From Paracoccus saliphilus (lineage in GTDB: Bacteria; Pseudomonadota; Alphaproteobacteria; Rhodobacterales; Rhodobacteraceae), in contig QKYL01000110.1 in NCBI GenBank assembly GCA_003255745.1, positions 62,001 through 126,000 on the forward strand: a DNA stretch of 64,000 bases, written 5' to 3'. Both the position numbers and the translations under genes were made by a program. The notes under the pieces were generated by a model. That model was not told the DNA's origin and made no database searches. It saw only the letters and a list, made by a program, of their open reading frames with translations. Below are positions 1-64,000 of this stretch, piece after piece. Within the stretch, counting starts at the first letter, position 1; every line of letters starts with the position of its first letter.

Positions 1-569
1 AGCTCGGCCTCGGCGGCCTTTACCACGGGCAGGTCATGATGGCTGTCGGCGACTGCGCGGCCATGTCCCGGCATGTGCTTGACCACCGGCAGCACCCCCG
101 CCGCCAACAATCCGTCGGCTGCGGCGCGACCCAGCTTTGCGATCTGGTCTGGGTCCGAACCCAGGCAGCGATCGCGCAGGAAAGCATGCGTGTCGGCCTG
201 AGCCACATCCAGCGTCGGGGCACAATTGGAATCGATGCCCACTGCGCGCAGCTCCTGTCCGATCAGGTGATAGCGCAGCCACATGGCGCGGACGCCGGCC
301 CCTGCCTGATCCAGCGGCGCCGGCCAGTCAGTCCAATGGGGCGCGCGCAGGCGCTGGACGCGGCCGCCTTCCTGATCGACCGTGATAACCGCATCCCGCC
401 CGACAGCCTCGCGCAGCTGGCCAGTCAGGCGGCGCAGCTGGTCAGGACTGCCGACATTACGGCCAAAGAGAATAAAGCCCCAAGGGTCGGCATCACGGAA
501 AAAGGCGGCCTCGTCGGCCGTCAGCGACAGGCCGGCGATGCCGCCCAGGATGGTGGCGCCATGGCTCAT
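1..569 (-). CDS. nagZ: Beta-N-acetylhexosaminidase, glycoside hydrolase family 3 (partial, C-terminus outside window)
   Basis: Cytoplasmic enzyme of peptidoglycan recycling that removes N-acetylglucosamine from anhydro-muropeptides. Only the first 189 codons are in the window; the rest lies beyond base 1. Visible family features are the TVDQEGGRVQR stretch around residues 63-73, the KHMPGHG motif at 164-170 and the DSHH segment at 175-178 that supplies the catalytic His/Asp dyad of bacterial NagZ. The ATG at 569 lies only 4 nt after the stop of the SPOR gene, so the two are surely co-transcribed. The order argS, SPOR protein, nagZ is common in Rhodobacteraceae, from memory usually followed by scpA. 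Confidence 0.93.
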   Translation of the reverse strand, partial: MSHGATILGGIAGLSLTADEAAFFRDADPWGFILFGRNVGSPDQLRRLTGQLREAVGRDAVITVDQEGGRVQRLRAPHWTDWPAPLDQAGAGVRAMWLRYHLIGQELRAVGIDSNCAPTLDVAQADTHAFLRDRCLGSDPDQIAKLGRAAADGLLAAGVLPVVKHMPGHGRAVADSHHDLPVVKAAEAE

Positions 570-573
570 GCGG

Positions 574-1737
574 TCACTGGCCCAAGGCCAGACAGTCCGT
601 CCCCGAGGATTGCAGCGCCGAACAGAACTGCCGCGCCTCGCTGATCGAGCCAAAGCCGGCGACGCGGAGCCGCCAGAAAGTGCGCCCGTTTGACTGGTGT
701 TGCTGGATGACCGGCGCCTTGCCGGAGAAGAGCGAGCCGTTGCGGCCGGCCAGACGCTGCCATTCGTTTTCGGCGATGGCGTTGCTGTCAAAGGCACCGA
801 CCTGAACCAGCGGGCCGCTGGCGCTGCTGGCGGCGGCGGGGCGTTCCACCGGTGCCTCGGCCGGGGCGTCAGCGGGGGTCGGGGCGGCCTCGACGGCGGG
901 TGCGGGCGTCGGGGCGGCGGCAGGTGCAACCGCGGCCACGCGGGTCACGGTCCGCGGCCGCGGCGCCGGGCGGCTGGAGGCGACCAGCACGCCGGGATCG
1001 GCTTCGGCCTGAGCCTGGGCCAGCGCCTCGGCAATGGCGACAGCTTGGGTTGGGACGCCATTCTCGTCCGTCACGACATCGGTCACCAGCCCTTCCGAGG
1101 CGGGGGCGTCGATGATCGCGGCGTCGTTCACCGCCTGATCGGCAAGTGCCCGTTCGGCGGCGGCGGCAGCCTGAGACTCGGCCAGGGCGCGCGCCTCGCT
1201 GTCGGACAGCGGCACGATCGGATCGCCGGCAAATGTCAGGGGCGTCTCGGATGGATTGGATGGCTCGCGGGCGGTGGCGCCCAGCTGGCCCATCGCCACG
1301 TCATCCTCGGACAGTTCCACCGGGGCAGGCGCGATGGCGACCTCCTGGGCCGGGGTTGCGGCCTCGCCCGCCGCAACGCTGTTGACCGCAAGCCCGGTGT
1401 GGTTTGTCAGCTGACCGCCCGGATTTTCCGGGGTGGTGCGGGCCTCGCCCTGGATCGCGCGGATCACCGGCACGCCCGACACATCCCGCGACACAAGCTG
1501 CCATCCCCAGGCCATCAGCCCGACCATCAGCCCAACCGAGGCGACCGCACCCATGTAATGCGTCAGCCGCGCCAGCCGTGCCGTCAGACCGTCCGCCTCG
1601 GCGCCAGCGCCCTCGCGGGCATCCGCGCCGGCCTGATCCTGCGGCGCGTTCCAGCTGCCTTGGTCATAGGAAAATTCGCGCTTCACCTTGTGACGCGAGA
1701 ACACATAGCCGCCTTCGCGGAAATCCATCACTGCCAT
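574..1737 (-). CDS. SPOR domain-containing cell-division/envelope protein
   Basis: A 387-residue single-pass membrane protein. Residues 1-58 are cytoplasmic and charged, a hydrophobic helix covers about 61-82, then comes a long Ala/Pro-rich low-complexity linker (about 85-305) and a C-terminal SPOR fold of about 80 residues starting near GPLVQVGAFDS. SPOR domains bind glycan strands lacking stem peptides at division sites, so a periplasmic septal role is expected, but this protein is not identified as a specific FtsN or DedD. It lies between argS and nagZ with short gaps (72 and 4 nt), in keeping with one operon. The start is the ATG at 1737; a second in-frame ATG three codons on is possible. 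Confidence 0.85.
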   Translation of the reverse strand: MAVMDFREGGYVFSRHKVKREFSYDQGSWNAPQDQAGADAREGAGAEADGLTARLARLTHYMGAVASVGLMVGLMAWGWQLVSRDVSGVPVIRAIQGEARTTPENPGGQLTNHTGLAVNSVAAGEAATPAQEVAIAPAPVELSEDDVAMGQLGATAREPSNPSETPLTFAGDPIVPLSDSEARALAESQAAAAAERALADQAVNDAAIIDAPASEGLVTDVVTDENGVPTQAVAIAEALAQAQAEADPGVLVASSRPAPRPRTVTRVAAVAPAAAPTPAPAVEAAPTPADAPAEAPVERPAAASSASGPLVQVGAFDSNAIAENEWQRLAGRNGSLFSGKAPVIQQHQSNGRTFWRLRVAGFGSISEARQFCSALQSSGTDCLALGQ

Positions 1738-1809
1738 GTCTGCCTGCCTGCCGGTTGTTCCGGATTAACTTTGCCTGCTCAGAGCCTCGTCCGGCAGCGA
1801 CGCTGTTCG

Positions 1810-3552
1810 TCAGCGCATTTCTTCTGCCGGAGTCACCCCAAGAATAGCGAGACCGCTTGAAATAACAACGCCAACTGCCCGGACCAGCGCAATTTTTCCC
1901 TGGCTTGTGGCGGGCTCGCCTTCCTGCACAAAGCGCAACGACGTGTCATCATTGCCGCGATTCCACAGCGAATGCAGGTCGGATGCGATGTCATAGAGGA
2001 AGAAGGCGACCCGGTGCGGCTCGTGCGCGCGGGCGGCATGTTCGACCAGCCGCGGCCATTCCGCGACCTTGCGAGCCAGCTCCAGCTCGGTGGGGTGGTT
2101 CAGGACCGACAGGTCCGCGCCGGTCAGGGCAGAATCGCCGACGTCGATTCCCGCCTCGGCCGCGCGGCGCAGGACCGAATGGACCCGGGCGCTGGCATAT
2201 TGGACATACCAGACCGGGTTGTCCTTGGACTGCTCCAGCACCTTGGCAAAATCGAAATCAAGCGCCGCATCGTTCTTGCGCGTCAGCATGATGAAGCGGG
2301 TGACATCGGCCCCCGCCTCCTCGACCACGTCGCGCAGGGTGACGAAGGTGCCCGCGCGCTTGGACATCTTGAACGGCTCGCCGTTCTTGTAAAGCTTGAC
2401 CAGCTGGATCAGCTTGACGTCCAGAGGCACGCGCCCCGCCGACAACGCCCTGACGGCGGCCTGCATCCGCTTGACATAGCCGCCGTGGTCGGCGCCGAAG
2501 ACGTCGATCAGCTTGTCAAAGCCGCGTTCAATCTTGTCGAAGTGATAGGCGATATCGGGCGCGAAATAGGTCCAGGCGCCGTCCGACTTCTGAATCGGCC
2601 GGTCGACGTCGTCGCCATGCGCGGACGAGCGGAACAGCATCTGCTCGCGCGGCTCCCAGTCCTCGGGCAGTTTTCCCTTGGGCGGCTCCAGGACACCGTG
2701 ATAAATCAGGTCCATGTCCTTCAGCCGGGCGATGGCGGCCTCGATTTTGCCGGTGCCGTAAAGTGCCTTTTCGCTGGAATAGACATCCATCTGCACGCCA
2801 AGCGCGGCCAGATCGCCGCGGATCTGCTCCATCATGGCCAATGTTGCGAAATCACGGATCGCGACCAGCCAATCCTCCTCGGGCTTGTCCAGAAGGCTGC
2901 TGCCGTATTCGGCCTTCAGCGCCTCGCCCACCGGGATCAGGTAATCGCCGGGATAAAGCCCTTCGCGGATTTCGGGTTCCAGCCCGTTCGCCTCGCGATA
3001 GCGTTCATAGGCCGAGCGTGCCAGCACATCGACCTGCGCACCGCCATCGTTGATATAGTACTCGCGCGTCACGTCATGACCGGAAAAGGCCAGCAGGCGG
3101 GCCAGCGCATCGCCAAAGACCGCACCACGGACATGACCCACATGCATGGGACCGGTCGGGTTGGCGCTGACAAACTCGATGTTGACCCTTTGTCCCGCGC
3201 CCATGTTCGAACGGCCGAATTCCAGCCCAGCCTTCAGCGCGGCCGCGACGACCTGCTGCCAGACGACCGGCGACAGGCGCAGGTTCAGGAAGCCCGGTCC
3301 CGCCACCTCGGCCGCGGCGATGCGGGGGTCGGTCAGGCGGGCGGCCAGCTTTTCGGCGATGTCGCGCGGCTTCATGCCGGCGGGCTTGGCCAGCACCATT
3401 GCTGCATTGGTGGCCATGTCGCCATGGGCGGGATCGCGCGGCGGCTCGACCGTCACATTGGCCAGGTCCAGGCCCTGCGGCAGCTCGCCGGCCTTGGCCA
3501 TCTGGTCCAGCGCCTCGACGACGACGCCGCGGAGATCGGTGAAAAGGTTCAT
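1810..3552 (-). CDS. argS: Arginyl-tRNA synthetase
   Basis: Class I aminoacyl-tRNA synthetase that charges tRNA-Arg; 580 residues, normal for the bacterial enzyme. The N-terminal tRNA-recognition domain (about 1-100) is followed by the ATP-binding HIGH variant HVGH at 137-140 in the context [10 protein letters not shown], and the KMSKS loop reads KMSKR at 395-399. The C-terminal part carries the anticodon-binding helices that end the family. It is the first gene of a minus-strand run into the SPOR protein and nagZ. The ATG at 3552 gives the expected N-terminus. Confidence 0.97.
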
Positions 3553-3619
3553 CTTGGGCTTCCTGATTGACCCCTGCGGGTTAACGCCTGAGGTCGGGGA
3601 AGGTCAACACATTGCCCTC

Positions 3620-5509
3620 TCAGCTGCCGGTTTCGGCCTTTTCGCGATGCTGGCGCGCCACGTCTGCTGCCTCGGCGGCCAGATCCCCGCCCGCTGTATC
3701 TTGCGGCGGCGACAGCGCCGGCGGCACGAAGGCGGTGATCCAGTCGCCGGACTGGGCCGCGACGGGCTGATCCTCGCCGTGAAAGCGCAGCATTCCGGCC
3801 TTGGACACGACGACCAGCGGCTCGGCCCCCGGACGGTCCGCCTGCCAGTCGTCAAAGGTGTACTCGTCCGACAGGCGCGTGCTTCGCAGGGTCCACCCTT
3901 CGGCCAGACGCTGGTTCAGCACGTCAAAAGTGGGACAACTGGCCAGCCGCTGCCCGCCCAGCTGCGCGGGCAGCGCGTGGCGGGATTGATCGCGAACGCG
4001 GCTGATCTGCCAGACCGCGTCACGGCCCAGTTCCGGCCCCAGGTCGGTGGCCACCAAAGTATTGTAGGCATCGTTGTCCGATGCGGCGAGAACGGCGGGA
4101 TATGCGATGAATTCCACCTGGTGTTCGGCCGCCTCGCCCAGGATGTCGCCGTAATAGGTGGGGACGCCCGCGTGCCGCGCCTGGATCAGATGCTGGCGGT
4201 TCGTGTCGGCGATCAGCGTGCCGACGCCCGCCCGTTCCAGCGCCTGCGCAAGGGCCACGGCAAAGGGCGATCCGCCCACGACCAGCAGGCCCGGACGTTC
4301 TGGGCCCGACAGGCCAAGCCGGCGGGCCAGGGGTGCCAGCGTAAAGCCGTGGATAATAACGGTGGCCAGCACAATGATGAAAGCCAAGGGCGCCAGGGCC
4401 GCGCCGTCTGGGATACCCGCCTCGACCAGCTTGTCGCCAAAGATGCCCGACACCGCAACCATCACCACCCCGCGCGGTCCGGTCAACGCGATCAGCCAGC
4501 GTTCGTTCATCGGCAACCGCGTCCCGATCAGCGGCAGCAGCACCTGCAGCGGCCGCGCCAGGGCGACGGTGAAAAGCACGAACAACGCCGCCCGCCACGT
4601 CAGTTGGCCAAGCGTCGCGAAATCCAGCGAGGCCGCCATCAGCACGAAGACGCCCGAAACCAGCAAGATCGTCGCCTGTTCCTTGAAGCGGTGCAGCTCG
4701 GTATAGGAAGACAGCTTGGCGTTCGCCAGCACCATGCCCATGATCGTGACGGCCAAGAGACCGGTTTCGTGCAGCACGCTGTCGGTAATGGCAAAGATCG
4801 CGATGACGCTGACGAACAGCATCGGAACCTTCATGTATTCGGGAACCCAGCCCCGCCTGAAGGAGAGGGCCATCGCCTGCCCTCCTGCCCAGCCCGCCAG
4901 CGCCGCAAAACCGATGCCCGATCCCAGCAGCCAGGCAGCCGCGCCCATCGACAGGCCGGTTTCCAGGACCAGCACGATCTCCAGCAGCAGGACGGCGATC
5001 AACACGCCAATGGGGTCGTTGACGATCGCCTCCCATTGCAGGACCTGTGCAGGTCGGGCCCACAGGCGCGCCTGGCGCAGCATTGGCGCAATGACCGTGG
5101 GACCGGTCACCACCATGACGCCGCCAAAGACCGCGGCCGCCTGCCAGGACAACCCCACCGCCAGCCACAGGACCAGCGCGGACAGCGCCCAACCAAGCGG
5201 CGCGCCCAGGAACACCAGCCGCTTGACCGCCGGTCGGGCATCGCCCAACCGGTGATATTCCAGGGTCAGCCCGCCTTCGAACAGGATGATGGCCACGGCC
5301 ACGCTGATCAGGGGACGATAGATCGGTCCCAGGTCGCGCTCGGGCAGGAACCAGCCCAGCACCGGCCCGACCACCAGGCCCACGCCCAGCATCAGCACGA
5401 TCGCGGGCAACCGGAACCGCCAGGCCAGCCATTGCGCCCCCACGCCGAGGACGCCCACCAGTGCAACCACCTGCACCGGCGTCAGTGCCTGCATCACTTC
5501 GCCATCCAT
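3620..5509 (-). CDS. Cation/proton antiporter with C-terminal RCK/TrkA-N domain
   Basis: Inner-membrane monovalent cation:proton antiporter. The first 400 residues hold about 12 hydrophobic segments in the pattern of Na+/H+ exchangers, starting at LTPVQVVALVGVLGVGAQ. The next part, beginning near GLLVVGGSPFAVALAQALE, has the glycine-rich start and downstream acidic residue (LIADTN) of a nucleotide-binding TrkA-N domain, so NAD(H) or another nucleotide may gate transport. Length is 629 residues. The transported ion (Na+ or K+) cannot be decided from sequence. It stands alone, divergent from the helicase gene and in the same direction as argS, with a 67-nt gap to argS. Confidence 0.87.
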   Translation of the reverse strand: MDGEVMQALTPVQVVALVGVLGVGAQWLAWRFRLPAIVLMLGVGLVVGPVLGWFLPERDLGPIYRPLISVAVAIILFEGGLTLEYHRLGDARPAVKRLVFLGAPLGWALSALVLWLAVGLSWQAAAVFGGVMVVTGPTVIAPMLRQARLWARPAQVLQWEAIVNDPIGVLIAVLLLEIVLVLETGLSMGAAAWLLGSGIGFAALAGWAGGQAMALSFRRGWVPEYMKVPMLFVSVIAIFAITDSVLHETGLLAVTIMGMVLANAKLSSYTELHRFKEQATILLVSGVFVLMAASLDFATLGQLTWRAALFVLFTVALARPLQVLLPLIGTRLPMNERWLIALTGPRGVVMVAVSGIFGDKLVEAGIPDGAALAPLAFIIVLATVIIHGFTLAPLARRLGLSGPERPGLLVVGGSPFAVALAQALERAGVGTLIADTNRQHLIQARHAGVPTYYGDILGEAAEHQVEFIAYPAVLAASDNDAYNTLVATDLGPELGRDAVWQISRVRDQSRHALPAQLGGQRLASCPTFDVLNQRLAEGWTLRSTRLSDEYTFDDWQADRPGAEPLVVVSKAGMLRFHGEDQPVAAQSGDWITAFVPPALSPPQDTAGGDLAAEAADVARQHREKAETGS

Positions 5510-5586
5510 GTCCGCCCCTTCGTCCGCGCCCAGCAGTCAAGCCAGCAACGCCCGGTCGGGTTCCGTGAGACGGCTCACGCTAAAGA

Positions 5587-5615
5587 TTGACGGCGCTCAG
5601 AGTTTGGTCTAGGCG
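5587..5615 (+). promoter_or_regulatory. Possible sigma-70 promoter of the DEAD-box helicase gene
   Basis: A TTGACG at 5587-5592 matches the -35 consensus well. With a 17-nt spacer the -10 would be TAGGCG at 5610-5615, which is poor. It lies in the 244-bp divergent gap between the antiporter and helicase genes and would give a 5' leader of about 130 nt before the chosen ATG at 5754. The rest of the gap (5510-5753) shows no other structure that I can support. Confidence 0.3.
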
Positions 5616-5753
5616 ATGCTGGCCTGCATCCGGCAGGCATCAAGGCGGGGCGTCCGTGACTGCGTCCCAACTTTGCCGCAGCGGCGCCACTTGGGCGCGC
5701 GGCATGGAACGCATCGCGCCAAGATTTCGGCGCGGCTTAATGGAAAGCCCCGA

Positions 5754-7883
5754 ATGACAAAATTCTCTGATCTGAAGCTTGATCCCAAAGTGCTGCAGGC
5801 CGTTCTGGAAGCAGGCTACGAGACGCCGACGCCCATCCAGCAGGGGGCCATCCCGCCCGCGCTGGAAGGCCGCGACGTGCTGGGGATCGCGCAGACCGGA
5901 ACCGGCAAGACCGCAAGCTTCGTGCTGCCGATGATCACCATGCTAGGCCGTGGCCGCGCGCGCGCGCGCATGCCGCGCAGCCTGGTGATGTGCCCGACCC
6001 GCGAACTGGCAGCCCAGGTGGCCGAAAACTTCGACACCTACGCCAAGCACACCCGCCTGACCAAGGCGCTGCTGATCGGCGGCGTCAGCTTTGGCGAACA
6101 GGACAAGCTGATCGACCGGGGCGTGGACGTGCTGATCGCTACCCCCGGTCGCCTGCTGGACCATTTCGAGCGCGGCAAGCTGCTGTTGACCGGCGTTCAG
6201 ATAATGGTCGTGGACGAGGCGGACCGCATGCTGGACATGGGCTTCATCCCCGATATCGAGCGCATCTTCCAGCTGACGCCCTTTACCCGCCAGACCCTGT
6301 TCTTCAGCGCCACCATGGCGCCCGAGATCGAGCGCATCACCAACACCTTCCTGCACGCGCCTGAACGTATCGAGGTCGCCCGCCAGGCCACGGCCAGCGA
6401 AACCATCACGCAGCGCCTTGTCGAGTTGTCCCCCACCCGCCGCGACATGGCCTCCAAGCAAAAGCGCGACCTGCTGCGTGCGCTGGTCGATGCCGAGGGC
6501 GAGGCGCTGACCAACGCGATCATCTTCTGCAACCGCAAGACCGACGTAGACATCCTGTCCAAGTCGCTGGCCAAGCACGGCTACGATGCCGCCCCTATCC
6601 ACGGCGACCTTGACCAGAGCCAGCGCACCCGCACGTTGGAAAGCTTTCGCGACGGCAAGCTGCGCCTGCTGATCGCATCCGACGTGGCGGCGCGCGGGTT
6701 GGACATCCCGGCCGTCAGCCATGTCTTCAATTATGACCTGCCCAGCCATGCCGAGGATTATGTCCACCGGATCGGCCGCACCGGCCGCGCCGGGCGTCTT
6801 GGCACGGCTGTCAGCATCGCGACCCCGTCCGACGAGAAATATCTGACCGCAATCGAAGGGCTGCTGAAGAAATCCCTGCCTCGGGTAGAGATGCCCGCCG
6901 GATTTTCTTTCTCGGCGTCCAGTGTTCCCGCGCCCGAGCAGGCCCGCGAGCGCGAGGAGCGTAAGGGCGGCAGCCGCGAACGTCGTCGCCGACCGCGCCG
7001 TGACGAGGAACGCACGCCCGACCCTGTCGTGACCGAGATCGAGGCCCTTCCCGAGGCGCATCCCGAACCCAAGCGTGCTGAAGCGCGCTCAGAACCCCGT
7101 CTTGAGCCTCGGGCCGAAAACGTCCGCCGGGATGAGCCCCGCCGCGAGGAGCGTCGCGAAGATCGACGCGAAGATCGCCGGGGCGAACGGCGCGACGGGC
7201 GCCGGGGCCGCGATCAGGAGGGCCGTGGCCATCAGGTCATGGGCATGGGCGACCATGTTCCGCAATTCATGCTGGTCGAGCTGCGGACCGCAGAGATGAC
7301 CGATACGCCCGAGGAAGTGTCCGCGCCGCCCGCCGCAGCCGAGGCGGCGGAGCCCGCTGCCAATCCCCGCCGTTCGCGTGGTCGCCGCAAGTCCATGGCC
7401 ACGGCGCCCGATGCAGCGGCGCCTGAGGATGTGGCCGTCGAAGCGACCGAACTGCAGACCACTGCGCCTGCACCTTCGGCAGAACCCGCACCCGAAGCCC
7501 AGGCTGCCACCGCCGCAGAGGCTCCGCAATCTGCCGCCGATGCACGTGTAGCAGAGGCAGAGGCACCCGCAGCGGCGCCCGAGACGGGCGTGGCCAAACC
7601 CAGGCGCGGCCGAAAGAAGGCAGAATCTGCCGAGACCCCCGCCGCCGATCAGCCCGCACCCAAGCGCTCGCGCAGCCGCAAGGCCCCGGCCGAGGTTCAG
7701 CCCGAAGCCGCAGAGGGTGCCGAGCCTGCCGAAAAACCAAAGCGCACGCGCCGCAAGAAGGCCGAGGATGTGCCTGCTGAGGCCGCCGAAGCCCTTGCTG
7801 AAAAGCCCAAGCGCACGCGCCGCAAGAAGGCGGACGCCGCCGATCCCGTCAGCCAGTCCAAGGACGCTGACGCCGAGGCGTGA
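5754..7883 (+). CDS. DEAD-box ATP-dependent RNA helicase with long basic low-complexity tail
   Basis: RNA helicase of the RhlE/DeaD type, expected in ribosome assembly or RNA turnover. The core has all the landmarks: Q motif GYETPTPIQQ (21-30), motif I AQTGTGKT (46-53), DEAD (154-157), SAT (185-187) and HRIGRTGR (338-345). After about residue 390 comes a 320-residue tail: an Arg/Glu-rich block, a short conserved-looking island GMGDHVPQFML (497-507), then Ala/Pro/Glu-rich sequence with basic modules, including EKPKRTRRKKA twice (660-670 and 683-693). The reading frame is open from 5616, but the ATG at 5754 was chosen because GGAAAG stands 6 nt upstream and the protein then begins MTKFSDLKL as in the family. 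The stop overlaps the lnt start. Confidence 0.93.
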   Translation: MTKFSDLKLDPKVLQAVLEAGYETPTPIQQGAIPPALEGRDVLGIAQTGTGKTASFVLPMITMLGRGRARARMPRSLVMCPTRELAAQVAENFDTYAKHTRLTKALLIGGVSFGEQDKLIDRGVDVLIATPGRLLDHFERGKLLLTGVQIMVVDEADRMLDMGFIPDIERIFQLTPFTRQTLFFSATMAPEIERITNTFLHAPERIEVARQATASETITQRLVELSPTRRDMASKQKRDLLRALVDAEGEALTNAIIFCNRKTDVDILSKSLAKHGYDAAPIHGDLDQSQRTRTLESFRDGKLRLLIASDVAARGLDIPAVSHVFNYDLPSHAEDYVHRIGRTGRAGRLGTAVSIATPSDEKYLTAIEGLLKKSLPRVEMPAGFSFSASSVPAPEQAREREERKGGSRERRRRPRRDEERTPDPVVTEIEALPEAHPEPKRAEARSEPRLEPRAENVRRDEPRREERREDRREDRRGERRDGRRGRDQEGRGHQVMGMGDHVPQFMLVELRTAEMTDTPEEVSAPPAAAEAAEPAANPRRSRGRRKSMATAPDAAAPEDVAVEATELQTTAPAPSAEPAPEAQAATAAEAPQSAADARVAEAEAPAAAPETGVAKPRRGRKKAESAETPAADQPAPKRSRSRKAPAEVQPEAAEGAEPAEKPKRTRRKKAEDVPAEAAEALAEKPKRTRRKKADAADPVSQSKDADAEA

Positions 7884-9421
7884 TGAAGGCCGGACGCTCC
7901 AGCATGGTCCCGCCGCGCCTGACGCGCCGGGGCCGCCCGCCCCTGCGTGTCCTTGCGCCGGATCTGGGCCTGGGGCTGGTAGCGGCACTTGGTCTTGCAC
8001 CCTTCGGCATCTGGGGGGCCACGCCGGTGGCCCTTTCCTTGGTCCTGTGGCGGCTGGCGCGCGCCCGCGCCGCTGCGGTCTTTTGGCATGCGCTGGCCGC
8101 AGGCTTTGGCTGGTTCGCACTGGCCCTGTTCTGGATCACCGAACCATTTCTGGTCGATGTCGCCCGTCACGGCTGGATGGCGCCCTTTGCCCTGCTGCTG
8201 ATGGCCTTGGGAGGTGCCCTTTTCTGGGCGATCCCCTGCTGGGCTGCGGCGCGGCTGGCGCGCGGCTGGCGCATGCAGGCGCTGGCGATTGCCGTGGCGC
8301 TGGCCCTGTCAGACTGGCTGCGCGGCTGGATCTTCACCGGCTTTCCTTGGGCGATGATCGGGCATGGCTGGATCGACACGCCGGTGGCGCAACTCGCGTC
8401 CTGGACGGGGGCATTGGGGCTCAGCATCCTGACGTTGGTCCTGGCGGCCCTCCCGGTCCTGCTGGGGCGCCCAGAGCCGCCCAAGGTTACGACGCTTCTG
8501 CCGGGCATCCTGACGGCAATTATCCTGACCGGTGCGACTTGGGCAGGCGGACTGGCGCGGCTGGCGGCTCCTCTGCCGCCGGACAGCGACACGGCCCTGC
8601 GCATTGTGCAGCCCAATGCTGCGCAGCACCTGAAATGGGACCCGGAATGGGCCCAGATCTTCTTTACCCGCCTGCTGGACCTTTCGGCGGAACCCGGTCC
8701 CCGCGACCTGGTGATCTGGCCCGAGACGGCCGTGAACTTCCTGCTGGAGGACGCGACCGACCTGCTGCCGGTGATGACCGAGGCCGCCGGAGCCCCCTTG
8801 GTCATGGGTATCCAGCGGCGCGAGGGCAGCCGGTTCTACAACAGCCTGGCCGCGCTGGAACCGGGGGGACGTGTCACCCAAGTCTATGACAAGTTCCACC
8901 TGGTGCCCTTTGGCGAATACATGCCTTGGGGCGACGCGCTGTCCCGCATTGGCATCAACGCCTTTGCGGCGCAGCAGGGCAATGGATATTCCGCAGGTCC
9001 AGGCCCGATGCTGATGACCGCAGGCGATGCCCCGCCGTTTCAGCCGCTGATCTGCTACGAGGCGATCTTTTCCCGCCACCTGCGCAGCCTGGGCGCGCGC
9101 CCCGCATGGCTGCTGCAGGCCACCAACGACGCCTGGTTCGGCCGCATCTCGGGACCCTACCAGCACTTGGCGCAAGCCCGTCTGCGATCGATCGAGACGG
9201 GGCTGCCGATGGTGCGCGCCGCCAATACCGGGGTCAGCGCGGTCATCGACGCGCGGGGCGGGATCCGGGACAGCCTGCCCTTGAACGTGGCCGGCAAGAT
9301 CGACGCCCCGCTGCCCGGCGCCCTGCCCCCGACGCCCTGGAGCCGGTACGGCGACCTTCCGGCGCTGCTGTTGCTGCTGGCGGCCCTGCTGGGCGTCGCC
9401 GCAGCTCGCCTGCGCTGCTGA
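7883..9421 (+). CDS. lnt: Apolipoprotein N-acyltransferase
   Basis: Inner-membrane enzyme that adds the third acyl chain to the N-terminal cysteine of lipoproteins, the last step of lipoprotein maturation. The protein has 512 residues: several hydrophobic helices in the first 225 residues and a last one near the C-terminus enclose a periplasmic carbon-nitrogen hydrolase domain. The catalytic triad is visible as Glu281 (IWPETAVN), Lys337 (YDKFHLVPFGEY) and Cys391 (LICYEAIF). The ATG at 7883 shares one base with the helicase TGA stop, so translation is probably coupled; an in-frame GTG one codon earlier is possible. It ends 6 nt from the convergent J-domain gene. Confidence 0.95.
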   Translation: MKAGRSSMVPPRLTRRGRPPLRVLAPDLGLGLVAALGLAPFGIWGATPVALSLVLWRLARARAAAVFWHALAAGFGWFALALFWITEPFLVDVARHGWMAPFALLLMALGGALFWAIPCWAAARLARGWRMQALAIAVALALSDWLRGWIFTGFPWAMIGHGWIDTPVAQLASWTGALGLSILTLVLAALPVLLGRPEPPKVTTLLPGILTAIILTGATWAGGLARLAAPLPPDSDTALRIVQPNAAQHLKWDPEWAQIFFTRLLDLSAEPGPRDLVIWPETAVNFLLEDATDLLPVMTEAAGAPLVMGIQRREGSRFYNSLAALEPGGRVTQVYDKFHLVPFGEYMPWGDALSRIGINAFAAQQGNGYSAGPGPMLMTAGDAPPFQPLICYEAIFSRHLRSLGARPAWLLQATNDAWFGRISGPYQHLAQARLRSIETGLPMVRAANTGVSAVIDARGGIRDSLPLNVAGKIDAPLPGALPPTPWSRYGDLPALLLLLAALLGVAAARLRC

Positions 9422-9427
9422 ACGGCC

Positions 9428-10057
9428 TCAGTCGCGGATGAAGCGGCTGTCCTTGATCTGGTCCCAGGCCCAGACAACCTCGGACAGGCGATCCTCGTCC
9501 GACCGGTCGCCGCCGTTCATGTCCGGGTGCAGGTCCTTGACCAGCGACTTGTACTGCTTGCGGATTTCAGCGCGGGTCCAGCTGTCCTTGGCCTCAAGGA
9601 TGTCCAGCGCCCGGCGTTCGGTGGGGGGCAACTTGCGCGTGCTGACTTGCGCGCGCGCCTCGGGGGCCGTGCCGTTGGCGCCCAGGATCTCCAGCGGGTC
9701 GCTGACGCCGTGGCGGGCCCACTTGTCCTCCTGCGCGGCGCGACCAAAGGGCTTGGTCGGACGCTCCCAGACCGTAGCGTTGTCGATGAACTGCTGGAAC
9801 TCTTCCTCGGACTGGCCTTGGAAATAGTTCCAGTTCGCGTTGTATTCGCGGACATGCTCCTTGCAGAACCAGAAATAGTCGTCGAGGTTGCGGGGGTTCT
9901 TGGGCGCCCGGTACTGCCCGGCCTCCTCGCAGCCCTCGCGCTCGCAGATGCGGGTCGAGGTCTCGAAGGCACCCGACATCCCGCGCCGGCCCTTGGACTT
10001 GCGCTTCTTGTCCTTGGCGGCCGAGATGTCGAAACCGAACGGGTCGTTCTTGCTCAT
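9428..10057 (-). CDS. J-domain (DnaJ-like) co-chaperone
   Basis: A 209-residue protein whose J domain is at the C-terminus (about 145-205), with the HPD tripeptide at 177-179 needed to stimulate DnaK ATPase. It lacks the Gly/Phe and zinc-finger regions of true DnaJ. The N-terminal 140 residues hold a lysine-rich start and a cysteine-containing segment (Cys38, Cys43, Cys65 in a CEREGCEE / FWFCKEH context) whose function I do not know; the cysteines could bind a metal. It is divergent from bolA with an 81-nt gap. Confidence 0.85.
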   Translation of the reverse strand: MSKNDPFGFDISAAKDKKRKSKGRRGMSGAFETSTRICEREGCEEAGQYRAPKNPRNLDDYFWFCKEHVREYNANWNYFQGQSEEEFQQFIDNATVWERPTKPFGRAAQEDKWARHGVSDPLEILGANGTAPEARAQVSTRKLPPTERRALDILEAKDSWTRAEIRKQYKSLVKDLHPDMNGGDRSDEDRLSEVVWAWDQIKDSRFIRD

Positions 10058-10138
10058 GAAGGGGCACCTTTGCGACTCGGAGGCGGCAGTTTATGCCATT
10101 TGGCGGGACATGAAAGACCTTGACGGAAGGATAAGTGG

Positions 10139-10390
10139 ATGATCGCGGACAAGATGGCGGAACGTCTGGCTGGGCTGAAGCCCACCCAGCTGGAGGTGAT
10201 CGACGAAAGCGAAAGCCACCGGGGACATTCGGGCTTTCGCGAAGGCGGGGAAAGCCATTTCCGCATCCGCATGGCCAGTCCCGCTTTTTCGGGGCTGACA
10301 CGTCTGCAGCGGCACAGGCTGGTCCATGCAACGCTCGGCGACATCGTGCCGCAGATCCACGCCCTGGCGCTGGAGCTGACGGAAAGCTGA
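10139..10390 (+). CDS. bolA: BolA family protein
   Basis: An 83-residue protein of the BolA family. These work with monothiol glutaredoxins in iron-sulfur cluster handling and in some bacteria affect cell shape and stress regulation. The fold is recognised by the ESHRGHSGFR segment followed by SHFRIRMASPAF and the conserved histidine in RLVHATLGDI, the likely cluster ligand. A GGAAGG ribosome binding site ends 8 nt before the ATG. It is transcribed divergently from the J-domain gene; no glutaredoxin gene is adjacent. Confidence 0.92.
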   Translation: MIADKMAERLAGLKPTQLEVIDESESHRGHSGFREGGESHFRIRMASPAFSGLTRLQRHRLVHATLGDIVPQIHALALELTES

Positions 10391-10469
10391 ACCGTTAGCG
10401 CCTACGGTCTTGCCGCACCCGGCGGCGGGTCTTAGAAGCGCCTATGACCTGAACAAAAGGGACGAGGAC

Positions 10470-11438
10470 ATGACCGCACCGAAGGATTTCAACGACCGTA
10501 TGCTGTCTCTGGGACTGGCGCGCGTCAGCGAGGCCGCGGCCCACGCCTCGGCCCTGCTGATCGGACATGGGGACGAAAAGGCTGCCGACCAGGCCGCCGT
10601 CAACGCCATGCGCGACCAGCTGAACATGCTGGACATCAAGGGCGTGGTCGTCATCGGCGAAGGCGAGCGTGACGAGGCGCCGATGCTGTTCATCGGCGAG
10701 GAAGTCGGCACCGGCGACGGTCCCGAGGTGGACATCGCGCTGGACCCGCTGGAAGGCACCACCCTGACCGCCAAGGACATGCCGAACGCGCTGACCGTGA
10801 TCGCCATGGCCCCGCGCGGCACGCTGCTGCATGCGCCCGACGTTTATATGGACAAGCTGGCCGTGGGTCCGGGTTATCCCGTCGACGTGGTCAGCCTGGA
10901 CATGTCCCCGGCCGATCGCGTGCGTGCCCTGGCCCGCGCCCGCGGCGTGTCGGACCGTGACATCACCGTCTGCATCCTGGAGCGTCCGCGCCACGAAGAG
11001 ATGATTGCAGAGGTCCGCCAGACCGGCGCCGCGATCCGCCTGATCACCGACGGCGACGTGGCCGGCGTGATCCATTGCGCCGAGGCCGAACTGACCGGCA
11101 TCGACATGTATATGGGTTCGGGCGGGGCGCCCGAGGGCGTTCTGGCGGCGGCGGCGCTGAAATGCATGGGCGGCCAGATGTGGGGCCGGCTGCTGTTCCG
11201 CAACGATGATGAAAAGGGCCGCGCCCGCAAGGCCGGGATCACCGATCTGGACCGCGTTTATTCCCGCAACGACCTGGTGACTGCTGACGTGATTTTTGCG
11301 GCGACGGGCGTGACCAACGGCTCGATCGTGGCAGGGGTCAAGCGCGAGCCCGGCTATCTGACGACCGAGACGATCCTGATGCGTTCAAAGACCGGTTCGG
11401 TACGGCGGATGATCTATCGCAACCCGATCAAGTCCTGA
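10470..11438 (+). CDS. glpX: Fructose-1,6-bisphosphatase class II (GlpX type)
   Basis: Metal-dependent phosphatase converting fructose 1,6-bisphosphate (and in some relatives sedoheptulose 1,7-bisphosphate) to the monophosphate, for gluconeogenesis. The 322-residue length and the motifs VVIGEGERDEAPML (metal-binding acidic residues), DPLEGTTLTAKDMPNA and the glycine-rich substrate loop GSGGAPEGVLAAAALK are typical of GlpX. The ATG at 10470 follows GGGACGAGGAC; the frame is open 20 codons further upstream without a better start. It runs in the same direction as recJ, separated by a hairpin repeat. Confidence 0.94.
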   Translation: MTAPKDFNDRMLSLGLARVSEAAAHASALLIGHGDEKAADQAAVNAMRDQLNMLDIKGVVVIGEGERDEAPMLFIGEEVGTGDGPEVDIALDPLEGTTLTAKDMPNALTVIAMAPRGTLLHAPDVYMDKLAVGPGYPVDVVSLDMSPADRVRALARARGVSDRDITVCILERPRHEEMIAEVRQTGAAIRLITDGDVAGVIHCAEAELTGIDMYMGSGGAPEGVLAAAALKCMGGQMWGRLLFRNDDEKGRARKAGITDLDRVYSRNDLVTADVIFAATGVTNGSIVAGVKREPGYLTTETILMRSKTGSVRRMIYRNPIKS

Positions 11439-11447
11439 CCGGAACAA

Positions 11448-11506
11448 GGGGGCGCTGCCCCCGCCCCGTTCCGGGGCTCCCCCGGGGTATTTTTGCAAAG
11501 AAGAAG
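11448..11506 (+). repeat. Interspersed GC hairpin repeat, type 2, copy a (glpX-recJ junction)
   Basis: The 75-bp glpX-recJ junction holds two back-to-back inverted repeats (GGGGGC/GCCCCC with a 3-nt loop at 11448-11462, and GCCCC/GGGGC at 11463-11477). They are followed by a block CCCCGGGGTATTT and a purine-rich end AAAGAAGAAG that can serve as the recJ ribosome binding site. The same block and tail occur on the minus strand between fabD and fabG (44707-44762). The hairpin plus short T run could attenuate transcription between the two genes. Confidence 0.7.
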
Positions 11507-11513
11507 TGACGGC

Positions 11514-13250
11514 GTGGCATTTCTGGGAATCGAAAGCTCGCTGACCGGGCGGCGCTGGATCGGCCCGGAGGCGGATCTGGAGCGCCGGGCCGAGGGTCTG
11601 GCGCAACAGGCCGGGCTGCCCCTGCCGGTGGCGCGGGTGCTGGCCGACCGGGGCGTTGCGCCCGACGGCTGCGACGGCTTTCTGACGCCCCGGCTGCGGG
11701 ACCTGCTGCCGGACCCTTTGGCCCTGCGGGACATGGCCCAAGCGGCCGAACGGCTGGTCGAAGCGGCGGTGCAGGGTCAGCGGATCGCGATATTCGCCGA
11801 TTATGACGTCGACGGCGGATCCTCGGCCGCGCTGCTGCTGGACTGGCTGCACCGGCAGGGCCGCGAGGCGACGCTGTATATCCCCGACCGCATCGACGAA
11901 GGCTATGGCCCGAACGTGCCTGCCATGACCGGGCTTGCCGCCGCGCATGACCTGATCGTCTGCGTCGACTGCGGCACGCTGAGCCATGAGGCTTTGGCCG
12001 CCGCCGCGGGATGTGACGTGATCGTTCTGGACCACCACCTGGGCGGAGAGACGCTGCCCCCTGCGCTGGCCGTGGTGAACCCCAACCGTATGGACGAGGA
12101 TGGCAGCCTGGGCCATCTTTGCGCCGCCGGGGTGGTCTTTCTGACCCTGGTGCAGGCGGGCCGCGTGCTGCGGTCGCGGGGCCTGCCGGAACCTGACCTG
12201 ATGTCGATGCTGGACCTGGTGGCCTTGGCCACAGTGGCCGATGTGGCGCCGCTGGTGGGCGTCAACCGCGCCTTTGTCCGGCAGGGTCTGGCGATCATGG
12301 CGCGGCGCCAGCGGCCGGGCCTTGTCGCGCTTTCCGACATCGCGCGGCTGGACGGGCCGCCTGCCGCGTTTCACCTGGGCTTTCTTCTGGGTCCGCGCAT
12401 CAATGCCGGCGGGCGCGTGGGGCGGGCGGATCTGGGCGCCCTGTGCCTGTCCTGCCGCGATCCGCATCGTGCCGACGCCTTGGCGCGGCAACTGGACGAG
12501 CTGAACCGCGACCGCCGCGCGATCGAGGCCGCCGTGCGCGACGAGGCGCTGGCGCAGGTCGAGGCCCGGGGCGAGCCCCGGCTGTCCTGGGCCGCCGGGG
12601 CCGGTTGGCATCCGGGCGTCGTTGGCATTGTCGCGGCGCGCGTCAAGGAAGCGACGGACCTGCCCTCGGTCGTGATCGGCGTGGAAGGCGGCATCGGCAA
12701 GGGCAGCGCGCGCTCGGTGCCCGGCGTCGATCTGGGCCGGGCGATCCAGCGCCTGGCACGCGAAGGGCTGCTGCTGAAGGGCGGCGGTCATGAAATGGCT
12801 GCCGGCCTGACCGTGGAGGAGGCGAAGATCGCGCTGGCGATGGAGCGTCTGGCCGAGCTGATCGCCCCCGACCTGGCCGGCCGGACCGGCGGGCGCGACC
12901 TGCGCATCTCGGGCCTGCTGGAACCGCAGGGCGCCACGCCTGCCATGTTCCGGATGCTGGAGGATGCCGGTCCCTTCGGACAGGCCGCCCCGGCGCCGCG
13001 TTTCGCCTTTGCCGACCAGTTGATCGACAGCGCGGCGACGATGGGCGACCGCCACCTGCGCCTGCAGTTCCGCAGCCCAAGCGCGCCCGCGCTGGAGGCC
13101 GTTGCCTGGGGCGCGATGGACGGCCCGCTTGGCCCGTCGCTGATCGGCGCCCGCGGCCGGCGCTTTCACCTGGCTGGCAAGCTGGAACTGTCGACCTGGG
13201 GCGGGCGCGAGCGGCTGCGGCTGCGCCTGGACGACGCCGCGCCGGTTTGA
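11514..13250 (+). CDS. recJ: Single-stranded-DNA-specific 5'-3' exonuclease RecJ
   Basis: Exonuclease of the DHH family used in RecF-pathway recombination and in base excision and mismatch repair. The 578-residue protein shows DYDVDG (96-101), VDCGT (151-155), DHH (173-175) and the LLGPRINAGGR segment (291-301), then the DHHA1 motif GGGHEMAAG (423-431) and the C-terminal OB-fold region. The start chosen is GTG 11514, preceded by AAGAAG about 8 nt upstream; a TTG at 11493 would add seven residues but lies inside the repeat. It is probably partly co-transcribed with glpX. Confidence 0.94.
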   Translation: MAFLGIESSLTGRRWIGPEADLERRAEGLAQQAGLPLPVARVLADRGVAPDGCDGFLTPRLRDLLPDPLALRDMAQAAERLVEAAVQGQRIAIFADYDVDGGSSAALLLDWLHRQGREATLYIPDRIDEGYGPNVPAMTGLAAAHDLIVCVDCGTLSHEALAAAAGCDVIVLDHHLGGETLPPALAVVNPNRMDEDGSLGHLCAAGVVFLTLVQAGRVLRSRGLPEPDLMSMLDLVALATVADVAPLVGVNRAFVRQGLAIMARRQRPGLVALSDIARLDGPPAAFHLGFLLGPRINAGGRVGRADLGALCLSCRDPHRADALARQLDELNRDRRAIEAAVRDEALAQVEARGEPRLSWAAGAGWHPGVVGIVAARVKEATDLPSVVIGVEGGIGKGSARSVPGVDLGRAIQRLAREGLLLKGGGHEMAAGLTVEEAKIALAMERLAELIAPDLAGRTGGRDLRISGLLEPQGATPAMFRMLEDAGPFGQAAPAPRFAFADQLIDSAATMGDRHLRLQFRSPSAPALEAVAWGAMDGPLGPSLIGARGRRFHLAGKLELSTWGGRERLRLRLDDAAPV

Positions 13251-13346
13251 GCGGCCATAAAGGCAACCGCATCGCCGGCCGGGGGGTTCTGGTCACGCGG
13301 AAGGGGCACCGCTAACCTGCCCGCGACACGGACAGAGGAGACTGCG

Positions 13347-14039
13347 ATGCAACTGACCTGGCTTGGCCATTCGGGCTTTCGTCTGGAAATCGAAGGGGCC
13401 GTCATCCTGATCGACCCCTGGATGACCGGCAATCCCAGCTTTCCGCCCGAGGCGCGCGAGGCGGCCGTGCAGGGCGCCACGCATATCCTGCTGACCCACG
13501 GCCATGGCGACCACAGCGGCGACACGCTGGCGCTGGCCAAGCAGCTGAAGATCCCGGTGGTGGGCATCTTCGACCTCATCAGCCATTGGGAGAGCACCGA
13601 AGGGATCGAGGGGATCGGCTTCAACAAGGGCGGCACCGTGGACCTGGGCGGAGCCAAGGTGACGATGGTCAATGCGACGCATTCCAGCTCGATCTCCGGG
13701 CCCGACGGGCCGATCTATGCGGGCCACGAATCGGGCTACATGATCGCCGGTGAAGGCCACGTGATCTATCTGTCGGGCGATACCGACATCATGGCCGACA
13801 TGGAATGGATGGGCGACTATCACAAGCCGGATATCGGCATCCTCTGCGCCGGCGGGCATTTCACCATGGACATGGCGCGGGCAACCTATGCGGCGCGGCG
13901 CTATTTCAATTTCAAGACCGTCATTCCTTGCCATTACAAGACCTTCCCGCAGCTGGAACAGTCAGCCCAAGCCCTGATCGACGGCCTGCCCGGCGTGCAG
14001 GTGATCGAGCCCCAGGTGATGAAGGCGATCACACTATGA
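13347..14039 (+). CDS. UPF0173 metal-dependent hydrolase (metallo-beta-lactamase fold)
   Basis: A 230-residue member of the UPF0173 family. The metal-binding signature HGHGDH is at residues 51-56, preceded by the N-terminal beta strand MQLTWLGHSGF and followed by further ligands in NATHSS, LSGDTD and PCHYKTF. The natural substrate is not known for the family. An AGAGGAGA ribosome binding site precedes the ATG. Its last codons overlap the start of the aminopeptidase gene by 4 nt (ATGA), so the two are translationally coupled. Confidence 0.9.
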   Translation: MQLTWLGHSGFRLEIEGAVILIDPWMTGNPSFPPEAREAAVQGATHILLTHGHGDHSGDTLALAKQLKIPVVGIFDLISHWESTEGIEGIGFNKGGTVDLGGAKVTMVNATHSSSISGPDGPIYAGHESGYMIAGEGHVIYLSGDTDIMADMEWMGDYHKPDIGILCAGGHFTMDMARATYAARRYFNFKTVIPCHYKTFPQLEQSAQALIDGLPGVQVIEPQVMKAITL

Positions 14040-15835
14040 GCTTCCAGAGCTTTGACGACCCCGCCGGCGGCGGCGACCACGCGGCCCGGCTGACGGCCCT
14101 CCGCGCAAAAATGCGGGACCAGCACCTGGCGGCCTTTATCGTACCGCGCGCCGATGCGCATCAGGGCGAATACGTCGCCGATGCCGATGCGCGGCTGGCA
14201 TGGCTGACCGGCTTCACCGGCAGCGCGGGTTTCGCCATTGTCACGCAGGACCGGGCCGCTGTCTTCATCGACGGGCGATACCGGGTGCAGGTCCGCGCGC
14301 AGATCGACCTGCGGCATTTCACACCGGTGCCCTGGCCCGAAACCCGGCCGTCGGAGTGGCTGCGCGAGGTTCTGCCGCAAGGCGGGCGCGTGGGCTTTGA
14401 CCCTTGGCTGCACACGCGCAAGGAAATCAGCACAATGGAGGCTGCGCTGGCCGAACATTCCATTGCCCTGATCGCAGTCGAGACCAACCCGGTCGACGCC
14501 GTCTGGCCCGACCGCCCCGCCCCGCCGGTGGGCGCGGCCCGCATCCACGACGAGGCGCTGGCAGGCGAAAGCGCCGCGCAGAAGCGGTCGCGCTTGGCCG
14601 CCGAACTGAAGGCCGCGGGACAGGCCGCAGCCTTCCTGTCGCTGCCTGATTCAATCTCGTGGCTGCTCAACATCCGGGGCAGCGACCTGCCCAAAAACCC
14701 GGTGGTGCAGGCCTTTGCTGTGCTGTCGGACAACGGCGACCTGTCGCTTTTCGCCGATCCTGCCAAGTTCGACGACAGCCTGCGCGCGCATCTGGGCAAC
14801 CAAGTCTCGATCCTACCGCCCGAGTCGCTTTCGGCCGCGCTGACCGACCTTGAGGGGCCGGTGCGCCTGGACCCCGGCAGCGCACCCGAAGCCGCCTTCC
14901 GCATTTTGGAGGACGCGGGCACCAATGTTGTCCCCGGCCCCGATCCGGCGGTCCTGCCCAAGGCGCGCAAGAACGCGGCCGAAATGGCGGGCATGCGCGC
15001 GGCCCATCACAGGGACGGCCTGGCGATGGTGCGCCTGCTGGCCTGGCTGGACGGGCAGGAACCCGCCGCCCTGACCGAGATCGACGTGGTCCGGCACCTG
15101 GAGGATCTGCGGCGCGAGGCGGGCATCCTCGACATCAGCTTTGACACGATCATGGGGGCGGGTCCCAACGGCGCCATCGTCCATTACCGCGTGACCGAGG
15201 CGACGAACCGGCATCTGGCCGAGGGCGACCTGCTGCTGATCGATTCGGGCGGGCAATATGCAGACGGCACGACCGACATCACCCGGACCGTGGCCCTGGG
15301 CCAGGCGCGGGCCGATGCGATAGCGCCGTTTACCGCCGTGCTGCGGGGGATGATCGCGCTCAGCCGGGCGCGCTTTCCCAAAGGCGTGGCGGGGGCGCAT
15401 CTGGACGCGCTGGCGCGGCAGTTCCTCTGGGCCGAAGGCATGGATTTCGATCACGGCACGGGCCATGGCGTCGGCGCCGCCCTTTGCGTTCATGAAGGCC
15501 CGGTCCGCATCAGCCGCGTCAGCGACATGGCGCTTGAAGCGGGTATGATCCTGTCGAACGAGCCCGGCTATTACCGCGAGGGCAGCTTTGGCATCCGGAT
15601 CGAGAACTTGGTCGCCGTCACCGAGGCCGAGGCCGAACCCGGCCGTCGCATGTTGGGCTTCGAGACGCTGACGCTCTGCCCGATCGACCGCCGCCTGATC
15701 GATTTGCACGCCCTGTCACGCGACGAACGCGACTGGATCGACAATTATCACGCGCGGGTGCGCGACGCATTATTACCGGATCTGCAGGGGGCAGAGCGCG
15801 ACTGGCTGACCGCGGCCACGGCGCCCTTGACCTAG
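14036..15835 (+). CDS. Xaa-Pro aminopeptidase, M24B family
   Basis: Cytoplasmic metallopeptidase that removes an N-terminal residue before proline. At 599 residues it is the long form with two N-terminal creatinase-like domains and a C-terminal pita-bread domain, as in eukaryotic aminopeptidase P1. Metal-ligand motifs are visible: LLIDSGGQYADGTTDIT (two Asp), GTGHGVGAALCVHEGP (His), LSNEPGYY (Glu) and GIRIENL (Glu). The ATG at 14036 overlaps the stop of the upstream hydrolase gene; the reading frame is open further upstream but only as antisense-like sequence within that gene. It converges on the SDR gene. Confidence 0.92.
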   Translation: MSFQSFDDPAGGGDHAARLTALRAKMRDQHLAAFIVPRADAHQGEYVADADARLAWLTGFTGSAGFAIVTQDRAAVFIDGRYRVQVRAQIDLRHFTPVPWPETRPSEWLREVLPQGGRVGFDPWLHTRKEISTMEAALAEHSIALIAVETNPVDAVWPDRPAPPVGAARIHDEALAGESAAQKRSRLAAELKAAGQAAAFLSLPDSISWLLNIRGSDLPKNPVVQAFAVLSDNGDLSLFADPAKFDDSLRAHLGNQVSILPPESLSAALTDLEGPVRLDPGSAPEAAFRILEDAGTNVVPGPDPAVLPKARKNAAEMAGMRAAHHRDGLAMVRLLAWLDGQEPAALTEIDVVRHLEDLRREAGILDISFDTIMGAGPNGAIVHYRVTEATNRHLAEGDLLLIDSGGQYADGTTDITRTVALGQARADAIAPFTAVLRGMIALSRARFPKGVAGAHLDALARQFLWAEGMDFDHGTGHGVGAALCVHEGPVRISRVSDMALEAGMILSNEPGYYREGSFGIRIENLVAVTEAEAEPGRRMLGFETLTLCPIDRRLIDLHALSRDERDWIDNYHARVRDALLPDLQGAERDWLTAATAPLT

Positions 15836-15847
15836 GGGGCAGTGCGC

Positions 15848-15899
15848 CGCCCGGGGGGTGCGGGGGGCAGGCCGCCCCCCGCCGTCGCGGGACGCAAGT
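15848..15899. repeat. Interspersed hairpin repeat, type 1, copy a (convergent junction)
   Basis: A roughly 52-bp element between the convergent aminopeptidase and SDR genes. It contains a perfect stem GCGGGGGGC / GCCCCCCGC (15860-15868 with 15874-15882, 5-nt loop) followed by GTCGCGGGACGCAA at 15884-15897. A second copy with the same layout lies at 31402-31454, also between convergent genes, and has a compensating change in the stem. It probably acts as a two-way terminator, although no T run is present. Confidence 0.7.
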
Positions 15900-15909
15900 C
15901 TGCGTTCGG

Positions 15910-16575
15910 TCAAAGAGCGTCCAGAATCCGCTCGGCCTCGGCTTTGCAGGGCGTCAGGGCGGCGCGATCCTCGCCCGGATAGAACCGCGCACGAACGGCG
16001 GTCGGCATGGGCGCAGGCGTCTCGATCAACACACGCGGGCCGGTCTGCATGGTTTCCGCCCGCCAGCTTTGCGCCAAAGCGATCTGCGCGGCCTTGGTGG
16101 CCCCATAAGCGCCAAAAAACTTTTGCCCGCCGCGCGGGTCGTCAAAGAACATTGCCGTCCCACTGCGGACGCGCAGCAGCGGCTCCAAAAGGGCAATCAG
16201 GCCGCGCGTTACCTCGATGTTCAGCAGCACGGACTTGGACCAGTCGCGCGCCTCGATATGGGGTGCGGGGGCCATCGGTGCCGCGTGCACCGCACTATGC
16301 ACCCACAGGTCCAAGCCGCCCCATCGGCCCCGGATCGCCTCGACCATCTGCTGCATGGCCGCAGGCTCGGTCACGTCCATCGGCGCCAGCGTCGCCTGCC
16401 CGCCCGCGGCGCGGATGCGGTCGTCCAGTTCCTCCAGTGCGCCCACCGTTCGGGCCACCGCCAGCACGTGATAGCCGCGCGCGGCCAGCCCCTCGGCCAT
16501 CGCCGCGCCCAAGCCGCGTGAAGCCCCCGTCACCAGCGCCAGCCTGGGCGCTCCTGTCTGATCATGTTCACTCAT
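15910..16575 (-). CDS. Short-chain dehydrogenase/reductase
   Basis: A 221-residue NAD(P)-dependent oxidoreductase of the classical SDR family with unknown substrate. The nucleotide-binding motif is TGASRGLGAA near the N-terminus and the active-site Tyr-x3-Lys appears as YGATK. The catalytic serine region (SGTAMFFDDPRG) is not a textbook match. The ATG at 16575 (MSEHDQTGA) was preferred over an upstream alternative start that adds an unlikely 12-residue Gly-rich leader. It lies downstream of gltA but beyond that gene's terminator. Confidence 0.85.
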   Translation of the reverse strand: MSEHDQTGAPRLALVTGASRGLGAAMAEGLAARGYHVLAVARTVGALEELDDRIRAAGGQATLAPMDVTEPAAMQQMVEAIRGRWGGLDLWVHSAVHAAPMAPAPHIEARDWSKSVLLNIEVTRGLIALLEPLLRVRSGTAMFFDDPRGGQKFFGAYGATKAAQIALAQSWRAETMQTGPRVLIETPAPMPTAVRARFYPGEDRAALTPCKAEAERILDAL

Positions 16576-16634
16576 GCCCGACCAATTGCCACCGCCGTGC
16601 CCCCCGCGCAAGTCCCCCGGCCCGGCACATGAAA

Positions 16635-16658
16635 ACGGGGCCCGTAAATGGGCCCCGT
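16635..16658 (-). terminator. Rho-independent terminator of gltA
   Basis: A perfect 9-bp stem ACGGGGCCC / GGGCCCCGT with a 6-nt loop lies 21 nt past the gltA stop. Read on the minus strand it is followed by GTTTTC, a short T run. Confidence 0.75.
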
Positions 16659-16678
16659 CACGTCACGGAACAGCAGGT

Positions 16679-17968
16679 TCAGCGCGCCGTCAGGTCGACA
16701 TAGTCGCGCTTCTCGCTGCCCACATACAGCTGGCGCGGGCGGCCGATCTTGTTCTGCGGATCGCCGATCATTTCCTTCCACTGCGCGATCCAGCCCACCG
16801 TGCGCGACAGCGCAAAGATCGGCGTGAACATCGAGGTCGGGAAGCCCATCGCCTCCAGGATGATGCCCGAATAGAAATCGACGTTGGGATAAAGCTTCTT
16901 CTCGATGAAGTACTCATCCTCCAGCGCGATCTTCTCCAGCTCCTTGGCGACCTGCAGCGTCGGGTTGTTCTTGACGCCCAGCAGGTCCAGGACCTCGTCG
17001 GCGGATTCCTTCATGACCGTCGCGCGCGGGTCAAAGTTCTTGTAGACCCGATGACCAAAGCCCATCAGCTTGAAAGGATCGGACTTGTCCTTGGCGCGGG
17101 CGATGAACTCGGGGATCCGCTCCACGGTGCCGATCTCGCGCAGCATCTCCAGGCAGGCTTGGTTCGCGCCGCCGTGGGCGGGACCCCACAGGCAAGCGAT
17201 GCCGGCCGCGATGCAGGCAAACGGGTTCGCCCCCGACGAGCCCGCCAGGCGCACGGTCGAAGTCGAGGCGTTCTGTTCGTGATCCGCATGCAAGGTAAAG
17301 ATGCGGTCCATCGCCCGGGCCAGCGCCGGATCGACGGTATATTTCTCGGCCGGAACCGAAAAACACATGTGCAGGAAGTTGCTGGCGTAATCCAACTCGT
17401 TCTGCGGATAAACGAAGGGCTGGCCAATCGAATACTTGTAGGCCATTGCCGCGATGGTGGGCACCTTCGCGATCAGCCGGATTGCGGCCACTTCGCGCTG
17501 CCACGGATCGGCCACATCGGTCGAGTCGTGATAAAACGCCGACATGGCCCCGATCACGCCGACCATCGTGGCCATCGGATGCGCGTCCCGGCGGAAGCCG
17601 CGGAAGAAGTTGTGCATCTGCTCGTGCACCATCGTGTGGCGCGTGACGCGGCCTTCGAAATCCGACATTTGCTCGGCCGTGGGCAGCTCGCCGTAAAGCA
17701 GCAGATAGCAGACTTCAAGGTAATGCGACTTGCCCGCCAGCTGCTCGATCGGATAGCCGCGATACCACAGCTCTCCCTTGTCGCCGTCGATGAAGGTGAT
17801 GGTCGAATCGCAGCTGGCCGTCGATGTGAAGCCGGGGTCATAGGTGAACACGTCCGCCTGGCCATACAGCTTGCGGATGTCCAGCACGTCCGGACCCTTG
17901 GTCGGGCTGAGGATAGGCAGATCGAATTCCTGGTCGTTGATTCGCAGTTTGGCGCTCTTGTCGGCCAT
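16679..17968 (-). CDS. gltA: Citrate synthase
   Basis: Entry enzyme of the TCA cycle, joining acetyl-CoA and oxaloacetate. The 429-residue length fits the Gram-negative type II (hexameric, NADH-sensitive) enzyme. Conserved features include [11 protein letters not shown], the active-site histidine segments [11 protein letters not shown] and [13 protein letters not shown], and the C-terminal aspartate region [12 protein letters not shown] with the family ending near RPRQLYVG. The ATG at 17968 gives the standard N-terminus MADKSAKL. It follows gltX with a 76-nt gap and is closed by a clear terminator. Confidence 0.97.
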
Positions 17969-18044
17969 CCTAAGAGTCCTTTCCGGCTAGGCCGGCCCTT
18001 CCGCCGCAAAGATCGTCAGACGGCCCGGCATGTGGAGACAGGCT

Positions 18045-19433
18045 TCAGCCTGCCAAATCGGTCTGGTCCTGAAGCCGGGCCAGCGTTTCATCGCGGCCAA
18101 GCGCAGTCATCATGTCGAACACGGAGGGAGTGGCGCTGGTGCCGGCCAAAGCGGCGCGCAGGGGCCCGGCGATCTTGCCAAGCCCGAGGCCGTTTTGCTC
18201 TGCAACCTGCTTGGCCGCGCCCTCCAGATCGTCGCGGCTCCAGCTAACATTCTGCACTGCGGCAGTCAATGATTTCAGCATACCACGGGATACCGAGTCC
18301 AGGTTCTTGGCTGCCTTGTCATCCACCTGGACCGGCCGTTCGATCATCGCGAAACGCGCCTGATCCAACAGCGCCGGCAGCGTCTTGGCCTTGTCCTTCA
18401 GCGCAGGCATCGCACCCAGAACGCGGCGACGTTGCGTCGCAGTCAGCGGCGCAGCGCCGGTTTCGACCAGATAATCCGCCAGCGCATCCAGCACGTCCTG
18501 GTCGGCCATCCGGCCGATATGGTGGCCGCTGACATGTTCCAGCTTCTTGAAGTCCAGGCGCGCGGGGGCACGTCCGATGCCCGGCAGGTCGAACCACGCA
18601 CGCGCCTGCGCGTCGTCGAACAGTTCATCATCGCCGTGGCTCCAGCCAAGCCGCGCCAGATAGTTGCGCATCGCCGCCGGGGGATAGCCAAGCGCCGCGA
18701 ATTCATGCAGGCCCACCGCGCCGTGACGCTTGGACAGCTTCTTGCCGTCCTCTCCGTGGATCAGCGGGATATGGGCAAAAACCGGGCGGTTCCAGCCCAT
18801 CGCATCATAGATCTGGATCTGGCGCGCAGTGTTGGTCAGGTGGTCGTCACCCCGGATCACATGGGTCACGCCCATGTCATGATCGTCCACCACCACCGCC
18901 AGCATGTAGGTCGGCGTGCCGTCGCTGCGCAGCAGCACCATGTCGTCCAGCTGGTCATTGGCCACGCGGACTGCGCCCTGCACCTGATCGTCGATCACCG
19001 TTTCGCCCGCGCGCGGGGCCTTCAGGCGGATTGCAAATGGCGCATCGGGCAGTTCCGTCGCGTCGCGCCACGGGCTGAGGAAGGGCTGGCGCGGATTTCC
19101 TTCGCGCCAGGCCGCGATCTCGTCGGTGGTGGAAAAGCACTTGTAGGCAGTGCCGTTCGCCAGCATCTGATGGGCGACTTCGGCGTGGCGGTCCTTGCGG
19201 GCGAACTGGCTGATCGGGTCGCCGTCCCAGTCCAGACCCAGCCATTCCAGCCCCTTCAGGATCGCAGCCGTCGCCTCGGGGGTCGAGCGGGCGCGGTCCG
19301 TATCCTCGATCCTGAGCAGGAACTTGCCGCCCCGGCCGCGTGCGAAGAGCCAGTTGAACAGTGCCGTCCGCGCGCCCCCGATATGCAGGTAGCCGGTAGG
19401 CGAGGGGGCAAAGCGGGTGACGACTTGGGACAT
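18045..19433 (-). CDS. gltX: Glutamyl-tRNA synthetase
   Basis: Class I synthetase that charges tRNA-Glu (and in alphaproteobacteria commonly also tRNA-Gln before amidation by GatCAB). The 462-residue protein has the HIGH variant in [14 protein letters not shown] at the N-terminus and the KMSKS variant KKLSKRHGA in the middle. The ATG at 19433 was chosen because it gives the canonical [14 protein letters not shown] start; the frame is open another 71 codons upstream without homologous sequence. It is divergent from comEC with a 128-nt gap and runs toward gltA. Confidence 0.96.
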
Positions 19434-19561
19434 GGCGGCCTTTGGCAATTCGTGACGTGGCGGGGCGACCGGTCCGAGCGTGCAGGCGTTAACGCTCTGG
19501 TAAGGATCGCCATGCCATCCTTTGGCGCAAGTGATAGTCAACAGCCAGGGAAAGGACAAGG

Positions 19562-21739
19562 ATGTTGCCCCATTCGGGCGTGGCCGCTGCCTCTCTGCCC
19601 TCTCTGGCCGGGCGGATGGCGCCGGCGCGTCCCCTTGCTCCTGCACGGCAGGCTGCGGCGGTCAGGGCCGGACTGTTCCCTTGGGTGCCCGTCTGCCTGT
19701 CGGCGGGCATTGCCCTGTGGTTCCTGCGGCCAGCCTTGCTGGAGCCTGCGGAATGGACCGGCCTGGCGCTGCTGGCGGCCGGGTCGCTGGCGCTGGCGCT
19801 TGGCGCACCGCGATGGGCAGCCCGGGGCGCGATCCCCTGGCGGATGGCGGACAGCCTGCATCTTGCGGCCTTGGCCCTGTGCCTGATCGCCAGCGGAGCG
19901 GCCTTGGCCGGTCATCGCGCCGCCCGCGTCGCCGGACCCGTGCTGGAATGGCGCTATTACGGTCCAGTCGAGGGACGGGTGACTGAAATCGACCGTTCAA
20001 GCCGCGACCGGATGCGGGTGACACTGGACCGGGTGCAGCTGCGCGACATGGCGCCGGACCAGACGCCCCTGCGGGTCCGCCTGTCGCTGATGGAGGACAT
20101 CGACCTGCCGCCCTTGGGCCAACGGGTGATGCTGACCGGGCACTTGGGTCCGCCGCCCGGACCTGCCGCGCCGGGCAGCTTTGACTTTCGCCTTCACGCC
20201 TGGTTCCAGGGCCTGGGGGCGGTCGGCTATTCCCGCACGCCGATCATGGCGGTCAGCCCGCCCGAAGGCGGCATGTGGTGGATGCACCGCGCCCGCATGC
20301 GCATCAGCGCCGCCATCCAAGACCGGATCGGCGGCCAGGCCGGTGCGGTGGCCTCGGCCCTGACCACCGGCGACCGGTCCGGCATTTCCGAAGCCACGAA
20401 CGAGGTCATGCGGGCGTCGAACCTTTATCACATCATTTCGATCTCGGGCCTGCACATGGGAATGCTGGCCGGATTCGTCTATGCGGCGGTGCGGCTGGCG
20501 CTGGTGGTCTTGCAAGGTGCGGGCATCGGCTTGGCGCACCCGATGCACAAGATCGCCGCCGTCGTGGCGCTGGCGGCGGCGGCGGCCTATCTGTGGCTGT
20601 CTGGCGGCGGCGTCGCGACGGAACGCGCCTTTATCATGGTGGCAGTCATGTTGGGCGCGATCATCGCCGACCGGCGGGCGATCTCGTTGCGGACGGTCGC
20701 GCTAGCGGCGACCGTCATCCTGATCTACAGCCCCGAGGCCCTGACCAGCGCCGGCTTCCAGATGAGCTTTGCCGCGACCATCGCGCTGATCCTGGTCTAT
20801 GGCCCCTGGTCGCGGATCGCGCCGCGCCTGCCCTTCTGGCTGCGCCCGGTGGCGATGCTGCTGGTGTCGTCGCTGGTGGCGATGCTGGCCACATCGCCCA
20901 TTGCCGCGGCGCATTTCAACCGCATGGCTCAGTACGGGATGCTGGCCAACCTGTTGGCGGTGCCCGTCATGGGGACGCTGGTGATGCCCGCAGGCGTCAT
21001 CGGTGCCCTGCTGGCCCCCCTGGGGCTGGAGGGGCCGGCCCTGTGGATCATGGGGCTTGGAACGCGCTGGATGCTTTATGTGGCCGAAATCGTGGCAGGC
21101 CTGGACGGGGCCGTCACCGCGCTGCCGATGCCGCCGCAGCCGGTGGTGCCGCTGATGGGGTTCGGGGCGGTGCTGGCCATCCTATGCTGGCGGCCCGGGG
21201 TGCGGTTCGGGCGTCAGGCTTGGCCGCAGGCGGTCGGCGTCGGGATCGGACTGCTGATGCTGTTGGCCTCGGCCGGACTGTGGCTGACGGACCGCCGTCC
21301 CCTGCTGCTGATCGCGCCCGAGGGCGATGCGGTGGGTCTGATGACCCCCTTGGGGCGCGCGGTGTCCAAACCCGCAGGCGGGGCCTTTGTCGTCTCCACC
21401 TGGCTGCAGGAGGATGGGGATCTGGCCGATCAGGAAACCTCGGCCACCCGGACCGCCTGGCAGGGGGATCGCCGGGACAAAGCGGCGGATCTGCCGCACG
21501 GCTGGCAGGTCTGGCACCTGACTGGCAAGGGATCGGGGGAACGGGCCGCAGCGGCCTGTAAACCCGACCGCATCGTGGTGGCGTCAGAGCCGGTCCCGCT
21601 GTCTGATCCGGCAGCCTGCCTGGTTCTTGACCCCAAGCGGTTGCGGACAACCGGTGCCGTTTCGGTCAGGATGACCTTGAATGGGCCGCTGCTGCAGCAC
21701 GCCCAGCCGATGCGCCTGGCGTGGCCTGGGCGACATTAG
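19562..21739 (+). CDS. comEC: ComEC/Rec2-family competence membrane protein
   Basis: Predicted inner-membrane channel for uptake of single-stranded DNA. The 725-residue protein has N-terminal hydrophobic helices, a soluble DUF4131/OB-like part (about 120-235), and a competence domain with many helices including the hallmark [14 protein letters not shown]. The typical C-terminal metallo-beta-lactamase nuclease domain is absent; only about 160 residues remain after the last helix, with no HxHxDH motif. AAGGAC precedes the ATG. Whether it works in DNA uptake here is unknown, as no other competence gene is nearby. The stop overlaps the convergent DUF2798 gene by 4 nt. Confidence 0.88.
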
Positions 21740-21960
21740 GACCGGGTCAGCCGCGCAACCAGGCGGCGCGCCAGCGGAGCCACGACCAGAACCGCGGGAA
21801 AGGCCACGGCCCAGCTGGAAAGCCAGTTGCCCAGCCATAACGCTGCCAGACCCTGCCCCATCCCTGCGGCCCGGAAGGTGGCAATGGCCGAAACCAGGGC
21901 GGACATCAGCCCGGACAGAACAAAGCCAAACAGGACGGGTGCATAGCGGGCCGGAAACAT
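21736..21960 (-). CDS. DUF2798 domain small membrane protein
   Basis: A 74-residue protein with two hydrophobic helices (about 5-28 and 45-65), matching the DUF2798 layout of small two-helix inner-membrane proteins: an early Phe/Leu-rich helix, a central W-x-x-x-W-x-x-x-F/A stretch and a short basic C-terminus. No function is known. It is tail-to-tail with comEC, sharing 4 nt, and runs in the same direction as the aminotransferase gene upstream of it (55-nt gap). Confidence 0.75.
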   Translation of the reverse strand: MFPARYAPVLFGFVLSGLMSALVSAIATFRAAGMGQGLAALWLGNWLSSWAVAFPAVLVVAPLARRLVARLTRS

Positions 21961-22015
21961 CGGCGTTGTCCTTTTGCATAAGCATTCGGCGGGCGCCGCA
22001 GCCGGCGCCCGTCAA

Positions 22016-23377
22016 TCAAGCCAGTTCCGCAAAGACCTTGCCCAAAGCCTTGTCCAGCTTTTCGAACATCTCGTCCATCTGGCCTTCCGTCAGGATGAAG
22101 GGCGGGCACAGCACGATCGACTGGCCAAGCGGGCGGCAGATCAGTCCCATGTCGGTGCAGGTATTGGCGATGCGCTCGCTGACGGACAGATGCCCCTCGA
22201 ACGGGGTCTTGGTGGCTTTGTCGCGCACCGCCTCCAGCGCCCACATGAACCCCACGCCGCGATATTCGCCGATATTGGGGTTTGTTGCCAGCTGGCGCAG
22301 CCCGTCCTCAAAGCGCGGCGCAAGGTCGCGGACGTTCTGGGCCAGCCCCTCGTTCATGACGACATCAATGGCCTTCAGCGCAACCGCGCAGCCGACCGGA
22401 TGGCCCGAGGCGGTGAAACCGTGGGGAAACTCCTCGATCCTGTCGATGGCAGCCTGCAGGCGGTCGGTCAGTTCCGGTCCCAGGATCACCGCGCCCATCG
22501 GGAACAGCCCCGCTGTCAGGTTCTTGGAGCTGATGATCGCGTCCGGCACAAAATCATAGGTCTGGCTGCCCCAAGTGTTCCCGGTGCGGCCGAACCCGGT
22601 AATCACCTCGTCGGCGATCATCGGAATCCCGTGTTTCTTCAGCACCGGCATGATGGCCTGGAAATATCCTATGGACGGCGGGATGACGCCCCCCGCCCCC
22701 TGCACCGGTTCCGCAAAGAAGCCGGCGATGGTGTCGGCCCCCTCGGCTTGGATGGTTTCGTCCAGCTCGCGCGCCAAACGCTGCGTGAACTGCTCCTCGG
22801 TCTCCCCATCCTCGCCATAGCGCCAGTAATGCGGGCAGGTCAGGTGGATGAAGCCGGGCAGCGGCAGGCCGAACACCGAATTGTACGGCTTGCCCGTCAT
22901 GCTGGCCGAAACCGCCGTCACGCCGTGATAGGCGTTCCAGCGGGTCAGGATCTTGCGCTTTTGCGGGTTGCCTTCGGACGCATGCATGAACCACAGCATC
23001 TTGACCATGGTGTCATTCGCCTCGGAGCCCGAGTTGGTGTAGAACACCTTGCCGCGCAAAAACGGCGACACCTCGACCAGCTTTTCCGACAGCATCACCG
23101 TCTGGTCGGACATCCGCCCGAAAAACGCGTGATAGCCGGGAAAGCGGTCGTACTGGTCCTTGGCGGCCTGTGCCAGGCCCTTGTGGTCGAAGCCCGCGAC
23201 CATGTTCCACAGGCCCGAATTGGCGTCCAGGTAGCGGTTTCCGTTCACGTCGACGACATAAGGGCCCTCGCCATGGGTCAGCACAACAGCGCCGCGCTTG
23301 TGCACGCTTGGCAGGTCGGTGAACCCGTAAAGCGAATATTCGTCGGCGCGTGCTTCCCAGCTTTGCGGCGTGTTCAT
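22016..23377 (-). CDS. Class III pyridoxal-phosphate aminotransferase (omega-aminotransferase type)
   Basis: A 453-residue aminotransferase acting on an omega-amino group, with pyruvate a likely acceptor; the donor cannot be told from sequence (beta-alanine, taurine or a polyamine are possible). Family features: NSGSEANDTMVK around 115-126 (phosphate binding), DEVITGFGRTG at 256-266 and the PLP-binding lysine K285 in SSKNLTAG. The ATG at 23377 lies 7 nt after a GAGGAG site, better spaced than the ATG two codons earlier. It is divergent from the alpha/beta hydrolase gene. Confidence 0.9.
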   Translation of the reverse strand: MNTPQSWEARADEYSLYGFTDLPSVHKRGAVVLTHGEGPYVVDVNGNRYLDANSGLWNMVAGFDHKGLAQAAKDQYDRFPGYHAFFGRMSDQTVMLSEKLVEVSPFLRGKVFYTNSGSEANDTMVKMLWFMHASEGNPQKRKILTRWNAYHGVTAVSASMTGKPYNSVFGLPLPGFIHLTCPHYWRYGEDGETEEQFTQRLARELDETIQAEGADTIAGFFAEPVQGAGGVIPPSIGYFQAIMPVLKKHGIPMIADEVITGFGRTGNTWGSQTYDFVPDAIISSKNLTAGLFPMGAVILGPELTDRLQAAIDRIEEFPHGFTASGHPVGCAVALKAIDVVMNEGLAQNVRDLAPRFEDGLRQLATNPNIGEYRGVGFMWALEAVRDKATKTPFEGHLSVSERIANTCTDMGLICRPLGQSIVLCPPFILTEGQMDEMFEKLDKALGKVFAELA

Positions 23378-23510
23378 GGTCATGCTCCTCAACCGATCTT
23401 GCCGGCAAGGCTATCCGGGCGGCAGGCGGCGTTCAATGGGGCACGGGGGCGGCTTGTGCACGTCGTGCAAGCGGGGCAGAGTTCGCATCACAACCTTCGG
23501 AGGAGCTGAC

Positions 23511-24809
23511 GTGAAACACCTGCTGCTGGCCGCCGCGACGGCCATGGTCTGCGCCACACCGCTTGCCGCCCAGAACCGCATCGACCTGATCCGTCCCGAC
23601 GCGCCCGAGCTTGCGGCCTTCGGTCCCCATCCGGTCGGCGTGCGCGCCACCACCTTCACGGACCCGGACCGGATCGACGTCATCGCCACGACCGCCGAAG
23701 GCACGCCCCCGACCCGCGACAGGGTCATCCAGGCCGAGATTTGGTATCCCGCCGCCGAGGGCACCGAGGCCGGGACCACCTACGACACGATCCTTCGCGA
23801 CGGGGTCACGCCCACCGCCCTGACCGGCCGCGCCGCGCACGATGCCGCCCCGGCCGAGGGGCGCTTTCCGCTGGTGATCCTGTCGCACGGTTATCCCGGC
23901 AACCGCTACCTGATGAGCCACCTGGCCGAGAACCTGGCCTCCAAAGGCTATGTTGTCGTGGCGGCGGATCACCCGGAAAGCACCTATGACGACCAGCAGG
24001 CCTTCACCTCGACCCTGGTGAACCGGGCGGTGGACCAGCGCTTCCTGTTGGACAGCATGGCCGGGCTGGAGGACGAGATCGGCCAGATCACCGACGTCGA
24101 CCGGACCGGGGTCGTCGGCTATTCGATGGGCGGCTATGGCGCGATGATCTTTGGCGGCGCAGGTCTGTCACAGACCGCGATCACGCGGACCGAACCGGAA
24201 CGGTTCGTTCCGCCGCAGGACCTGCTGTCGCGGCTGGCCGCCGGCAGCGATGCCCACGCCGAACTGGTCGATCCGCGCGTCAAGGCAATCATCGCCATTG
24301 CGCCCTGGGGCCGACAGCACGACTTTTGGGATGCCGAGGGGCTGGCCGCGTTCGAAAAGCCGCTGATGCTGGTCAGCGGCAGCGACGACGACGTGTCGGT
24401 CTATGACGCGATCCGGCAGATATTCGACCAGACCACGGGGACGACGCGGCACCTGCTGACCTTCGAATATGCCAACCATAACGCGGCCGCGCCCATGCCC
24501 GCCCCGGCCGAGGCCTGGCAATATTCCGAAAGCCTGGGCCGCGCGCCCTTCGATCACTACGCCGATCCGGTCTGGGACAGCGTGCGGATGAACAACATCC
24601 TGCAGCATTTCGCCACGGCCTTCATGGACCTGCACCTGAAGGACGAGGCGGCCAAGGGCGAATATCTGGACCTGGTGGCGAACCCGGCCGACGGCGTATG
24701 GTCGATGGACGAGGCCGGAAAGCCCGCGGACGACCACAGCTATTGGATGGGCTTTCCCGACCGCACCGCCAAGGGCCTGCGCTTCGAAACGCAGGCCGCG
24801 GATCAGTGA
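23511..24809 (+). CDS. Secreted alpha/beta hydrolase (dienelactone hydrolase/PAF-acetylhydrolase-like)
   Basis: A 432-residue exported hydrolase. Residues 1-21 form a Sec signal peptide with a likely cut after CATPLAA. The mature part has the oxyanion segment LVILSHGYPGNRY and the nucleophile elbow GYSMGGYG with Ser205; the likely acid and histidine are in the later VSGSDDDVSVYDA and FEYANHNAA regions. The substrate is unknown. The start is a GTG at 23511, supported by GGAGGAG 7 nt upstream and by the signal peptide. It ends directly before the convergent TfoX-C gene. Confidence 0.85.
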   Translation: MKHLLLAAATAMVCATPLAAQNRIDLIRPDAPELAAFGPHPVGVRATTFTDPDRIDVIATTAEGTPPTRDRVIQAEIWYPAAEGTEAGTTYDTILRDGVTPTALTGRAAHDAAPAEGRFPLVILSHGYPGNRYLMSHLAENLASKGYVVVAADHPESTYDDQQAFTSTLVNRAVDQRFLLDSMAGLEDEIGQITDVDRTGVVGYSMGGYGAMIFGGAGLSQTAITRTEPERFVPPQDLLSRLAAGSDAHAELVDPRVKAIIAIAPWGRQHDFWDAEGLAAFEKPLMLVSGSDDDVSVYDAIRQIFDQTTGTTRHLLTFEYANHNAAAPMPAPAEAWQYSESLGRAPFDHYADPVWDSVRMNNILQHFATAFMDLHLKDEAAKGEYLDLVANPADGVWSMDEAGKPADDHSYWMGFPDRTAKGLRFETQAADQ

Positions 24810-25139
24810 TCAACCGGGGCGGCGCAGCCCGATCAGGTCCAGCGCCGCCTCGATCCCTGACAGGGGCACACCCCGAACCTCGACCACCAGCGTGTCGAAG
24901 CGGGCGCGCAGGGCGTCCTTTTCGGCGCCCTTGCAATCGTTCCAGGGGCGGCCCTGCAACGCCATATGCAGCACGTAATAGCCGATGAAATGCGGCCGCT
25001 CTCCGGCAGCCAGCAGCGCGCGATAAGCCTCGTGCGCGCCAAGCGTTCGCAGCGCCGCCGCGTCCGCCACGCCCGCCGCGATCAGGGACCGCGCGGTGGC
25101 GGGACCGATGTTTGGGATCCGCGTCAGGTCGCTCTCCAT
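24810..25139 (-). CDS. TfoX C-terminal domain (helix-hairpin-helix) protein
   Basis: A 109-residue protein consisting only of the TfoX/Sxy C-terminal domain: [17 protein letters not shown] is the helix-hairpin-helix signature at the start, followed by the [16 protein letters not shown] helix pair. The TfoX N-terminal domain is missing. In gammaproteobacteria TfoX promotes competence genes, but stand-alone C-terminal domains have no proven role. The ATG at 25139 has GGAAAGG 6 nt upstream. It is convergent with the hydrolase (no gap) and divergent from miaB (63 nt). Confidence 0.78.
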
Positions 25140-25202
25140 CCCGTGCCTTTCCAAAACCGCAGGTTTCCTGTATCAGCGCGCCGATCTCAAGGACATCATG
25201 AC

Positions 25203-26537
25203 ATGACCCAGGACGCCAGCCCCACGGCCGCGAAAAAGCTGTTCATCAAGACCTATGGCTGCCAGATGAACGTCTATGACAGCCAGCGCATGGCCGAGGC
25301 GATGGGCGCCGAGGGCTATGAGCTGACCGAGGACCAGGCCGAGGCCGACATGGTCCTGCTGAACACTTGCCATATCCGCGAAAAGGCAGCGGAAAAGCTG
25401 TACTCCGATCTGGGGCGACTGAAGCCGCTGAAGGCGGAGAAGCCGGACCTGAAGATCGGCGTCGCGGGGTGCGTGGCCCAGGCCGAAGGAGCCGAGATCA
25501 TCCGCCGCATGCCGCTGGTGGATTTGGTCGTGGGTCCGCAGACCTATCACCGCTTGCCCGCGATGATGCGCGGCGAAGCGCCCGCGGTCCTGACCGACTT
25601 TCCGGAAGAGGACAAGTTCGACCACCTGCCCGAACGTCGCGCCACCCGCCGCGCGCCCGCGGCCTTTCTGACCGTGCAGGAGGGTTGCGACAAGTTCTGC
25701 GCCTTCTGCGTGGTCCCCTATACGCGCGGCGCCGAGGTCAGCCGCCCCGTGGACCGCATCCTGCGCGAGGCGCGCGACCTGGTGGCGCGCGGCGTGCGCG
25801 AGATCACGCTGCTGGGCCAGAACGTCAACGGCTGGCACGGCCAGGGTCCCGACGGCCGCGAATGGGGCTTTGGCCGCCTGATCCGCGCCATTGCCGAAAT
25901 TGATGGATTGGACCGCATCCGCTATACGACCAGCCACCCCAATGACATGGCCGACGACCTGATCGCGGCCCATCGCGACATCCCCGCGCTGATGCCCTAT
26001 CTGCACCTGCCGGTGCAGTCGGGCAGCGACCGCATCCTGAAGGCGATGAACCGCAAGCACACGGCCGAGCAGTACCTGCGCCTGATCGACCGCATCCGCG
26101 AGGCGCGCCCCGACATCCTGCTGACCAGCGACTTCATCGTGGGTTTCCCCGGCGAAACGGACCAGGACCATGCCGACACGCTGCGGCTGGTCGAGCAGGT
26201 CGGCTTCGGCACCGCCTTCAGCTTCAAGTATTCGCCGCGTCCGGGCACGCCCGCCTATGACCGCGCCGAGGTCGAGGGTGCTATCGCCGACGCCCGCCTG
26301 CAGGAACTTCAGGCCCTGCTGACCCGCCAGCAGCGGGCGGCGCAGGAAAGCATGGTCGGACGAACGGTGAGCGTCCTGTTCGAGAAGCCCGGCCGTGAGA
26401 CGGGCCAGATGGTCGGCAAGTCCGACTACCTGCATTCGGTCTTTGTCGAGGCGCCGCAGGCGCAGGTTGGCGACCTGGTGCAGGTCCGCATCCTGGAAAG
26501 CGCGCCGAATTCCCTGCGGGGCGCCCTGCTGGACTGA
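25203..26537 (+). CDS. miaB: tRNA-2-methylthio-N6-dimethylallyladenosine synthase
   Basis: Radical-SAM methylthiotransferase that modifies A37 of tRNAs reading UNN codons. The 444-residue protein has the N-terminal UPF0004 domain with cluster cysteines C20, C56 and C90, the radical-SAM CxxxCxxC motif at C162, C166 and C169 (GCDKFCAFC), and a C-terminal TRAM domain ending near [13 protein letters not shown]. The ATG at 25203 was preferred; the frame is open far upstream inside the antisense of the TfoX-C gene. It converges on ccoP across a hairpin-rich gap. Confidence 0.97.
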
Positions 26538-26551
26538 CGGGAAAGAAAAAG

Positions 26552-26590
26552 CCGGCCCCCGAACGAACGCGCGAACAGGTCGGGGGCCGG
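26552..26590. terminator. Twin hairpin A; terminator of ccoNOQP on the minus strand
   Basis: A perfect 11-bp stem (CCGGCCCCCGA at 26552-26562 with its complement at 26580-26590) encloses a 17-nt loop. Read on the minus strand it is followed by TTTTTCTTT, so it fits a rho-independent terminator for the cco operon. The loop holds GAACGCGCGAACAGG (26565-26579), repeated exactly in hairpin B 100 bp further on. Confidence 0.8.
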
Positions 26591-26651
26591 TCCTCCACGC
26601 GGACGGGCCGGCGCGGAAGCTGTGATCGCAGCCGAGGCCGCGAATGATGTG

Positions 26652-26697
26652 CCGGCCCCCCGAGGAACGCGCGAACAGGACGGGGGGCCGGACTTTT
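26652..26697. terminator. Twin hairpin B; terminator of miaB on the plus strand
   Basis: A perfect 11-bp stem (CCGGCCCCCCG at 26652-26662 with its complement at 26681-26691) has an 18-nt loop containing the same 15 nt as hairpin A (26665-26679). On the plus strand a TTTT run follows at 26694-26697, which fits termination of miaB transcripts. The stem differs from copy A by paired changes, so base pairing is kept. Confidence 0.75.
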
Positions 26698-26724
26698 CCG
26701 TGCCTTCGGGACCGGGCACGGAAA
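26695..26724. terminator. Third hairpin in the miaB-ccoP gap
   Basis: A perfect 10-bp stem TTTCCGTGCC / GGCACGGAAA with a 10-nt loop lies 20 bp from the ccoP stop. It has no T run in either direction beyond its own stem ends. It shares bases with the T run of hairpin B, so the two structures could compete. Confidence 0.6.
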
Positions 26725-26744
26725 CCGTAAGGTCGGGGGCGGGG

Positions 26745-27782
26745 CTATTCGCCGCCGCCCAGACCGTGAACATAGACCGCAAGGGCGCGGATCTCGGCTT
26801 CGGACAGGCGCGCGGACCAAGCTGGCATCACGCCATAGGGACCTTCGCTGATGATGCGGACCAGCGTCTCGGGTTCGGAGCCATAGAGCCAGACCTGATC
26901 GTTCAGCGCCGGTGCACCCTGACCGCGATCGCCGCTGCCGTCATCCATGTGGCAGGCCGCGCAGTTGTCGGCATAGACCTCGGCGCCCTCCGCAGCGCGG
27001 GCGGCATCATGCGGCAGCCCCGACAGCGACCGTACATGGTCCGTCACCTGCAGAATCTGCGCCCGCTCCAGCAGGCCGTCGGCGCCAAAGCGCGGCATTT
27101 CGGAATAACGCGTGTCGGGGTCCAGCGGATCGCGGATGCCGTGCTGCAGCGTCAGATGGATATCCTCCAGGCTGCCGCCCCAGAGCCAGCTGTCGTCCAG
27201 AAGGTTCGGGTAACCCGGCCCGCCCGCAGCCCCGGCGCCGTGGCATTGCGCGCACCAGGTCCGATAAAGCGCGCCGCCCGCATTGGTGGCATAGCTGACC
27301 AGCTGCGGGTCCGACGGGATCTGCGCCAGGTCGGTTTCGACCAGCGCAGCCTGGACCGGGGCATTGGCCTGCTGAAAGCGGTCGATCTCGGCCGCGACGG
27401 CAGTGCGGCTATTCGTCCCCAGCAGGCCCTGGGTCGCCTGGCTGACCAGCGGGATCGCCGGATAGGCCACCATGTAGCCCAAGGCCCAAACAATCGTGGC
27501 ATAGAAGGTCCACAGCCACCAGCGCGGCATCGGGTTGTCGTATTCGGTGATGCCGTCCCATTCATGCCCGGTCGACGGCGTTTCCTTCAGCCCCACGCCG
27601 TGGCGACCCTTGCGGCGCTGGCTGGGCGTGCTCGGCTGGTCAGGGGCCGGGCGGGGCGGGATGTCCCCGCCCAGCTTTGCGGCATGTTCGGCATCGGCGC
27701 TGTGCCGGCGCAGGCCCACCTGGTTGTCGGGGTTCTGCGGCGAGGCATGATCGTCGGCCGGGTTCCGGGGCTTGTCGGACAT
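26745..27782 (-). CDS. ccoP: Cytochrome cbb3 oxidase subunit III (diheme cytochrome c)
   Basis: Membrane-anchored diheme c subunit that passes electrons to CcoO/CcoN in the high-affinity cbb3 terminal oxidase. The one anchor helix is at about 88-110 and the two heme sites are CAQCH (177-181) and CAACH (274-278), with methionine axial ligands likely in YSEMPRFG and YGVMPAW. The 345-residue length exceeds the usual 290-310 because of an unusually long, polar N-terminal cytoplasmic part of some 85 residues. It is the last gene of the operon; the start overlaps the ccoQ stop (TGATG). Confidence 0.96.
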
Positions 27783-27970
27783 CAGCGGTCGTCCTTGTTG
27801 TCGTCCTCGGCAGGACGGGTCTCGTTGCGGAAGATGCTTTCGGCGGCGTCCTTCTGGACGCTTCTGGAACCGGGGCGGAAGGCAAAGATCACCACGCCCA
27901 CAAAGACCAGCGTCAGCACCAGCAGGACCCAGCTGTCAGCCAAGGTGCGAAGAAAGCTGTAGGTTTCCAT
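27782..27970 (-). CDS. ccoQ: Cytochrome cbb3 oxidase small subunit CcoQ
   Basis: A 62-residue single-helix protein (helix about 13-32) that stabilises the cbb3 complex. The family pattern is seen in [14 protein letters not shown], the hydrophobic helix and a polar C-terminus with acidic and basic residues. It sits between ccoO (8-nt gap) and ccoP (1-nt overlap), as in other ccoNOQP operons. Confidence 0.93.
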
Positions 27971-27978
27971 CGGCGGCC

Positions 27979-28704
27979 TCAGCGGTTCGGATCGGGTTCG
28001 AAGGTCGAAAAGTCGACCATGGTGCCCAGCACCTGCAGATAGGCGATCAGGGCGTCCATCTCGGTCAGCTGCGGCTGGCGATCAAAGTTGCGAAGCTGGG
28101 CGCCGGGATAGCGCGCCTGCAGCCCCGCCGCGTCACCAAAGGGGTCGGCCTGGGTGCGGAAGTCGGCGACCGCGTTCTGCAACATCTCTTCGTCATAGGG
28201 GACGCCCACGGTGCGGTCGGTGCGCAGCCGTTCGACGATGTGGTCGGGGCGGATCACCCGGTCCAGCAGGAAACCGTATTTCGGCATGATCGATTCCGGC
28301 ACCAGCGATTGCGGATCGCGCAGGTGGTCGATGTGCCATTCGTCGGAATAGCGGCTGCCCACCCGCGCCAGGTCCGGCCCGGTCCGCTTGGACCCCCACT
28401 GAAAGGGGTGGTCGTACATCGATTCGGCGGCCAGGCTGTAATGGCCATAGCGTTCCACCTCGTCGCGCATCGGCCGGATCATCTGGCTGTGGCAGACATA
28501 GCAGCCCTCGCGGACATAGATGTCGCGGCCGGTCAACTCCAGCGGCGTGTAAGGACGCACGCCCTCGACCTCTTCGATGGTGTTTTCCAGGTAGAACAGG
28601 GGCGTGATCTGCACGAGGCCGCCGATGGTCACCACCAGGAAGGAAAAGATCAGCAGCAGCGTCGCGTTCTTTTCAAGGATCTTGTGCTTGTCCAGGATTG
28701 CCAT
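27979..28704 (-). CDS. ccoO: Cytochrome cbb3 oxidase subunit II (monoheme cytochrome c)
   Basis: Monoheme cytochrome c subunit, 241 residues, anchored by an N-terminal helix (about 15-37). The heme-binding motif CYVCH is at 68-72 in the context [17 protein letters not shown], and the axial methionine probably lies in [12 protein letters not shown]. It lies 12 nt after ccoN and 8 nt before ccoQ, clearly one operon. Confidence 0.97.
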
Positions 28705-28716
28705 GAACGTTGCCCC

Positions 28717-30321
28717 TTACTCGGCCGGAACGGCGATGGAGGTGGAGACGGCCCTGGGCTGCCGCGCGACGGTGGCCCAGAGGTTGAAGGCCATGATGAC
28801 CCCGCCAGCCAGGAACAGGACGCCGCCCAGGCCGCGCACGACGTTCATGGCGAACTTGGCGGCAACGGTGTCGGCAAAGGCGTTGACCAGGTAGCCGTTC
28901 TGGTCGACCTCGCGCCACATCAGCCCTTCCATGATGCCGCTGACCCACATCGAGCTGGCGTAGAGGACGATCCCGATGGTCGCCAGCCAGAAGTGCCAGC
29001 TGACCAGCGACAGGCTGTAGAGGCGTTCCCGCCCCCAAAGGCGCGGCGTCAGGTAATAAAGCGCGCCAAAGGTGATCATCCCGTTCCAGCCCAGGGCGCC
29101 GGAATGGACGTGCCCGATGGTCCAGTCGGTATAGTGCGACAGGCTGTTCACGGACTTGATCGACATCATCGGACCTTCAAAGGTCGCCATCCCGTAGAAG
29201 CCCACCGCCACCACCATCATGCGGATGATCGGGTCGGTGCGCAGCTTGTCCCAAGCCCCGGAAAGGGTCATCAGGCCGTTGATCATGCCGCCCCAGCTGG
29301 GCATCCACAGCATGATGGAAAACACCATTCCCAGGGTCGCGGCCCATTCCGGCAGCGCGGTATAGTGCAGGTGGTGCGGACCCGCCCAGATATAGAGGAA
29401 GATCAGCGCCCAGAAGTGGATGATCGACAGCTTGTAGGAATAGACCGGGCGTTCGGCCTGTTTCGGGATGAAGTAGTACATCATCCCCAGGAATCCGGCC
29501 GTCAGGAAAAAGCCCACCGCGTTGTGGCCGTACCACCACTGCACCATGGCATCCTGCACGCCGCTGAAGACCTGAACGGATTTCGACCCCCAGATGCTGA
29601 CCGGCACCGACAGGTTGTTGACCACGTGCAGCATCGCGATGGTCACGATGAAGGCCAGGTAGAACCAGTTGGCGACATAGATATGCGGCTCGCGGCGCTT
29701 GATGATCGTGCCCAGGAAGACCGCCAGATAGGTCAGCCAGACCACCGTCAGCCACCAGTCGACGTACCATTCCGGCTCGGCGTATTCCTTGGACTGCGTG
29801 GCACCCAGAATATAGCCGGTCGCAGCCAGCACGATGAACAGGTTGTAGCCCCAGAAGACGAACCACGCCGCGTTCCCGCCCCAAAGACGTGCCGCGGACG
29901 TGCGCTGCACGACGTAAAAGCTGGTCGCGATCAGCGCATTGCCGCCAAAGGCAAAGATCACCGCGCTGGTGTGCAGCGGCCGCAGCTTGCCAAAGTTCAG
30001 GTAGCCCCGCGCCAGGTCGCTGAAGTTCAGCGCCGGAAAGGCCAGCTGAAAGGCGATGATCACGCCGACCAGAAAGCCCACGACGCCCCAGATCACGGTC
30101 GCGACCACGCCGGCACGGATCACGCCGTCCATGTATTCGTTGCCGTTGACCGGCAGCACCGGCTCGTCGATGCGGCGCAGGGTCCACAGGAACATCCCGC
30201 CCGCGACCAGCATGACGGTCAGTGCATTGACCATATAGGCCGGATCACGGGCCAGGTTGGCCCCGATCGCGGCGAAAAGTGCGATCCCGCCCAGCAGGAT
30301 CAGTTTCACGTAATTCCACAT
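28717..30321 (-). CDS. ccoN: Cytochrome cbb3 oxidase catalytic subunit I
   Basis: Heme-copper oxidase subunit carrying the low-spin heme b and the heme b3-CuB site that reduces oxygen. The 534-residue protein has about 12-14 membrane helices; histidine-bearing segments include [13 protein letters not shown] (heme b), [11 protein letters not shown] (CuB), [12 protein letters not shown] (CuB) and [11 protein letters not shown] (heme b/b3). The ATG at 30321 was chosen because [12 protein letters not shown] begins the first helix; the open frame continues upstream into the promoter. The cco assembly genes ccoGHIS do not follow and must be elsewhere. Two FNR-type boxes lie upstream. Confidence 0.97.
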
Positions 30322-30437
30322 GGCGTCCCCGTGCCCATCTGCGTCGCGTCCCGCTCTGCGCCCCTCCGCCCGCGAATCGCCAGCGGCCCTTGGGGCCTTC
30401 GATGGAATGGGCATAGGCTGCGGGGGCGGGCCGAACC

Positions 30438-30451
30438 TTGATCTGCGTCAA
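30438..30451 (-). promoter_or_regulatory. FNR box, probably controlling ccoN
   Basis: TTGATCTGCGTCAA is an inverted repeat with one mismatch to the FNR consensus TTGAT-N4-ATCAA. Its centre is about 42 bp upstream of a predicted minus-strand start near 30403, and TATGCC (30410-30415) stands where the -10 should be, so it fits a class II activation site for ccoNOQP. The ccoN leader would be about 80 nt. Confidence 0.75.
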
Positions 30452-30460
30452 ACCCGCGAC

Positions 30461-30474
30461 TTGATCGGGATCAA
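30461..30474 (+). promoter_or_regulatory. FNR box, perfect consensus, probably controlling uspA
   Basis: TTGATCGGGATCAA matches the FNR consensus in all ten positions. A class II arrangement on the plus strand puts the transcript start near 30509, 28 nt before the uspA ATG; the matching -10 (CAGGAT, 30497-30502) is weak. The box could also assist ccoN from the other side. The rest of the 215-bp gap (30322-30536) shows nothing else I can support. Confidence 0.75.
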
Positions 30475-30536
30475 GGCCGGCCGCCCCGCGCCGCGGCAGG
30501 ATGTCCCCATCACCCCTTGGAACAGAGGACACTCTC

Positions 30537-31376
30537 ATGGCCTACAAGACGATCCTGACGGTCCTCAGCGCGCCGGGCCAGTTGCCCCAGTTGGACGCCG
30601 CTGTCGGACTGGCCCTGGCGCAGGATGCGCATCTGGACATCCTCTGCCTGGGCATCGACCACAGCCAGCCGGGCTATTACTTCCCCGGCGGCACCGCCTA
30701 TGGCCTGCAGGAGGCGATCGACAGCGCCATGGGCGATGCCGAGGCGCTGGAGACCCGCATCCGCCAGCACCTGGCGCCGGTCACCGAGCTGCGCTGGTCC
30801 GCGGAATCGGCCGTGGCGCAATCCGGCGGGATTGCTGGACTGGTCGGGCTGCGTGCGCGCTTTGCCGACCTGACGGTCCTGGCCAGCCCCTATGCGCAGG
30901 GTCAGCCCGGCGATGCCGAGATCGTCACCGAGGCCGCCCTGTTCGAAGGCTGCTGCCCGGTCCTGATGCTGCCCAACGCGACGCCCCCTGCGCTGCCGCC
31001 CGGCCGGGTGCTGGTCGCGTGGAACCAGTCAACCGAGGCGCTGGCAGCAATCCGCCGCGCGCTGCCGCTGCTGAAGGCCGCCCGGTCAGTCGAGATTACC
31101 TGCATCGACCCGGGCCGCAACGGGCCCGAACGCTCGGACCCCGGCGGTGCCCTGACGCAGATGCTGACCCGCCACGGGGTTCGGGCCGAGATTGCGGTTC
31201 TGGCCCGCACCGCGCCGCGCATCAGCGACGAGATCAACCGACGTGCGATCGAGATCGGTGCCGACCTGGTGGTGATGGGGGCCTATGGGCATTCCCGCCT
31301 GCGTCAGGCAATCCTGGGCGGGGCCACGCGCAACATGCTGGAACAGGCCCGTGTTCCGGTCTTTATGGCCCGCTGA
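30537..31376 (+). CDS. uspA: Universal stress protein with two Usp domains
   Basis: A 279-residue cytoplasmic protein made of two tandem Usp domains. The second ends with the nucleotide-binding pattern VVMGAYGHSRLRQAILGGATRNML split over residues of about 250-275 (G-x2-G-x9-G-S/T type), while the first domain (about 1-140) looks degenerate. USP proteins of this type are often part of the FNR regulon and are found beside cco genes in Paracoccus and Rhodobacter. The ATG at 30537 is preceded by AACAGAGGAC. Its promoter region is shared with ccoN. Confidence 0.9.
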   Translation: MAYKTILTVLSAPGQLPQLDAAVGLALAQDAHLDILCLGIDHSQPGYYFPGGTAYGLQEAIDSAMGDAEALETRIRQHLAPVTELRWSAESAVAQSGGIAGLVGLRARFADLTVLASPYAQGQPGDAEIVTEAALFEGCCPVLMLPNATPPALPPGRVLVAWNQSTEALAAIRRALPLLKAARSVEITCIDPGRNGPERSDPGGALTQMLTRHGVRAEIAVLARTAPRISDEINRRAIEIGADLVVMGAYGHSRLRQAILGGATRNMLEQARVPVFMAR

Positions 31377-31401
31377 CCGGCTTCGGCCGACGGGGTAACG
31401 C

Positions 31402-31454
31402 GCAGGGGGGTGCGGGGGGACGGCCAGTCCCCCCGCAACGTCGCGGGACGCAAA
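31402..31454. repeat. Interspersed hairpin repeat, type 1, copy b (convergent junction)
   Basis: Second copy of the element at 15848-15899, here between the convergent uspA and queE genes. The stem is GCGGGGGGAC / GTCCCCCCGC (31412-31421 with 31427-31436), again with a 5-nt loop and followed by GTCGCGGGACGCAA at 31440-31453. Compared with copy a the stem has gained an A:T pair in matching positions, which argues that the RNA or DNA hairpin is what is conserved. Confidence 0.7.
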
Positions 31455-32165
31455 TCAGACGCCGCGGCGGTTGCCCCACAAGATGACATGCAACTGCGGC
31501 AGCACGCGTGGCGTGAACCAGCGGTCTGTTGTCACCTTCTGGACCAGCCACAGCAGCCGGTCGGCCACGTCCTGAGCCGCCACCGGCAGGTCGGGATGGA
31601 CCTCGGGATTGCCCGGCTGCAGATACAGCGGCAGGTCCCGGTGGCGCTGCGCCAGGTCGCGCGCCCAGTCATAATCCCGGTCGTCGAAAATCACGATCTT
31701 CATCACCGTCTGCCCAGCCCCCTGCCCCGCCCGGATGCAGGCGGCAAGTGCGTCCAGATCCGGGCTTTCCCCGCTGGACGGGGGCTTGGGGCTCAGGACC
31801 AGCATGTGCAGCTGGTCGAACCAGTCGCGGGCGATCGACCCCTGCGTTTCCAGCGCAAAGCGATAGCCCGCGTCCCGGCCCCGCGCGATCAGCGGCCCGA
31901 AATCCTGGATCGCCGGGTTCCCACCTGAAATCGACACCGTCAGGGGTTGTCCACCCGACAGCGCCTCGACCTGGTCCCAGACCTCTTCGGACGTCATCTG
32001 CGCCCAGGTGTCGCGGAAGGCACTGTCCACCGCATGCAGCGAATCACACCACGAACAGCGGTAATCGCAGCCTCCGGCGCGAACAAAGACGGTGGGCTCT
32101 CCGATCAGGGCGCCCTCGCCCTGGATGGTCGGGCCGAAGATCTCGGCGATGCGCAGGCGCGTCAC
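31455..32165 (-). CDS. queE: 7-carboxy-7-deazaguanine synthase
   Basis: Radical-SAM enzyme that contracts 6-carboxy-tetrahydropterin to 7-carboxy-7-deazaguanine, the third step to preQ0 and queuosine. The 236-residue protein has the CxxxCxxC cluster motif at C33, C37 and C40 ([10 protein letters not shown]) after the conserved [10 protein letters not shown] start. The start is a GTG at 32165 that overlaps the queD stop (GTGA). It is the last gene of queC-queD-queE. Confidence 0.94.
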
Positions 32166-32515
32166 GGCCGGTACTCGGCCCAGGTCTTGGGCGTCTCGCT
32201 GACCTTGACGGCGCTGGTTTCCGGCCAGCGGGCGCGGCACCAGTCAAAGAAGTGGCGGGCCAGGTTCTCGGCCGTCGAGGGCACCTCCAGCAGGTCGTTC
32301 AGGTGGCGGTGATCAAAGCTGCCGTCGATATAGTCCTTGAGCGGCTTCAGCTCGTGATAATCGCGCACAAAGCCATCCCCGTTCAGGTCCGGCGCCGCCA
32401 GTTCGACCACCACGACATAGTTGTGGCCGTGCAGCCGCGCGCATTGGTGATCCACCGCCAAATGGTCCAGCCGGTGCGAGGCGCTGAAGTGAAACTCCTT
32501 GCTGATCCTGAACAT
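32162..32515 (-). CDS. queD: 6-carboxy-5,6,7,8-tetrahydropterin synthase
   Basis: Converts 7,8-dihydroneopterin triphosphate to 6-carboxy-tetrahydropterin, the second step to preQ0. The 117-residue protein has the zinc ligands H14 (SASHRL), H29 and H31 (RLHGHNY) and the catalytic cysteine C25; the later segment FDHRHLND holds another conserved histidine. The ATG shares one base with the queC stop and the gene overlaps queE by 4 nt, so the three genes are translationally coupled. Confidence 0.95.
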
Positions 32516-33222
32516 CACGCCCCCTGCACGGCATGGGCCGCGACGGCGGCCTGCCAGAAATCGGGATCCTCGTAATCGCTCGGGTCCGCAACGCCGGCCA
32601 GGTGAAACGCCTCGCGCCGCTCCACGCAGGTGCCGCAACGCCCGCAATGCCGCGCCCCACCCTTGTAGCAGGACCAGGTCTGGGCAAAGGGCGTGCCCGC
32701 ATGCGCACCCGCCACCACGATATCGGCCTTGGTCGCATTGACGAAGGGCACGTCCAGCGCGACATCGGCATAGCCCTCCAGCGCGGCCTTCTGCATGGCG
32801 GCAAAGGCATCGGTAAAGGCCGGGCGGCAGTCGGGATAGATGAAGTGATCGCCCCCATGCACGGCCGCCGCCACCGCGTCGTCACTGTTCGCGACCGCGA
32901 TCCCGAAGGCCACCGTCAGCATGATCGCGTTGCGGTTGGGCACCACGGTGACGCGCATCGTGTCCTCGGCGTAATGGCCGTCGGGCACGTCGATGTCGTC
33001 GGTCAGGGCCGAACCGGTCAACGCGGCGCCCAAGCCCGACAAGTCCACCAGGTGATGCGGCACGCCCAGCCGGCGTGCGCAGGCCAGCGCAAAATCCAGT
33101 TCCTTGCGGTGGCGCTGGCCGTAATTAAAGCTGACCAGCCGCGACAGGCGCCCCTGCGCGGCCAGCACATGGGCGAGCGATACGGAATCAAGCCCGCCCG
33201 AACAGACGAGAGTGGTTTTCAT
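32515..33222 (-). CDS. queC: 7-cyano-7-deazaguanine synthase
   Basis: ATP-dependent ligase/dehydratase that turns 7-carboxy-7-deazaguanine into preQ0. The 235-residue protein has the PP-loop SGGLDS at 8-13 and four zinc-binding cysteines near the C-terminus (C185, C193, C196, C199 in CYKGGARHCGRCGTC). The ATG at 33222 was chosen because MKTTLVCSGG begins the family fold and a ribosome binding site AAGGG precedes it. That site is also the 3' end of a preQ1-I-like aptamer, so translation of the whole que cluster is probably shut down by preQ1. Confidence 0.96.
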   Translation of the reverse strand: MKTTLVCSGGLDSVSLAHVLAAQGRLSRLVSFNYGQRHRKELDFALACARRLGVPHHLVDLSGLGAALTGSALTDDIDVPDGHYAEDTMRVTVVPNRNAIMLTVAFGIAVANSDDAVAAAVHGGDHFIYPDCRPAFTDAFAAMQKAALEGYADVALDVPFVNATKADIVVAGAHAGTPFAQTWSCYKGGARHCGRCGTCVERREAFHLAGVADPSDYEDPDFWQAAVAAHAVQGA

Positions 33223-33230
33223 TCTGTGAC

Positions 33231-33265
33231 CCTTGTTTTTGTGACCCGGGTAGGCTGCGACCGGA
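33231..33265 (-). promoter_or_regulatory. preQ1-I riboswitch upstream of queC
   Basis: Read on the minus strand, a 5-bp stem TCCGG / CCGGG (with one G:T pair) is preceded by nothing else, closes a loop that starts TCGCAG and ends with a C next to the stem, and is followed by an A-rich strand TCACAAAAACAAGG. This is the H-type pseudoknot layout of preQ1 class I aptamers: the loop TCGCAG and the end ACAAGG agree, from memory, with the Thermoanaerobacter tengcongensis aptamer. The final AAGG is the ribosome binding site of queC, 8 nt before the ATG, so binding of preQ1 should block translation. Downstream genes make preQ0, the expected regulon. Confidence 0.8.
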
Positions 33266-33326
33266 AAGCGCCCGGTTATCACTGCCGGCGCGGCTTGTGA
33301 AGGCGCGGCATGCCGGTGACGCCGGG

Positions 33327-34106
33327 TCAGGCCAGCCAGCCGCCGTCCGAATCGTCGCCCGATTCTTCGACCAGGCGCGCAAAGTCAGGCAGAATCACGC
33401 CGCGCTTGCCGACCAGTTCGATCACGCCGTCGCGCTTGAGCGCACCGACCTGGCGGCTGACTGTTTCGATGGTCAGGCCCAGGTAATCGGCCATCGCCTC
33501 GCGGGTCAGTGGCAGGTCCAGCTCCATCCGCCCGCCGGGGCGGCGCTTGTGCAGCGCGGCTTCGCGGCGCGCGATGATTGCAATGAACGAGGCGATCTTT
33601 TCGCGCGCCGTCTTGCGGCCCAGAAGCAGCATCCATTCCCGCGCCGCGTCCAGTTCGTCCAGGGTCATCTCCAGCAGGCGGTGCGCCAGGTGCGGCGTGT
33701 GCTGCATCATCTGGTCAAAGGGCTTGCGGCGAAAGCAGCACAGCACGACCTTGGTCGCGGCGGTGGCGTTATAGGCGGCCGTTTCGCGCCCCGGCCGTCC
33801 CAGAAAATCGCTTGGCAGCAGAAGGCCTACCATCTGCGTCCGGCCATCCTCCAGGGTCTGGGTCAGCGTGGCGACACCAGTGACCACCGAGGCCACGAAA
33901 TCCATCCGGTCGCCTTCCCACAGGATCGGCTGGCCGGCCTCAAAGCTGCGATAGAACTTGATCTGCTCCAGCTGCGTCAGCTCATCGCCCTCGCAATGGG
34001 CGCAGACGGCACGATATCGAATCGGACAATCCGTGCAGCGCACGTCCTCGGGCGCGGCACTGCCCGTCTTGGCGGGCTTGATCTGGGTCAAGGCAGGGGT
34101 TCGCAT
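33327..34106 (-). CDS. fnrL: FNR-type oxygen-sensing transcription regulator (FnrL)
   Basis: Crp/Fnr-family regulator, 259 residues, expected to carry a 4Fe-4S cluster that is lost in oxygen. Candidate ligands are C24, C27, C35 and C38 near the N-terminus and C123/C124 in the beta-roll. The helix-turn-helix (about 201-222, LTREAMADYLGLTIETVSRQ) contains E-x-x-S-R, the FNR specificity residues for TTGAT half-sites, matching the three boxes found nearby. The ATG at 34106 is only 20 bp from the divergent hemN start, and no good ribosome binding site is seen. It probably governs ccoNOQP, uspA and hemN. Confidence 0.93.
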   Translation of the reverse strand: MRTPALTQIKPAKTGSAAPEDVRCTDCPIRYRAVCAHCEGDELTQLEQIKFYRSFEAGQPILWEGDRMDFVASVVTGVATLTQTLEDGRTQMVGLLLPSDFLGRPGRETAAYNATAATKVVLCCFRRKPFDQMMQHTPHLAHRLLEMTLDELDAAREWMLLLGRKTAREKIASFIAIIARREAALHKRRPGGRMELDLPLTREAMADYLGLTIETVSRQVGALKRDGVIELVGKRGVILPDFARLVEESGDDSDGGWLA

Positions 34107-34120
34107 GATGCTTTTATTGT
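34078..34120 (+). promoter_or_regulatory. FNR-dependent promoter of hemN, lying inside fnrL
   Basis: TTGATCTGGGTCAA at 34078-34091 is an FNR box with one mismatch, located over codons 6-10 of fnrL. TATTGT at 34115-34120 is a fair -10. The box centre is about 42 bp before the A of the hemN ATG (34127), the class II distance if transcription starts at that A. The same box overlaps the start of fnrL and could also mediate autoregulation. Confidence 0.7.
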
Positions 34121-34126
34121 AGGCAC

Positions 34127-35473
34127 ATGGAACATCTTTCGCAACTCAGACGCGCCGGCCTGTTCGAGGCGCGTGCCCCCCGCTATACCAGCTATCCGCC
34201 CGCGACCCAGTTCGTGCCGTCGGTGGACGGTGACTTGGTCGGCGGCTGGATGGCTGCCGTACCCGAAGGGTCGCGGATCTCGCTTTATGTCCACATTCCC
34301 TTTTGCCGCCGCCTGTGCTGGTTCTGCGCCTGCCGCACGCAGGGAACGCAAAGCATGGACCCGGTGCGAAGCTATGTGCAGACCCTGCAGGTCGAGCTGC
34401 AGGCGCTGCGCCGACGCTTGGCGCCGGGCATCGGCCTGTCGCGCCTGCACTGGGGCGGCGGCACGCCCACCCTGCTGTCACCGGACCTGATCTGCCAGCT
34501 GGCGGGGGCGGTCTTCAACGCCTTCCCAATGGAGGAAGGCGGCGAATTCTCGGTCGAGATCGATCCGTCGGAAATCGACGCCCCGCGCATGGCCGCGCTG
34601 GCGGCGGCGGGAATGACGCGCGCTTCGATCGGGGTGCAGGATTTCAACCCTCGGATCCAGGAGGCCATCGGTCGCCCCCAGAGCTTCGAGATTACCGCCC
34701 AAGCGGCGGCACTGATCAGGCAGCACGACATCGCCAGCCTGAACGTCGATATCCTTTACGGCCTGCCCTATCAGACCGGGCAACGGATCGCGGACACGGT
34801 GCAGAAGGTCTTGGCCCTGGCGCCGGACCGGGTGGCGCTTTACGGCTATGCCCATGTCCCCTGGATGTCGAAACGCCAGGTGATGATCCCCAATGAAACG
34901 CTGCCGGATGGAGAGGCACGCTTGGCGCTGTTCGAAACAGCAGCCGAACTGTTTCTGGCCGACGGCTTCCAACAGATCGGGATCGACCATTTCGCCCGCC
35001 CCGGCGACGGGCTGGCACAGGCCGCGGCGCACGGACGTCTGCGGCGCAACTTCCAGGGCTATACCGACGATCCGGCCCAGGTGCTGATCGGCCTGGGCGC
35101 CTCGTCCATCTCGCGCTATCCGCAGGGTTATGCGCAGAATGCGCCGGCCACCGGCGCCTATACGGCCGCTATCCGCGACGGGCGCATCCCGGTGACGCGG
35201 GGCCATATCTTCACACCCGACGACCGCTGGCGGGGTCGGCTGATCGAGGCGCTGATGTGCGATTTCCGGATCGACCTGGCCGCCCTCCGGGCCGAGGTCG
35301 GCCCCCTGCCCCACAGTATCTTCACGCCGCTGCTGGAGCGTTTCGACGGTGCCGTGCGCCTGACGGACGACGCGTTCGAGATCCTGCCCCAAGGGCGCCC
35401 CCTGACGCGCCTGATCGCGCAGGCGCTGGACGCCTATGCCGCCCCGCAGGGCAGCCATTCTGTCGCGGTGTGA
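34127..35473 (+). CDS. hemN: Oxygen-independent coproporphyrinogen III oxidase
   Basis: Radical-SAM enzyme that makes protoporphyrinogen IX without oxygen, needed for heme under micro-oxic or anaerobic growth. The 448-residue length and motif CRRLCWFCAC (C60, C64, C67, with C69 following) are those of true HemN rather than the shorter HemW. GGGTPTLL and the SIGVQDF segment are further family marks. The ATG at 34127 has at best a weak AGG as ribosome binding site and may be translated from a leaderless mRNA. It is divergent from fnrL and convergent with polA. Confidence 0.95.
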   Translation: MEHLSQLRRAGLFEARAPRYTSYPPATQFVPSVDGDLVGGWMAAVPEGSRISLYVHIPFCRRLCWFCACRTQGTQSMDPVRSYVQTLQVELQALRRRLAPGIGLSRLHWGGGTPTLLSPDLICQLAGAVFNAFPMEEGGEFSVEIDPSEIDAPRMAALAAAGMTRASIGVQDFNPRIQEAIGRPQSFEITAQAAALIRQHDIASLNVDILYGLPYQTGQRIADTVQKVLALAPDRVALYGYAHVPWMSKRQVMIPNETLPDGEARLALFETAAELFLADGFQQIGIDHFARPGDGLAQAAAHGRLRRNFQGYTDDPAQVLIGLGASSISRYPQGYAQNAPATGAYTAAIRDGRIPVTRGHIFTPDDRWRGRLIEALMCDFRIDLAALRAEVGPLPHSIFTPLLERFDGAVRLTDDAFEILPQGRPLTRLIAQALDAYAAPQGSHSVAV

Positions 35474-35485
35474 CCAGCCGGGGCG

Positions 35486-38284
35486 CTAATGCGCCTCGGC
35501 CCAGTTCAGCCCATGCCCCGCATCGACCACCAGGGGCACCGACAGCCGGACCGAGGGTTCGGCCGCATTTTCCATGATATCGCGGGCACGGGCGATCAGG
35601 TCGTCGACCGCATCCTCGCGCACCTCGAAGACCAGTTCGTCATGCACCTGCAGCAGCATCCGCGCCGGAAGGTCGGCGATGGCGTCGGGCATGCGGATCA
35701 TGGCGCGGCGGATGATGTCGGCCGCCGCCCCCTGGATCGGCGCGTTGATCGCGGCCCGTCGGGCGCCGCCGGCGGCAGGCCCCGACTGGTTGATGCCGGG
35801 CGTGTTGATGCGCCGCCCGAACAGCGTGCGCACGAACCCGTCGGCCTTGGCCTCGGCCACGGTGCGGTCCATGTAGGCGCGAATTTCGGGGAAACGTTCG
35901 AAATAGGTGTCGATGAAGCTTTGCGCCTCGGCGCGCGGGATGCGCAGGTTGCGCGACAGGCCAAAGCCCGAGATGCCGTAGATCACGCCAAAGTTGATCG
36001 CCTTGGCGCGGCGCCGGATCATGGGGTCCATCCCCTCGACCGGGACGCCGAACATCTGGCTTGCGGTCATGGCGTGGATGTCGATGCCGTCGCGGAAGGC
36101 CTGCTTCAGCGCGGGGATGTCGGCCACGTGGGCCAAGATGCGCAGCTCGATCTGGCTGTAGTCCAGGCTGACCAGCCGATAGCCCTCGGGCGCGACGAAG
36201 GCCTGGCGGATGCGCCGCCCCTCGTCGCTGCGGATCGGGATGTTCTGCAGGTTCGGATCGGTCGATGACAGCCGCCCGGTCTGCGCGCCGGTGATGGAAT
36301 AGCAGGTATGGACGCGGCCGCTTTCAGAATTCACATAAGTCGGCAGCGCGTCAGTGTAGGTCGATTTCAGCTTGCTGATCTGGCGCCAGTCCAGCACGCG
36401 GGCCGGCAGGTCGTGACCTTCGGCCGCCAGGTCCTCCAGCACGTCGGCGCTGGTGGAAAATGCCCCGGTCTTGCCCTGCTTGCCCCCGGCCAGCCCCATC
36501 TTGTCGAACAGGATCTCGCCCAGCTGCTTGGGGCTGCCGATGTTGAAGCTCTGGCCGGCAAGGCCGTAGATCTCGTCCTCCAGTCCGGCCATCTTCTGAG
36601 AGAAGGCGTTCGACATGCGCTTCAGCACGTCCGTGTCGATGCGCACGCCCGTCATTTCCATTTGCGCCAAAACCGGGATCATCGGCCGTTCCAGCGTGTG
36701 ATAGACGGTTGACACCTTTTCCACCGGCAGCATGGGCGCGAAATGCTGATAAAGGCGCAGCGTGACATCGGCATCCTCGGCCGCATAGGGCGCGGCCTTG
36801 TCGATGCTGACCTGGCCGAAGTTGATCTGGCTTTTCCCCGACCCGATCAGGTCCTTGATCGGGATGCACTTGTGGCCCAGGTAACGCTCGGCCAGTTCGT
36901 CCATGCCATGGTTGTGGGTGCCCGCGTTCAGGGCATAGGACATCAGCATCGTGTCAGCCAGTGGCGTCATTTGGATGCCGTGGCGGGCCAGCATCTTCCA
37001 GTCATATTTCAGGTTCTGGCCGATCTTCAGGATCGACCCATCCTCCAGCACGGGCTTCAGCGCAGCCAGGACAGTCCGGGGGTCCATCTGACCCGCCACG
37101 CGCGCGGATTGCCCAAACAGGTCGTCGCCCCCCGCGACATGGCCAAAGGGGATATAGCAGGCCCGCCCCGGCGCCACAGCCAGCGAAATGCCCACCAATT
37201 CGGCCTGCATCTCGTCCAGGGCGGTCGTCTCGGTGTCGACGGCGACCTGGCCCGCTTCGCGAATCGCGGCAATCCAGCCCTCCAGCGCAACCATATCGGT
37301 TATGGTCTCGTAGGCCGCGATGTCGATCGCTGGCTGCTCGGGCGCGGCGGGCGCATCGCTGAGGGGGGCAGCCTGGATCACCGGCGCCTTGGTTCCCAGC
37401 CTTTCGGCCACGCGGTTCGTCAGCGTGCGGAACTCCATCTCGGACAGGAAGGCCAACAGGCGCTCGGGCTCGGGCGCCCGGACCTCCAGGCTCTCCAGCG
37501 TAAAGTCCAGGGGCGTGTTGCAGTCCAGCTCGACCAGCTGCTTGGACACGCGGATCTGCTCGGCATGCTCAATCAGGGTCTGGCGGCGCTTGGGCTGCTT
37601 GATCTCGCCCGCGCGCTCCAGCAGCGTCTCAAGATCCCCGTACTCTTGGATCAGCAGGGCGGCAGTCTTGATGCCGATGCCCGGCGCGCCCGGCACGTTG
37701 TCCACCGCATCACCCGCCAGCGCCTGCACGTCCACCACGCGATCGGGACCGACGCCGAACTTCTCCATCACCTCGTCGGGTCCGATCAGCTTGTTCTTGA
37801 TCGGGTCCAGCATGTCGACGCCGTCGCCGATCAGCTGCATCAGGTCCTTGTCGCTGCTGATGATCGTGGCGGTCCCGCCCGCCTCGCGCGCCCGGCAGGC
37901 CAGGGCCGCGATGATGTCGTCGGCCTCGTAGCCCTTGGTCTCGATGCAGGCGATGTTGAAGGCGCGGGTCGCGTCACGGGTCAGCGGGAACTGCGGGCGC
38001 AGGTCCTCGGGCGGTTCGGGACGGTTGGCCTTGTAGGCAGAATAGATCTCGTTGCGGAAGGTCTTGGATGAATGATCAAAGATCACCGCCGCATGGGTCG
38101 GCGCGGTATGCCCGTCATCGGTCTCGACATAGCGCCACAGCATGTTGCAGAAACCGGCCACCGCACCCACCGGCAGCCCGTCGGACTTGCGCGTCAAGGG
38201 GGGCAGCGCGTGATAGGCGCGGAAGATGAAGGCCGATCCGTCGATCAGATGCAGATGACAGCCCTTGCCGAATGCGTCGCCCAT
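35486..38284 (-). CDS. polA: DNA polymerase I
   Basis: Three-domain repair and Okazaki-fragment polymerase, 932 residues. The N-terminal 5'-3' nuclease domain begins with HLHLIDGSAFIFRAYHALP, the 3'-5' exonuclease domain carries VAVDTETTALDEMQAE (DxE site, so proofreading looks intact), and the polymerase domain has motif A DYSQIELRILAHV, motif B with AKAINFGVIYGISGFGLS and motif C LQVHDELVFEV. The ATG at 38284 follows an AGGATAGG stretch; a GTG two codons earlier is possible. It stands alone, 13 nt from the convergent hemN. Confidence 0.97.
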   Translation of the reverse strand: MGDAFGKGCHLHLIDGSAFIFRAYHALPPLTRKSDGLPVGAVAGFCNMLWRYVETDDGHTAPTHAAVIFDHSSKTFRNEIYSAYKANRPEPPEDLRPQFPLTRDATRAFNIACIETKGYEADDIIAALACRAREAGGTATIISSDKDLMQLIGDGVDMLDPIKNKLIGPDEVMEKFGVGPDRVVDVQALAGDAVDNVPGAPGIGIKTAALLIQEYGDLETLLERAGEIKQPKRRQTLIEHAEQIRVSKQLVELDCNTPLDFTLESLEVRAPEPERLLAFLSEMEFRTLTNRVAERLGTKAPVIQAAPLSDAPAAPEQPAIDIAAYETITDMVALEGWIAAIREAGQVAVDTETTALDEMQAELVGISLAVAPGRACYIPFGHVAGGDDLFGQSARVAGQMDPRTVLAALKPVLEDGSILKIGQNLKYDWKMLARHGIQMTPLADTMLMSYALNAGTHNHGMDELAERYLGHKCIPIKDLIGSGKSQINFGQVSIDKAAPYAAEDADVTLRLYQHFAPMLPVEKVSTVYHTLERPMIPVLAQMEMTGVRIDTDVLKRMSNAFSQKMAGLEDEIYGLAGQSFNIGSPKQLGEILFDKMGLAGGKQGKTGAFSTSADVLEDLAAEGHDLPARVLDWRQISKLKSTYTDALPTYVNSESGRVHTCYSITGAQTGRLSSTDPNLQNIPIRSDEGRRIRQAFVAPEGYRLVSLDYSQIELRILAHVADIPALKQAFRDGIDIHAMTASQMFGVPVEGMDPMIRRRAKAINFGVIYGISGFGLSRNLRIPRAEAQSFIDTYFERFPEIRAYMDRTVAEAKADGFVRTLFGRRINTPGINQSGPAAGGARRAAINAPIQGAAADIIRRAMIRMPDAIADLPARMLLQVHDELVFEVREDAVDDLIARARDIMENAAEPSVRLSVPLVVDAGHGLNWAEAH

Positions 38285-38362
38285 GATCACCTATCCTTGC
38301 TGCTTCGGCCCGTCTTTTGACATGATGGACCGGATTCTTCCACCCGCCGCAAGGAGGCCCAG

Positions 38363-38548
38363 ATGCCGCGCATGCGCCGCAAGTCAGACCTGCCGACCAA
38401 GACATGCCTTGCCTGCGGGCTGCCTTTCAGCTGGCGCAAGAAATGGGAACGGGACTGGGATCAGGTGCGCTACTGCTCGGACCGGTGCCGGGGGAGCAAG
38501 GCGACGCGGTCGGATGGGGCCAAGGGTGGCGCAGCCACCTCGCCTTGA
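38363..38548 (+). CDS. DUF2256 small zinc-ribbon-like protein
   Basis: A 61-residue protein matching DUF2256: [16 protein letters not shown], then LPFSWRKKW and the second cysteine pair in RYCSDRCR. The four cysteines (two CxxC-like pairs) suggest zinc binding. An AAGGAGG site stands just upstream of the ATG. Function unknown; the family is often seen near photolyase or redox genes, which are absent here. Divergent from polA. Confidence 0.8.
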
Positions 38549-38608
38549 CGGCCCCCTCGATGGGGGCGGTCAAGGCGCGCCGGTCCGTGTGGTCCGATGC
38601 GCGCGATA

Positions 38609-38857
38609 TCAGTGGTCGTCGTCGTGGGCGTGATCGCGGTCGATCACGAAGCGCTTGTCGCAATAGCCGCAATCGACATAGCCCGCCTCGGGCGCGATCG
38701 CCAGCCAGACGCGCGGATGGCCCATGCCCACCGCGTCGTCGCCGTCGCAGCTGACGCGCCAGCGGGTCACGATTTCGGTGACGGGCGCCGGGCGGTTCAG
38801 CGCTTCCGGGCCGGTTTCGGTCGACAGCGGGGTTTCGGGCGTCACGTGCTGCGTCAT
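38609..38857 (-). CDS. Zinc-finger (CHCC, NDUFS6-like) protein
   Basis: An 82-residue protein whose C-terminal half reads [10 protein letters not shown], then [12 protein letters not shown], giving one C and one H before a CxxC pair: the CHCC zinc finger of the mitochondrial complex I subunit NDUFS6 and its alphaproteobacterial relatives. It ends in a His/Asp-rich tail. In alphaproteobacteria this protein is associated with NADH dehydrogenase. The ATG at 38857 has AAGAAGG 6 nt upstream. It is convergent with the DUF2256 gene and divergent from the ABC ATPase gene. Confidence 0.82.
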
Positions 38858-38948
38858 GGCTGGCCTTCTTGTGGCGGCTTGCATCATCTGGTCTAACCCC
38901 CATTAGCGCAGCGCCGCCTGCCTTCGCAAGCTCTGCAAGGATTGCCCC

Positions 38949-39872
38949 ATGTCCGACGCCATCCAGATTACCGGTCTTCGCAAGACCTATGCCGCCCAGG
39001 GCAACGCCCCGGCCAAGGATGCGCTGAAGGGCATCGACCTGACGATCCGCGCCGGCAGCATCTTCGGGCTTCTGGGGCCGAACGGGGCGGGCAAGTCCAC
39101 AATGATCAACATCCTGGCGGGCCTCGTGAACAAGACCGCGGGCCAGGTCACGATCTGGGGCTTTGACCAGGACCGCAACCCGCGCCAGTCCCGCGCAGCC
39201 ATCGGCGTGATGCCGCAGGAACTGAACATGGACCCCTTCTTCACCCCCCGCGCCAGCCTCGAGGTGCAGGCCGGGCTCTACGGCGTGCCGAAATCTGAAC
39301 GCTGGACGGACGAGCTGCTGGAGCTGGTGGGCCTGACCGGCCAGGCCAATGCCTATGCCCGCAGCCTGTCGGGGGGGATGAAGCGGCGCCTGCTGCTGGC
39401 CAAGGCGCTGGTCCACCGCCCCCAGATCCTGGTGCTGGACGAACCCACCGCGGGCGTGGACATCACGCTGCGCGAGATGCTGTGGACGAATGTCCGCAAG
39501 CTGAACCAGCAGGGCATGACGATCATCCTGACCACGCATTACCTCGAAGAGGCCGAGCAGATGTGCGACGAGATCGCCATCATCAACCACGGCGAGGTCG
39601 TCATCCGCCAGAGCACCCGCGACCTGCTTGCCCGCACCGATGGCAAGACGCTGGTTCTGGACACGGGTGGAGAGATCCCCCTGCCCGACCTGCCCCAAGG
39701 GACGCGGGCGGAACGGCGGCCGGACGGGCGGCTGGCGATCACATATCCGCCCTCGCGCCTGCGCGCGGACCAGGTTCTTGACGCACTGCGCGCCGCCGGG
39801 GTTCCTATCCTGGATGTCGCGACCGAGCAGCCGGACCTCGAGGATGTCTTTGTTGAACTGACCCGCGGCTGA
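38949..39872 (+). CDS. ABC transporter ATP-binding protein (ABC-2 type export family)
   Basis: A 307-residue nucleotide-binding subunit. Walker A GPNGAGKST is at 43-51, the signature LSGGM at 140-144, and Walker B with the catalytic Glu in LVLDEPTAG at 161-169, followed by the switch histidine in LTTHYLEEAEQ. The C-terminal extension of about 80 residues resembles the regulatory tail of NodI/CcmA/DrrA-like exporters. No membrane partner is adjacent: the next gene is on the other strand. Substrate unknown. Confidence 0.88.
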   Translation: MSDAIQITGLRKTYAAQGNAPAKDALKGIDLTIRAGSIFGLLGPNGAGKSTMINILAGLVNKTAGQVTIWGFDQDRNPRQSRAAIGVMPQELNMDPFFTPRASLEVQAGLYGVPKSERWTDELLELVGLTGQANAYARSLSGGMKRRLLLAKALVHRPQILVLDEPTAGVDITLREMLWTNVRKLNQQGMTIILTTHYLEEAEQMCDEIAIINHGEVVIRQSTRDLLARTDGKTLVLDTGGEIPLPDLPQGTRAERRPDGRLAITYPPSRLRADQVLDALRAAGVPILDVATEQPDLEDVFVELTRG

Positions 39873-39877
39873 GGGTC

Positions 39878-39896
39878 GGGGGTCTTGCCGACCCCC
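39878..39896. terminator. Hairpin between convergent ABC ATPase and HIT genes
   Basis: GGGGGTC / GACCCCC with a 5-nt loop, 5 nt after the ATPase stop and 14 nt before the end of the HIT gene. No T run is present on either side, so termination may be inefficient. Confidence 0.5.
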
Positions 39897-39910
39897 GGCC
39901 GGTGCTGCAC

Positions 39911-40291
39911 TCAGCGGGTGCCGATCATCGGGCCCATGACGGCTCCGCCCATGATATGCAGATGGAAATGCGGCACCTCCTGCACGCCGTGGGCGCCGGC
40001 ATTGGTGATCGCGCGAAAGCCGTCGCCCCCTTTCTCCAGCCCCACGCTCTCGGACGCGCAGACCTGGGCGCACAGGCGCATGAAGCCCGCAATCTCGGCC
40101 TCGGAGGCATTGGCCGCAAAGTCGTCGAAGCTGACATAGCGTCCCTTGGGGATGACCAGCACATGGCTGGGCGCCTTGGGCGAGATGTCGCGGAAGGCCA
40201 GCGCGTGGTCATTTTCGGCCACGGTATCGTTGGGGATTTCGCCCCGCAGGATGCGGGCAAAGATGTTGCTGTCGTCATAGGCAAAGGACAT
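39911..40291 (-). CDS. HIT family nucleotide hydrolase (HinT-like)
   Basis: A 126-residue histidine-triad protein with the catalytic HFHLH at 108-112 (His-x-His-x-His) followed by IMGG. HinT-type members hydrolyse phosphoramidates such as AMP-lysine; the physiological substrate is uncertain. The N-terminal FARILRGEIPNDTVAEND is typical. It starts at the ATG at 40291, 12 nt after the glycosyltransferase stop, so the two may be co-transcribed. Confidence 0.93.
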   Translation of the reverse strand: MSFAYDDSNIFARILRGEIPNDTVAENDHALAFRDISPKAPSHVLVIPKGRYVSFDDFAANASEAEIAGFMRLCAQVCASESVGLEKGGDGFRAITNAGAHGVQEVPHFHLHIMGGAVMGPMIGTR

Positions 40292-40303
40292 ATGGCTACC
40301 TTT

Positions 40304-41881
40304 CTAGTCGGCAAAGAGAGAGGGGATTTCGGCCAGCGCCCGGCCTTCTTCCGGGCTGAGGCCCAGGAAGGATGCGATTGCCAGGGCGTTGCGTTCAGTC
40401 GGGGCCGCGTCCGAGATTGCGGTGAACCGGGCAAAGCCCGCTTCTTTCAGGCGGTCGGCCTCGTGCTCCAGGTCGCTGCGCATGATCGGCAGCAGCCGGT
40501 CGGCCAGCTCGGCGGGCGCATCGCGGCTGACCAGCCCGACCCGCTCCATGTGGCCGCGGATGTAATCGTCATCGAACCGGCTGTCCACGAACAGGATCCG
40601 CGTCTCGGCTCGGTCGCCGTCGAAATCGGCGATGAGACTAAGGGCCGAGGGGTCGACGCAGAACACCAGATGATTGGATTCGAACTGGTCGAACAGCAGC
40701 TTGACCAGCGCCCGGCGATGCCGCTCGCGCTTGCCCAGGGACGACTCGACGCCACCCATGTCCGGCAGGTTGGCCTCGGATTCGTTGAAGATGTAATCCA
40801 CGGCAGGAATATCGGACCGCGCCCGGATCGCGGCGGTCAGGCGCTTGGCCACGTGCCATTTCTTGGCCACCAGGATGTGAACCACGCGCTGGTGACCCAA
40901 ACTGCCGTCGGTTTCCCAAAAGCGCGGCGCGAAACGCCGGCCAATCCGCCCGCGACCCGTCAGGAAGGCAAACAGCCGCCGCCCTTCGGAGACCAGGGGA
41001 AAATCCAGCCCCTTGCTTTGCCACAGCGCGCCAAGCCAGTCCCGCAGCTCCAGCGCCTCGGGACTGATCTTGCGGGCGAACAGGTAATCCTGGCGCAGCA
41101 GCAGGTCATAATGGTCGTTGTAGAAGGTCAGCGGCATTCCGTAATCGGTGAAGATCAGGAAGGTCAGCGTCCGCGTCTTGATCTGTGTGCGCGGAACCAG
41201 ATGGGCGACCAGCGTCTGGAAGAAGGTCTCGTCCGGGATCCAGGTCGTGCTGAAAAAGCGCATGACTTCGGGACGCACCTGGATCAGCGCAAAGACGGCC
41301 TCGACCGTCTGGCGGCGCAGGCACCACCATTGCGACCCGATCATGACCTGCAGGTCGGGGGGCACCTCGCGTCGCAGGCCAAGGCGCTGCTGCAGGTTGA
41401 AGCTGGCATAGAACAGCCGGCGCTGCTTGCGTTCGTTGAACCAGTGCCGATAGATCAGGCGCTCCTGTTTGAAGCCGGTCTTGATCCAGTCGCTTTGGAA
41501 GAAATCAAAGCTTTCGATATAGTCGCAATCCTCGGCATCAAGAAAGGACCGCGCAAATTCGGCCGATTTGATGGGCATGCAGTCGCCCGACAGCATGTAG
41601 AAATGGGTGGCTTGGGGAAAGGCCGCCTCGGCCGCGCGCAGGGCCTCGATCGTGGCGGCAACAAGCGACCATTCGCCCCACCCGCACCTGATGCGCCTTG
41701 CGGCAAATGTCACGCGCGGATGGTCCCCAAGCGCGTCGCAGATCTGCTGGAACATGGGCAACGGCGCTCGCCGGTCGAAATGGATCGCGACGAAATCGCC
41801 TGTGGCCGTCAGGCGTCGCGCCTGGTCGATCACCCCCTGCGGGTCCTTGTGCGCCAGAAGGATAAAGGCAATGCGGGCCAT
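40304..41881 (-). CDS. GT14 core-2/I-branching glycosyltransferase with C-terminal DUF5928 domain
   Basis: A 525-residue cytoplasmic or membrane-associated glycosyltransferase. The first 290 residues match the core-2/I-branching beta-1,6-N-acetylglucosaminyltransferase family: IAFILLAHKDP at the start, the HFYMLSGDCMPIKS segment, and WIPDETFFQTL with the likely catalytic acidic residue. The last 230 residues correspond to the DUF5928 region seen in Rhodobacteraceae and have no known activity. A role in exopolysaccharide or surface glycan synthesis is probable. It is divergent from a sulfotransferase gene, which suggests a sulfated glycan product. Confidence 0.82.
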   Translation of the reverse strand: MARIAFILLAHKDPQGVIDQARRLTATGDFVAIHFDRRAPLPMFQQICDALGDHPRVTFAARRIRCGWGEWSLVAATIEALRAAEAAFPQATHFYMLSGDCMPIKSAEFARSFLDAEDCDYIESFDFFQSDWIKTGFKQERLIYRHWFNERKQRRLFYASFNLQQRLGLRREVPPDLQVMIGSQWWCLRRQTVEAVFALIQVRPEVMRFFSTTWIPDETFFQTLVAHLVPRTQIKTRTLTFLIFTDYGMPLTFYNDHYDLLLRQDYLFARKISPEALELRDWLGALWQSKGLDFPLVSEGRRLFAFLTGRGRIGRRFAPRFWETDGSLGHQRVVHILVAKKWHVAKRLTAAIRARSDIPAVDYIFNESEANLPDMGGVESSLGKRERHRRALVKLLFDQFESNHLVFCVDPSALSLIADFDGDRAETRILFVDSRFDDDYIRGHMERVGLVSRDAPAELADRLLPIMRSDLEHEADRLKEAGFARFTAISDAAPTERNALAIASFLGLSPEEGRALAEIPSLFAD

Positions 41882-41947
41882 GTCGTCCTGTTGTTCCTTG
41901 GAATGATGGCAATCCGCCCATGTCGGGCGTTGAAAATTCCGCCTCGT

Positions 41948-41976
41948 TTTGATTTGTGTGTGTAACCATTTTTACT
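41948..41976 (+). promoter_or_regulatory. Possible promoter of the sulfotransferase gene
   Basis: TTGATT (41948-41953), a 17-nt spacer and TTACTG (41971-41976) lie in the most AT-rich patch of the window (about 41930-41985). The predicted start is near 41983, 64 nt before the ATG at 42047. The minus-strand promoter of the glycosyltransferase must lie in the same patch. Confidence 0.35.
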
Positions 41977-42046
41977 GTTGGGACAAGCAGCCCGGCCCGT
42001 CGCGGCCCAAGTGCGGCCGCCCGGGATTGATCGGAGAAATTGAAGC

Positions 42047-42865
42047 ATGGGTTTTCCCGGCGTCTGGATGACGGAAAGCGAAAGCATGATCTATCGGGTC
42101 GTGCCGAAATGCGCCTGCTCGACCATCGGCCAGATCATGTATTACTCGGACCACGGCTGTTTCTTCGACGGCGACATTCATGACGCGAACGAGGGCATGC
42201 ACAAGTGGTCCCAGGACCACAGCCAGAACCCGATCGAACGCGCGGTGCGGGCCCGCGACGCCGTGACATTTACGTGCGTGCGAAACCCCTATGCGCGGAT
42301 CCTGTCCTCGTTCTTCGACAAGATTGCTGGAATCCAGCGCAACGGCCGGCGCTATCGCGGCAACCTGGTCCCGCAGCTGGTCCAACGCTATGGCATTGAC
42401 GTGGGCAGCCCGGAAAATGGGTTCGAATTTGACCAGGTCGCCAGCTTTCGCCGCTTTCTGCTGTTCGCGCGCGACACCATCCGGTTCCGCAAGCCGATGG
42501 AACCCGACATCCACTGGTCGGCCATGTCGGGACATATTTCGACGTTTATCGTGAACGGCGGCCGCTACGACCGCATCTTCTTCACCGAGACATTCAACAA
42601 TGGCATGCAGAAGGTGCTGGACGAGGCTGAGACTCCGGTTCCGCTGGACCTGGCCAACGTGCCCCGGTTCAACGAATCAGAAGGGCACGGCCCCAAGCGC
42701 GCCCATAAGGTCAGCGACTATTTCGACGACCTGTCGCGGCACCTGGTCTGGGAAATCTACAAGGACGATTTCCAGTTGTTCCGATATGACTTCGACAATC
42801 CCGACAACAAGATGCCCTTGGGCGAGGTCGATCTGGACGAGGTTCACGCCAAGCTGGGCCGCTGA
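42047..42865 (+). CDS. Sulfotransferase family 2 protein
   Basis: A 272-residue PAPS-dependent sulfotransferase, probably acting on carbohydrate. The 5'-phosphosulfate loop is seen as VPKCACSTIGQ (19-29), close to the PKxGxT/S pattern, and the 3'-phosphate-binding segment as CVRNPYARILSSFF (77-90). No signal or anchor helix is present, so it is cytoplasmic. It is divergent from the GT14 gene across 165 bp; the pair may build a sulfated surface glycan. An 8-bp hairpin follows the stop. Confidence 0.83.
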   Translation: MGFPGVWMTESESMIYRVVPKCACSTIGQIMYYSDHGCFFDGDIHDANEGMHKWSQDHSQNPIERAVRARDAVTFTCVRNPYARILSSFFDKIAGIQRNGRRYRGNLVPQLVQRYGIDVGSPENGFEFDQVASFRRFLLFARDTIRFRKPMEPDIHWSAMSGHISTFIVNGGRYDRIFFTETFNNGMQKVLDEAETPVPLDLANVPRFNESEGHGPKRAHKVSDYFDDLSRHLVWEIYKDDFQLFRYDFDNPDNKMPLGEVDLDEVHAKLGR

Positions 42866-42872
42866 ACGCAAA

Positions 42873-42892
42873 CGGGCGCCCGAAGGCGCCCG
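42873..42892. terminator. Hairpin between convergent sulfotransferase and dps genes
   Basis: A perfect 8-bp stem CGGGCGCC / GGCGCCCG with a CGAA tetraloop, 8 nt after the sulfotransferase stop. No T run follows in either direction. Confidence 0.5.
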
Positions 42893-42907
42893 CCGGCCGA
42901 CCGCCGG

Positions 42908-43381
42908 TTATTCCAGGTGGCTTTCCAGGAACCACAGGTCCTTGTCCAGTTCGCGCGAAATGCCGGTCAGCAGATCAGCGGTATCGGCGTCGCCGGCCTC
43001 GTCCGTGCTGTCAATGGCGGCGCGCACGTTGGCACCATGGTCGCGGATGCGGGCGCACAATTCGTTCAGGTGATCCTGCACCTTTGTCACGTCGGTCGGA
43101 TAGGGTTTCAGCGTGGTCGAATCCTTCACCACCTCGGCCGTGCCCATGGCGCGCCCGTCCAGGACCTGCACCCGCTCGGCCATCACGTCGGTATGGTCCA
43201 GAACGCGGGCATAAACGGCATCCAGGAATTCATGAACGGCGATGAAGTTCGGCCCCTTCATGTTCCAATGCGCCTGCTTGACCGCAAGGCCCAGGGCAAT
43301 GCTGTCGGCGACACGGGCGTTCAGGGTTTCGATGGATGTCTTGCGGGCGTTGTCTTCAAGCCCCTTCACGTTCACGGCCAT
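42908..43381 (-). CDS. dps: Dps family DNA-binding ferritin-like protein
   Basis: A 157-residue mini-ferritin that oxidises iron with hydrogen peroxide and protects DNA. The inter-subunit ferroxidase ligands are in KQAHWNMKGPNF (His), HEFLDAVYARVLDHTDVMAERV (Asp/Glu) and the helix pairs that follow; the N-terminal tail is short with two lysines. The ATG at 43381 has AGGAGG 6 nt upstream. It is the only gene of its unit; the gap to acpP (43382-43560) holds the acpP terminator. Confidence 0.93.
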   Translation of the reverse strand: MAVNVKGLEDNARKTSIETLNARVADSIALGLAVKQAHWNMKGPNFIAVHEFLDAVYARVLDHTDVMAERVQVLDGRAMGTAEVVKDSTTLKPYPTDVTKVQDHLNELCARIRDHGANVRAAIDSTDEAGDADTADLLTGISRELDKDLWFLESHLE

Positions 43382-43493
43382 GATAGCCTCCTGTGTTCGG
43401 ATGTTTCGCCGCCACAACAAGGTGCCTGTCCCCGAGGTTCCGTCGCGTGCGATATAAACCGCCCCTTGCGACGAAAGGTCATGGCCATGAAAA

Positions 43494-43521
43494 ACGGCGC
43501 CTCCCTTTCAGGGGGCGCCGT
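43494..43521 (-). terminator. Rho-independent terminator of acpP
   Basis: A long stem: ACGGCGCC / GGCGCCGT (43494-43501 with 43514-43521) that continues inward as CCCT/AGGG. On the minus strand it is followed by TTTTTC. It lies 40 nt past the acpP stop and would insulate dps. Confidence 0.85.
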
Positions 43522-43560
43522 CTGGCCGCCGCGACGGATGCGCGGCCCAAAGGTGACGGA

Positions 43561-43794
43561 TCAGACCGCGCCCTTGATGAAGTTCACCGCATCGCCGACG
43601 GTCTGGATGGTCTCGGCGGCGTCATCGGGGATCTCGATCCCGAACTCTTCCTCGAAAGCCATGACCAGCTCGACGGTGTCGAGGCTGTCGGCGCCCAGAT
43701 CGTCGATGAACGAAGCGGACTCGACCACCTTGTCCTCGTCGACACCCAGATGCTCGACCACGATCTTCTTCACGCGATCAGCGATATCGCTCAT
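43561..43794 (-). CDS. acpP: Acyl carrier protein
   Basis: A 77-residue acidic carrier of growing acyl chains in fatty acid synthesis. The phosphopantetheine attachment site is Ser37 in [10 protein letters not shown]. The start [18 protein letters not shown] is typical. It follows fabG after 170 nt with its own promoter-like sequence and ends in a strong terminator, so it can be expressed at a higher level than fabD-fabG. Confidence 0.98.
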
Positions 43795-43889
43795 GTCATA
43801 TCCTCATTCTCGCGGGCATCCGCCCAAGTTTTGCACGGACCTGGCGGCCCGGTTCAGCACAGGGCGGTTCCCCTGCTGCTAAAGCGGGG

Positions 43890-43917
43890 GATATAGCACC
43901 CATGAACCTTCATGCAA
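43890..43917 (-). promoter_or_regulatory. Probable sigma-70 promoter of acpP
   Basis: On the minus strand TTGCAT (43917-43912), a 16-nt spacer and TATATC (43895-43890) form a good -35/-10 pair. Transcription would start near 43883, giving a leader of about 90 nt before acpP. It lies between the fabG stop and the acpP start. Confidence 0.5.
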
Positions 43918-43964
43918 CCGCTTTCGCAAGGATTCCTGCGGGGCGTTGCGGCGGCGCAAGACCC

Positions 43965-44702
43965 TCAGATCATCGCCATGCCGCCGTTCACATGCAAGGT
44001 GGCGCCGGTGACATAGCCGGCATCGGGGCTGGCCAGGTACAGGACCGCCGCGGCGATCTCCTGCGCGCTGCCCATGCGGCCGGCGGGGATCTGGGTCAAG
44101 ATCTTGCCCTTCTGGTCGTCGGTCAGCTTGGCGGTCATCGGCGTCTCGATGAAACCGGGTGCCACGCAGTTCACGGTAATCCCGCGGCTGGCGACCTCGT
44201 AGGCCAAAGACTTTGACATGCCGACCAGGCCCGCCTTGGCGGCGGCATAGTTGCCCTGCCCCGGATTGCCTGTCGCCCCCACGACCGAGGTGATGTTGAC
44301 GATCCGCCCCCACCGCGCCTTCATCATGCCGCGCAACACCGCACGCGACAGCTTGAAGACGCTGGTCAGGTTGACGTCCAGAACCTGCGCCCACTCCTCA
44401 TCGGACATGCGCATGAACAGGTTGTCGCGCGTGATGCCCGCATTGTTGATCAAGATGTCCACCGACCCCATTGCCTCGGCCGCGGCCTTCGGCAGCGCCG
44501 CCAGCGACTCCGCATCGCCCAGGTTTGCCGTCACCACATGCGCACGTTCGCCCAACTTGCCTGCCAGCTCGTGCAGCGGTGCCTCGCGCGTACCCGACAG
44601 GGCAACGGTCGCGCCAGCCGCGTGCAGCGCCTCGGCAATCGCGCCGCCGATACCGCCCGACGCGCCCGTCACCAGCGCGGTCTTTCCCGTCAGATCGAAC
44701 AT
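43965..44702 (-). CDS. fabG: 3-oxoacyl-ACP reductase
   Basis: NADPH-dependent SDR that reduces 3-oxoacyl-ACP in the elongation cycle. The 245-residue protein has the nucleotide motif TGASGGIGGA, the NNAG segment NNAGITRDNL, and the active-site Ser-Tyr-Lys in INITSVVG and YAAAKAG. The end YVTGATLHVNGGMAMI is diagnostic of FabG. It lies between fabD and acpP, the standard fab order. A type 2 hairpin repeat separates it from fabD. Confidence 0.97.
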   Translation of the reverse strand: MFDLTGKTALVTGASGGIGGAIAEALHAAGATVALSGTREAPLHELAGKLGERAHVVTANLGDAESLAALPKAAAEAMGSVDILINNAGITRDNLFMRMSDEEWAQVLDVNLTSVFKLSRAVLRGMMKARWGRIVNITSVVGATGNPGQGNYAAAKAGLVGMSKSLAYEVASRGITVNCVAPGFIETPMTAKLTDDQKGKILTQIPAGRMGSAQEIAAAVLYLASPDAGYVTGATLHVNGGMAMI

Positions 44703-44706
44703 CCCA

Positions 44707-44762
44707 AGCCTCTTCTTCGTTGTTCAAATACCCCGGGGTCCGGGGCCTGGCCCCGGTCCGCC
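44707..44762 (-). repeat. Interspersed GC hairpin repeat, type 2, copy b (fabD-fabG junction)
   Basis: Read on the minus strand: a stem CCGGGG / CCCCGG (44740-44756), then CCCCGGGGTATTT and a purine tail AACGAAGAAGAGG just before the fabG start. The CCCCGGGGTATTT block and GAAGAAG tail are shared with the element before recJ (11448-11506). In both cases it separates two genes in the same direction and supplies the next ribosome binding site. Confidence 0.7.
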
Positions 44763-44764
44763 CG

Positions 44765-45691
44765 TCAACCCTTCAGCGCCGCCAGATCGGCCGGGGCACC
44801 CACATTGCGCACCACCGCGTCCTTGGCGATGCGCTTGATCATCCCGGACAGCGCCTTGCCCGCGCCAATTTCCCAGAACTCGGTCACGCCGGCCTCGGCC
44901 ATGTTCGCGATGGATTCGCGCCATCGCACGGTGCCGGTCACCTGCTCGACCAGCAGGCGGCGGATGGCACCGGGCTCGGTCACGGCCTCGGCGCGTACAT
45001 TGGCAATCACCGGAACGGCAGGCACCTGGATGTCCACACCCGCCAGCGCATCGGCCATCGCCGCCGCGGCAGGCTGCATCAACACCGAATGAAAGGGCGC
45101 CGACACCGGCAGCATCAGGGCGCGCTTGGCGCCTGCGGCCTTCATCGCTTCGGCCGCAGCCTCGACCGCGCCCTTGTGCCCCGAGATCACGACCTGCGCC
45201 GGATCGTTGTCATTCGCGGCCTGCACGACCTCGTCGCCGCCCACCTCGCGGCAGATGCGGTCCACGGTTTCGAAATCCAGACCCAGAATGGCGGCCATGG
45301 CGCCCAGCCCCACCGGCACGGCCTCCTGCATGGCCTGGCCGCGCAGGCGCAGCAGGCGCGCCGTGTCCGACAGGGTCAGGGACCCGGCCGCACAAAGCGC
45401 CGAATATTCGCCAAGCGAATGGCCTGCCACGAAATCCGCATCCGCGATGCCAAAGCCCTCGGCCTCCAGCGCACGGAAGGCCGCGATGGATGTCGCCATC
45501 AGCGCGGGCTGGGCGTTCTGCGTCAGGGTCAGCGTCTCGGCGTCGCCTTCCCAGATCAGTGCCGACAGCTTTTCGCCAAGCGCCTCGTCCACCTCGTCAA
45601 AGACAGCGCGCGCGGCGGGATAAGCCTGGGCCAGATCGCGCCCCATCCCGACCGTCTGCGCACCCTGCCCCGGAAACACGAATGCCCGCAT
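44765..45691 (-). CDS. fabD: Malonyl-CoA:ACP transacylase
   Basis: Loads malonyl groups onto ACP to begin fatty acid elongation. The 308-residue protein starts with FVFPGQGAQTVGMG and has the nucleophile Ser92 in GHSLGEYSA; the partner histidine is in VSAPFHSVLM and the malonate-binding Arg in the RLRGQAMQ helix. It is the first of the fab genes here, after the ndk terminator. Confidence 0.97.
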   Translation of the reverse strand: MRAFVFPGQGAQTVGMGRDLAQAYPAARAVFDEVDEALGEKLSALIWEGDAETLTLTQNAQPALMATSIAAFRALEAEGFGIADADFVAGHSLGEYSALCAAGSLTLSDTARLLRLRGQAMQEAVPVGLGAMAAILGLDFETVDRICREVGGDEVVQAANDNDPAQVVISGHKGAVEAAAEAMKAAGAKRALMLPVSAPFHSVLMQPAAAAMADALAGVDIQVPAVPVIANVRAEAVTEPGAIRRLLVEQVTGTVRWRESIANMAEAGVTEFWEIGAGKALSGMIKRIAKDAVVRNVGAPADLAALKG

Positions 45692-45781
45692 GGAGTCCCC
45701 CTGAAATCATTGCCCTGGAAAAGGGCATAGCCTCTGCGCGCGGGTGCCGCAACCAAGGGCACCGAACGGGCAGGCAAAGAA

Positions 45782-45804
45782 AAAGGGGCCACAGGGGCCC
45801 CTTT
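45782..45804 (-). terminator. Rho-independent terminator of ndk
   Basis: A 9-bp stem AAAGGGGCC / GGCCCCTTT with a 5-nt loop; on the minus strand it runs into TTTTTCTTT. It lies 26 nt past the ndk stop and separates ndk from fabD. Confidence 0.85.
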
Positions 45805-45829
45805 CCGCAATCCAGCGATCAGATCAGCC

Positions 45830-46252
45830 TCAGCCGACCAGTTCAAGACCCGAGAAGAAGAAGGCGATCTCTTCCTTGGCGGTGTCCGCGGCGTCCGAAC
45901 CGTGGACCGAGTTTTCGCCCATGGACAGCGCGAACTCCTTGCGGATGGTGCCCTCGTCGGCATTGGCCGGGTTGGTGGCACCCATCACTTCGCGGTTCTT
46001 GGCGATGGCGTTCTCGCCTTCCAGGACCTGCACGACGACCGGCTCGGATGCCATGAACTCGACCAGTTCGCCATAGAAGGGACGGTCCTTGTGAACCTCG
46101 TAGAACTTGCCGGCCTGCTCGGCCGACAGCTTGACGCGCTTTTGCGCGACGATGCGCAGGCCGGCATCCTCGAACTTGGCGTTGATCTTGCCGGTCAGGT
46201 TGCGGCGGGTCGCGTCGGGCTTGATGATGGAAAGCGTGCGTTCGATGGCCAT
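45830..46252 (-). CDS. ndk: Nucleoside diphosphate kinase
   Basis: Transfers the gamma phosphate of ATP to nucleoside diphosphates through a phosphohistidine. The 140-residue protein begins [16 protein letters not shown] and has the active-site His117 in NSVHGSD. Length and motifs are standard. It is a single-gene unit with its own terminator, divergent from the AI-2E family gene across 161 bp. Confidence 0.98.
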
Positions 46253-46413
46253 GGGTCTTTACCTTGTCTGATCTGCGGGACACGCCCGCGCCTTGCGGAA
46301 GTCCGCGCCCGGTTAGCAGGCTTGGCCGCCCCCGACAAGGTCGGCCCGCGCGCGTTGCATGGAACCGGCGCGGGCGGCGGATGCTTGATTGACCGGCCAC
46401 CGAAGGATTTCCC

Positions 46414-47511
46414 ATGATCGACCTTGCCCCGCCTGCATACAGCCCTAAGGCGCCCGCCCCGCCCGCAGGCAAGGAAAGGGCGCTGACCCTGGGAACGCTG
46501 GCCGCAGGGGCCGCGATCCTGCTGCTGCTGGGCGCCATGTGGTTCTGGTCGGACGTGCTGCTGCTGATCTTCGCAGCCCTGCTGATCGCCATTGCGCTGC
46601 GGGCCGGGGCACGCGGACTGAACCGGCTGATGGGGCTGAACATCAAGCTGGGCGTCTTTGTGGTGCTGCTGGCGGTGATCGGCCTTGTGGTCGGGGCGGG
46701 CTGGCTGACGGGACCTGCCGTCCTGGCCCAGTTCCAGGACCTGATGGAGGCCCTGCCGCAATCATGGGAGGCCCTGAACGCCTGGTTGCCTGGCGACCTG
46801 GGCCAGACGATCATGGGTCAGGTCGAAGAAAATGGCGGTGAAAACGCGGCCCAGATCGCCCAACGCCTTCCCGATCTTCTGGGCGTCATGTCGGGCGCGC
46901 TCAATTCCGTGCTGGGCAGCCTTTCGTCCGTCTTCCTTGTTCTGATCGTCGCCCTTTATGTCGCGGTCGAGGCTCCGCTGTACCACCGTGGGGCACTGCG
47001 CCTGGTGCCCTTGCGCCGGCGCAGCCGGGCTGCCCGGATCATGGACGAACTTGGCAGCAAGCTTGCCGCGTGGATGGCGGGACAGGCGGTCGACATGGTG
47101 GTCGTCGCGATCCTGGCTTGGATCGGCCTTTGGCTTCTTGGGGTTCCGCTTGCCTTTCTTCTTGCGCTGATCGCCGGACTGACCAACATCGTGCCGATCG
47201 TCGGGCCGTTCTTTTCAGGCGCAATCGCGGTTCTGTTCTCGCTGTCCCAGGGACCCGAAACGGCGCTTTACGTCGCAATCCTGTTCTTTGTGATCCAGAT
47301 GTTCGAGGGGGAGGTCCTGATGCCCCTGATCCAGCGATATGCCGTTGAACTGCCCCCCGCCCTGACCATCATTGCCATTGTGGCCTTTGGCGCGCTGTTC
47401 GGATTTGTGGGCGTGCTGCTGGGAACGCCGCTGTTGATCGTGGCGATGCTGCTGATCCAGCGGATCTACATCGAGGATGTTCTGGGCGACCCCATCGAGG
47501 GGCAGGACTGA
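46414..47511 (+). CDS. AI-2E family (PerM/UPF0118) membrane permease
   Basis: A 365-residue inner-membrane protein with about 7-8 helices in the AI-2E/PerM arrangement: two helices near the N-terminus, a soluble loop around 100-165 (QVEENGGENAAQI), then a hydrophobic C-terminal half with the family marks GLTNIVPIVGPFFSGAIAV and EGEVLMPLI. Members are proposed exporters or Na+/H+ antiporters; function here is unknown. It is followed after 109 nt by the OlsB-like gene. Confidence 0.85.
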   Translation: MIDLAPPAYSPKAPAPPAGKERALTLGTLAAGAAILLLLGAMWFWSDVLLLIFAALLIAIALRAGARGLNRLMGLNIKLGVFVVLLAVIGLVVGAGWLTGPAVLAQFQDLMEALPQSWEALNAWLPGDLGQTIMGQVEENGGENAAQIAQRLPDLLGVMSGALNSVLGSLSSVFLVLIVALYVAVEAPLYHRGALRLVPLRRRSRAARIMDELGSKLAAWMAGQAVDMVVVAILAWIGLWLLGVPLAFLLALIAGLTNIVPIVGPFFSGAIAVLFSLSQGPETALYVAILFFVIQMFEGEVLMPLIQRYAVELPPALTIIAIVAFGALFGFVGVLLGTPLLIVAMLLIQRIYIEDVLGDPIEGQD

Positions 47512-47620
47512 CTGCCGCGCAGTCGTGCAGTCCGCCGAAACTTGCCCTTTGGTTGCGGGACTTCGTGATTCCGACACACGGCGGGTGTATACTGAACCCG
47601 TCTTCAGCGAAGGTCGCGCC

Positions 47621-48385
47621 ATGCAGCCGCTTGTCAAAGGCCATTACCGCGCCCGTCTGGCCGAGACGCCAGAGGATCTGCGCATGTCGCAGAGGTTGCG
47701 CTGGCTGTGCTTCATTGCGCGGGCCGGCCAGCGGGATGACGGGATCCATGTCGAGGCCGACGAACTGGATCCGGAATGCCGGCACATGCTGATCGAGGAT
47801 GTCGCTTCGAACCAGCTGGTCTGCAGCTTCCGCTTTCTGCCGCTGACAAACGGATCGCAGATCAGGCGCAGCTATTCGGCCCGTTATTACAACCTTGATG
47901 CCTTGGGCAGCTTCGACGGCCCCATGGTCGAACTGGGGCGTTTCTGCATTCATCCCGACCGGCAGGACCCGGACATTGTGCGCATCGCCTGGGCCGCCCT
48001 GACCCGGTTCGTGGATGAAACCGGGGTCGAGATGCTGTTCGGCTGCTCCAGCTTCACCGGCTGCGAACCCGAGCCCCATGCCGAGGCTTTCGCGATGCTC
48101 AAGGAACGCCACCTGGCGCCCCGCCGCTGGTGGCCGCGCGTCAAGGCGCCCAAGGTGTTTCGCTTTGCCCGCGCGCTGCGTTTGCGCCAGCCGGACCCAA
48201 AACGTGCCATGGCGGCCATGCCGCCGTTGCTGCGCAGTTACCTTGCGATGGGCGGTTGGGTCAGCGATCATGCGGTGGTGGATCCCGTTCTGCGCACCAT
48301 GCACGTCTTTACAGGGGTCGAGATCCGCGCCATTCCCCCCGCGCGAAAGCGCCTGCTGCACGCGCTGCTGGACCCCCCGGCCTGA
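47621..48385 (+). CDS. Ornithine-acyl-ACP N-acyltransferase-like GNAT protein (OlsB family)
   Basis: A 254-residue member of the OlsB/hemolysin-like GNAT family, which transfers a 3-hydroxyacyl group from ACP to ornithine to make lyso-ornithine lipid. Features are the early LRWLCFIARAG segment, the DPECRHMLIED strand, RFLPLTNGSQI, SYSARYYNLDAL and VELGRFCIHPD. OlsA, the second enzyme of the pathway, is not in the window, so a different acyl-amine product is possible. The ATG at 47621 has GAAGG 8 nt upstream. Confidence 0.8.
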   Translation: MQPLVKGHYRARLAETPEDLRMSQRLRWLCFIARAGQRDDGIHVEADELDPECRHMLIEDVASNQLVCSFRFLPLTNGSQIRRSYSARYYNLDALGSFDGPMVELGRFCIHPDRQDPDIVRIAWAALTRFVDETGVEMLFGCSSFTGCEPEPHAEAFAMLKERHLAPRRWWPRVKAPKVFRFARALRLRQPDPKRAMAAMPPLLRSYLAMGGWVSDHAVVDPVLRTMHVFTGVEIRAIPPARKRLLHALLDPPA

Positions 48386-48448
48386 GGCCGGACGTGAAGC
48401 GCCGCCCGCGCAGGCATCTTGCCCATTCCATAGGCAGAAGCATGCCAA

Positions 48449-49336
48449 ATGCTTGCCGGACAAGCACCCGGCGCCGCGCCCGTCGTTGACCTTGCCCCCG
48501 GTCCGGCGCCCCTTGCCTTCATGTTCGTCAGCACCGCCCCCCTGACCACGATGCAGCGCAGCCAAGGGGCGGCGCGGGTGGTCATGGGGCCGCGCGGGCT
48601 GATCGACCTGGCGCAGCAGGGCTCGGCCAAGGCAATGCTGCCGCGCATGACGGCCGGACTGCCCGAGATCGTCTTTCTGAACACCTCCGGGGGTCTGGCT
48701 TCGGGCGACAGGCTGTCCTTTGCGGTCGATCTGCGCGCTGGAACGCGGGCGCTGGCCACGACGCAGACAGCGGAACGCGCGTATCGCGCCACCGCCGCGC
48801 CGGCCCAGGCCCGGGTCGATCTGTCGGTGGGCGCGGGCGGATGGCTGGACTGGCTGCCGCAGGAAACCATCCTTTATGACGCGGCGCGGCTGCAGCGGCA
48901 GACCACGGTCGATCTGGCGGCAGATGCCGGCTGCCTGCTGCTGGAGATGATGGTGCTGGGGCGGCTTGCGATGGGCGAACGCCCCACGCGCCTGTTCCTG
49001 CACGACCGCCGCATCGTGCGCCGCGAGGGCCGGGTCGTCCATCACGACGCGCTGGCGCTGGACGATGCCGCGTTGGCGCGGATGCACGGCCCCGCGCTGA
49101 CCGGCGGCCGGCCGGCGATGGCGACCTTGGCCATGATCGCCCCCCATGCGCCCGACCTGCTGCAGGCGGCCCGCGCCGTGCTGGACGAACCCGGCGTCAC
49201 CTCGGCTGCCAGCGCGCCCCTTGGCCGTCTGGTCCTGCGCCTGCTGGCGGTCGACGGCTGGCCCCTGCGACGGCAGATCAACCGCCTTCTTCGGGTGCTG
49301 CGTCCCGATCCCCTTCCCCGCATCTGGCAGGTCTGA
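48449..49336 (+). CDS. ureD: Urease accessory protein UreD
   Basis: Scaffold protein (UreD/UreH) that binds apo-urease and the UreF-UreG complex during nickel insertion. The 295-residue protein shows [19 protein letters not shown], the [10 protein letters not shown] segment and the [16 protein letters not shown] stretch that mark the family. The start is uncertain: the ATG at 48449 is used, but ATGs at 48521 or 48552 give a length nearer other UreD proteins. It opens the urease cluster, 1 nt before ureA. Confidence 0.92.
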
Positions 49337-49337
49337 C

Positions 49338-49649
49338 ATGAACCTTTCCCCCCGCGAACGCGAAAAGCTGCTGATCTCGGTCGCCGCAATGGTCGCGCGC
49401 GGCCGGCTGGCACGCGGCGTCAAGCTGAACCACCCCGAGGCCATCGCCCTGATCACCGATTACGTGGTCGAGGGTGCCCGCGACGGCAGATCGGTCGCCG
49501 ACCTGATGCAGGCAGGCGCGCATGTGATCACCGCCGACCAATGCATGCCCGGCGTGCCTCAGATGATCGAATCGGTGCAGGTCGAGGCCACCTTTCCCGA
49601 CGGCACCAAGCTGGTCACCGTCCACCACCCGATCCGCCAGGAGGCCTGA
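49338..49649 (+). CDS. ureA: Urease subunit gamma
   Basis: Smallest structural subunit of urease, 103 residues, with the family start [23 protein letters not shown] split into helix 1 and the [13 protein letters not shown] helix, and the ending [24 protein letters not shown]. It directly follows ureD and directly precedes a small membrane-protein gene, with no intergenic bases before the next ATG. Confidence 0.98.
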
Positions 49650-49832
49650 ATGATCCGATTTTCCATCACCGCGACAGCCCTGCTTCTGCCCCAGCTGGCC
49701 CAGGCCCATCCTGGCCACCATGCCGAGGCCTCGGCCCTGCACCTGCTGACGCAGCCCGACCACCTGGCGACCATCGCGCTGATCACCGCGCTTGGGGTCG
49801 CGGCGTGGTTCCTGCTTCGGGGTCGCTCGTGA
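49650..49832 (+). CDS. Small exported/membrane protein inserted between ureA and ureB (HupE/UreJ N-terminus-like)
   Basis: A 60-residue protein with a signal peptide (1-19, likely cut after AQA) so that the mature form begins HPGHH, then one hydrophobic helix (about 39-56) and a basic C-terminus. The HPGHH start and histidines (H20, H23, H24, H31, H38) resemble the first part of HupE/UreJ nickel transporters, but the remaining helices of those proteins are missing. It abuts ureA with no gap and overlaps ureB by 4 nt (GTGA), so it is certainly translated with the urease genes. A role in nickel handling is an inference only. Confidence 0.75.
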
Positions 49833-50146
49833 CAGGCCCGATCATCCCGGGCGAAGTCATCGCGGCCGAGGGGGACATCCTGCTGAACCAAGGCCGCGCC
49901 ACCCTGACCGTCATGGTCGCGAATACCGGCGACCGGCCGATCCAGGTCGGCAGCCATTACCATTTCGCCGAAACCAACCCGGCACTGGATTTCGACCGCG
50001 CCGCCGCGCGCGGGATGCGCCTTGCGATCCCTGCGGGCACCGCCGTGCGGTTCGAACCTGGCCAGTCGCGGCAGGTGACGCTGGTGGGCTATGCGGGCCA
50101 ACGAAGGGTTCACGGCTTTCGCGGCCAGATCGGCGGTGCGCTGTGA
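49829..50146 (+). CDS. ureB: Urease subunit beta
   Basis: Structural subunit of urease, 105 residues. The family marks are [50 protein letters not shown] and the ending [10 protein letters not shown]. The start is a GTG overlapping the stop of the small upstream gene; an ATG-start alternative of suitable length does not exist. The gene overlaps ureC by 4 nt. Confidence 0.97.
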
Positions 50147-51828
50147 CGACCCTGTCGCGCGCCGATTACGCGGCGCTTTACGGTCCCACGACCGGCGACC
50201 GCATCCGCCTGGCCGACACGGAGATCATCATCGAGGTCGAGCGCGACCTGACCACCCCCGGTGAAGAGGTCAAGTTCGGCGGCGGCAAGGTCGTCCGCGA
50301 CGGCATGGGACAGTCCCAGGTGACCCGCGCGGGCGGCGCGATGGACACCGTCATCACCGGCGTCGTGGTCTTTGACCACCAGGGCATCGTCAAGGCAGAC
50401 GTCGGCATCCGCGACGGCCTGATCGCGGGCATCGGCAAGGCCGGCAACCCCGACACCCAGCCCGGCGTGACCCTGATCATCGGTCCGGGAACCGAGATCA
50501 TCGCTGGCGAAGGCCGCATCCTGACGCCCGGCGGCTTCGACTGCCACATCCACTACATCTGCCCGCAGCAGGTGGATCATGCCCTACATTCCGGCGTCAC
50601 AACCCTGCTGGGCGGCGGCACCGGCCCCGCGCATGGCACGCTGGCCACCACCTGCACGCCCGGCCCCTGGCACATCGCCCGCATGCTAGAGGCCTGCGCC
50701 GACCTGCCCGTCAACATCGGCATTGCGGGCAAGGGGAACGCGTCGCTGGCGGCGCCGCTGGAGGAACAGGTCCGCGCCGGCGCCTGCGCACTGAAGCTGC
50801 ACGAGGATTGGGGCACCACGCCCAAGGCCATCGACACCTGCCTGACCGTGGCGGACGCAATGGACGTGCAGGTGATGATCCACACCGACACGCTGAACGA
50901 ATCAGGCTTTGTCGAGGATACGATGGCCGCGATCGGCGGCCGCACAATCCACGCCTATCACACCGAAGGCGCGGGCGGCGGGCATGCCCCCGACATCATC
51001 CGCATGGTCGGCATGACCAACGTGCTGCCGTCGTCCACGAACCCCACGCGCCCCTACACGGCCAACACGGTCGAGGAGCATCTCGACATGCTGATGGTGT
51101 GCCACCACCTGGACCGCCGGGTGCCCGAGGACGTGGCCTTTGCCGAGAGCCGCATCCGCAAGGAGACCATCGCGGCCGAGGATATCCTGCACGACCTGGG
51201 CGCATTCAGCGTGATCTCGTCCGACAGCCAGGCGATGGGCCGGATCGGAGAGGTGATCATCCGGACCTGGCAGACCGCGTCCAAGATGCGCCAGCAGCGC
51301 GGCCGCCTTGAGGGCGAACAGGGGCAGAACGACAACATCCGCGCCCGCCGCTATATCGCGAAATACACGATCAATCCGGCCATTGCGCATGGGGTCGGCG
51401 GCCATATCGGCAGCATCACGCCGGGCAAACGCGCCGACCTGGTCCTGTGGTCGCCCGCCTTCTTTGCCGTCAAGCCGGAAATGGTGCTGGTCGGCGGCCA
51501 GATCAGCGTGGCGCAGATGGGCGATCCGAACGGATCGATCCCGGTGCAGCCGATCTTTTCGCGGCCCATGTGGGGGCACAACCGCCGCGCGTCGGCGCTG
51601 TTCCTGTCCCGCGCGGGGCTGGAGGCCGGGGCCGGAGAGGCACTGTCCAAGACTCTGATCGCGGTTGAACATACCCGCAGCATCGGCAAGGCCGACATGG
51701 TGCTGAACGCCGCCATACCCGAAATAGAGGTCGATCCCGAAACCTACGAAGTGCGGGCCGATGGCGAATTGCTGACCTGCGAGCCGGCAGCGGAACTGCC
51801 GCTGGCACAACGCTATTTCCTCTTTTGA
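50143..51828 (+). CDS. ureC: Urease subunit alpha (catalytic)
   Basis: Hydrolyses urea to ammonia and carbamate at a dinickel centre. All metal and catalytic residues are present: H135 and H137 ([10 protein letters not shown]), the lysine to be carbamylated K218 (ALKLHEDWG), H247, H273, the active-site flap C320 and H321 (MVCHHLDR) and D361 (SSDSQAMGR), each one position later than in the Klebsiella enzyme. The protein has 561 residues and starts at a GTG overlapping ureB. It is followed after 13 nt by ureE. Confidence 0.99.
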
Positions 51829-51841
51829 GGGAGGACCAATC

Positions 51842-52378
51842 ATGATTGTGACCGCCTATTCCATCATCCGCAACGCCCCCGGACCCTTTGACGCCGAGGT
51901 GGCGCTGGACTATGAAGGCCGCCTCTTGCGCCGCAAGCGCCTGTCCTGCGAGGGAGGCGACTTCATGGTCGACCTGCCCGAGGTCACCAGCCTGGACGAT
52001 GGCGACGCGTTTGAGTTGTCGGACGGGCGCCGCGTCGTTGTGCGCGCTGCGCCGGAACCCGTGATCGTCATTCGCGGCAACCTGCCTCGCCTCGCCTGGC
52101 ATATCGGCAATCGCCATACCCCCTGCCGGATCGAGGCGGACCGGCTGATCATCCGTCAGGATCATGTGCTGGAAGCCATGCTGGCCCAGCTGGGCGCCAA
52201 GATCAGCCGCAAGGACATCCCCTTCCGTCCCGAAGGCGGCGCCTATGGCCATGGCCGCACCTTCGGCCACGATCACGGTCCGGCCCACGCCCATGAGCAC
52301 GCCCATGACCATCAATCCGGCCACCCCGAAGGCGCGGGAGAAACGCGACGCCACGCCCATCCCCATGACCACGGCTGA
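51842..52378 (+). CDS. ureE: Urease accessory nickel chaperone UreE
   Basis: Nickel-binding dimer that delivers Ni to UreG. The 178-residue protein has an N-terminal peptide-binding-like domain (about 1-75), a metal-binding domain with HIGNRHTPCRIEADRLII (the interface histidine), and a long His-rich tail from about residue 140 (AHAHEHAHDH and HAHPHDHG), implying large nickel storage capacity. GGAGG stands 7 nt before the ATG. Its 3' end overlaps ureF by 14 nt. Confidence 0.96.
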   Translation: MIVTAYSIIRNAPGPFDAEVALDYEGRLLRRKRLSCEGGDFMVDLPEVTSLDDGDAFELSDGRRVVVRAAPEPVIVIRGNLPRLAWHIGNRHTPCRIEADRLIIRQDHVLEAMLAQLGAKISRKDIPFRPEGGAYGHGRTFGHDHGPAHAHEHAHDHQSGHPEGAGETRRHAHPHDHG

Positions 52379-53006
52379 GGCCGCCCGGCTGCAGTTGTCG
52401 CAGATGCTGTCGCCCGCCTTTCCGGTGGGCGGCTTTGCCTGGTCGCAGGGGCTGGAATACGCGATGGATGCGGGGTGGGTAACGCGCGCGACCCTGCCTT
52501 GCTGGCTGGAGGATTGGCTGGATCACGGGCAGGGCTGGTGCGACGCGGTGCTGCTGTCGTTGGCCCTGCGCGATGGCGCCGACCACGCCGCGCTGGACGA
52601 TCTGGCCCGCGCCGCCTGCATGTCCAGCCAGCGCCTGACCGAGACCGTCGAACAGGGCGCAGCCTATGCCGCCAACATGGCTGCCCTGACGGGCCGGCCC
52701 CAGACCCCCGCCGCCCTGCCCATTGCAATGGGTCGCGCCTGCGCCGCGATGCCGCTGCCCGCCCCTGAAATTATCGCGGCCTTCCTGCAGGCTCAGGCCG
52801 CAGCCCTGATCAGCGCCGCCGTGCGCTTTCTGCCTTTGGGCCCGGTCCAGGGGCAGCAGATGCTGGCCGCGCTGCAACCGCGCATCCTGGACCGCGCCAG
52901 CCGGGCCGCCGCAGCCACGTCGGACGATCTGGTCAGCGCCACCTGGGGCGCGGACATGGCCGCGATGAACCACGAAACCATGACCACGAGGATCTTTCGA
53001 TCATGA
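52365..53006 (+). CDS. ureF: Urease accessory protein UreF
   Basis: All-helical accessory protein that joins UreD to UreG and gates GTP hydrolysis. The family segment [20 protein letters not shown] stands near the N-terminus, followed by [25 protein letters not shown] is typical for the C-terminal half. The ATG at 52365 was chosen (213 residues), giving a 14-nt overlap with the His-rich end of ureE; starts further upstream would read through ureE in another frame. The gene overlaps ureG by 4 nt. Confidence 0.95.
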
Positions 53007-53626
53007 GCCAGAACGGCCCCCTCCGCGTCGGCATCGGCGGTCCCGTCGGTGCCGGCAAGACGACGCTGACCGAACAGGTCGCCCGTGCGCTGGCCCCCCG
53101 CCTGTCGATGGCGGTGATCACCAACGACATCTATACCCGCGAGGATGCCGAGGCGCTGATGCGCGCCCAGGTCCTGCCCGCCGAACGCATCCGGGGCGTG
53201 GAGACCGGCGGCTGCCCCCATACCGCGATCCGCGAGGATGCCAGCATCAATCTGGCCGCAATCGCCGACCTGAACGCGGCATTCCCGGACTTGGATCTGA
53301 TCCTGATCGAATCGGGGGGCGACAACCTGGCCGCGACCTTCAGCCCCGAACTGGCCGACCTGACGATCTATGTGATCGACACGGCGGCGGGACAGGACAT
53401 CCCGAGGAAGCGCGGGCCGGGGCTGGCGCGGTCCGACCTGCTGGTCGTGAACAAGACCGACCTGGCCCCGCATGTCGGTGTGGACGCGGCGCTGCTGGAA
53501 AAGGATGCACATGAGGCACGGGGGACGCGCCCCGTGGTCATGGCCCAGCTGCGCCACGGCCACGGCGTGCAGGCCATCGTCGATTTCCTGGTCGAACAGG
53601 GCGGTCTGACGCCCCGCGCGGCCTGA
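53003..53626 (+). CDS. ureG: Urease accessory GTPase UreG
   Basis: SIMIBI-class GTPase that powers nickel insertion. The P loop GPVGAGKTT is at 13-21, the metal-binding Cys-Pro-His in [15 protein letters not shown], and the guanine-specificity motif NKTD in [12 protein letters not shown]. The 207-residue length is standard. It overlaps ureF by 4 nt and ends the urease genes; a hairpin follows. Confidence 0.98.
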
Positions 53627-53635
53627 CTCTGCCCG

Positions 53636-53660
53636 GCGGGCGGGCATCTGCCCCGCCCGC
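53636..53660. terminator. GC-rich hairpin after ureG
   Basis: An 11-bp stem with one bulged C and a 2-nt loop, GCGGGCGGGCA against TGCCCCGCCCGC, 10 nt past the ureG stop. No T run, so it may only weaken transcription into urtA. A second small stem GAAGGCG/CGCCTTC lies at 53752-53768 in the same 192-bp gap; nothing else is seen there. Confidence 0.5.
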
Positions 53661-53818
53661 TGCCCAGCCTCGCGCCACTGCCTGCGCGGGGCGGGCGGGG
53701 ACTGCTGAAAACCTGTCCAACTGCCCGATTTTCCCCTCTTTCTGCGAATGCGAAGGCGCCGCGCCTTCTCAAGGACAACAGGGACACCGGCCAACGTGCC
53801 GGGGGGAAAAGGGTAACG

Positions 53819-55102
53819 ATGACCAAGCTGACCAAGATCCTGATGCTGACCAGCGCCCTGACGCTGGCCCATGCCGCCCACGCCCAGGAAGGCGAGCCGA
53901 TCAAGATCGGCGTGCTGCATTCGCTGTCGGGCACCATGGCAATTTCGGAAACGACGCTGAAGGACACGGTCCTGATGCTGGTCGAACAGCAGAACGCCAA
54001 GGGCGGCGTGCTGGGCCGCCCGCTGGAGGCGGTGGTGGTCGATCCGGCCTCCGACTGGCCGCTGTTCGCGGAAAAGGCGCGCGAGCTGCTGACCGTGTCG
54101 GACGTGGACGCGATCTTCGGCTGCTGGACCAGCGTCAGCCGCAAGTCGGTCCTGCCGGTGATCGAGGAGCTGAACGGCCTGCTGTTCTATCCCGTGCAAT
54201 ACGAGGGCGAGGAATCCTCGAAGAACGTCATCTATACCGGCGCCGCCCCGAACCAGCAGGCCATCCCCGCCGTGGATTACATGACCGAGGAACTGGGCGT
54301 CGAGAAATGGGCGCTGCTGGGCACCGACTATGTCTATCCCCGCACCACGAACAACATCCTGGATGCCTATCTGAAATCCAAGGGCGTGGCCGAGGAGGAC
54401 ATCTTCGTGAACTACACGCCCTTTGGCCATTCCGACTGGTCCAAGATCGTTGCCGATGTCGTGGCCCTTGGCGCGGACGGCAAGAAGGTGGGCGTGGTGT
54501 CGACCATCAACGGTGACGCCAACGTCGGCTTCTACAAGGAACTGGCCGCGGCGGGCGTGTCGGCCGACGACATTCCCGTAATGGCCTTTTCGGTCGGGGA
54601 GGAGGAGCTGTCGGGTTTGGATACCGCCAACCTGGTCGGTCACCTGGCTGCCTGGAATTACTTCCAGACCGCGGAAAGCGACCAGAACACAGCCTTTATC
54701 GAGGGCTGGCACGAATTCACGGGTGACACCAACCGTGTGACGAACGACCCGATGGAGGCCACGATGATCGGCTTCAATGCCTGGGTCGCGGCGGTCGAGA
54801 AGGCCGGCACCACCGATGTCGATCCCGTGCTGGATGCCATCGTCGGCATCGAGGTGCCGAACCTGACCGGCGGCACCGCCACCGTGCTGCCCAACCACCA
54901 CCTGACCAAGCCCGTCCTGATCGGAGAGATCCGCGAGGATGGTCAGTTCGACATCGTCAGCCAGACCGAACCTGTGCCGGGCGACGCCTGGACCGACTAC
55001 CTGCCCGAATCGGCGGTGCTGGACGCCGACTGGCCGGGCAAGGATTGCGGCATGTTCAACACCCAGACGAACAGCTGCGTCCAGGTTCAGTCGAATTACT
55101 GA
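53819..55102 (+). CDS. urtA: Urea ABC transporter, substrate-binding protein
   Basis: Periplasmic urea-binding protein of the branched-chain amino-acid type importer family; 427 residues with a signal peptide ending at AHAAHAQ. Family marks are IKIGVLHSLSGTMAISETT, IFGCWTSVSRKSVLPV, FYPVQYEGEESSKNV and GAAPNQQAIPAV, which distinguish UrtA from leucine-binding proteins. It begins the urt operon; the 192-bp gap to ureG leaves room for a separate promoter, possibly under nitrogen control, but I see no clear site. Confidence 0.96.
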   Translation: MTKLTKILMLTSALTLAHAAHAQEGEPIKIGVLHSLSGTMAISETTLKDTVLMLVEQQNAKGGVLGRPLEAVVVDPASDWPLFAEKARELLTVSDVDAIFGCWTSVSRKSVLPVIEELNGLLFYPVQYEGEESSKNVIYTGAAPNQQAIPAVDYMTEELGVEKWALLGTDYVYPRTTNNILDAYLKSKGVAEEDIFVNYTPFGHSDWSKIVADVVALGADGKKVGVVSTINGDANVGFYKELAAAGVSADDIPVMAFSVGEEELSGLDTANLVGHLAAWNYFQTAESDQNTAFIEGWHEFTGDTNRVTNDPMEATMIGFNAWVAAVEKAGTTDVDPVLDAIVGIEVPNLTGGTATVLPNHHLTKPVLIGEIREDGQFDIVSQTEPVPGDAWTDYLPESAVLDADWPGKDCGMFNTQTNSCVQVQSNY

Positions 55103-55141
55103 CATCGCGGGCGGGCGGTTCCTGCCGCCCGCCCTGCCCAC

Positions 55142-57079
55142 ATGCAAAGGATATCCCGCGTGACCCGGTTCCGCCTGCTTGCCGCCTGCGTGATGGCGCT
55201 GTTCCTGCCGATGGCTGCGCTGGCCAATCCCGCGCTCGATGCGGTGATTTCGGACAATCTTGGCCAGATCGAAAAGCCCTCGCGGCGGAGCGTCCAGCCT
55301 CTGGTCGAGCAGATCGCGGCCACCGGACCCGAGGGTCTGGCGCTGCTGCGGGCATGGTCCGATCGCAGGCTTGGCCTGACCGCGGAAGGGCGCGCGGTGA
55401 TCGTCGACGGTAGCAGTGTTCTGGATGCGGTGACCGGTCAGCCGGTGTTCGGCGTGGAGCCCCGGATGCTGCGCCCCAATTCGGGCGTGCGGGGCGTGAT
55501 TGATTCCGCGATGGTGGCCGGCGCGCTGAACGATCCCGACGCCCGCCGCCGCTCGGCCGCGCTGGATGCCCTGGCGCGCGGCGGCACGCCGGAACAGCTG
55601 GCCGCCCTGCGCGCAGCCCTTGACGACCCCGACCCGGTGCTGGTCGCGCGCAAGGCCCGGCTGGAACGCCTGCTGACCATCCAGCTGGACAAGGATACAC
55701 AGGCGCGGGTGGCGGCGATCAGGGACATGGCCGGCGATGTCAGCCTGGACTTTCGCGCCGCGCTGAACCCGCTGCTGGCCATGCAACGGGTCGTCTCGGC
55801 CGGCCAGCCGCAGGGCAATGTCGCGCGCGAGCTGGAGGTCGGCAGCGACGCCCTGCCGCGCGACGCGGCCCTTGCCCTGCTGGTCGACGCGGGCGTGCTG
55901 CAGCCCCGCCTGACATCGGCCGAACAGCGCGGGGCGTTGGCCGCGAACCTGCGGAACGGCCAGGTGGGCGGAATCCCGGTCGAGCAGCTGTCGGACCCCG
56001 CCGCCCGCGACCGCGCCTATGACGCGCTGGAGGCCGCCGGCGCAGTTCCCCCTGCGGCCACCGAGGCCGAGGCCGAGGCCGCCTTGGCCGCTCACCGCTT
56101 TTTCGACCTTTACGCCGAACCCAGCCCCGAGGTCACCGACGCCGCCCGCGCGGCCCAGATCCGGGCGCAGCTGCGGCTTGGGGCCATGACCGGGATCGAC
56201 CTGGGACTGGACGCGCTGTCGCTGGCCTCGATCTATTTCTTGGCGGCGATCGGGCTGGCCGTCACCTTTGGGGTCATGCGGGTCATCAACATGGCGCATG
56301 GCGAATTCATCATGATGGGCGCCTATACCGGCTACACGGTGCAGACGCTGATCGCGGACCGGACCCTGTCGCTGGTCGTCGCGCTGCCGCTGGCCTTCGC
56401 GGTCACCTTTGCGGCGGGGGTGGTCCTCTACCGTTTGGTAATCCGCCACCTGGCGCATCGCCCGCTGGAAACGCTTCTGGCCACCTTCGGCGTGTCCATC
56501 GCGCTGCAGCAGCTGGCAAAGAACATCTTCGGCACGCAGGCCCGCCCGCTGACCGCCCCTGCCTGGCTGGAAGGGTCGGTCACGGTCAACGACGTCATCT
56601 CGATCAGCTCGATCCGGGTGGCGATCTTTGTTCTGGCGCTGCTGTTCCTGGGCCTGTTCCTGTTCATAATGAAGCGCACAAGACTTGGGCTGGAGGTCCG
56701 CGCCGTCACCCAGAACCCCGGCATGGCGGCCAGCATGGGCATCAACCCCGACCGTATCGCGATGATGACCTTTGGCCTTGGCTCGGGCATCGCAGGGATC
56801 GCGGGGGTCGCCATTGGCCTTTTCGCACAGGTCACGTCCGAACTGGGCCAGGGCTATATCGTGCAAAGCTTCATGACCGTGGTCGTGGGCGGCGTGGGCA
56901 ACATCTGGGGCACGCTGGCCGGCGCCACGCTGATCGGCGGGCTGTCCAAGGTCATCGAATCGCTGAACCCCGGCAACACGCTGGCGGCGCAGACCTTCAT
57001 GATCCTGTTCATCATCATATTCATCCAGTTCCGGCCCCGCGGGATCATCCCGCAGCGCGGCCGCGCGGCGGAGGCGTGA
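55142..57079 (+). CDS. urtB: Urea ABC transporter, permease with long N-terminal periplasmic domain
   Basis: Membrane subunit of the urea importer. The LivH-like permease part starts only at residue 361 (LASIYFLAAIGLAVTFGVMRV) and includes the EAA-like loop MGINPDRIAMMTFGLGSG and the C-terminal FQFRPRGI-like end. Ahead of it are a signal-like helix (9-28) and about 330 residues of soluble, Ala/Leu-rich sequence with helical-repeat character, likely periplasmic. At 645 residues it is longer than the 500-550 I recall for many UrtB proteins. It lies 39 nt after urtA. Confidence 0.94.
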   Translation: MQRISRVTRFRLLAACVMALFLPMAALANPALDAVISDNLGQIEKPSRRSVQPLVEQIAATGPEGLALLRAWSDRRLGLTAEGRAVIVDGSSVLDAVTGQPVFGVEPRMLRPNSGVRGVIDSAMVAGALNDPDARRRSAALDALARGGTPEQLAALRAALDDPDPVLVARKARLERLLTIQLDKDTQARVAAIRDMAGDVSLDFRAALNPLLAMQRVVSAGQPQGNVARELEVGSDALPRDAALALLVDAGVLQPRLTSAEQRGALAANLRNGQVGGIPVEQLSDPAARDRAYDALEAAGAVPPAATEAEAEAALAAHRFFDLYAEPSPEVTDAARAAQIRAQLRLGAMTGIDLGLDALSLASIYFLAAIGLAVTFGVMRVINMAHGEFIMMGAYTGYTVQTLIADRTLSLVVALPLAFAVTFAAGVVLYRLVIRHLAHRPLETLLATFGVSIALQQLAKNIFGTQARPLTAPAWLEGSVTVNDVISISSIRVAIFVLALLFLGLFLFIMKRTRLGLEVRAVTQNPGMAASMGINPDRIAMMTFGLGSGIAGIAGVAIGLFAQVTSELGQGYIVQSFMTVVVGGVGNIWGTLAGATLIGGLSKVIESLNPGNTLAAQTFMILFIIIFIQFRPRGIIPQRGRAAEA

Positions 57080-57080
57080 C

Positions 57081-58316
57081 ATGACCCGCAAGCCATTCAT
57101 CCTGCAGAATCCGTCGGTCCTGATCGTGCTTGCGGTGCTTGCGGTCTTCACGCTGGCGGTCACGCTGCTCAGCCAAGCCTATGGAACAGGCGCGCTGCCG
57201 ACTTCCACTGTCAAGGTATTGGGCAAGACGCTGTGCCTGGCCTTGGCCGCCGTGGCAATGGATTTGGTCTGGGGCTATCTGGGCATCCTGTCCCTGGGCC
57301 AGATGGCGTTCTTTGCGCTTGGCGGCTACATGATCGGCCAGTGGCTGATGTATGCCCGGACCGAGGTTATCGTCGCCGAGGCGCTGGCGCAGAACCCCAT
57401 CCCCCCCACCCCGCAGGAATTGCGCGACGGCGTCACCAACCAGATCTTTGGCGTCGTGGGCAGCGCCGACCTGCCGCTGGTTTGGAGCTTTGCCCATTCG
57501 CTGAGCCTGCAGCTGATGCTGGTCCTGGCGGTTCCGGGGCTATTGGCGCTGGTCTTCGGCTGGCTGGCCTTCCGCAGCCGGGTGAACGGGGTCTATCTGT
57601 CGATCCTGACGCAGGCCATGACGCTGGCTTTGGCGCTGTGGCTGTTCCAGAACGACAGCGGGTTCCGGGGCAACAACGGGCTGTCGGGGCTGCAGAACAT
57701 CCCCGGCCTCGACGATGTCAGCCAGGCGCGGCTGTCCGTCTGGTTCCTTTGGGCCTCGGCTGGCACGCTTGGGCTGTTCTATGTCCTGGCGGCGTGGCTG
57801 GTCAGCGGCAAGTTCGGCAGCGTGATCCGCGCCATCCGCGACGACGAAACCCGCGTGCGGTTCCTGGGATACCCGGTCGAGGGGTTCAAGCTGGTCGTCT
57901 TTACCCTGGCGGCGATGATCACGGCGGTCGCGGGGGCGCTGTACTATCCCCAGGCCGGGATCATCAATCCGGCCGAAATGATGCCCATCGCCTCGATCTA
58001 TCTGGCAGTCTGGGTGGCGATTGGCGGGCGCGGGCGGCTGTATGGCGCGGTCATCGGCGCGGTGGTCGTGTCGCTGCTGTCCAGCTGGTTCACGGGCGGG
58101 CGGGCGCCGTCGGTCCACCTGCCGGGATATGTGGTGAACTGGGTGGACTGGTGGCAGGTGGCGCTTGGCCTGTCATTCGTGCTGGTCACGCTGTTCGCGC
58201 CCAAGGGCATTGCCGGGATCTTTGACCGCATCGGTGGGCTTGCCCGGCCCCGCCGGCACGGCCGCGACCTGGGCCCCGACCAGGGCGCTTTGCAGGAACG
58301 CGAGGCCAAGGCATGA
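57081..58316 (+). CDS. urtC: Urea ABC transporter, permease UrtC
   Basis: Second membrane subunit (LivM-like), 411 residues, about 8-10 helices. Recognised by DLVWGYLGILSLGQMAFFALGG split over the first helices, the QNDSGFRGNNGLSG loop and IRDDETRVRFLGYPVEGFK, the EAA-like cytoplasmic loop. It starts 1 nt after the urtB stop and overlaps urtD by 4 nt. Confidence 0.95.
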   Translation: MTRKPFILQNPSVLIVLAVLAVFTLAVTLLSQAYGTGALPTSTVKVLGKTLCLALAAVAMDLVWGYLGILSLGQMAFFALGGYMIGQWLMYARTEVIVAEALAQNPIPPTPQELRDGVTNQIFGVVGSADLPLVWSFAHSLSLQLMLVLAVPGLLALVFGWLAFRSRVNGVYLSILTQAMTLALALWLFQNDSGFRGNNGLSGLQNIPGLDDVSQARLSVWFLWASAGTLGLFYVLAAWLVSGKFGSVIRAIRDDETRVRFLGYPVEGFKLVVFTLAAMITAVAGALYYPQAGIINPAEMMPIASIYLAVWVAIGGRGRLYGAVIGAVVVSLLSSWFTGGRAPSVHLPGYVVNWVDWWQVALGLSFVLVTLFAPKGIAGIFDRIGGLARPRRHGRDLGPDQGALQEREAKA

Positions 58317-59053
58317 GCGCGCTTCTGGAAGTCAGCGGGATTTCAAAAACCTTCGACGGGTTCAAGGCGATCAACAACCTGTCCTTTACCATCAACGCGG
58401 TCGAGCTGCGCGCCGTGATCGGCCCGAACGGTGCCGGCAAGACCACCTTCATGGATATCGTGACCGGCAAGACCCGCCCTGATGTCGGCGAGGTGCGGTG
58501 GGGCGCGACATCCAAGTCGCTGCTGAAGATGAACGAGGCGCAGATCGCCCGCGAAGGCATCGGCCGCAAGTTCCAGCGCCCGACGGTCTTCGAGGATCAG
58601 ACGGTGGCCGACAACCTGACCATGGCGCTGAAGGCCGCGCGCGGGCCTTTTGCGGTGCTGGCCTGGCGCGCCTCGGCGGCTTCGGCCCGACGCGTGGCCG
58701 AGCTGGCGGCCGAGGTCGGGCTGTCGGACCACACCCATCGCAAGGCCGGAGAGCTGAGCCACGGGCAGAAACAGTGGCTGGAGATCGGGATGCTGCTGGC
58801 GCAGGAGCCGCGCCTGCTGCTGGTCGACGAACCCGCTGCCGGCATGACCCTGGCCGAGCGCGAGCAGACCACCGCGCTGCTGTGCCGCCTGGCCGAAAAC
58901 CGCGCGGTGGTGGTGGTGGAACACGACATGGACTTCGTGCGCCGCCTGAACTGCAAGGTGACGGTCCTGCATCAGGGGTCCGTCCTGGCCGAGGGGTCGC
59001 TGGACCACGTCACCCGCAATCCCGACGTCATCGACGTCTATCTGGGGAGATAG
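58313..59053 (+). CDS. urtD: Urea ABC transporter, ATP-binding protein UrtD
   Basis: LivG-type ATPase of 246 residues with Walker A GPNGAGKTT near residue 40, signature LSHGQKQWLEIG and Walker B LLLVDEPAAGMT. The LSHGQ in place of LSGGQ is usual for UrtD. It overlaps urtC by 4 nt and is 3 nt from urtE. Confidence 0.96.
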   Translation: MSALLEVSGISKTFDGFKAINNLSFTINAVELRAVIGPNGAGKTTFMDIVTGKTRPDVGEVRWGATSKSLLKMNEAQIAREGIGRKFQRPTVFEDQTVADNLTMALKAARGPFAVLAWRASAASARRVAELAAEVGLSDHTHRKAGELSHGQKQWLEIGMLLAQEPRLLLVDEPAAGMTLAEREQTTALLCRLAENRAVVVVEHDMDFVRRLNCKVTVLHQGSVLAEGSLDHVTRNPDVIDVYLGR

Positions 59054-59056
59054 GAC

Positions 59057-59764
59057 ATGCTGGAGGCGAAGGGCCTGATCCTGCATTACGGCAGCAGCCA
59101 GATCCTGCACGGCATCGACATTGCGGCGCGGCCCGGCGAGGTCACCTGCGTGATGGGCAATAACGGCGTCGGCAAGACCAGCCTGATGAACCTGCTGGCC
59201 GGGCGGCATCCGCGGTCCGGGGGCGAGATGTCCTTTGGCGGCAGGACCTTGGCTCGGGTCAGTGCACAGGAGATGGCGCGGCTTGGCGTGGGCTATGTTC
59301 CGCAGGGGCGCGCGATATTCCCGATGCTGACCGTGCGCGAGAACATGGAGACGGGCTTTGCTTGCCTGCCGCGGGCCGAACGCCATATCCCCAACGAGAT
59401 CTTTGACAGCTTTCCGGTGCTGGCGGAAATGTCCCACCGGCGCGGGGGCGACCTGTCGGGCGGGCAGCAGCAGCAGCTGGCCATCGCGCGGGCGCTGATC
59501 ACCCGGCCCCGCGTGCTGTTGCTGGACGAACCGACCGAGGGCATCCAGCCCAACATCATTGCCCAGATCGGCCGCGTCATCGCCGCGCTGCGCGACCGGG
59601 GCGACATGGCCATTGTCCTGGTCGAGCAGTTCTTTGATTTCGCCTGGGACCTGGGCGACAGCTTCCTTGTGATGGAGCGCGGCCGCGCGGTGATGCAGGG
59701 TCCCAAGGCGCTGCTGCGGCGGGAGGATCTGCATGCGCGGCTGGCAGGGCATGCGGCCGCCTGA
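59057..59764 (+). CDS. urtE: Urea ABC transporter, ATP-binding protein UrtE
   Basis: LivF-type ATPase of 235 residues: Walker A GNNGVGKTS, signature LSGGQQQQLAIARAL, Walker B VLLLDEPTEGIQPNI. It is the last gene of urtABCDE and converges on holC with 7 nt between the stops. Confidence 0.96.
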   Translation: MLEAKGLILHYGSSQILHGIDIAARPGEVTCVMGNNGVGKTSLMNLLAGRHPRSGGEMSFGGRTLARVSAQEMARLGVGYVPQGRAIFPMLTVRENMETGFACLPRAERHIPNEIFDSFPVLAEMSHRRGGDLSGGQQQQLAIARALITRPRVLLLDEPTEGIQPNIIAQIGRVIAALRDRGDMAIVLVEQFFDFAWDLGDSFLVMERGRAVMQGPKALLRREDLHARLAGHAAA

Positions 59765-59771
59765 GGGGCGG

Positions 59772-60221
59772 CTAGCGCTTGCGCTCCCACCGGCCCGATT
59801 CCTCGGACCAGTATTCGGCCTCGACCCCGGCGCCGGTCAGCGCGCGCCACTGGTCGCGGGCGCGCGACATGGCGGTGTCGTCGCCGCCGTCGAAAAGGAT
59901 GCAGGCGCGGTCCAGGCGGGTAGCCTCCGCCGGGGCGACCTCGACCCCGTCCAGCGCCATCAGGCAGGCGGGATCGTTGCCCGGGGCCTGGCCGGACACG
60001 GTCAGCAGCACCGGCTGGCGGGTATCATGCGGGCCGCCGGCCAGGCCGTGGGGCAGGAACCCTTCGGCCTGCCAAAGCTGCTGGTCCAGCCGTTCCATGC
60101 GGTCGGCTTCGGCGCCACGCAGTTCGACCCGCCAGCCAGCCGACAGCGCCTTGCCCAGCAGGACCGGCAGCAGCGCCTCGGCCGGCGAGCGGGTCAGGTG
60201 ATAAAAGAGCACCTTGCCCAT
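59772..60221 (-). CDS. holC: DNA polymerase III chi subunit
   Basis: Links the clamp loader to single-strand binding protein at the replication fork. The 149-residue protein begins GKVLFYHLTRSPAEALLPVLL, and the conserved ILFDGGDDTAMSRARDQWR helix and C-terminal YWSEESGRWE follow, as in other HolC proteins. It lies 176 nt downstream of pepA in the same direction, as is usual, but the gap holds an 11-bp iteron array. Confidence 0.92.
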   Translation of the reverse strand: MGKVLFYHLTRSPAEALLPVLLGKALSAGWRVELRGAEADRMERLDQQLWQAEGFLPHGLAGGPHDTRQPVLLTVSGQAPGNDPACLMALDGVEVAPAEATRLDRACILFDGGDDTAMSRARDQWRALTGAGVEAEYWSEESGRWERKR

Positions 60222-60326
60222 GCCGCCCGCCTAACCGTTGCGCCCGCGCGCAACGGCTGCGCACGTTGCAGGCGGCACCGGTGCGGACGGCCGGCGCCGG
60301 ATCTCCAGCAACTGCTGAAGATCCGG

Positions 60327-60381
60327 GTGCACCGCGCATGCACCAGCGGTGCACGACCCATACACGGCGCGTACACCGCCT
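60327..60381. repeat. Five-unit 11-bp iteron array between pepA and holC
   Basis: The hexamer (G/A)T(G/A)CAC occurs at 60327, 60338, 60349, 60360 and 60371, an exact 11-bp step each time. Units are GTGCACCGCGC, ATGCACCAGCG, GTGCACGACCC, ATACACGGCGC and GTACACCGCCT. Units 2 and 3 also form the dyad TGCACC-AGC-GGTGCA (60339-60353). The array puts each copy on the same face of the helix, typical of co-operative protein binding. It lies 16 nt past the pepA stop and 105 bp before the holC start. Confidence 0.8.
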
Positions 60382-60397
60382 GCGGGCGTTGCGCGGC

Positions 60398-61906
60398 TCA
60401 TTTGCCCTCGAAGCGGTCGCGCACCAGCCGGTCCAGCGTCATGACGCCCCAGCCGGTCGCGCCCTTGGGGGCCAGGTCGGTGGCGCTGGGCGGCAGGGTC
60501 ACGCCGGCGATGTCGATATGCGCCCAGGGCTGGCCTTCCTTGATGAATCGCTGGATGAACTGCGCCGCGGTGATCGAGCCCGCCGCGCGCCCGCCAGTGT
60601 TCTTCATGTCGGCCAAACGCGACTTGATCAGGCTGTCGTAGGACGGGCCCAACGGCAGACGCCAGGCGCCCTCGCCCTCCGCTTTCGCGGCGGCCAGGAT
60701 GCCATCGGCCAGGGCGTCGTCATTGGCAAAGACCCCGGCATTGTCATGACCCAGCGCGATGATCACCGCGCCGGTCAGCGTGGCCAAGTCGATGATCGCG
60801 CGCGGCTTGAAGCGTTCCTGCGCGTACCACAGGACGTCGGCCAGCACCAGGCGGCCTTCGGCATCGGTGTTGATCACCTCGATCGTGTCGCCCTTCATGG
60901 ATTTCACGATGTCGCCGGGGCGCTGGGCGCGGCCGTCGGGCATGTTCTCGACCAGACCCACCAGGCCCACGACATTGGCCTTGGCGCGCCGCAAGGCCAG
61001 CGTGCGCATCACGCCCGCCACGACGCCCGCGCCGCCCATGTCCATCGTCATCTCCTCCATGCCGGCGCCCGGCTTGATCGAGATGCCGCCGCTGTCGAAG
61101 ACGACGCCCTTGCCGACCAGCGCCAGGGGCTGTTCGTCCCCGCCGCCCTTCCAGCGCATCACCACGACCTTGGAAGGGGTCTCGCTGCCCATGCCCACGG
61201 CCAGAAGGGCGCGCATGCCCAGTTCGGCCAGCTGATCCTCGTCCAGAACCTCGACGGTCAGGCCGATCTCCTCCATCGCCTGCAGGCGGTCGGCGAAATC
61301 GCTGGTGGTCAGGACGTTGGCGGGTTCATTCACCAGGTCGCGGGTGAAGAACACGCCCTCGGCCAGGGCGGCGGCGTCGCCGGCCGATTTCGCCAGCGCC
61401 TCGGGGTCGCGGACCATGAAGGTCACCCGCGGGCGTTCGGCCGGGGCGTCGGGGTCGGCGGCGGCATCCGCATCGCCGTCGGTCTTGTCCCCGATCTTGG
61501 TCTTGTAGGCGTCGAAGTCGTAGCCGCGCAGCGCCAGGCCCAGCGCGACTTCGCCCGCCAGCTTCTGCACGCCGGCCAGGACCAGGGTATGGCCACGGCC
61601 CAGCCGGGCGCCGATGGCCGCGCCGGCGCGGCGGGCCTCGGCCACGGTCGAGGCCAGGGGCAGCATCACCAGGACCAGCGCCTCGGCGGCCATGCCGGCG
61701 GGAAAGGCCAGTTCCAGCGCCTGGCCGGGCTTGAGCGCCTGGCCCGCCTTTGAGGTCAGCGCGCGCATCGCGGCCTCGCGCGTGGCGCGGGGCAGACGGC
61801 CGGGCAGCTTGTCCGGCGCGGTCAGGATCAGCGCCACGCGCCCCTGGTGATCGGCCAGCTTCTCGGGCGCGATCTCGGTGAAGTTGATTTCGACAGGCTG
61901 CGTCAT
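60398..61906 (-). CDS. pepA: Leucyl aminopeptidase (M17)
   Basis: Cytosolic dizinc aminopeptidase, 502 residues; the family also includes DNA-binding PepA of E. coli (XerA), which acts in Xer recombination and carAB control. Metal and catalytic residues lie in VGKGVVFDSGGISIKPG (264-280) and NTDAEGRL (346-353, the M17 signature). The ATG at 61906 has GAGGA 9 nt upstream. It is divergent from lptF and upstream of holC. Confidence 0.96.
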   Translation of the reverse strand: MTQPVEINFTEIAPEKLADHQGRVALILTAPDKLPGRLPRATREAAMRALTSKAGQALKPGQALELAFPAGMAAEALVLVMLPLASTVAEARRAGAAIGARLGRGHTLVLAGVQKLAGEVALGLALRGYDFDAYKTKIGDKTDGDADAAADPDAPAERPRVTFMVRDPEALAKSAGDAAALAEGVFFTRDLVNEPANVLTTSDFADRLQAMEEIGLTVEVLDEDQLAELGMRALLAVGMGSETPSKVVVMRWKGGGDEQPLALVGKGVVFDSGGISIKPGAGMEEMTMDMGGAGVVAGVMRTLALRRAKANVVGLVGLVENMPDGRAQRPGDIVKSMKGDTIEVINTDAEGRLVLADVLWYAQERFKPRAIIDLATLTGAVIIALGHDNAGVFANDDALADGILAAAKAEGEGAWRLPLGPSYDSLIKSRLADMKNTGGRAAGSITAAQFIQRFIKEGQPWAHIDIAGVTLPPSATDLAPKGATGWGVMTLDRLVRDRFEGK

Positions 61907-62020
61907 GGTCAAGCGTCCTCACGTCTGGTTGGGTCAGACCCTAGACGCCCGCCCGGCCCTTTTCCAGAGCCGCCCTTGCCGCTAAGCAGGACCGAACGTC
62001 ACGCGTCAAGAAGGCCGCCC

Positions 62021-63142
62021 ATGCCCCGGATCGACCGATACATCCTTGGACAGCTGCTGACGCTGTTCGGGTTCTTCGCGCTGGTCCTGGTGGCGGTCTA
62101 CTGGATCAACCGCGCGGTCAGCCTGTTCGACGACCTGCTGAACGACGGCCAGACGGCGCTGGTGGTGCTGGAATTCACCGCGCTGACGCTGCCCCTGGTG
62201 ATTTCGGTCGTGCTGCCGGTGGCGGGTTTTGCGGCCGCAGCCTATGGCACGAACCGCCTGTCAGGAGAATCCGAGCTGGTGGCGATGCAGGCCGCGGGCC
62301 TGTCGCCCTGGCGGCTGGCGCGGCCGGTTCTGGTCTTTGGCGTGTTCGTGGGGGTGATGGTGGCGGTGCTGGTCCACGGGCTGGTACCGATGGCGCGGGC
62401 GCGGCTGGCCGAGCGGTCGGCCGAGATTGCCGAAAACGTGACCGCGCAGTTCCTGCGCCCCGGCGCCTTTCAGTATCCGGCCAGCGGGGTGACGCTGTTC
62501 ATCCGCGACATCGCCGCCGATGGACGCCTTCTGGACCTGTTCATCGAGGATGGCCGCAACCCCGCCGAGCGGCTGACCTATACCGCCCAGGAGGCGCTGG
62601 TGGTGCGGACAGACACGGGTCCGGTTCTGGTCCTGCTGGAGGGCATGGCCCAGAGCCTGCAGGGCGACGGCGGCGCGCCGCGCCTGTCGGTAACCCGCTT
62701 CGACGAGTTCAGTTATGACGTGGGCGAGATGTTCCAGGGCGGGGGGCCGCGCGGGCGGGACCTGCGCGACTATGGCACGCTGCGGCTGCTGGACCCGGAC
62801 CCCGACCTGCTGACCGCCACCGGGGCCAGTCCTGATGCCGCCCGGCGCGAGGCGCATGAGCGGATCGCCCAGCCCCTGCTGGCGCCGATCGCGGCAATGA
62901 TCGGCTTTGCCACGCTGCTGATCGGGGGGTTTTCGCGCTTTGGCGTCTGGCGGCAGGTGGGCTGGGCGATCGGGGGACTGATCCTGGTGCAGTTCCTGTC
63001 CAATGCCGCCGCCAACCAGGTGGGACGCGACGCGGCGCTGTGGCCAATCCTGTACCTGCCGGCGCTGGTCGGGGCGGGTCTGTGCGGGGGGCTGTTGTGG
63101 CTGGCCGCGCGTCCCCGCGGCCCGCGCAGGGGGGCCGCATGA
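62021..63142 (+). CDS. lptF: LPS export ABC transporter permease LptF
   Basis: One of two permeases that extract LPS from the inner membrane with LptB and LptG. The 373-residue protein has an N-terminal helix group (RYILGQLLTLFGFFALVLVAV), the coupling segment SGESELVAMQAAGLSPWRLARP, a periplasmic beta-jellyroll (about 125-265) and three C-terminal helices. AAGAAGG precedes the ATG. It overlaps lptG by 4 nt. Confidence 0.95.
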   Translation: MPRIDRYILGQLLTLFGFFALVLVAVYWINRAVSLFDDLLNDGQTALVVLEFTALTLPLVISVVLPVAGFAAAAYGTNRLSGESELVAMQAAGLSPWRLARPVLVFGVFVGVMVAVLVHGLVPMARARLAERSAEIAENVTAQFLRPGAFQYPASGVTLFIRDIAADGRLLDLFIEDGRNPAERLTYTAQEALVVRTDTGPVLVLLEGMAQSLQGDGGAPRLSVTRFDEFSYDVGEMFQGGGPRGRDLRDYGTLRLLDPDPDLLTATGASPDAARREAHERIAQPLLAPIAAMIGFATLLIGGFSRFGVWRQVGWAIGGLILVQFLSNAAANQVGRDAALWPILYLPALVGAGLCGGLLWLAARPRGPRRGAA

Positions 63143-64000
63143 TCCTGGCCTTCTATGTGGCGCGGCGGTTCCTGCGCAGCTTCCTGCTGATCGCGGGGGT
63201 GTTCCTGCTGATCCTGTTCCTGATCGACATGATCGAGATGATCCGCCGCTTTTCCAGCCGCGACATCGGGATGGGGGGCGCGGCGCGGCTGGCGGCGCTG
63301 AATATCGCGGGCAGCTTTTATTCCATCCTGCCGCTGATGACGGTGCTGTCGGCCATTGCGCTGTTCCTGGGCCTGGCGCGCACATCCGAGATGGTGGCGA
63401 TCCGCGCCTCGGGGCGCTCGGCGCTGCGTGTGGTGGCGGCGCCGGTGGCGGCGGCGGTGCTGCTGGGGGCGCTGACGGTTGCGCTGTTGAACCCGCTGGT
63501 CGCGGCGACGGGGCAGATCTATGACCAGGCCGTGGCCGAGATCGACCGCGCCGGGCGGCAGACCGTCAGCCTGGGCGCCAGCGCCGTCTGGCTGCGCCAG
63601 GCCGTGCAGGAAGACGGTGAGGAGGCCGGCCAGATCGTCATCCGCGCCAGCCGCGCCAGCCCGGATGCGGTGACGCTGTACGATGCGACGTTTCTGGTCT
63701 TTACCCAAGACGGGCCGGTGCGCCGGATCGAGGCGCGCGAGGCCCGCCTTACGCCCGGGGCCTGGGACCTGCGCGACGTGGCTGATTACCCGCTGGAGCA
63801 CGCCAATCCCCAGGCCAATGTGGCGCGCCACGACAGCCTGCGCCTGGCCTCGGACCTGACGGCGCAGCGCATCCGCGAGGGGTTCGGCCGCCCCGAAGCG
63901 GTGCCGGTCTGGCAACTGCCGACTTTTATCGCCGGGCTGGAGCGGGCGGGTTTTTCCGCCGCGCGCCACAAGGTCTGGTTCCAGATGGAGTTGGCGCGGC
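63139..64000 (+). CDS. lptG: LPS export ABC transporter permease LptG (partial, C-terminus outside window)
   Basis: Partner of LptF. The first 287 codons are in the window: helix 1 RRFLRSFLLIAGVFLLILFL, the coupling stretch ARTSEMVAIRASGRSALRVV and the start of the periplasmic jellyroll (about 125 on). The gene is cut by the window end. The start overlaps the lptF stop (ATGA). In this family lptD and surA usually follow. Confidence 0.94.
   Translation, partial: MILAFYVARRFLRSFLLIAGVFLLILFLIDMIEMIRRFSSRDIGMGGAARLAALNIAGSFYSILPLMTVLSAIALFLGLARTSEMVAIRASGRSALRVVAAPVAAAVLLGALTVALLNPLVAATGQIYDQAVAEIDRAGRQTVSLGASAVWLRQAVQEDGEEAGQIVIRASRASPDAVTLYDATFLVFTQDGPVRRIEAREARLTPGAWDLRDVADYPLEHANPQANVARHDSLRLASDLTAQRIREGFGRPEAVPVWQLPTFIAGLERAGFSAARHKVWFQMELAR

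Follow-up and report, generated by a model that had tools for sequence, protein, structure and literature searches.

A putative translational preQ1-I riboswitch in the queC leader of Paracoccus saliphilus and its relatives across the alphaproteobacteria

The tRNA base queuosine is made from the precursor preQ1: queC, queD and queE make preQ0, and queF converts preQ0 to preQ1. In the literature that we searched, no RNA regulator of queuosine is described in the alphaproteobacteria, including rhizobial symbionts, relatives of Brucella, marine roseobacters and Paracoccus. A preliminary description of the 64,000-nucleotide stretch of Paracoccus saliphilus DNA analyzed here (the window) read a preQ1 class I (preQ1-I) riboswitch in the ribosome binding site of queC. 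This locus thus raises the question of whether the queC leader is such a switch, and how widely it is shared.

NCBIfam models bear out the gene names QueC, QueD and QueE for three reading frames on the minus strand: queC (7-cyano-7-deazaguanine synthase; 32515..33222; TIGR00364, 165.5 bits against a cut-off of 150.3), queD (6-carboxytetrahydropterin synthase; 32162..32515; TIGR03367) and queE (7-carboxy-7-deazaguanine synthase; 31455..32165; TIGR03365, 355.8 bits). The queD ATG overlaps the queC stop codon (TGATG at 32515) and the queE GTG overlaps the queD stop codon (GTGA at 32165), and these frame overlaps support the translational coupling that had been proposed for the set. A gene assigned to FnrL by its NCBIfam model lies upstream on the same strand.

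Minus strand 33265-33231 reads TCCGG TCGCAG CCTA C CCGGG TCACAAAAA CAAGG, after which come GTCACAGA and, at 33222, the ATG of queC. The layout first described, namely a 5-bp stem, a loop starting UCGCAG, a C beside the 3' stem strand, an A-rich strand and an ACAAGG 8 nt from the ATG, proved exact, coordinates included. Stem P1 pairs UCCGG (33261..33265) with CCGGG (33245..33249) as U-G, C-G, C-G, G-C and G-C, the U-G pair being outermost, and its two strands are identified by their covariation. Within the loop, UCGCAG (33255..33260) is both L1 and the 5' strand of the predicted P2, equivalent to U6, C7, G8, C9, A10 and G11 of the Thermoanaerobacter tengcongensis (Tte) aptamer, with C9 as the anti-Shine-Dalgarno base. 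L2 is CCUA (33251..33254), and the cytosine at 33250 (Tte C15) is the specificity base, predicted to pair with preQ1. The A-rich crossing strand L3, UCACAAAAA (33236..33244), leads to CAAGG (33231..33235), which matches Tte C30, A31, A32, G33 and G34. Sequence and conservation mark this tail as both the 3' strand of P2 and the Shine-Dalgarno sequence of queC, 8 nt 5' of the ATG. All of these parts lie on the minus strand.

A pattern built from Tte only (GTCGCAG-N2-4-ACCC-N6-12-AACAAGG) matches the 64-kb window once, at the aptamer, and matched none of 100 shuffled sequences. Folding of the single queC leader sequence showed nothing special (z = +1.34) with a pseudoknot-free program, which cannot draw this kind of structure. 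No terminator for transcription attenuation was found in the window.

Rfam detects the site only weakly. Nothing is reported there at gathering scores, and RF00522 (PreQ1), the family named in the preliminary description as a check, has no match across the source genome. In a 301-nt scan, RF00522 aligns end to end on the correct strand and in the correct register, at 12.8 bits (E = 4.7) against a gathering cut-off of 39, which is a detection threshold and not a structural criterion. The same model reaches its cut-off at none of 20 related loci (19 diverse queC leaders and one queF leader), and in twenty queF leaders it finds nothing even at E values up to 10. The Rfam model does not detect the alphaproteobacterial lineage of preQ1 elements. 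Given these sub-threshold scores, Rfam alone would have led us to discard the aptamer wrongly; its conservation settles that it is real. Elsewhere in the window, Rfam gives a match to 5_ureB_sRNA (RF02514; 50292-50581, minus strand, 73.5 bits) antisense to the urease large-subunit gene (49792-51828, plus strand), which may reflect only conservation of the coding strand.

We built two covariance models of our own. R1 took in the Tte sequence with an extra base added to hold the register, and is to that extent not natural; R2 came from natural sequences only. In the source genome, R2 scores the queC element at 54.5 bits and a second element, before queF, at 44.3 bits, with no third convincing element. 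Five weak R1 matches in the genus (E ~0.08) all lie directly before queF and were for this reason kept rather than treated as noise.

An orthologous queC is present in 49 of 125 sampled Paracoccus genomes, and the element lies directly upstream of it in 48 of the 49 (the exception is G098), with loop and A-rich strand preserved, as the preliminary description had expected of relatives that keep queC. The queuosine pathway itself is patchy in this genus, with queF in 87 of the genomes, and many strains seem to be preQ0 salvagers. Across a family-wide sample, 33 of 38 queC-bearing genomes carry the element upstream of queC; those without it are G177, G245 (at a contig edge), G291, G383 and G394. 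In G394 (locus L105), the aptamer is knocked out naturally: transposase-like sequence abuts the 3' half of the element, CCCGGTCAACAAAACAAGG, which is preserved ahead of queC.

An unbiased pattern scan of the public genome collection found at least 118 stretches. Among the matches listed (n = 97), the downstream gene is queC in 88, queD in four and queF in four, while one is cut by the end of the locus; all 96 readable elements in this list are therefore upstream of queC, queD or queF. The distinct parsed elements among the matches listed come mainly from Hyphomicrobiales (63) and Rhodobacterales (23), with carriers that include Rhizobium, Mesorhizobium, Brucella and roseobacters. A few more in this list are from Rhodospirillales and unplaced alphaproteobacteria, four are from gammaproteobacteria (Pseudomonadales and Aeromonadales by NCBI ranks), and one is from a record placed in Bdellovibrionales. 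In every lineage among the matches listed, the start codon mostly follows the aptamer by 5-11 nt. In a class-wide sample, 5 of 8 genomes with Rhodobacter-type QueC (60-100% identity) have the element, and none of 23 with a diverged QueC (33-49% identity) does. This association, together with a starred gammaproteobacterial clade of the QueC tree (Pseudomonas, Oceanimonas and Zobellella) that carries a short form of the element, points to a joint movement of the riboswitch and queC.

The conserved positions are those of a preQ1-I pocket. UCGCAG is present in 210 of 214 distinct elements, AAAAC in 212 and a tail of AAAACAAGG or AAAACAGGA in 211. L2 with the specificity cytosine is almost always CCUAC or CCCAC, ending in AC in practically all 214, and the cytosine itself is invariant apart from one Paracoccus queF copy. 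P1 varies in a compensatory manner: pair 1 occurs as A-U, C-G, U-A and G-C, that is, in four Watson-Crick types, and pair 2 as C-G and G-C, while the innermost G-C is invariant. P1 scores 0.248 for covariation, compared with 0.057 after shuffling (0 of 500 shuffles scored as high), and sliding the partner strand destroys the signal; an earlier alignment gave 0.134 against 0.026. The stem covariation that the preliminary description had looked to is thus present. The P2 bases (C9-G33 and G11-C30) are present and nearly invariant, with two queF copies having a U9 still able to pair with G. This near-invariance leaves no covariation to assess, and the case for P2 is the identity of these bases with those of the crystallised Tte aptamer, where C9 and G33 are paired and the pocket has C7-G11-C30 as its ceiling (PMC10622847, PMC11625349).

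Types I-III of the class were reportedly defined by McCown et al. in 2014. Under the published rule, type II has AC before the 3' P1 strand, a G5-C16 floor and a C7-G11-C30 ceiling (PMC11625349), and it is the AC, rather than UC, at this position that assigns our elements to type II. The type II pocket bases (U6, C7, G8, C9, A10, G11, the A before the specificity cytosine, the G5-C16 floor and an A-rich strand with C30 at its end) are all present and nearly invariant, and the elements precede queuosine genes, their tail doubling as the Shine-Dalgarno sequence, as in type II. These bases, the covarying P1 and the tie to queC, queD and queF support the original reading of an H-type preQ1 class I pseudoknot.

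Comparison with known members refines this placement. The Tte type II riboswitch (PDB 3Q50, 6VUI) shares the UCGCAG loop start, the AC before the 3' P1 strand, the G5-C16 floor, the A-rich L3, an ACAAGG tail that is the Shine-Dalgarno sequence, a length of ~34-35 nt and translational action. The Paracoccus element differs in its CCGG-rich P1 and in an L2 one base longer (CCUA versus UAA in Tte; CCYA in almost all relatives), the final A of which marks type II. The agreement with Tte noted in the preliminary description stands for the start of the loop and the end of the element but not for the length of the loop, which at 11 nt is one above Tte. About half of the relatives depart further, with a 4-bp P1 and an L3 shorter by 2-4 nt, for 29-30 nt in all. 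Type I (Carnobacterium, Neisseria, Haemophilus) likewise forms H-type pseudoknots on que genes but is marked by UC ahead of the 3' P1 strand, UU following the 5' strand and CUA in the tail, and it binds two ligands (PMC8752633, PMC11625349). We rejected membership in type I, as none of these marker bases is present and AC and AACAAGG stand in place of UC and CUA. Type III (Escherichia coli yhhQ) is also proteobacterial and very small, with the AC motif and a buried Shine-Dalgarno sequence, but it has a pyrimidine-rich loop, UU after P1 and a 36-nt wild type (PMC10622847), whereas our elements have a UCGCAG loop and queC, queD and queF as targets. Membership in type III was rejected on the loop, which is not a short pyrimidine-rich one starting with UU. 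The preliminary description considered a fully translational switch of about 35 nt in a very GC-rich genome unusual; the mode of action and the size are not so in themselves, as the 34-nt Tte riboswitch is alike in both respects (PMC11625349).

Two forms of the element can be distinguished by L3, which has at least 7 nt before C30 in the long form and 5 nt in the short form. The length of L3 tracks that of P1: a fifth, outer P1 pair is possible in 100 of 101 long elements versus 16 of 112 short ones. After thinning to one element per genus, class and pair, the counts are 62/63 and 11/52, where base composition predicts 50% and 37%. Loci from the plain pattern scan, which used no covariance model, agree (34/34 long versus 10/63 short, among the matches listed). 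There are 10 changes of L3 class in the QueC tree. Within a short-form group, a starred Rhizobium clade (L218, L271, L286, L295) has a long L3 and an A-U pair; conversely, a starred Aureimonas clade within a long-form group has a short L3 and no fifth pair. Supported branches yield three independent L3-P1 contrasts, which run in the same direction in 2.4 of 3 on average and never in the opposite one, a result that is not significant alone. In our reading, L3 crosses the minor groove of P1 and has to be as long as that helix requires. With its 4-bp P1, the short form measures 29-30 nt from P1 to GG and is found before queC in the Rhizobiales and before queF in Paracoccus; it is shorter than the natural E. 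coli type III element of 36 nt (PMC10622847) and also below the 34 nt of Tte. We think it possible, at slightly under even odds, that the alphaproteobacterial elements are a distinct, uncatalogued preQ1-I lineage whose short form would be the smallest known natural riboswitch aptamer.

The second copy in Paracoccus precedes queF, the preQ0 reductase gene (TIGR03139). This variant, CCGG-UCGCAGCCCAC-CCGG-NCAAAACAGGAG, ends 4-8 nt before the queF ATG. By our count, 48 of the 64 queF genes that stand alone in Paracoccus have it, and many of these genes belong to genomes that lack queC. In the source genome it is CCGGUCGUAGCCCACCCGGUCAAAACAGG, directly before queF on another contig (G000:C165:156189-156219; L129, L330), with U in place of the anti-Shine-Dalgarno C. 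The Paracoccus queF copy at L176 has the specificity C changed to U and an altered A-rich strand, AAGGCAGG, which may reflect decay or an altered ligand. Other genomes or contigs (L051/L107, L068/L108, L109, L230, L294, L300 and L303) have an element of the queC type 56-100 nt ahead of queF rather than of queC, an arrangement that looks like retention of the switch after loss of queC-queD-queE.

At 11 loci the queF or queD gene is ~40-110 nt away from the element, and five of these carry a short ORF that ends on the start codon of the gene. The ORFs begin 8-10 nt behind the aptamer core and encode 26 aa at L108, where the product begins with a queC-like LKTA, 10 aa at both L245 and L292, 33 aa at L256 and 29 aa at L300. 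The distant-gene loci beyond these five are L051, L109, L230, L294, L303 and L199. The short ORFs apparently relay translational control to the distant queF or queD, and such ORFs are what translational control would favor once the first gene is lost.

The best sigma-70-like pair 5' of P1 consists of a predicted -35 box, TTCACA (33296..33301, minus strand), and a predicted -10 box, TAACCG (33273..33278, minus strand), which ends 7 nt before P1; a stricter consensus promoter scan of the window found none. The best -10 box ends 3-12 nt before P1 in 80% of Paracoccus queC leaders (10% when shuffled) and in 93% of queF leaders (16% when shuffled); in most leaders of both kinds the distance is 5-10 nt. 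Because the predicted -10 box ends just before P1, transcription should begin at about the first aptamer base, and the queC leader is probably just the aptamer including its ribosome binding site.

We assign a probability of roughly 90% to the reading of the queC element as a translational, type II-like preQ1-I riboswitch. In the mechanism that we infer, the transcript would start at about the first aptamer base, with a 5' leader of essentially aptamer and ribosome binding site. At low preQ1, the tail would be free, ribosomes would load on CAAGG, and translation of queC would pass to queD and queE through the overlaps between stop and start codons. Abundant preQ1 would pair with C33250, held between P1 and P2, and fix the pseudoknot so that loop bases C9 and G11 hold tail bases G33 and C30. 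The Shine-Dalgarno sequence would then be occluded and preQ0 synthesis would fall. The second, shorter copy would act likewise on queF and lower preQ1 synthesis.

The same pseudoknot might instead have preQ0, the product of QueC, as its physiological ligand. The queC-queD-queE set makes preQ0, and the affinity of the Tte type II aptamer for preQ0 (KD 35 nM; PMC10622847) is only 17-fold below that for preQ1. However, queF also carries a copy and consumes preQ0, so preQ0 would be an odd repressor there, while feedback from preQ1 is sensible at both steps. To our knowledge, all solved preQ1-I aptamers prefer preQ1, and we consider preQ0 an improbable ligand. It is very improbable that the conserved block is a DNA operator or a protein-binding RNA site for a queuosine repressor. 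Its place at the predicted transcription start and the invariance of most of its bases would suit such a site, but an RNA acting at translation best accounts for the compensatory changes in P1, the tracking of P1 length by L3, the fixed position relative to the Shine-Dalgarno sequence and the identity with a crystallised preQ1 aptamer. Chance resemblance or an ordinary ribosome binding site, which the Rfam E value of 4.7 in a short scan might suggest, is already refuted by conservation in dozens of genera, always at queuosine genes (for the scan, among the matches listed), as well as by the lack of any match to the Tte-derived pattern in 100 shuffles.

A translational preQ1-I riboswitch of type II is a known kind of element; what is new here is the short form with its link between L3 and P1 length, the queF copy in Paracoccus and the relay ORFs. 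Reviews place type II in Pseudomonadota, giving no detail (PMC11625349), and two surveys report preQ1 riboswitches in few proteobacterial groups (PMC2258182, PMC3766115). Our search of the literature on preQ1 riboswitches together with Paracoccus, Rhodobacter, Rhizobium, Rhizobiales, Agrobacterium, Sinorhizobium or Brucella found no description of these elements, although an earlier listing under type II is possible. The alphaproteobacterial elements apparently form a large, widespread and uncatalogued family. The P1/L3 length trade-off provides a ready-made natural mutational series for the geometry of a minimal ligand-binding pseudoknot, and if the short form is what it seems, the record for the smallest natural aptamer may drop to 29-30 nt. 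If our reading is right, hundreds of genomes would gain an annotated regulator of queC and queF that Rfam has missed.
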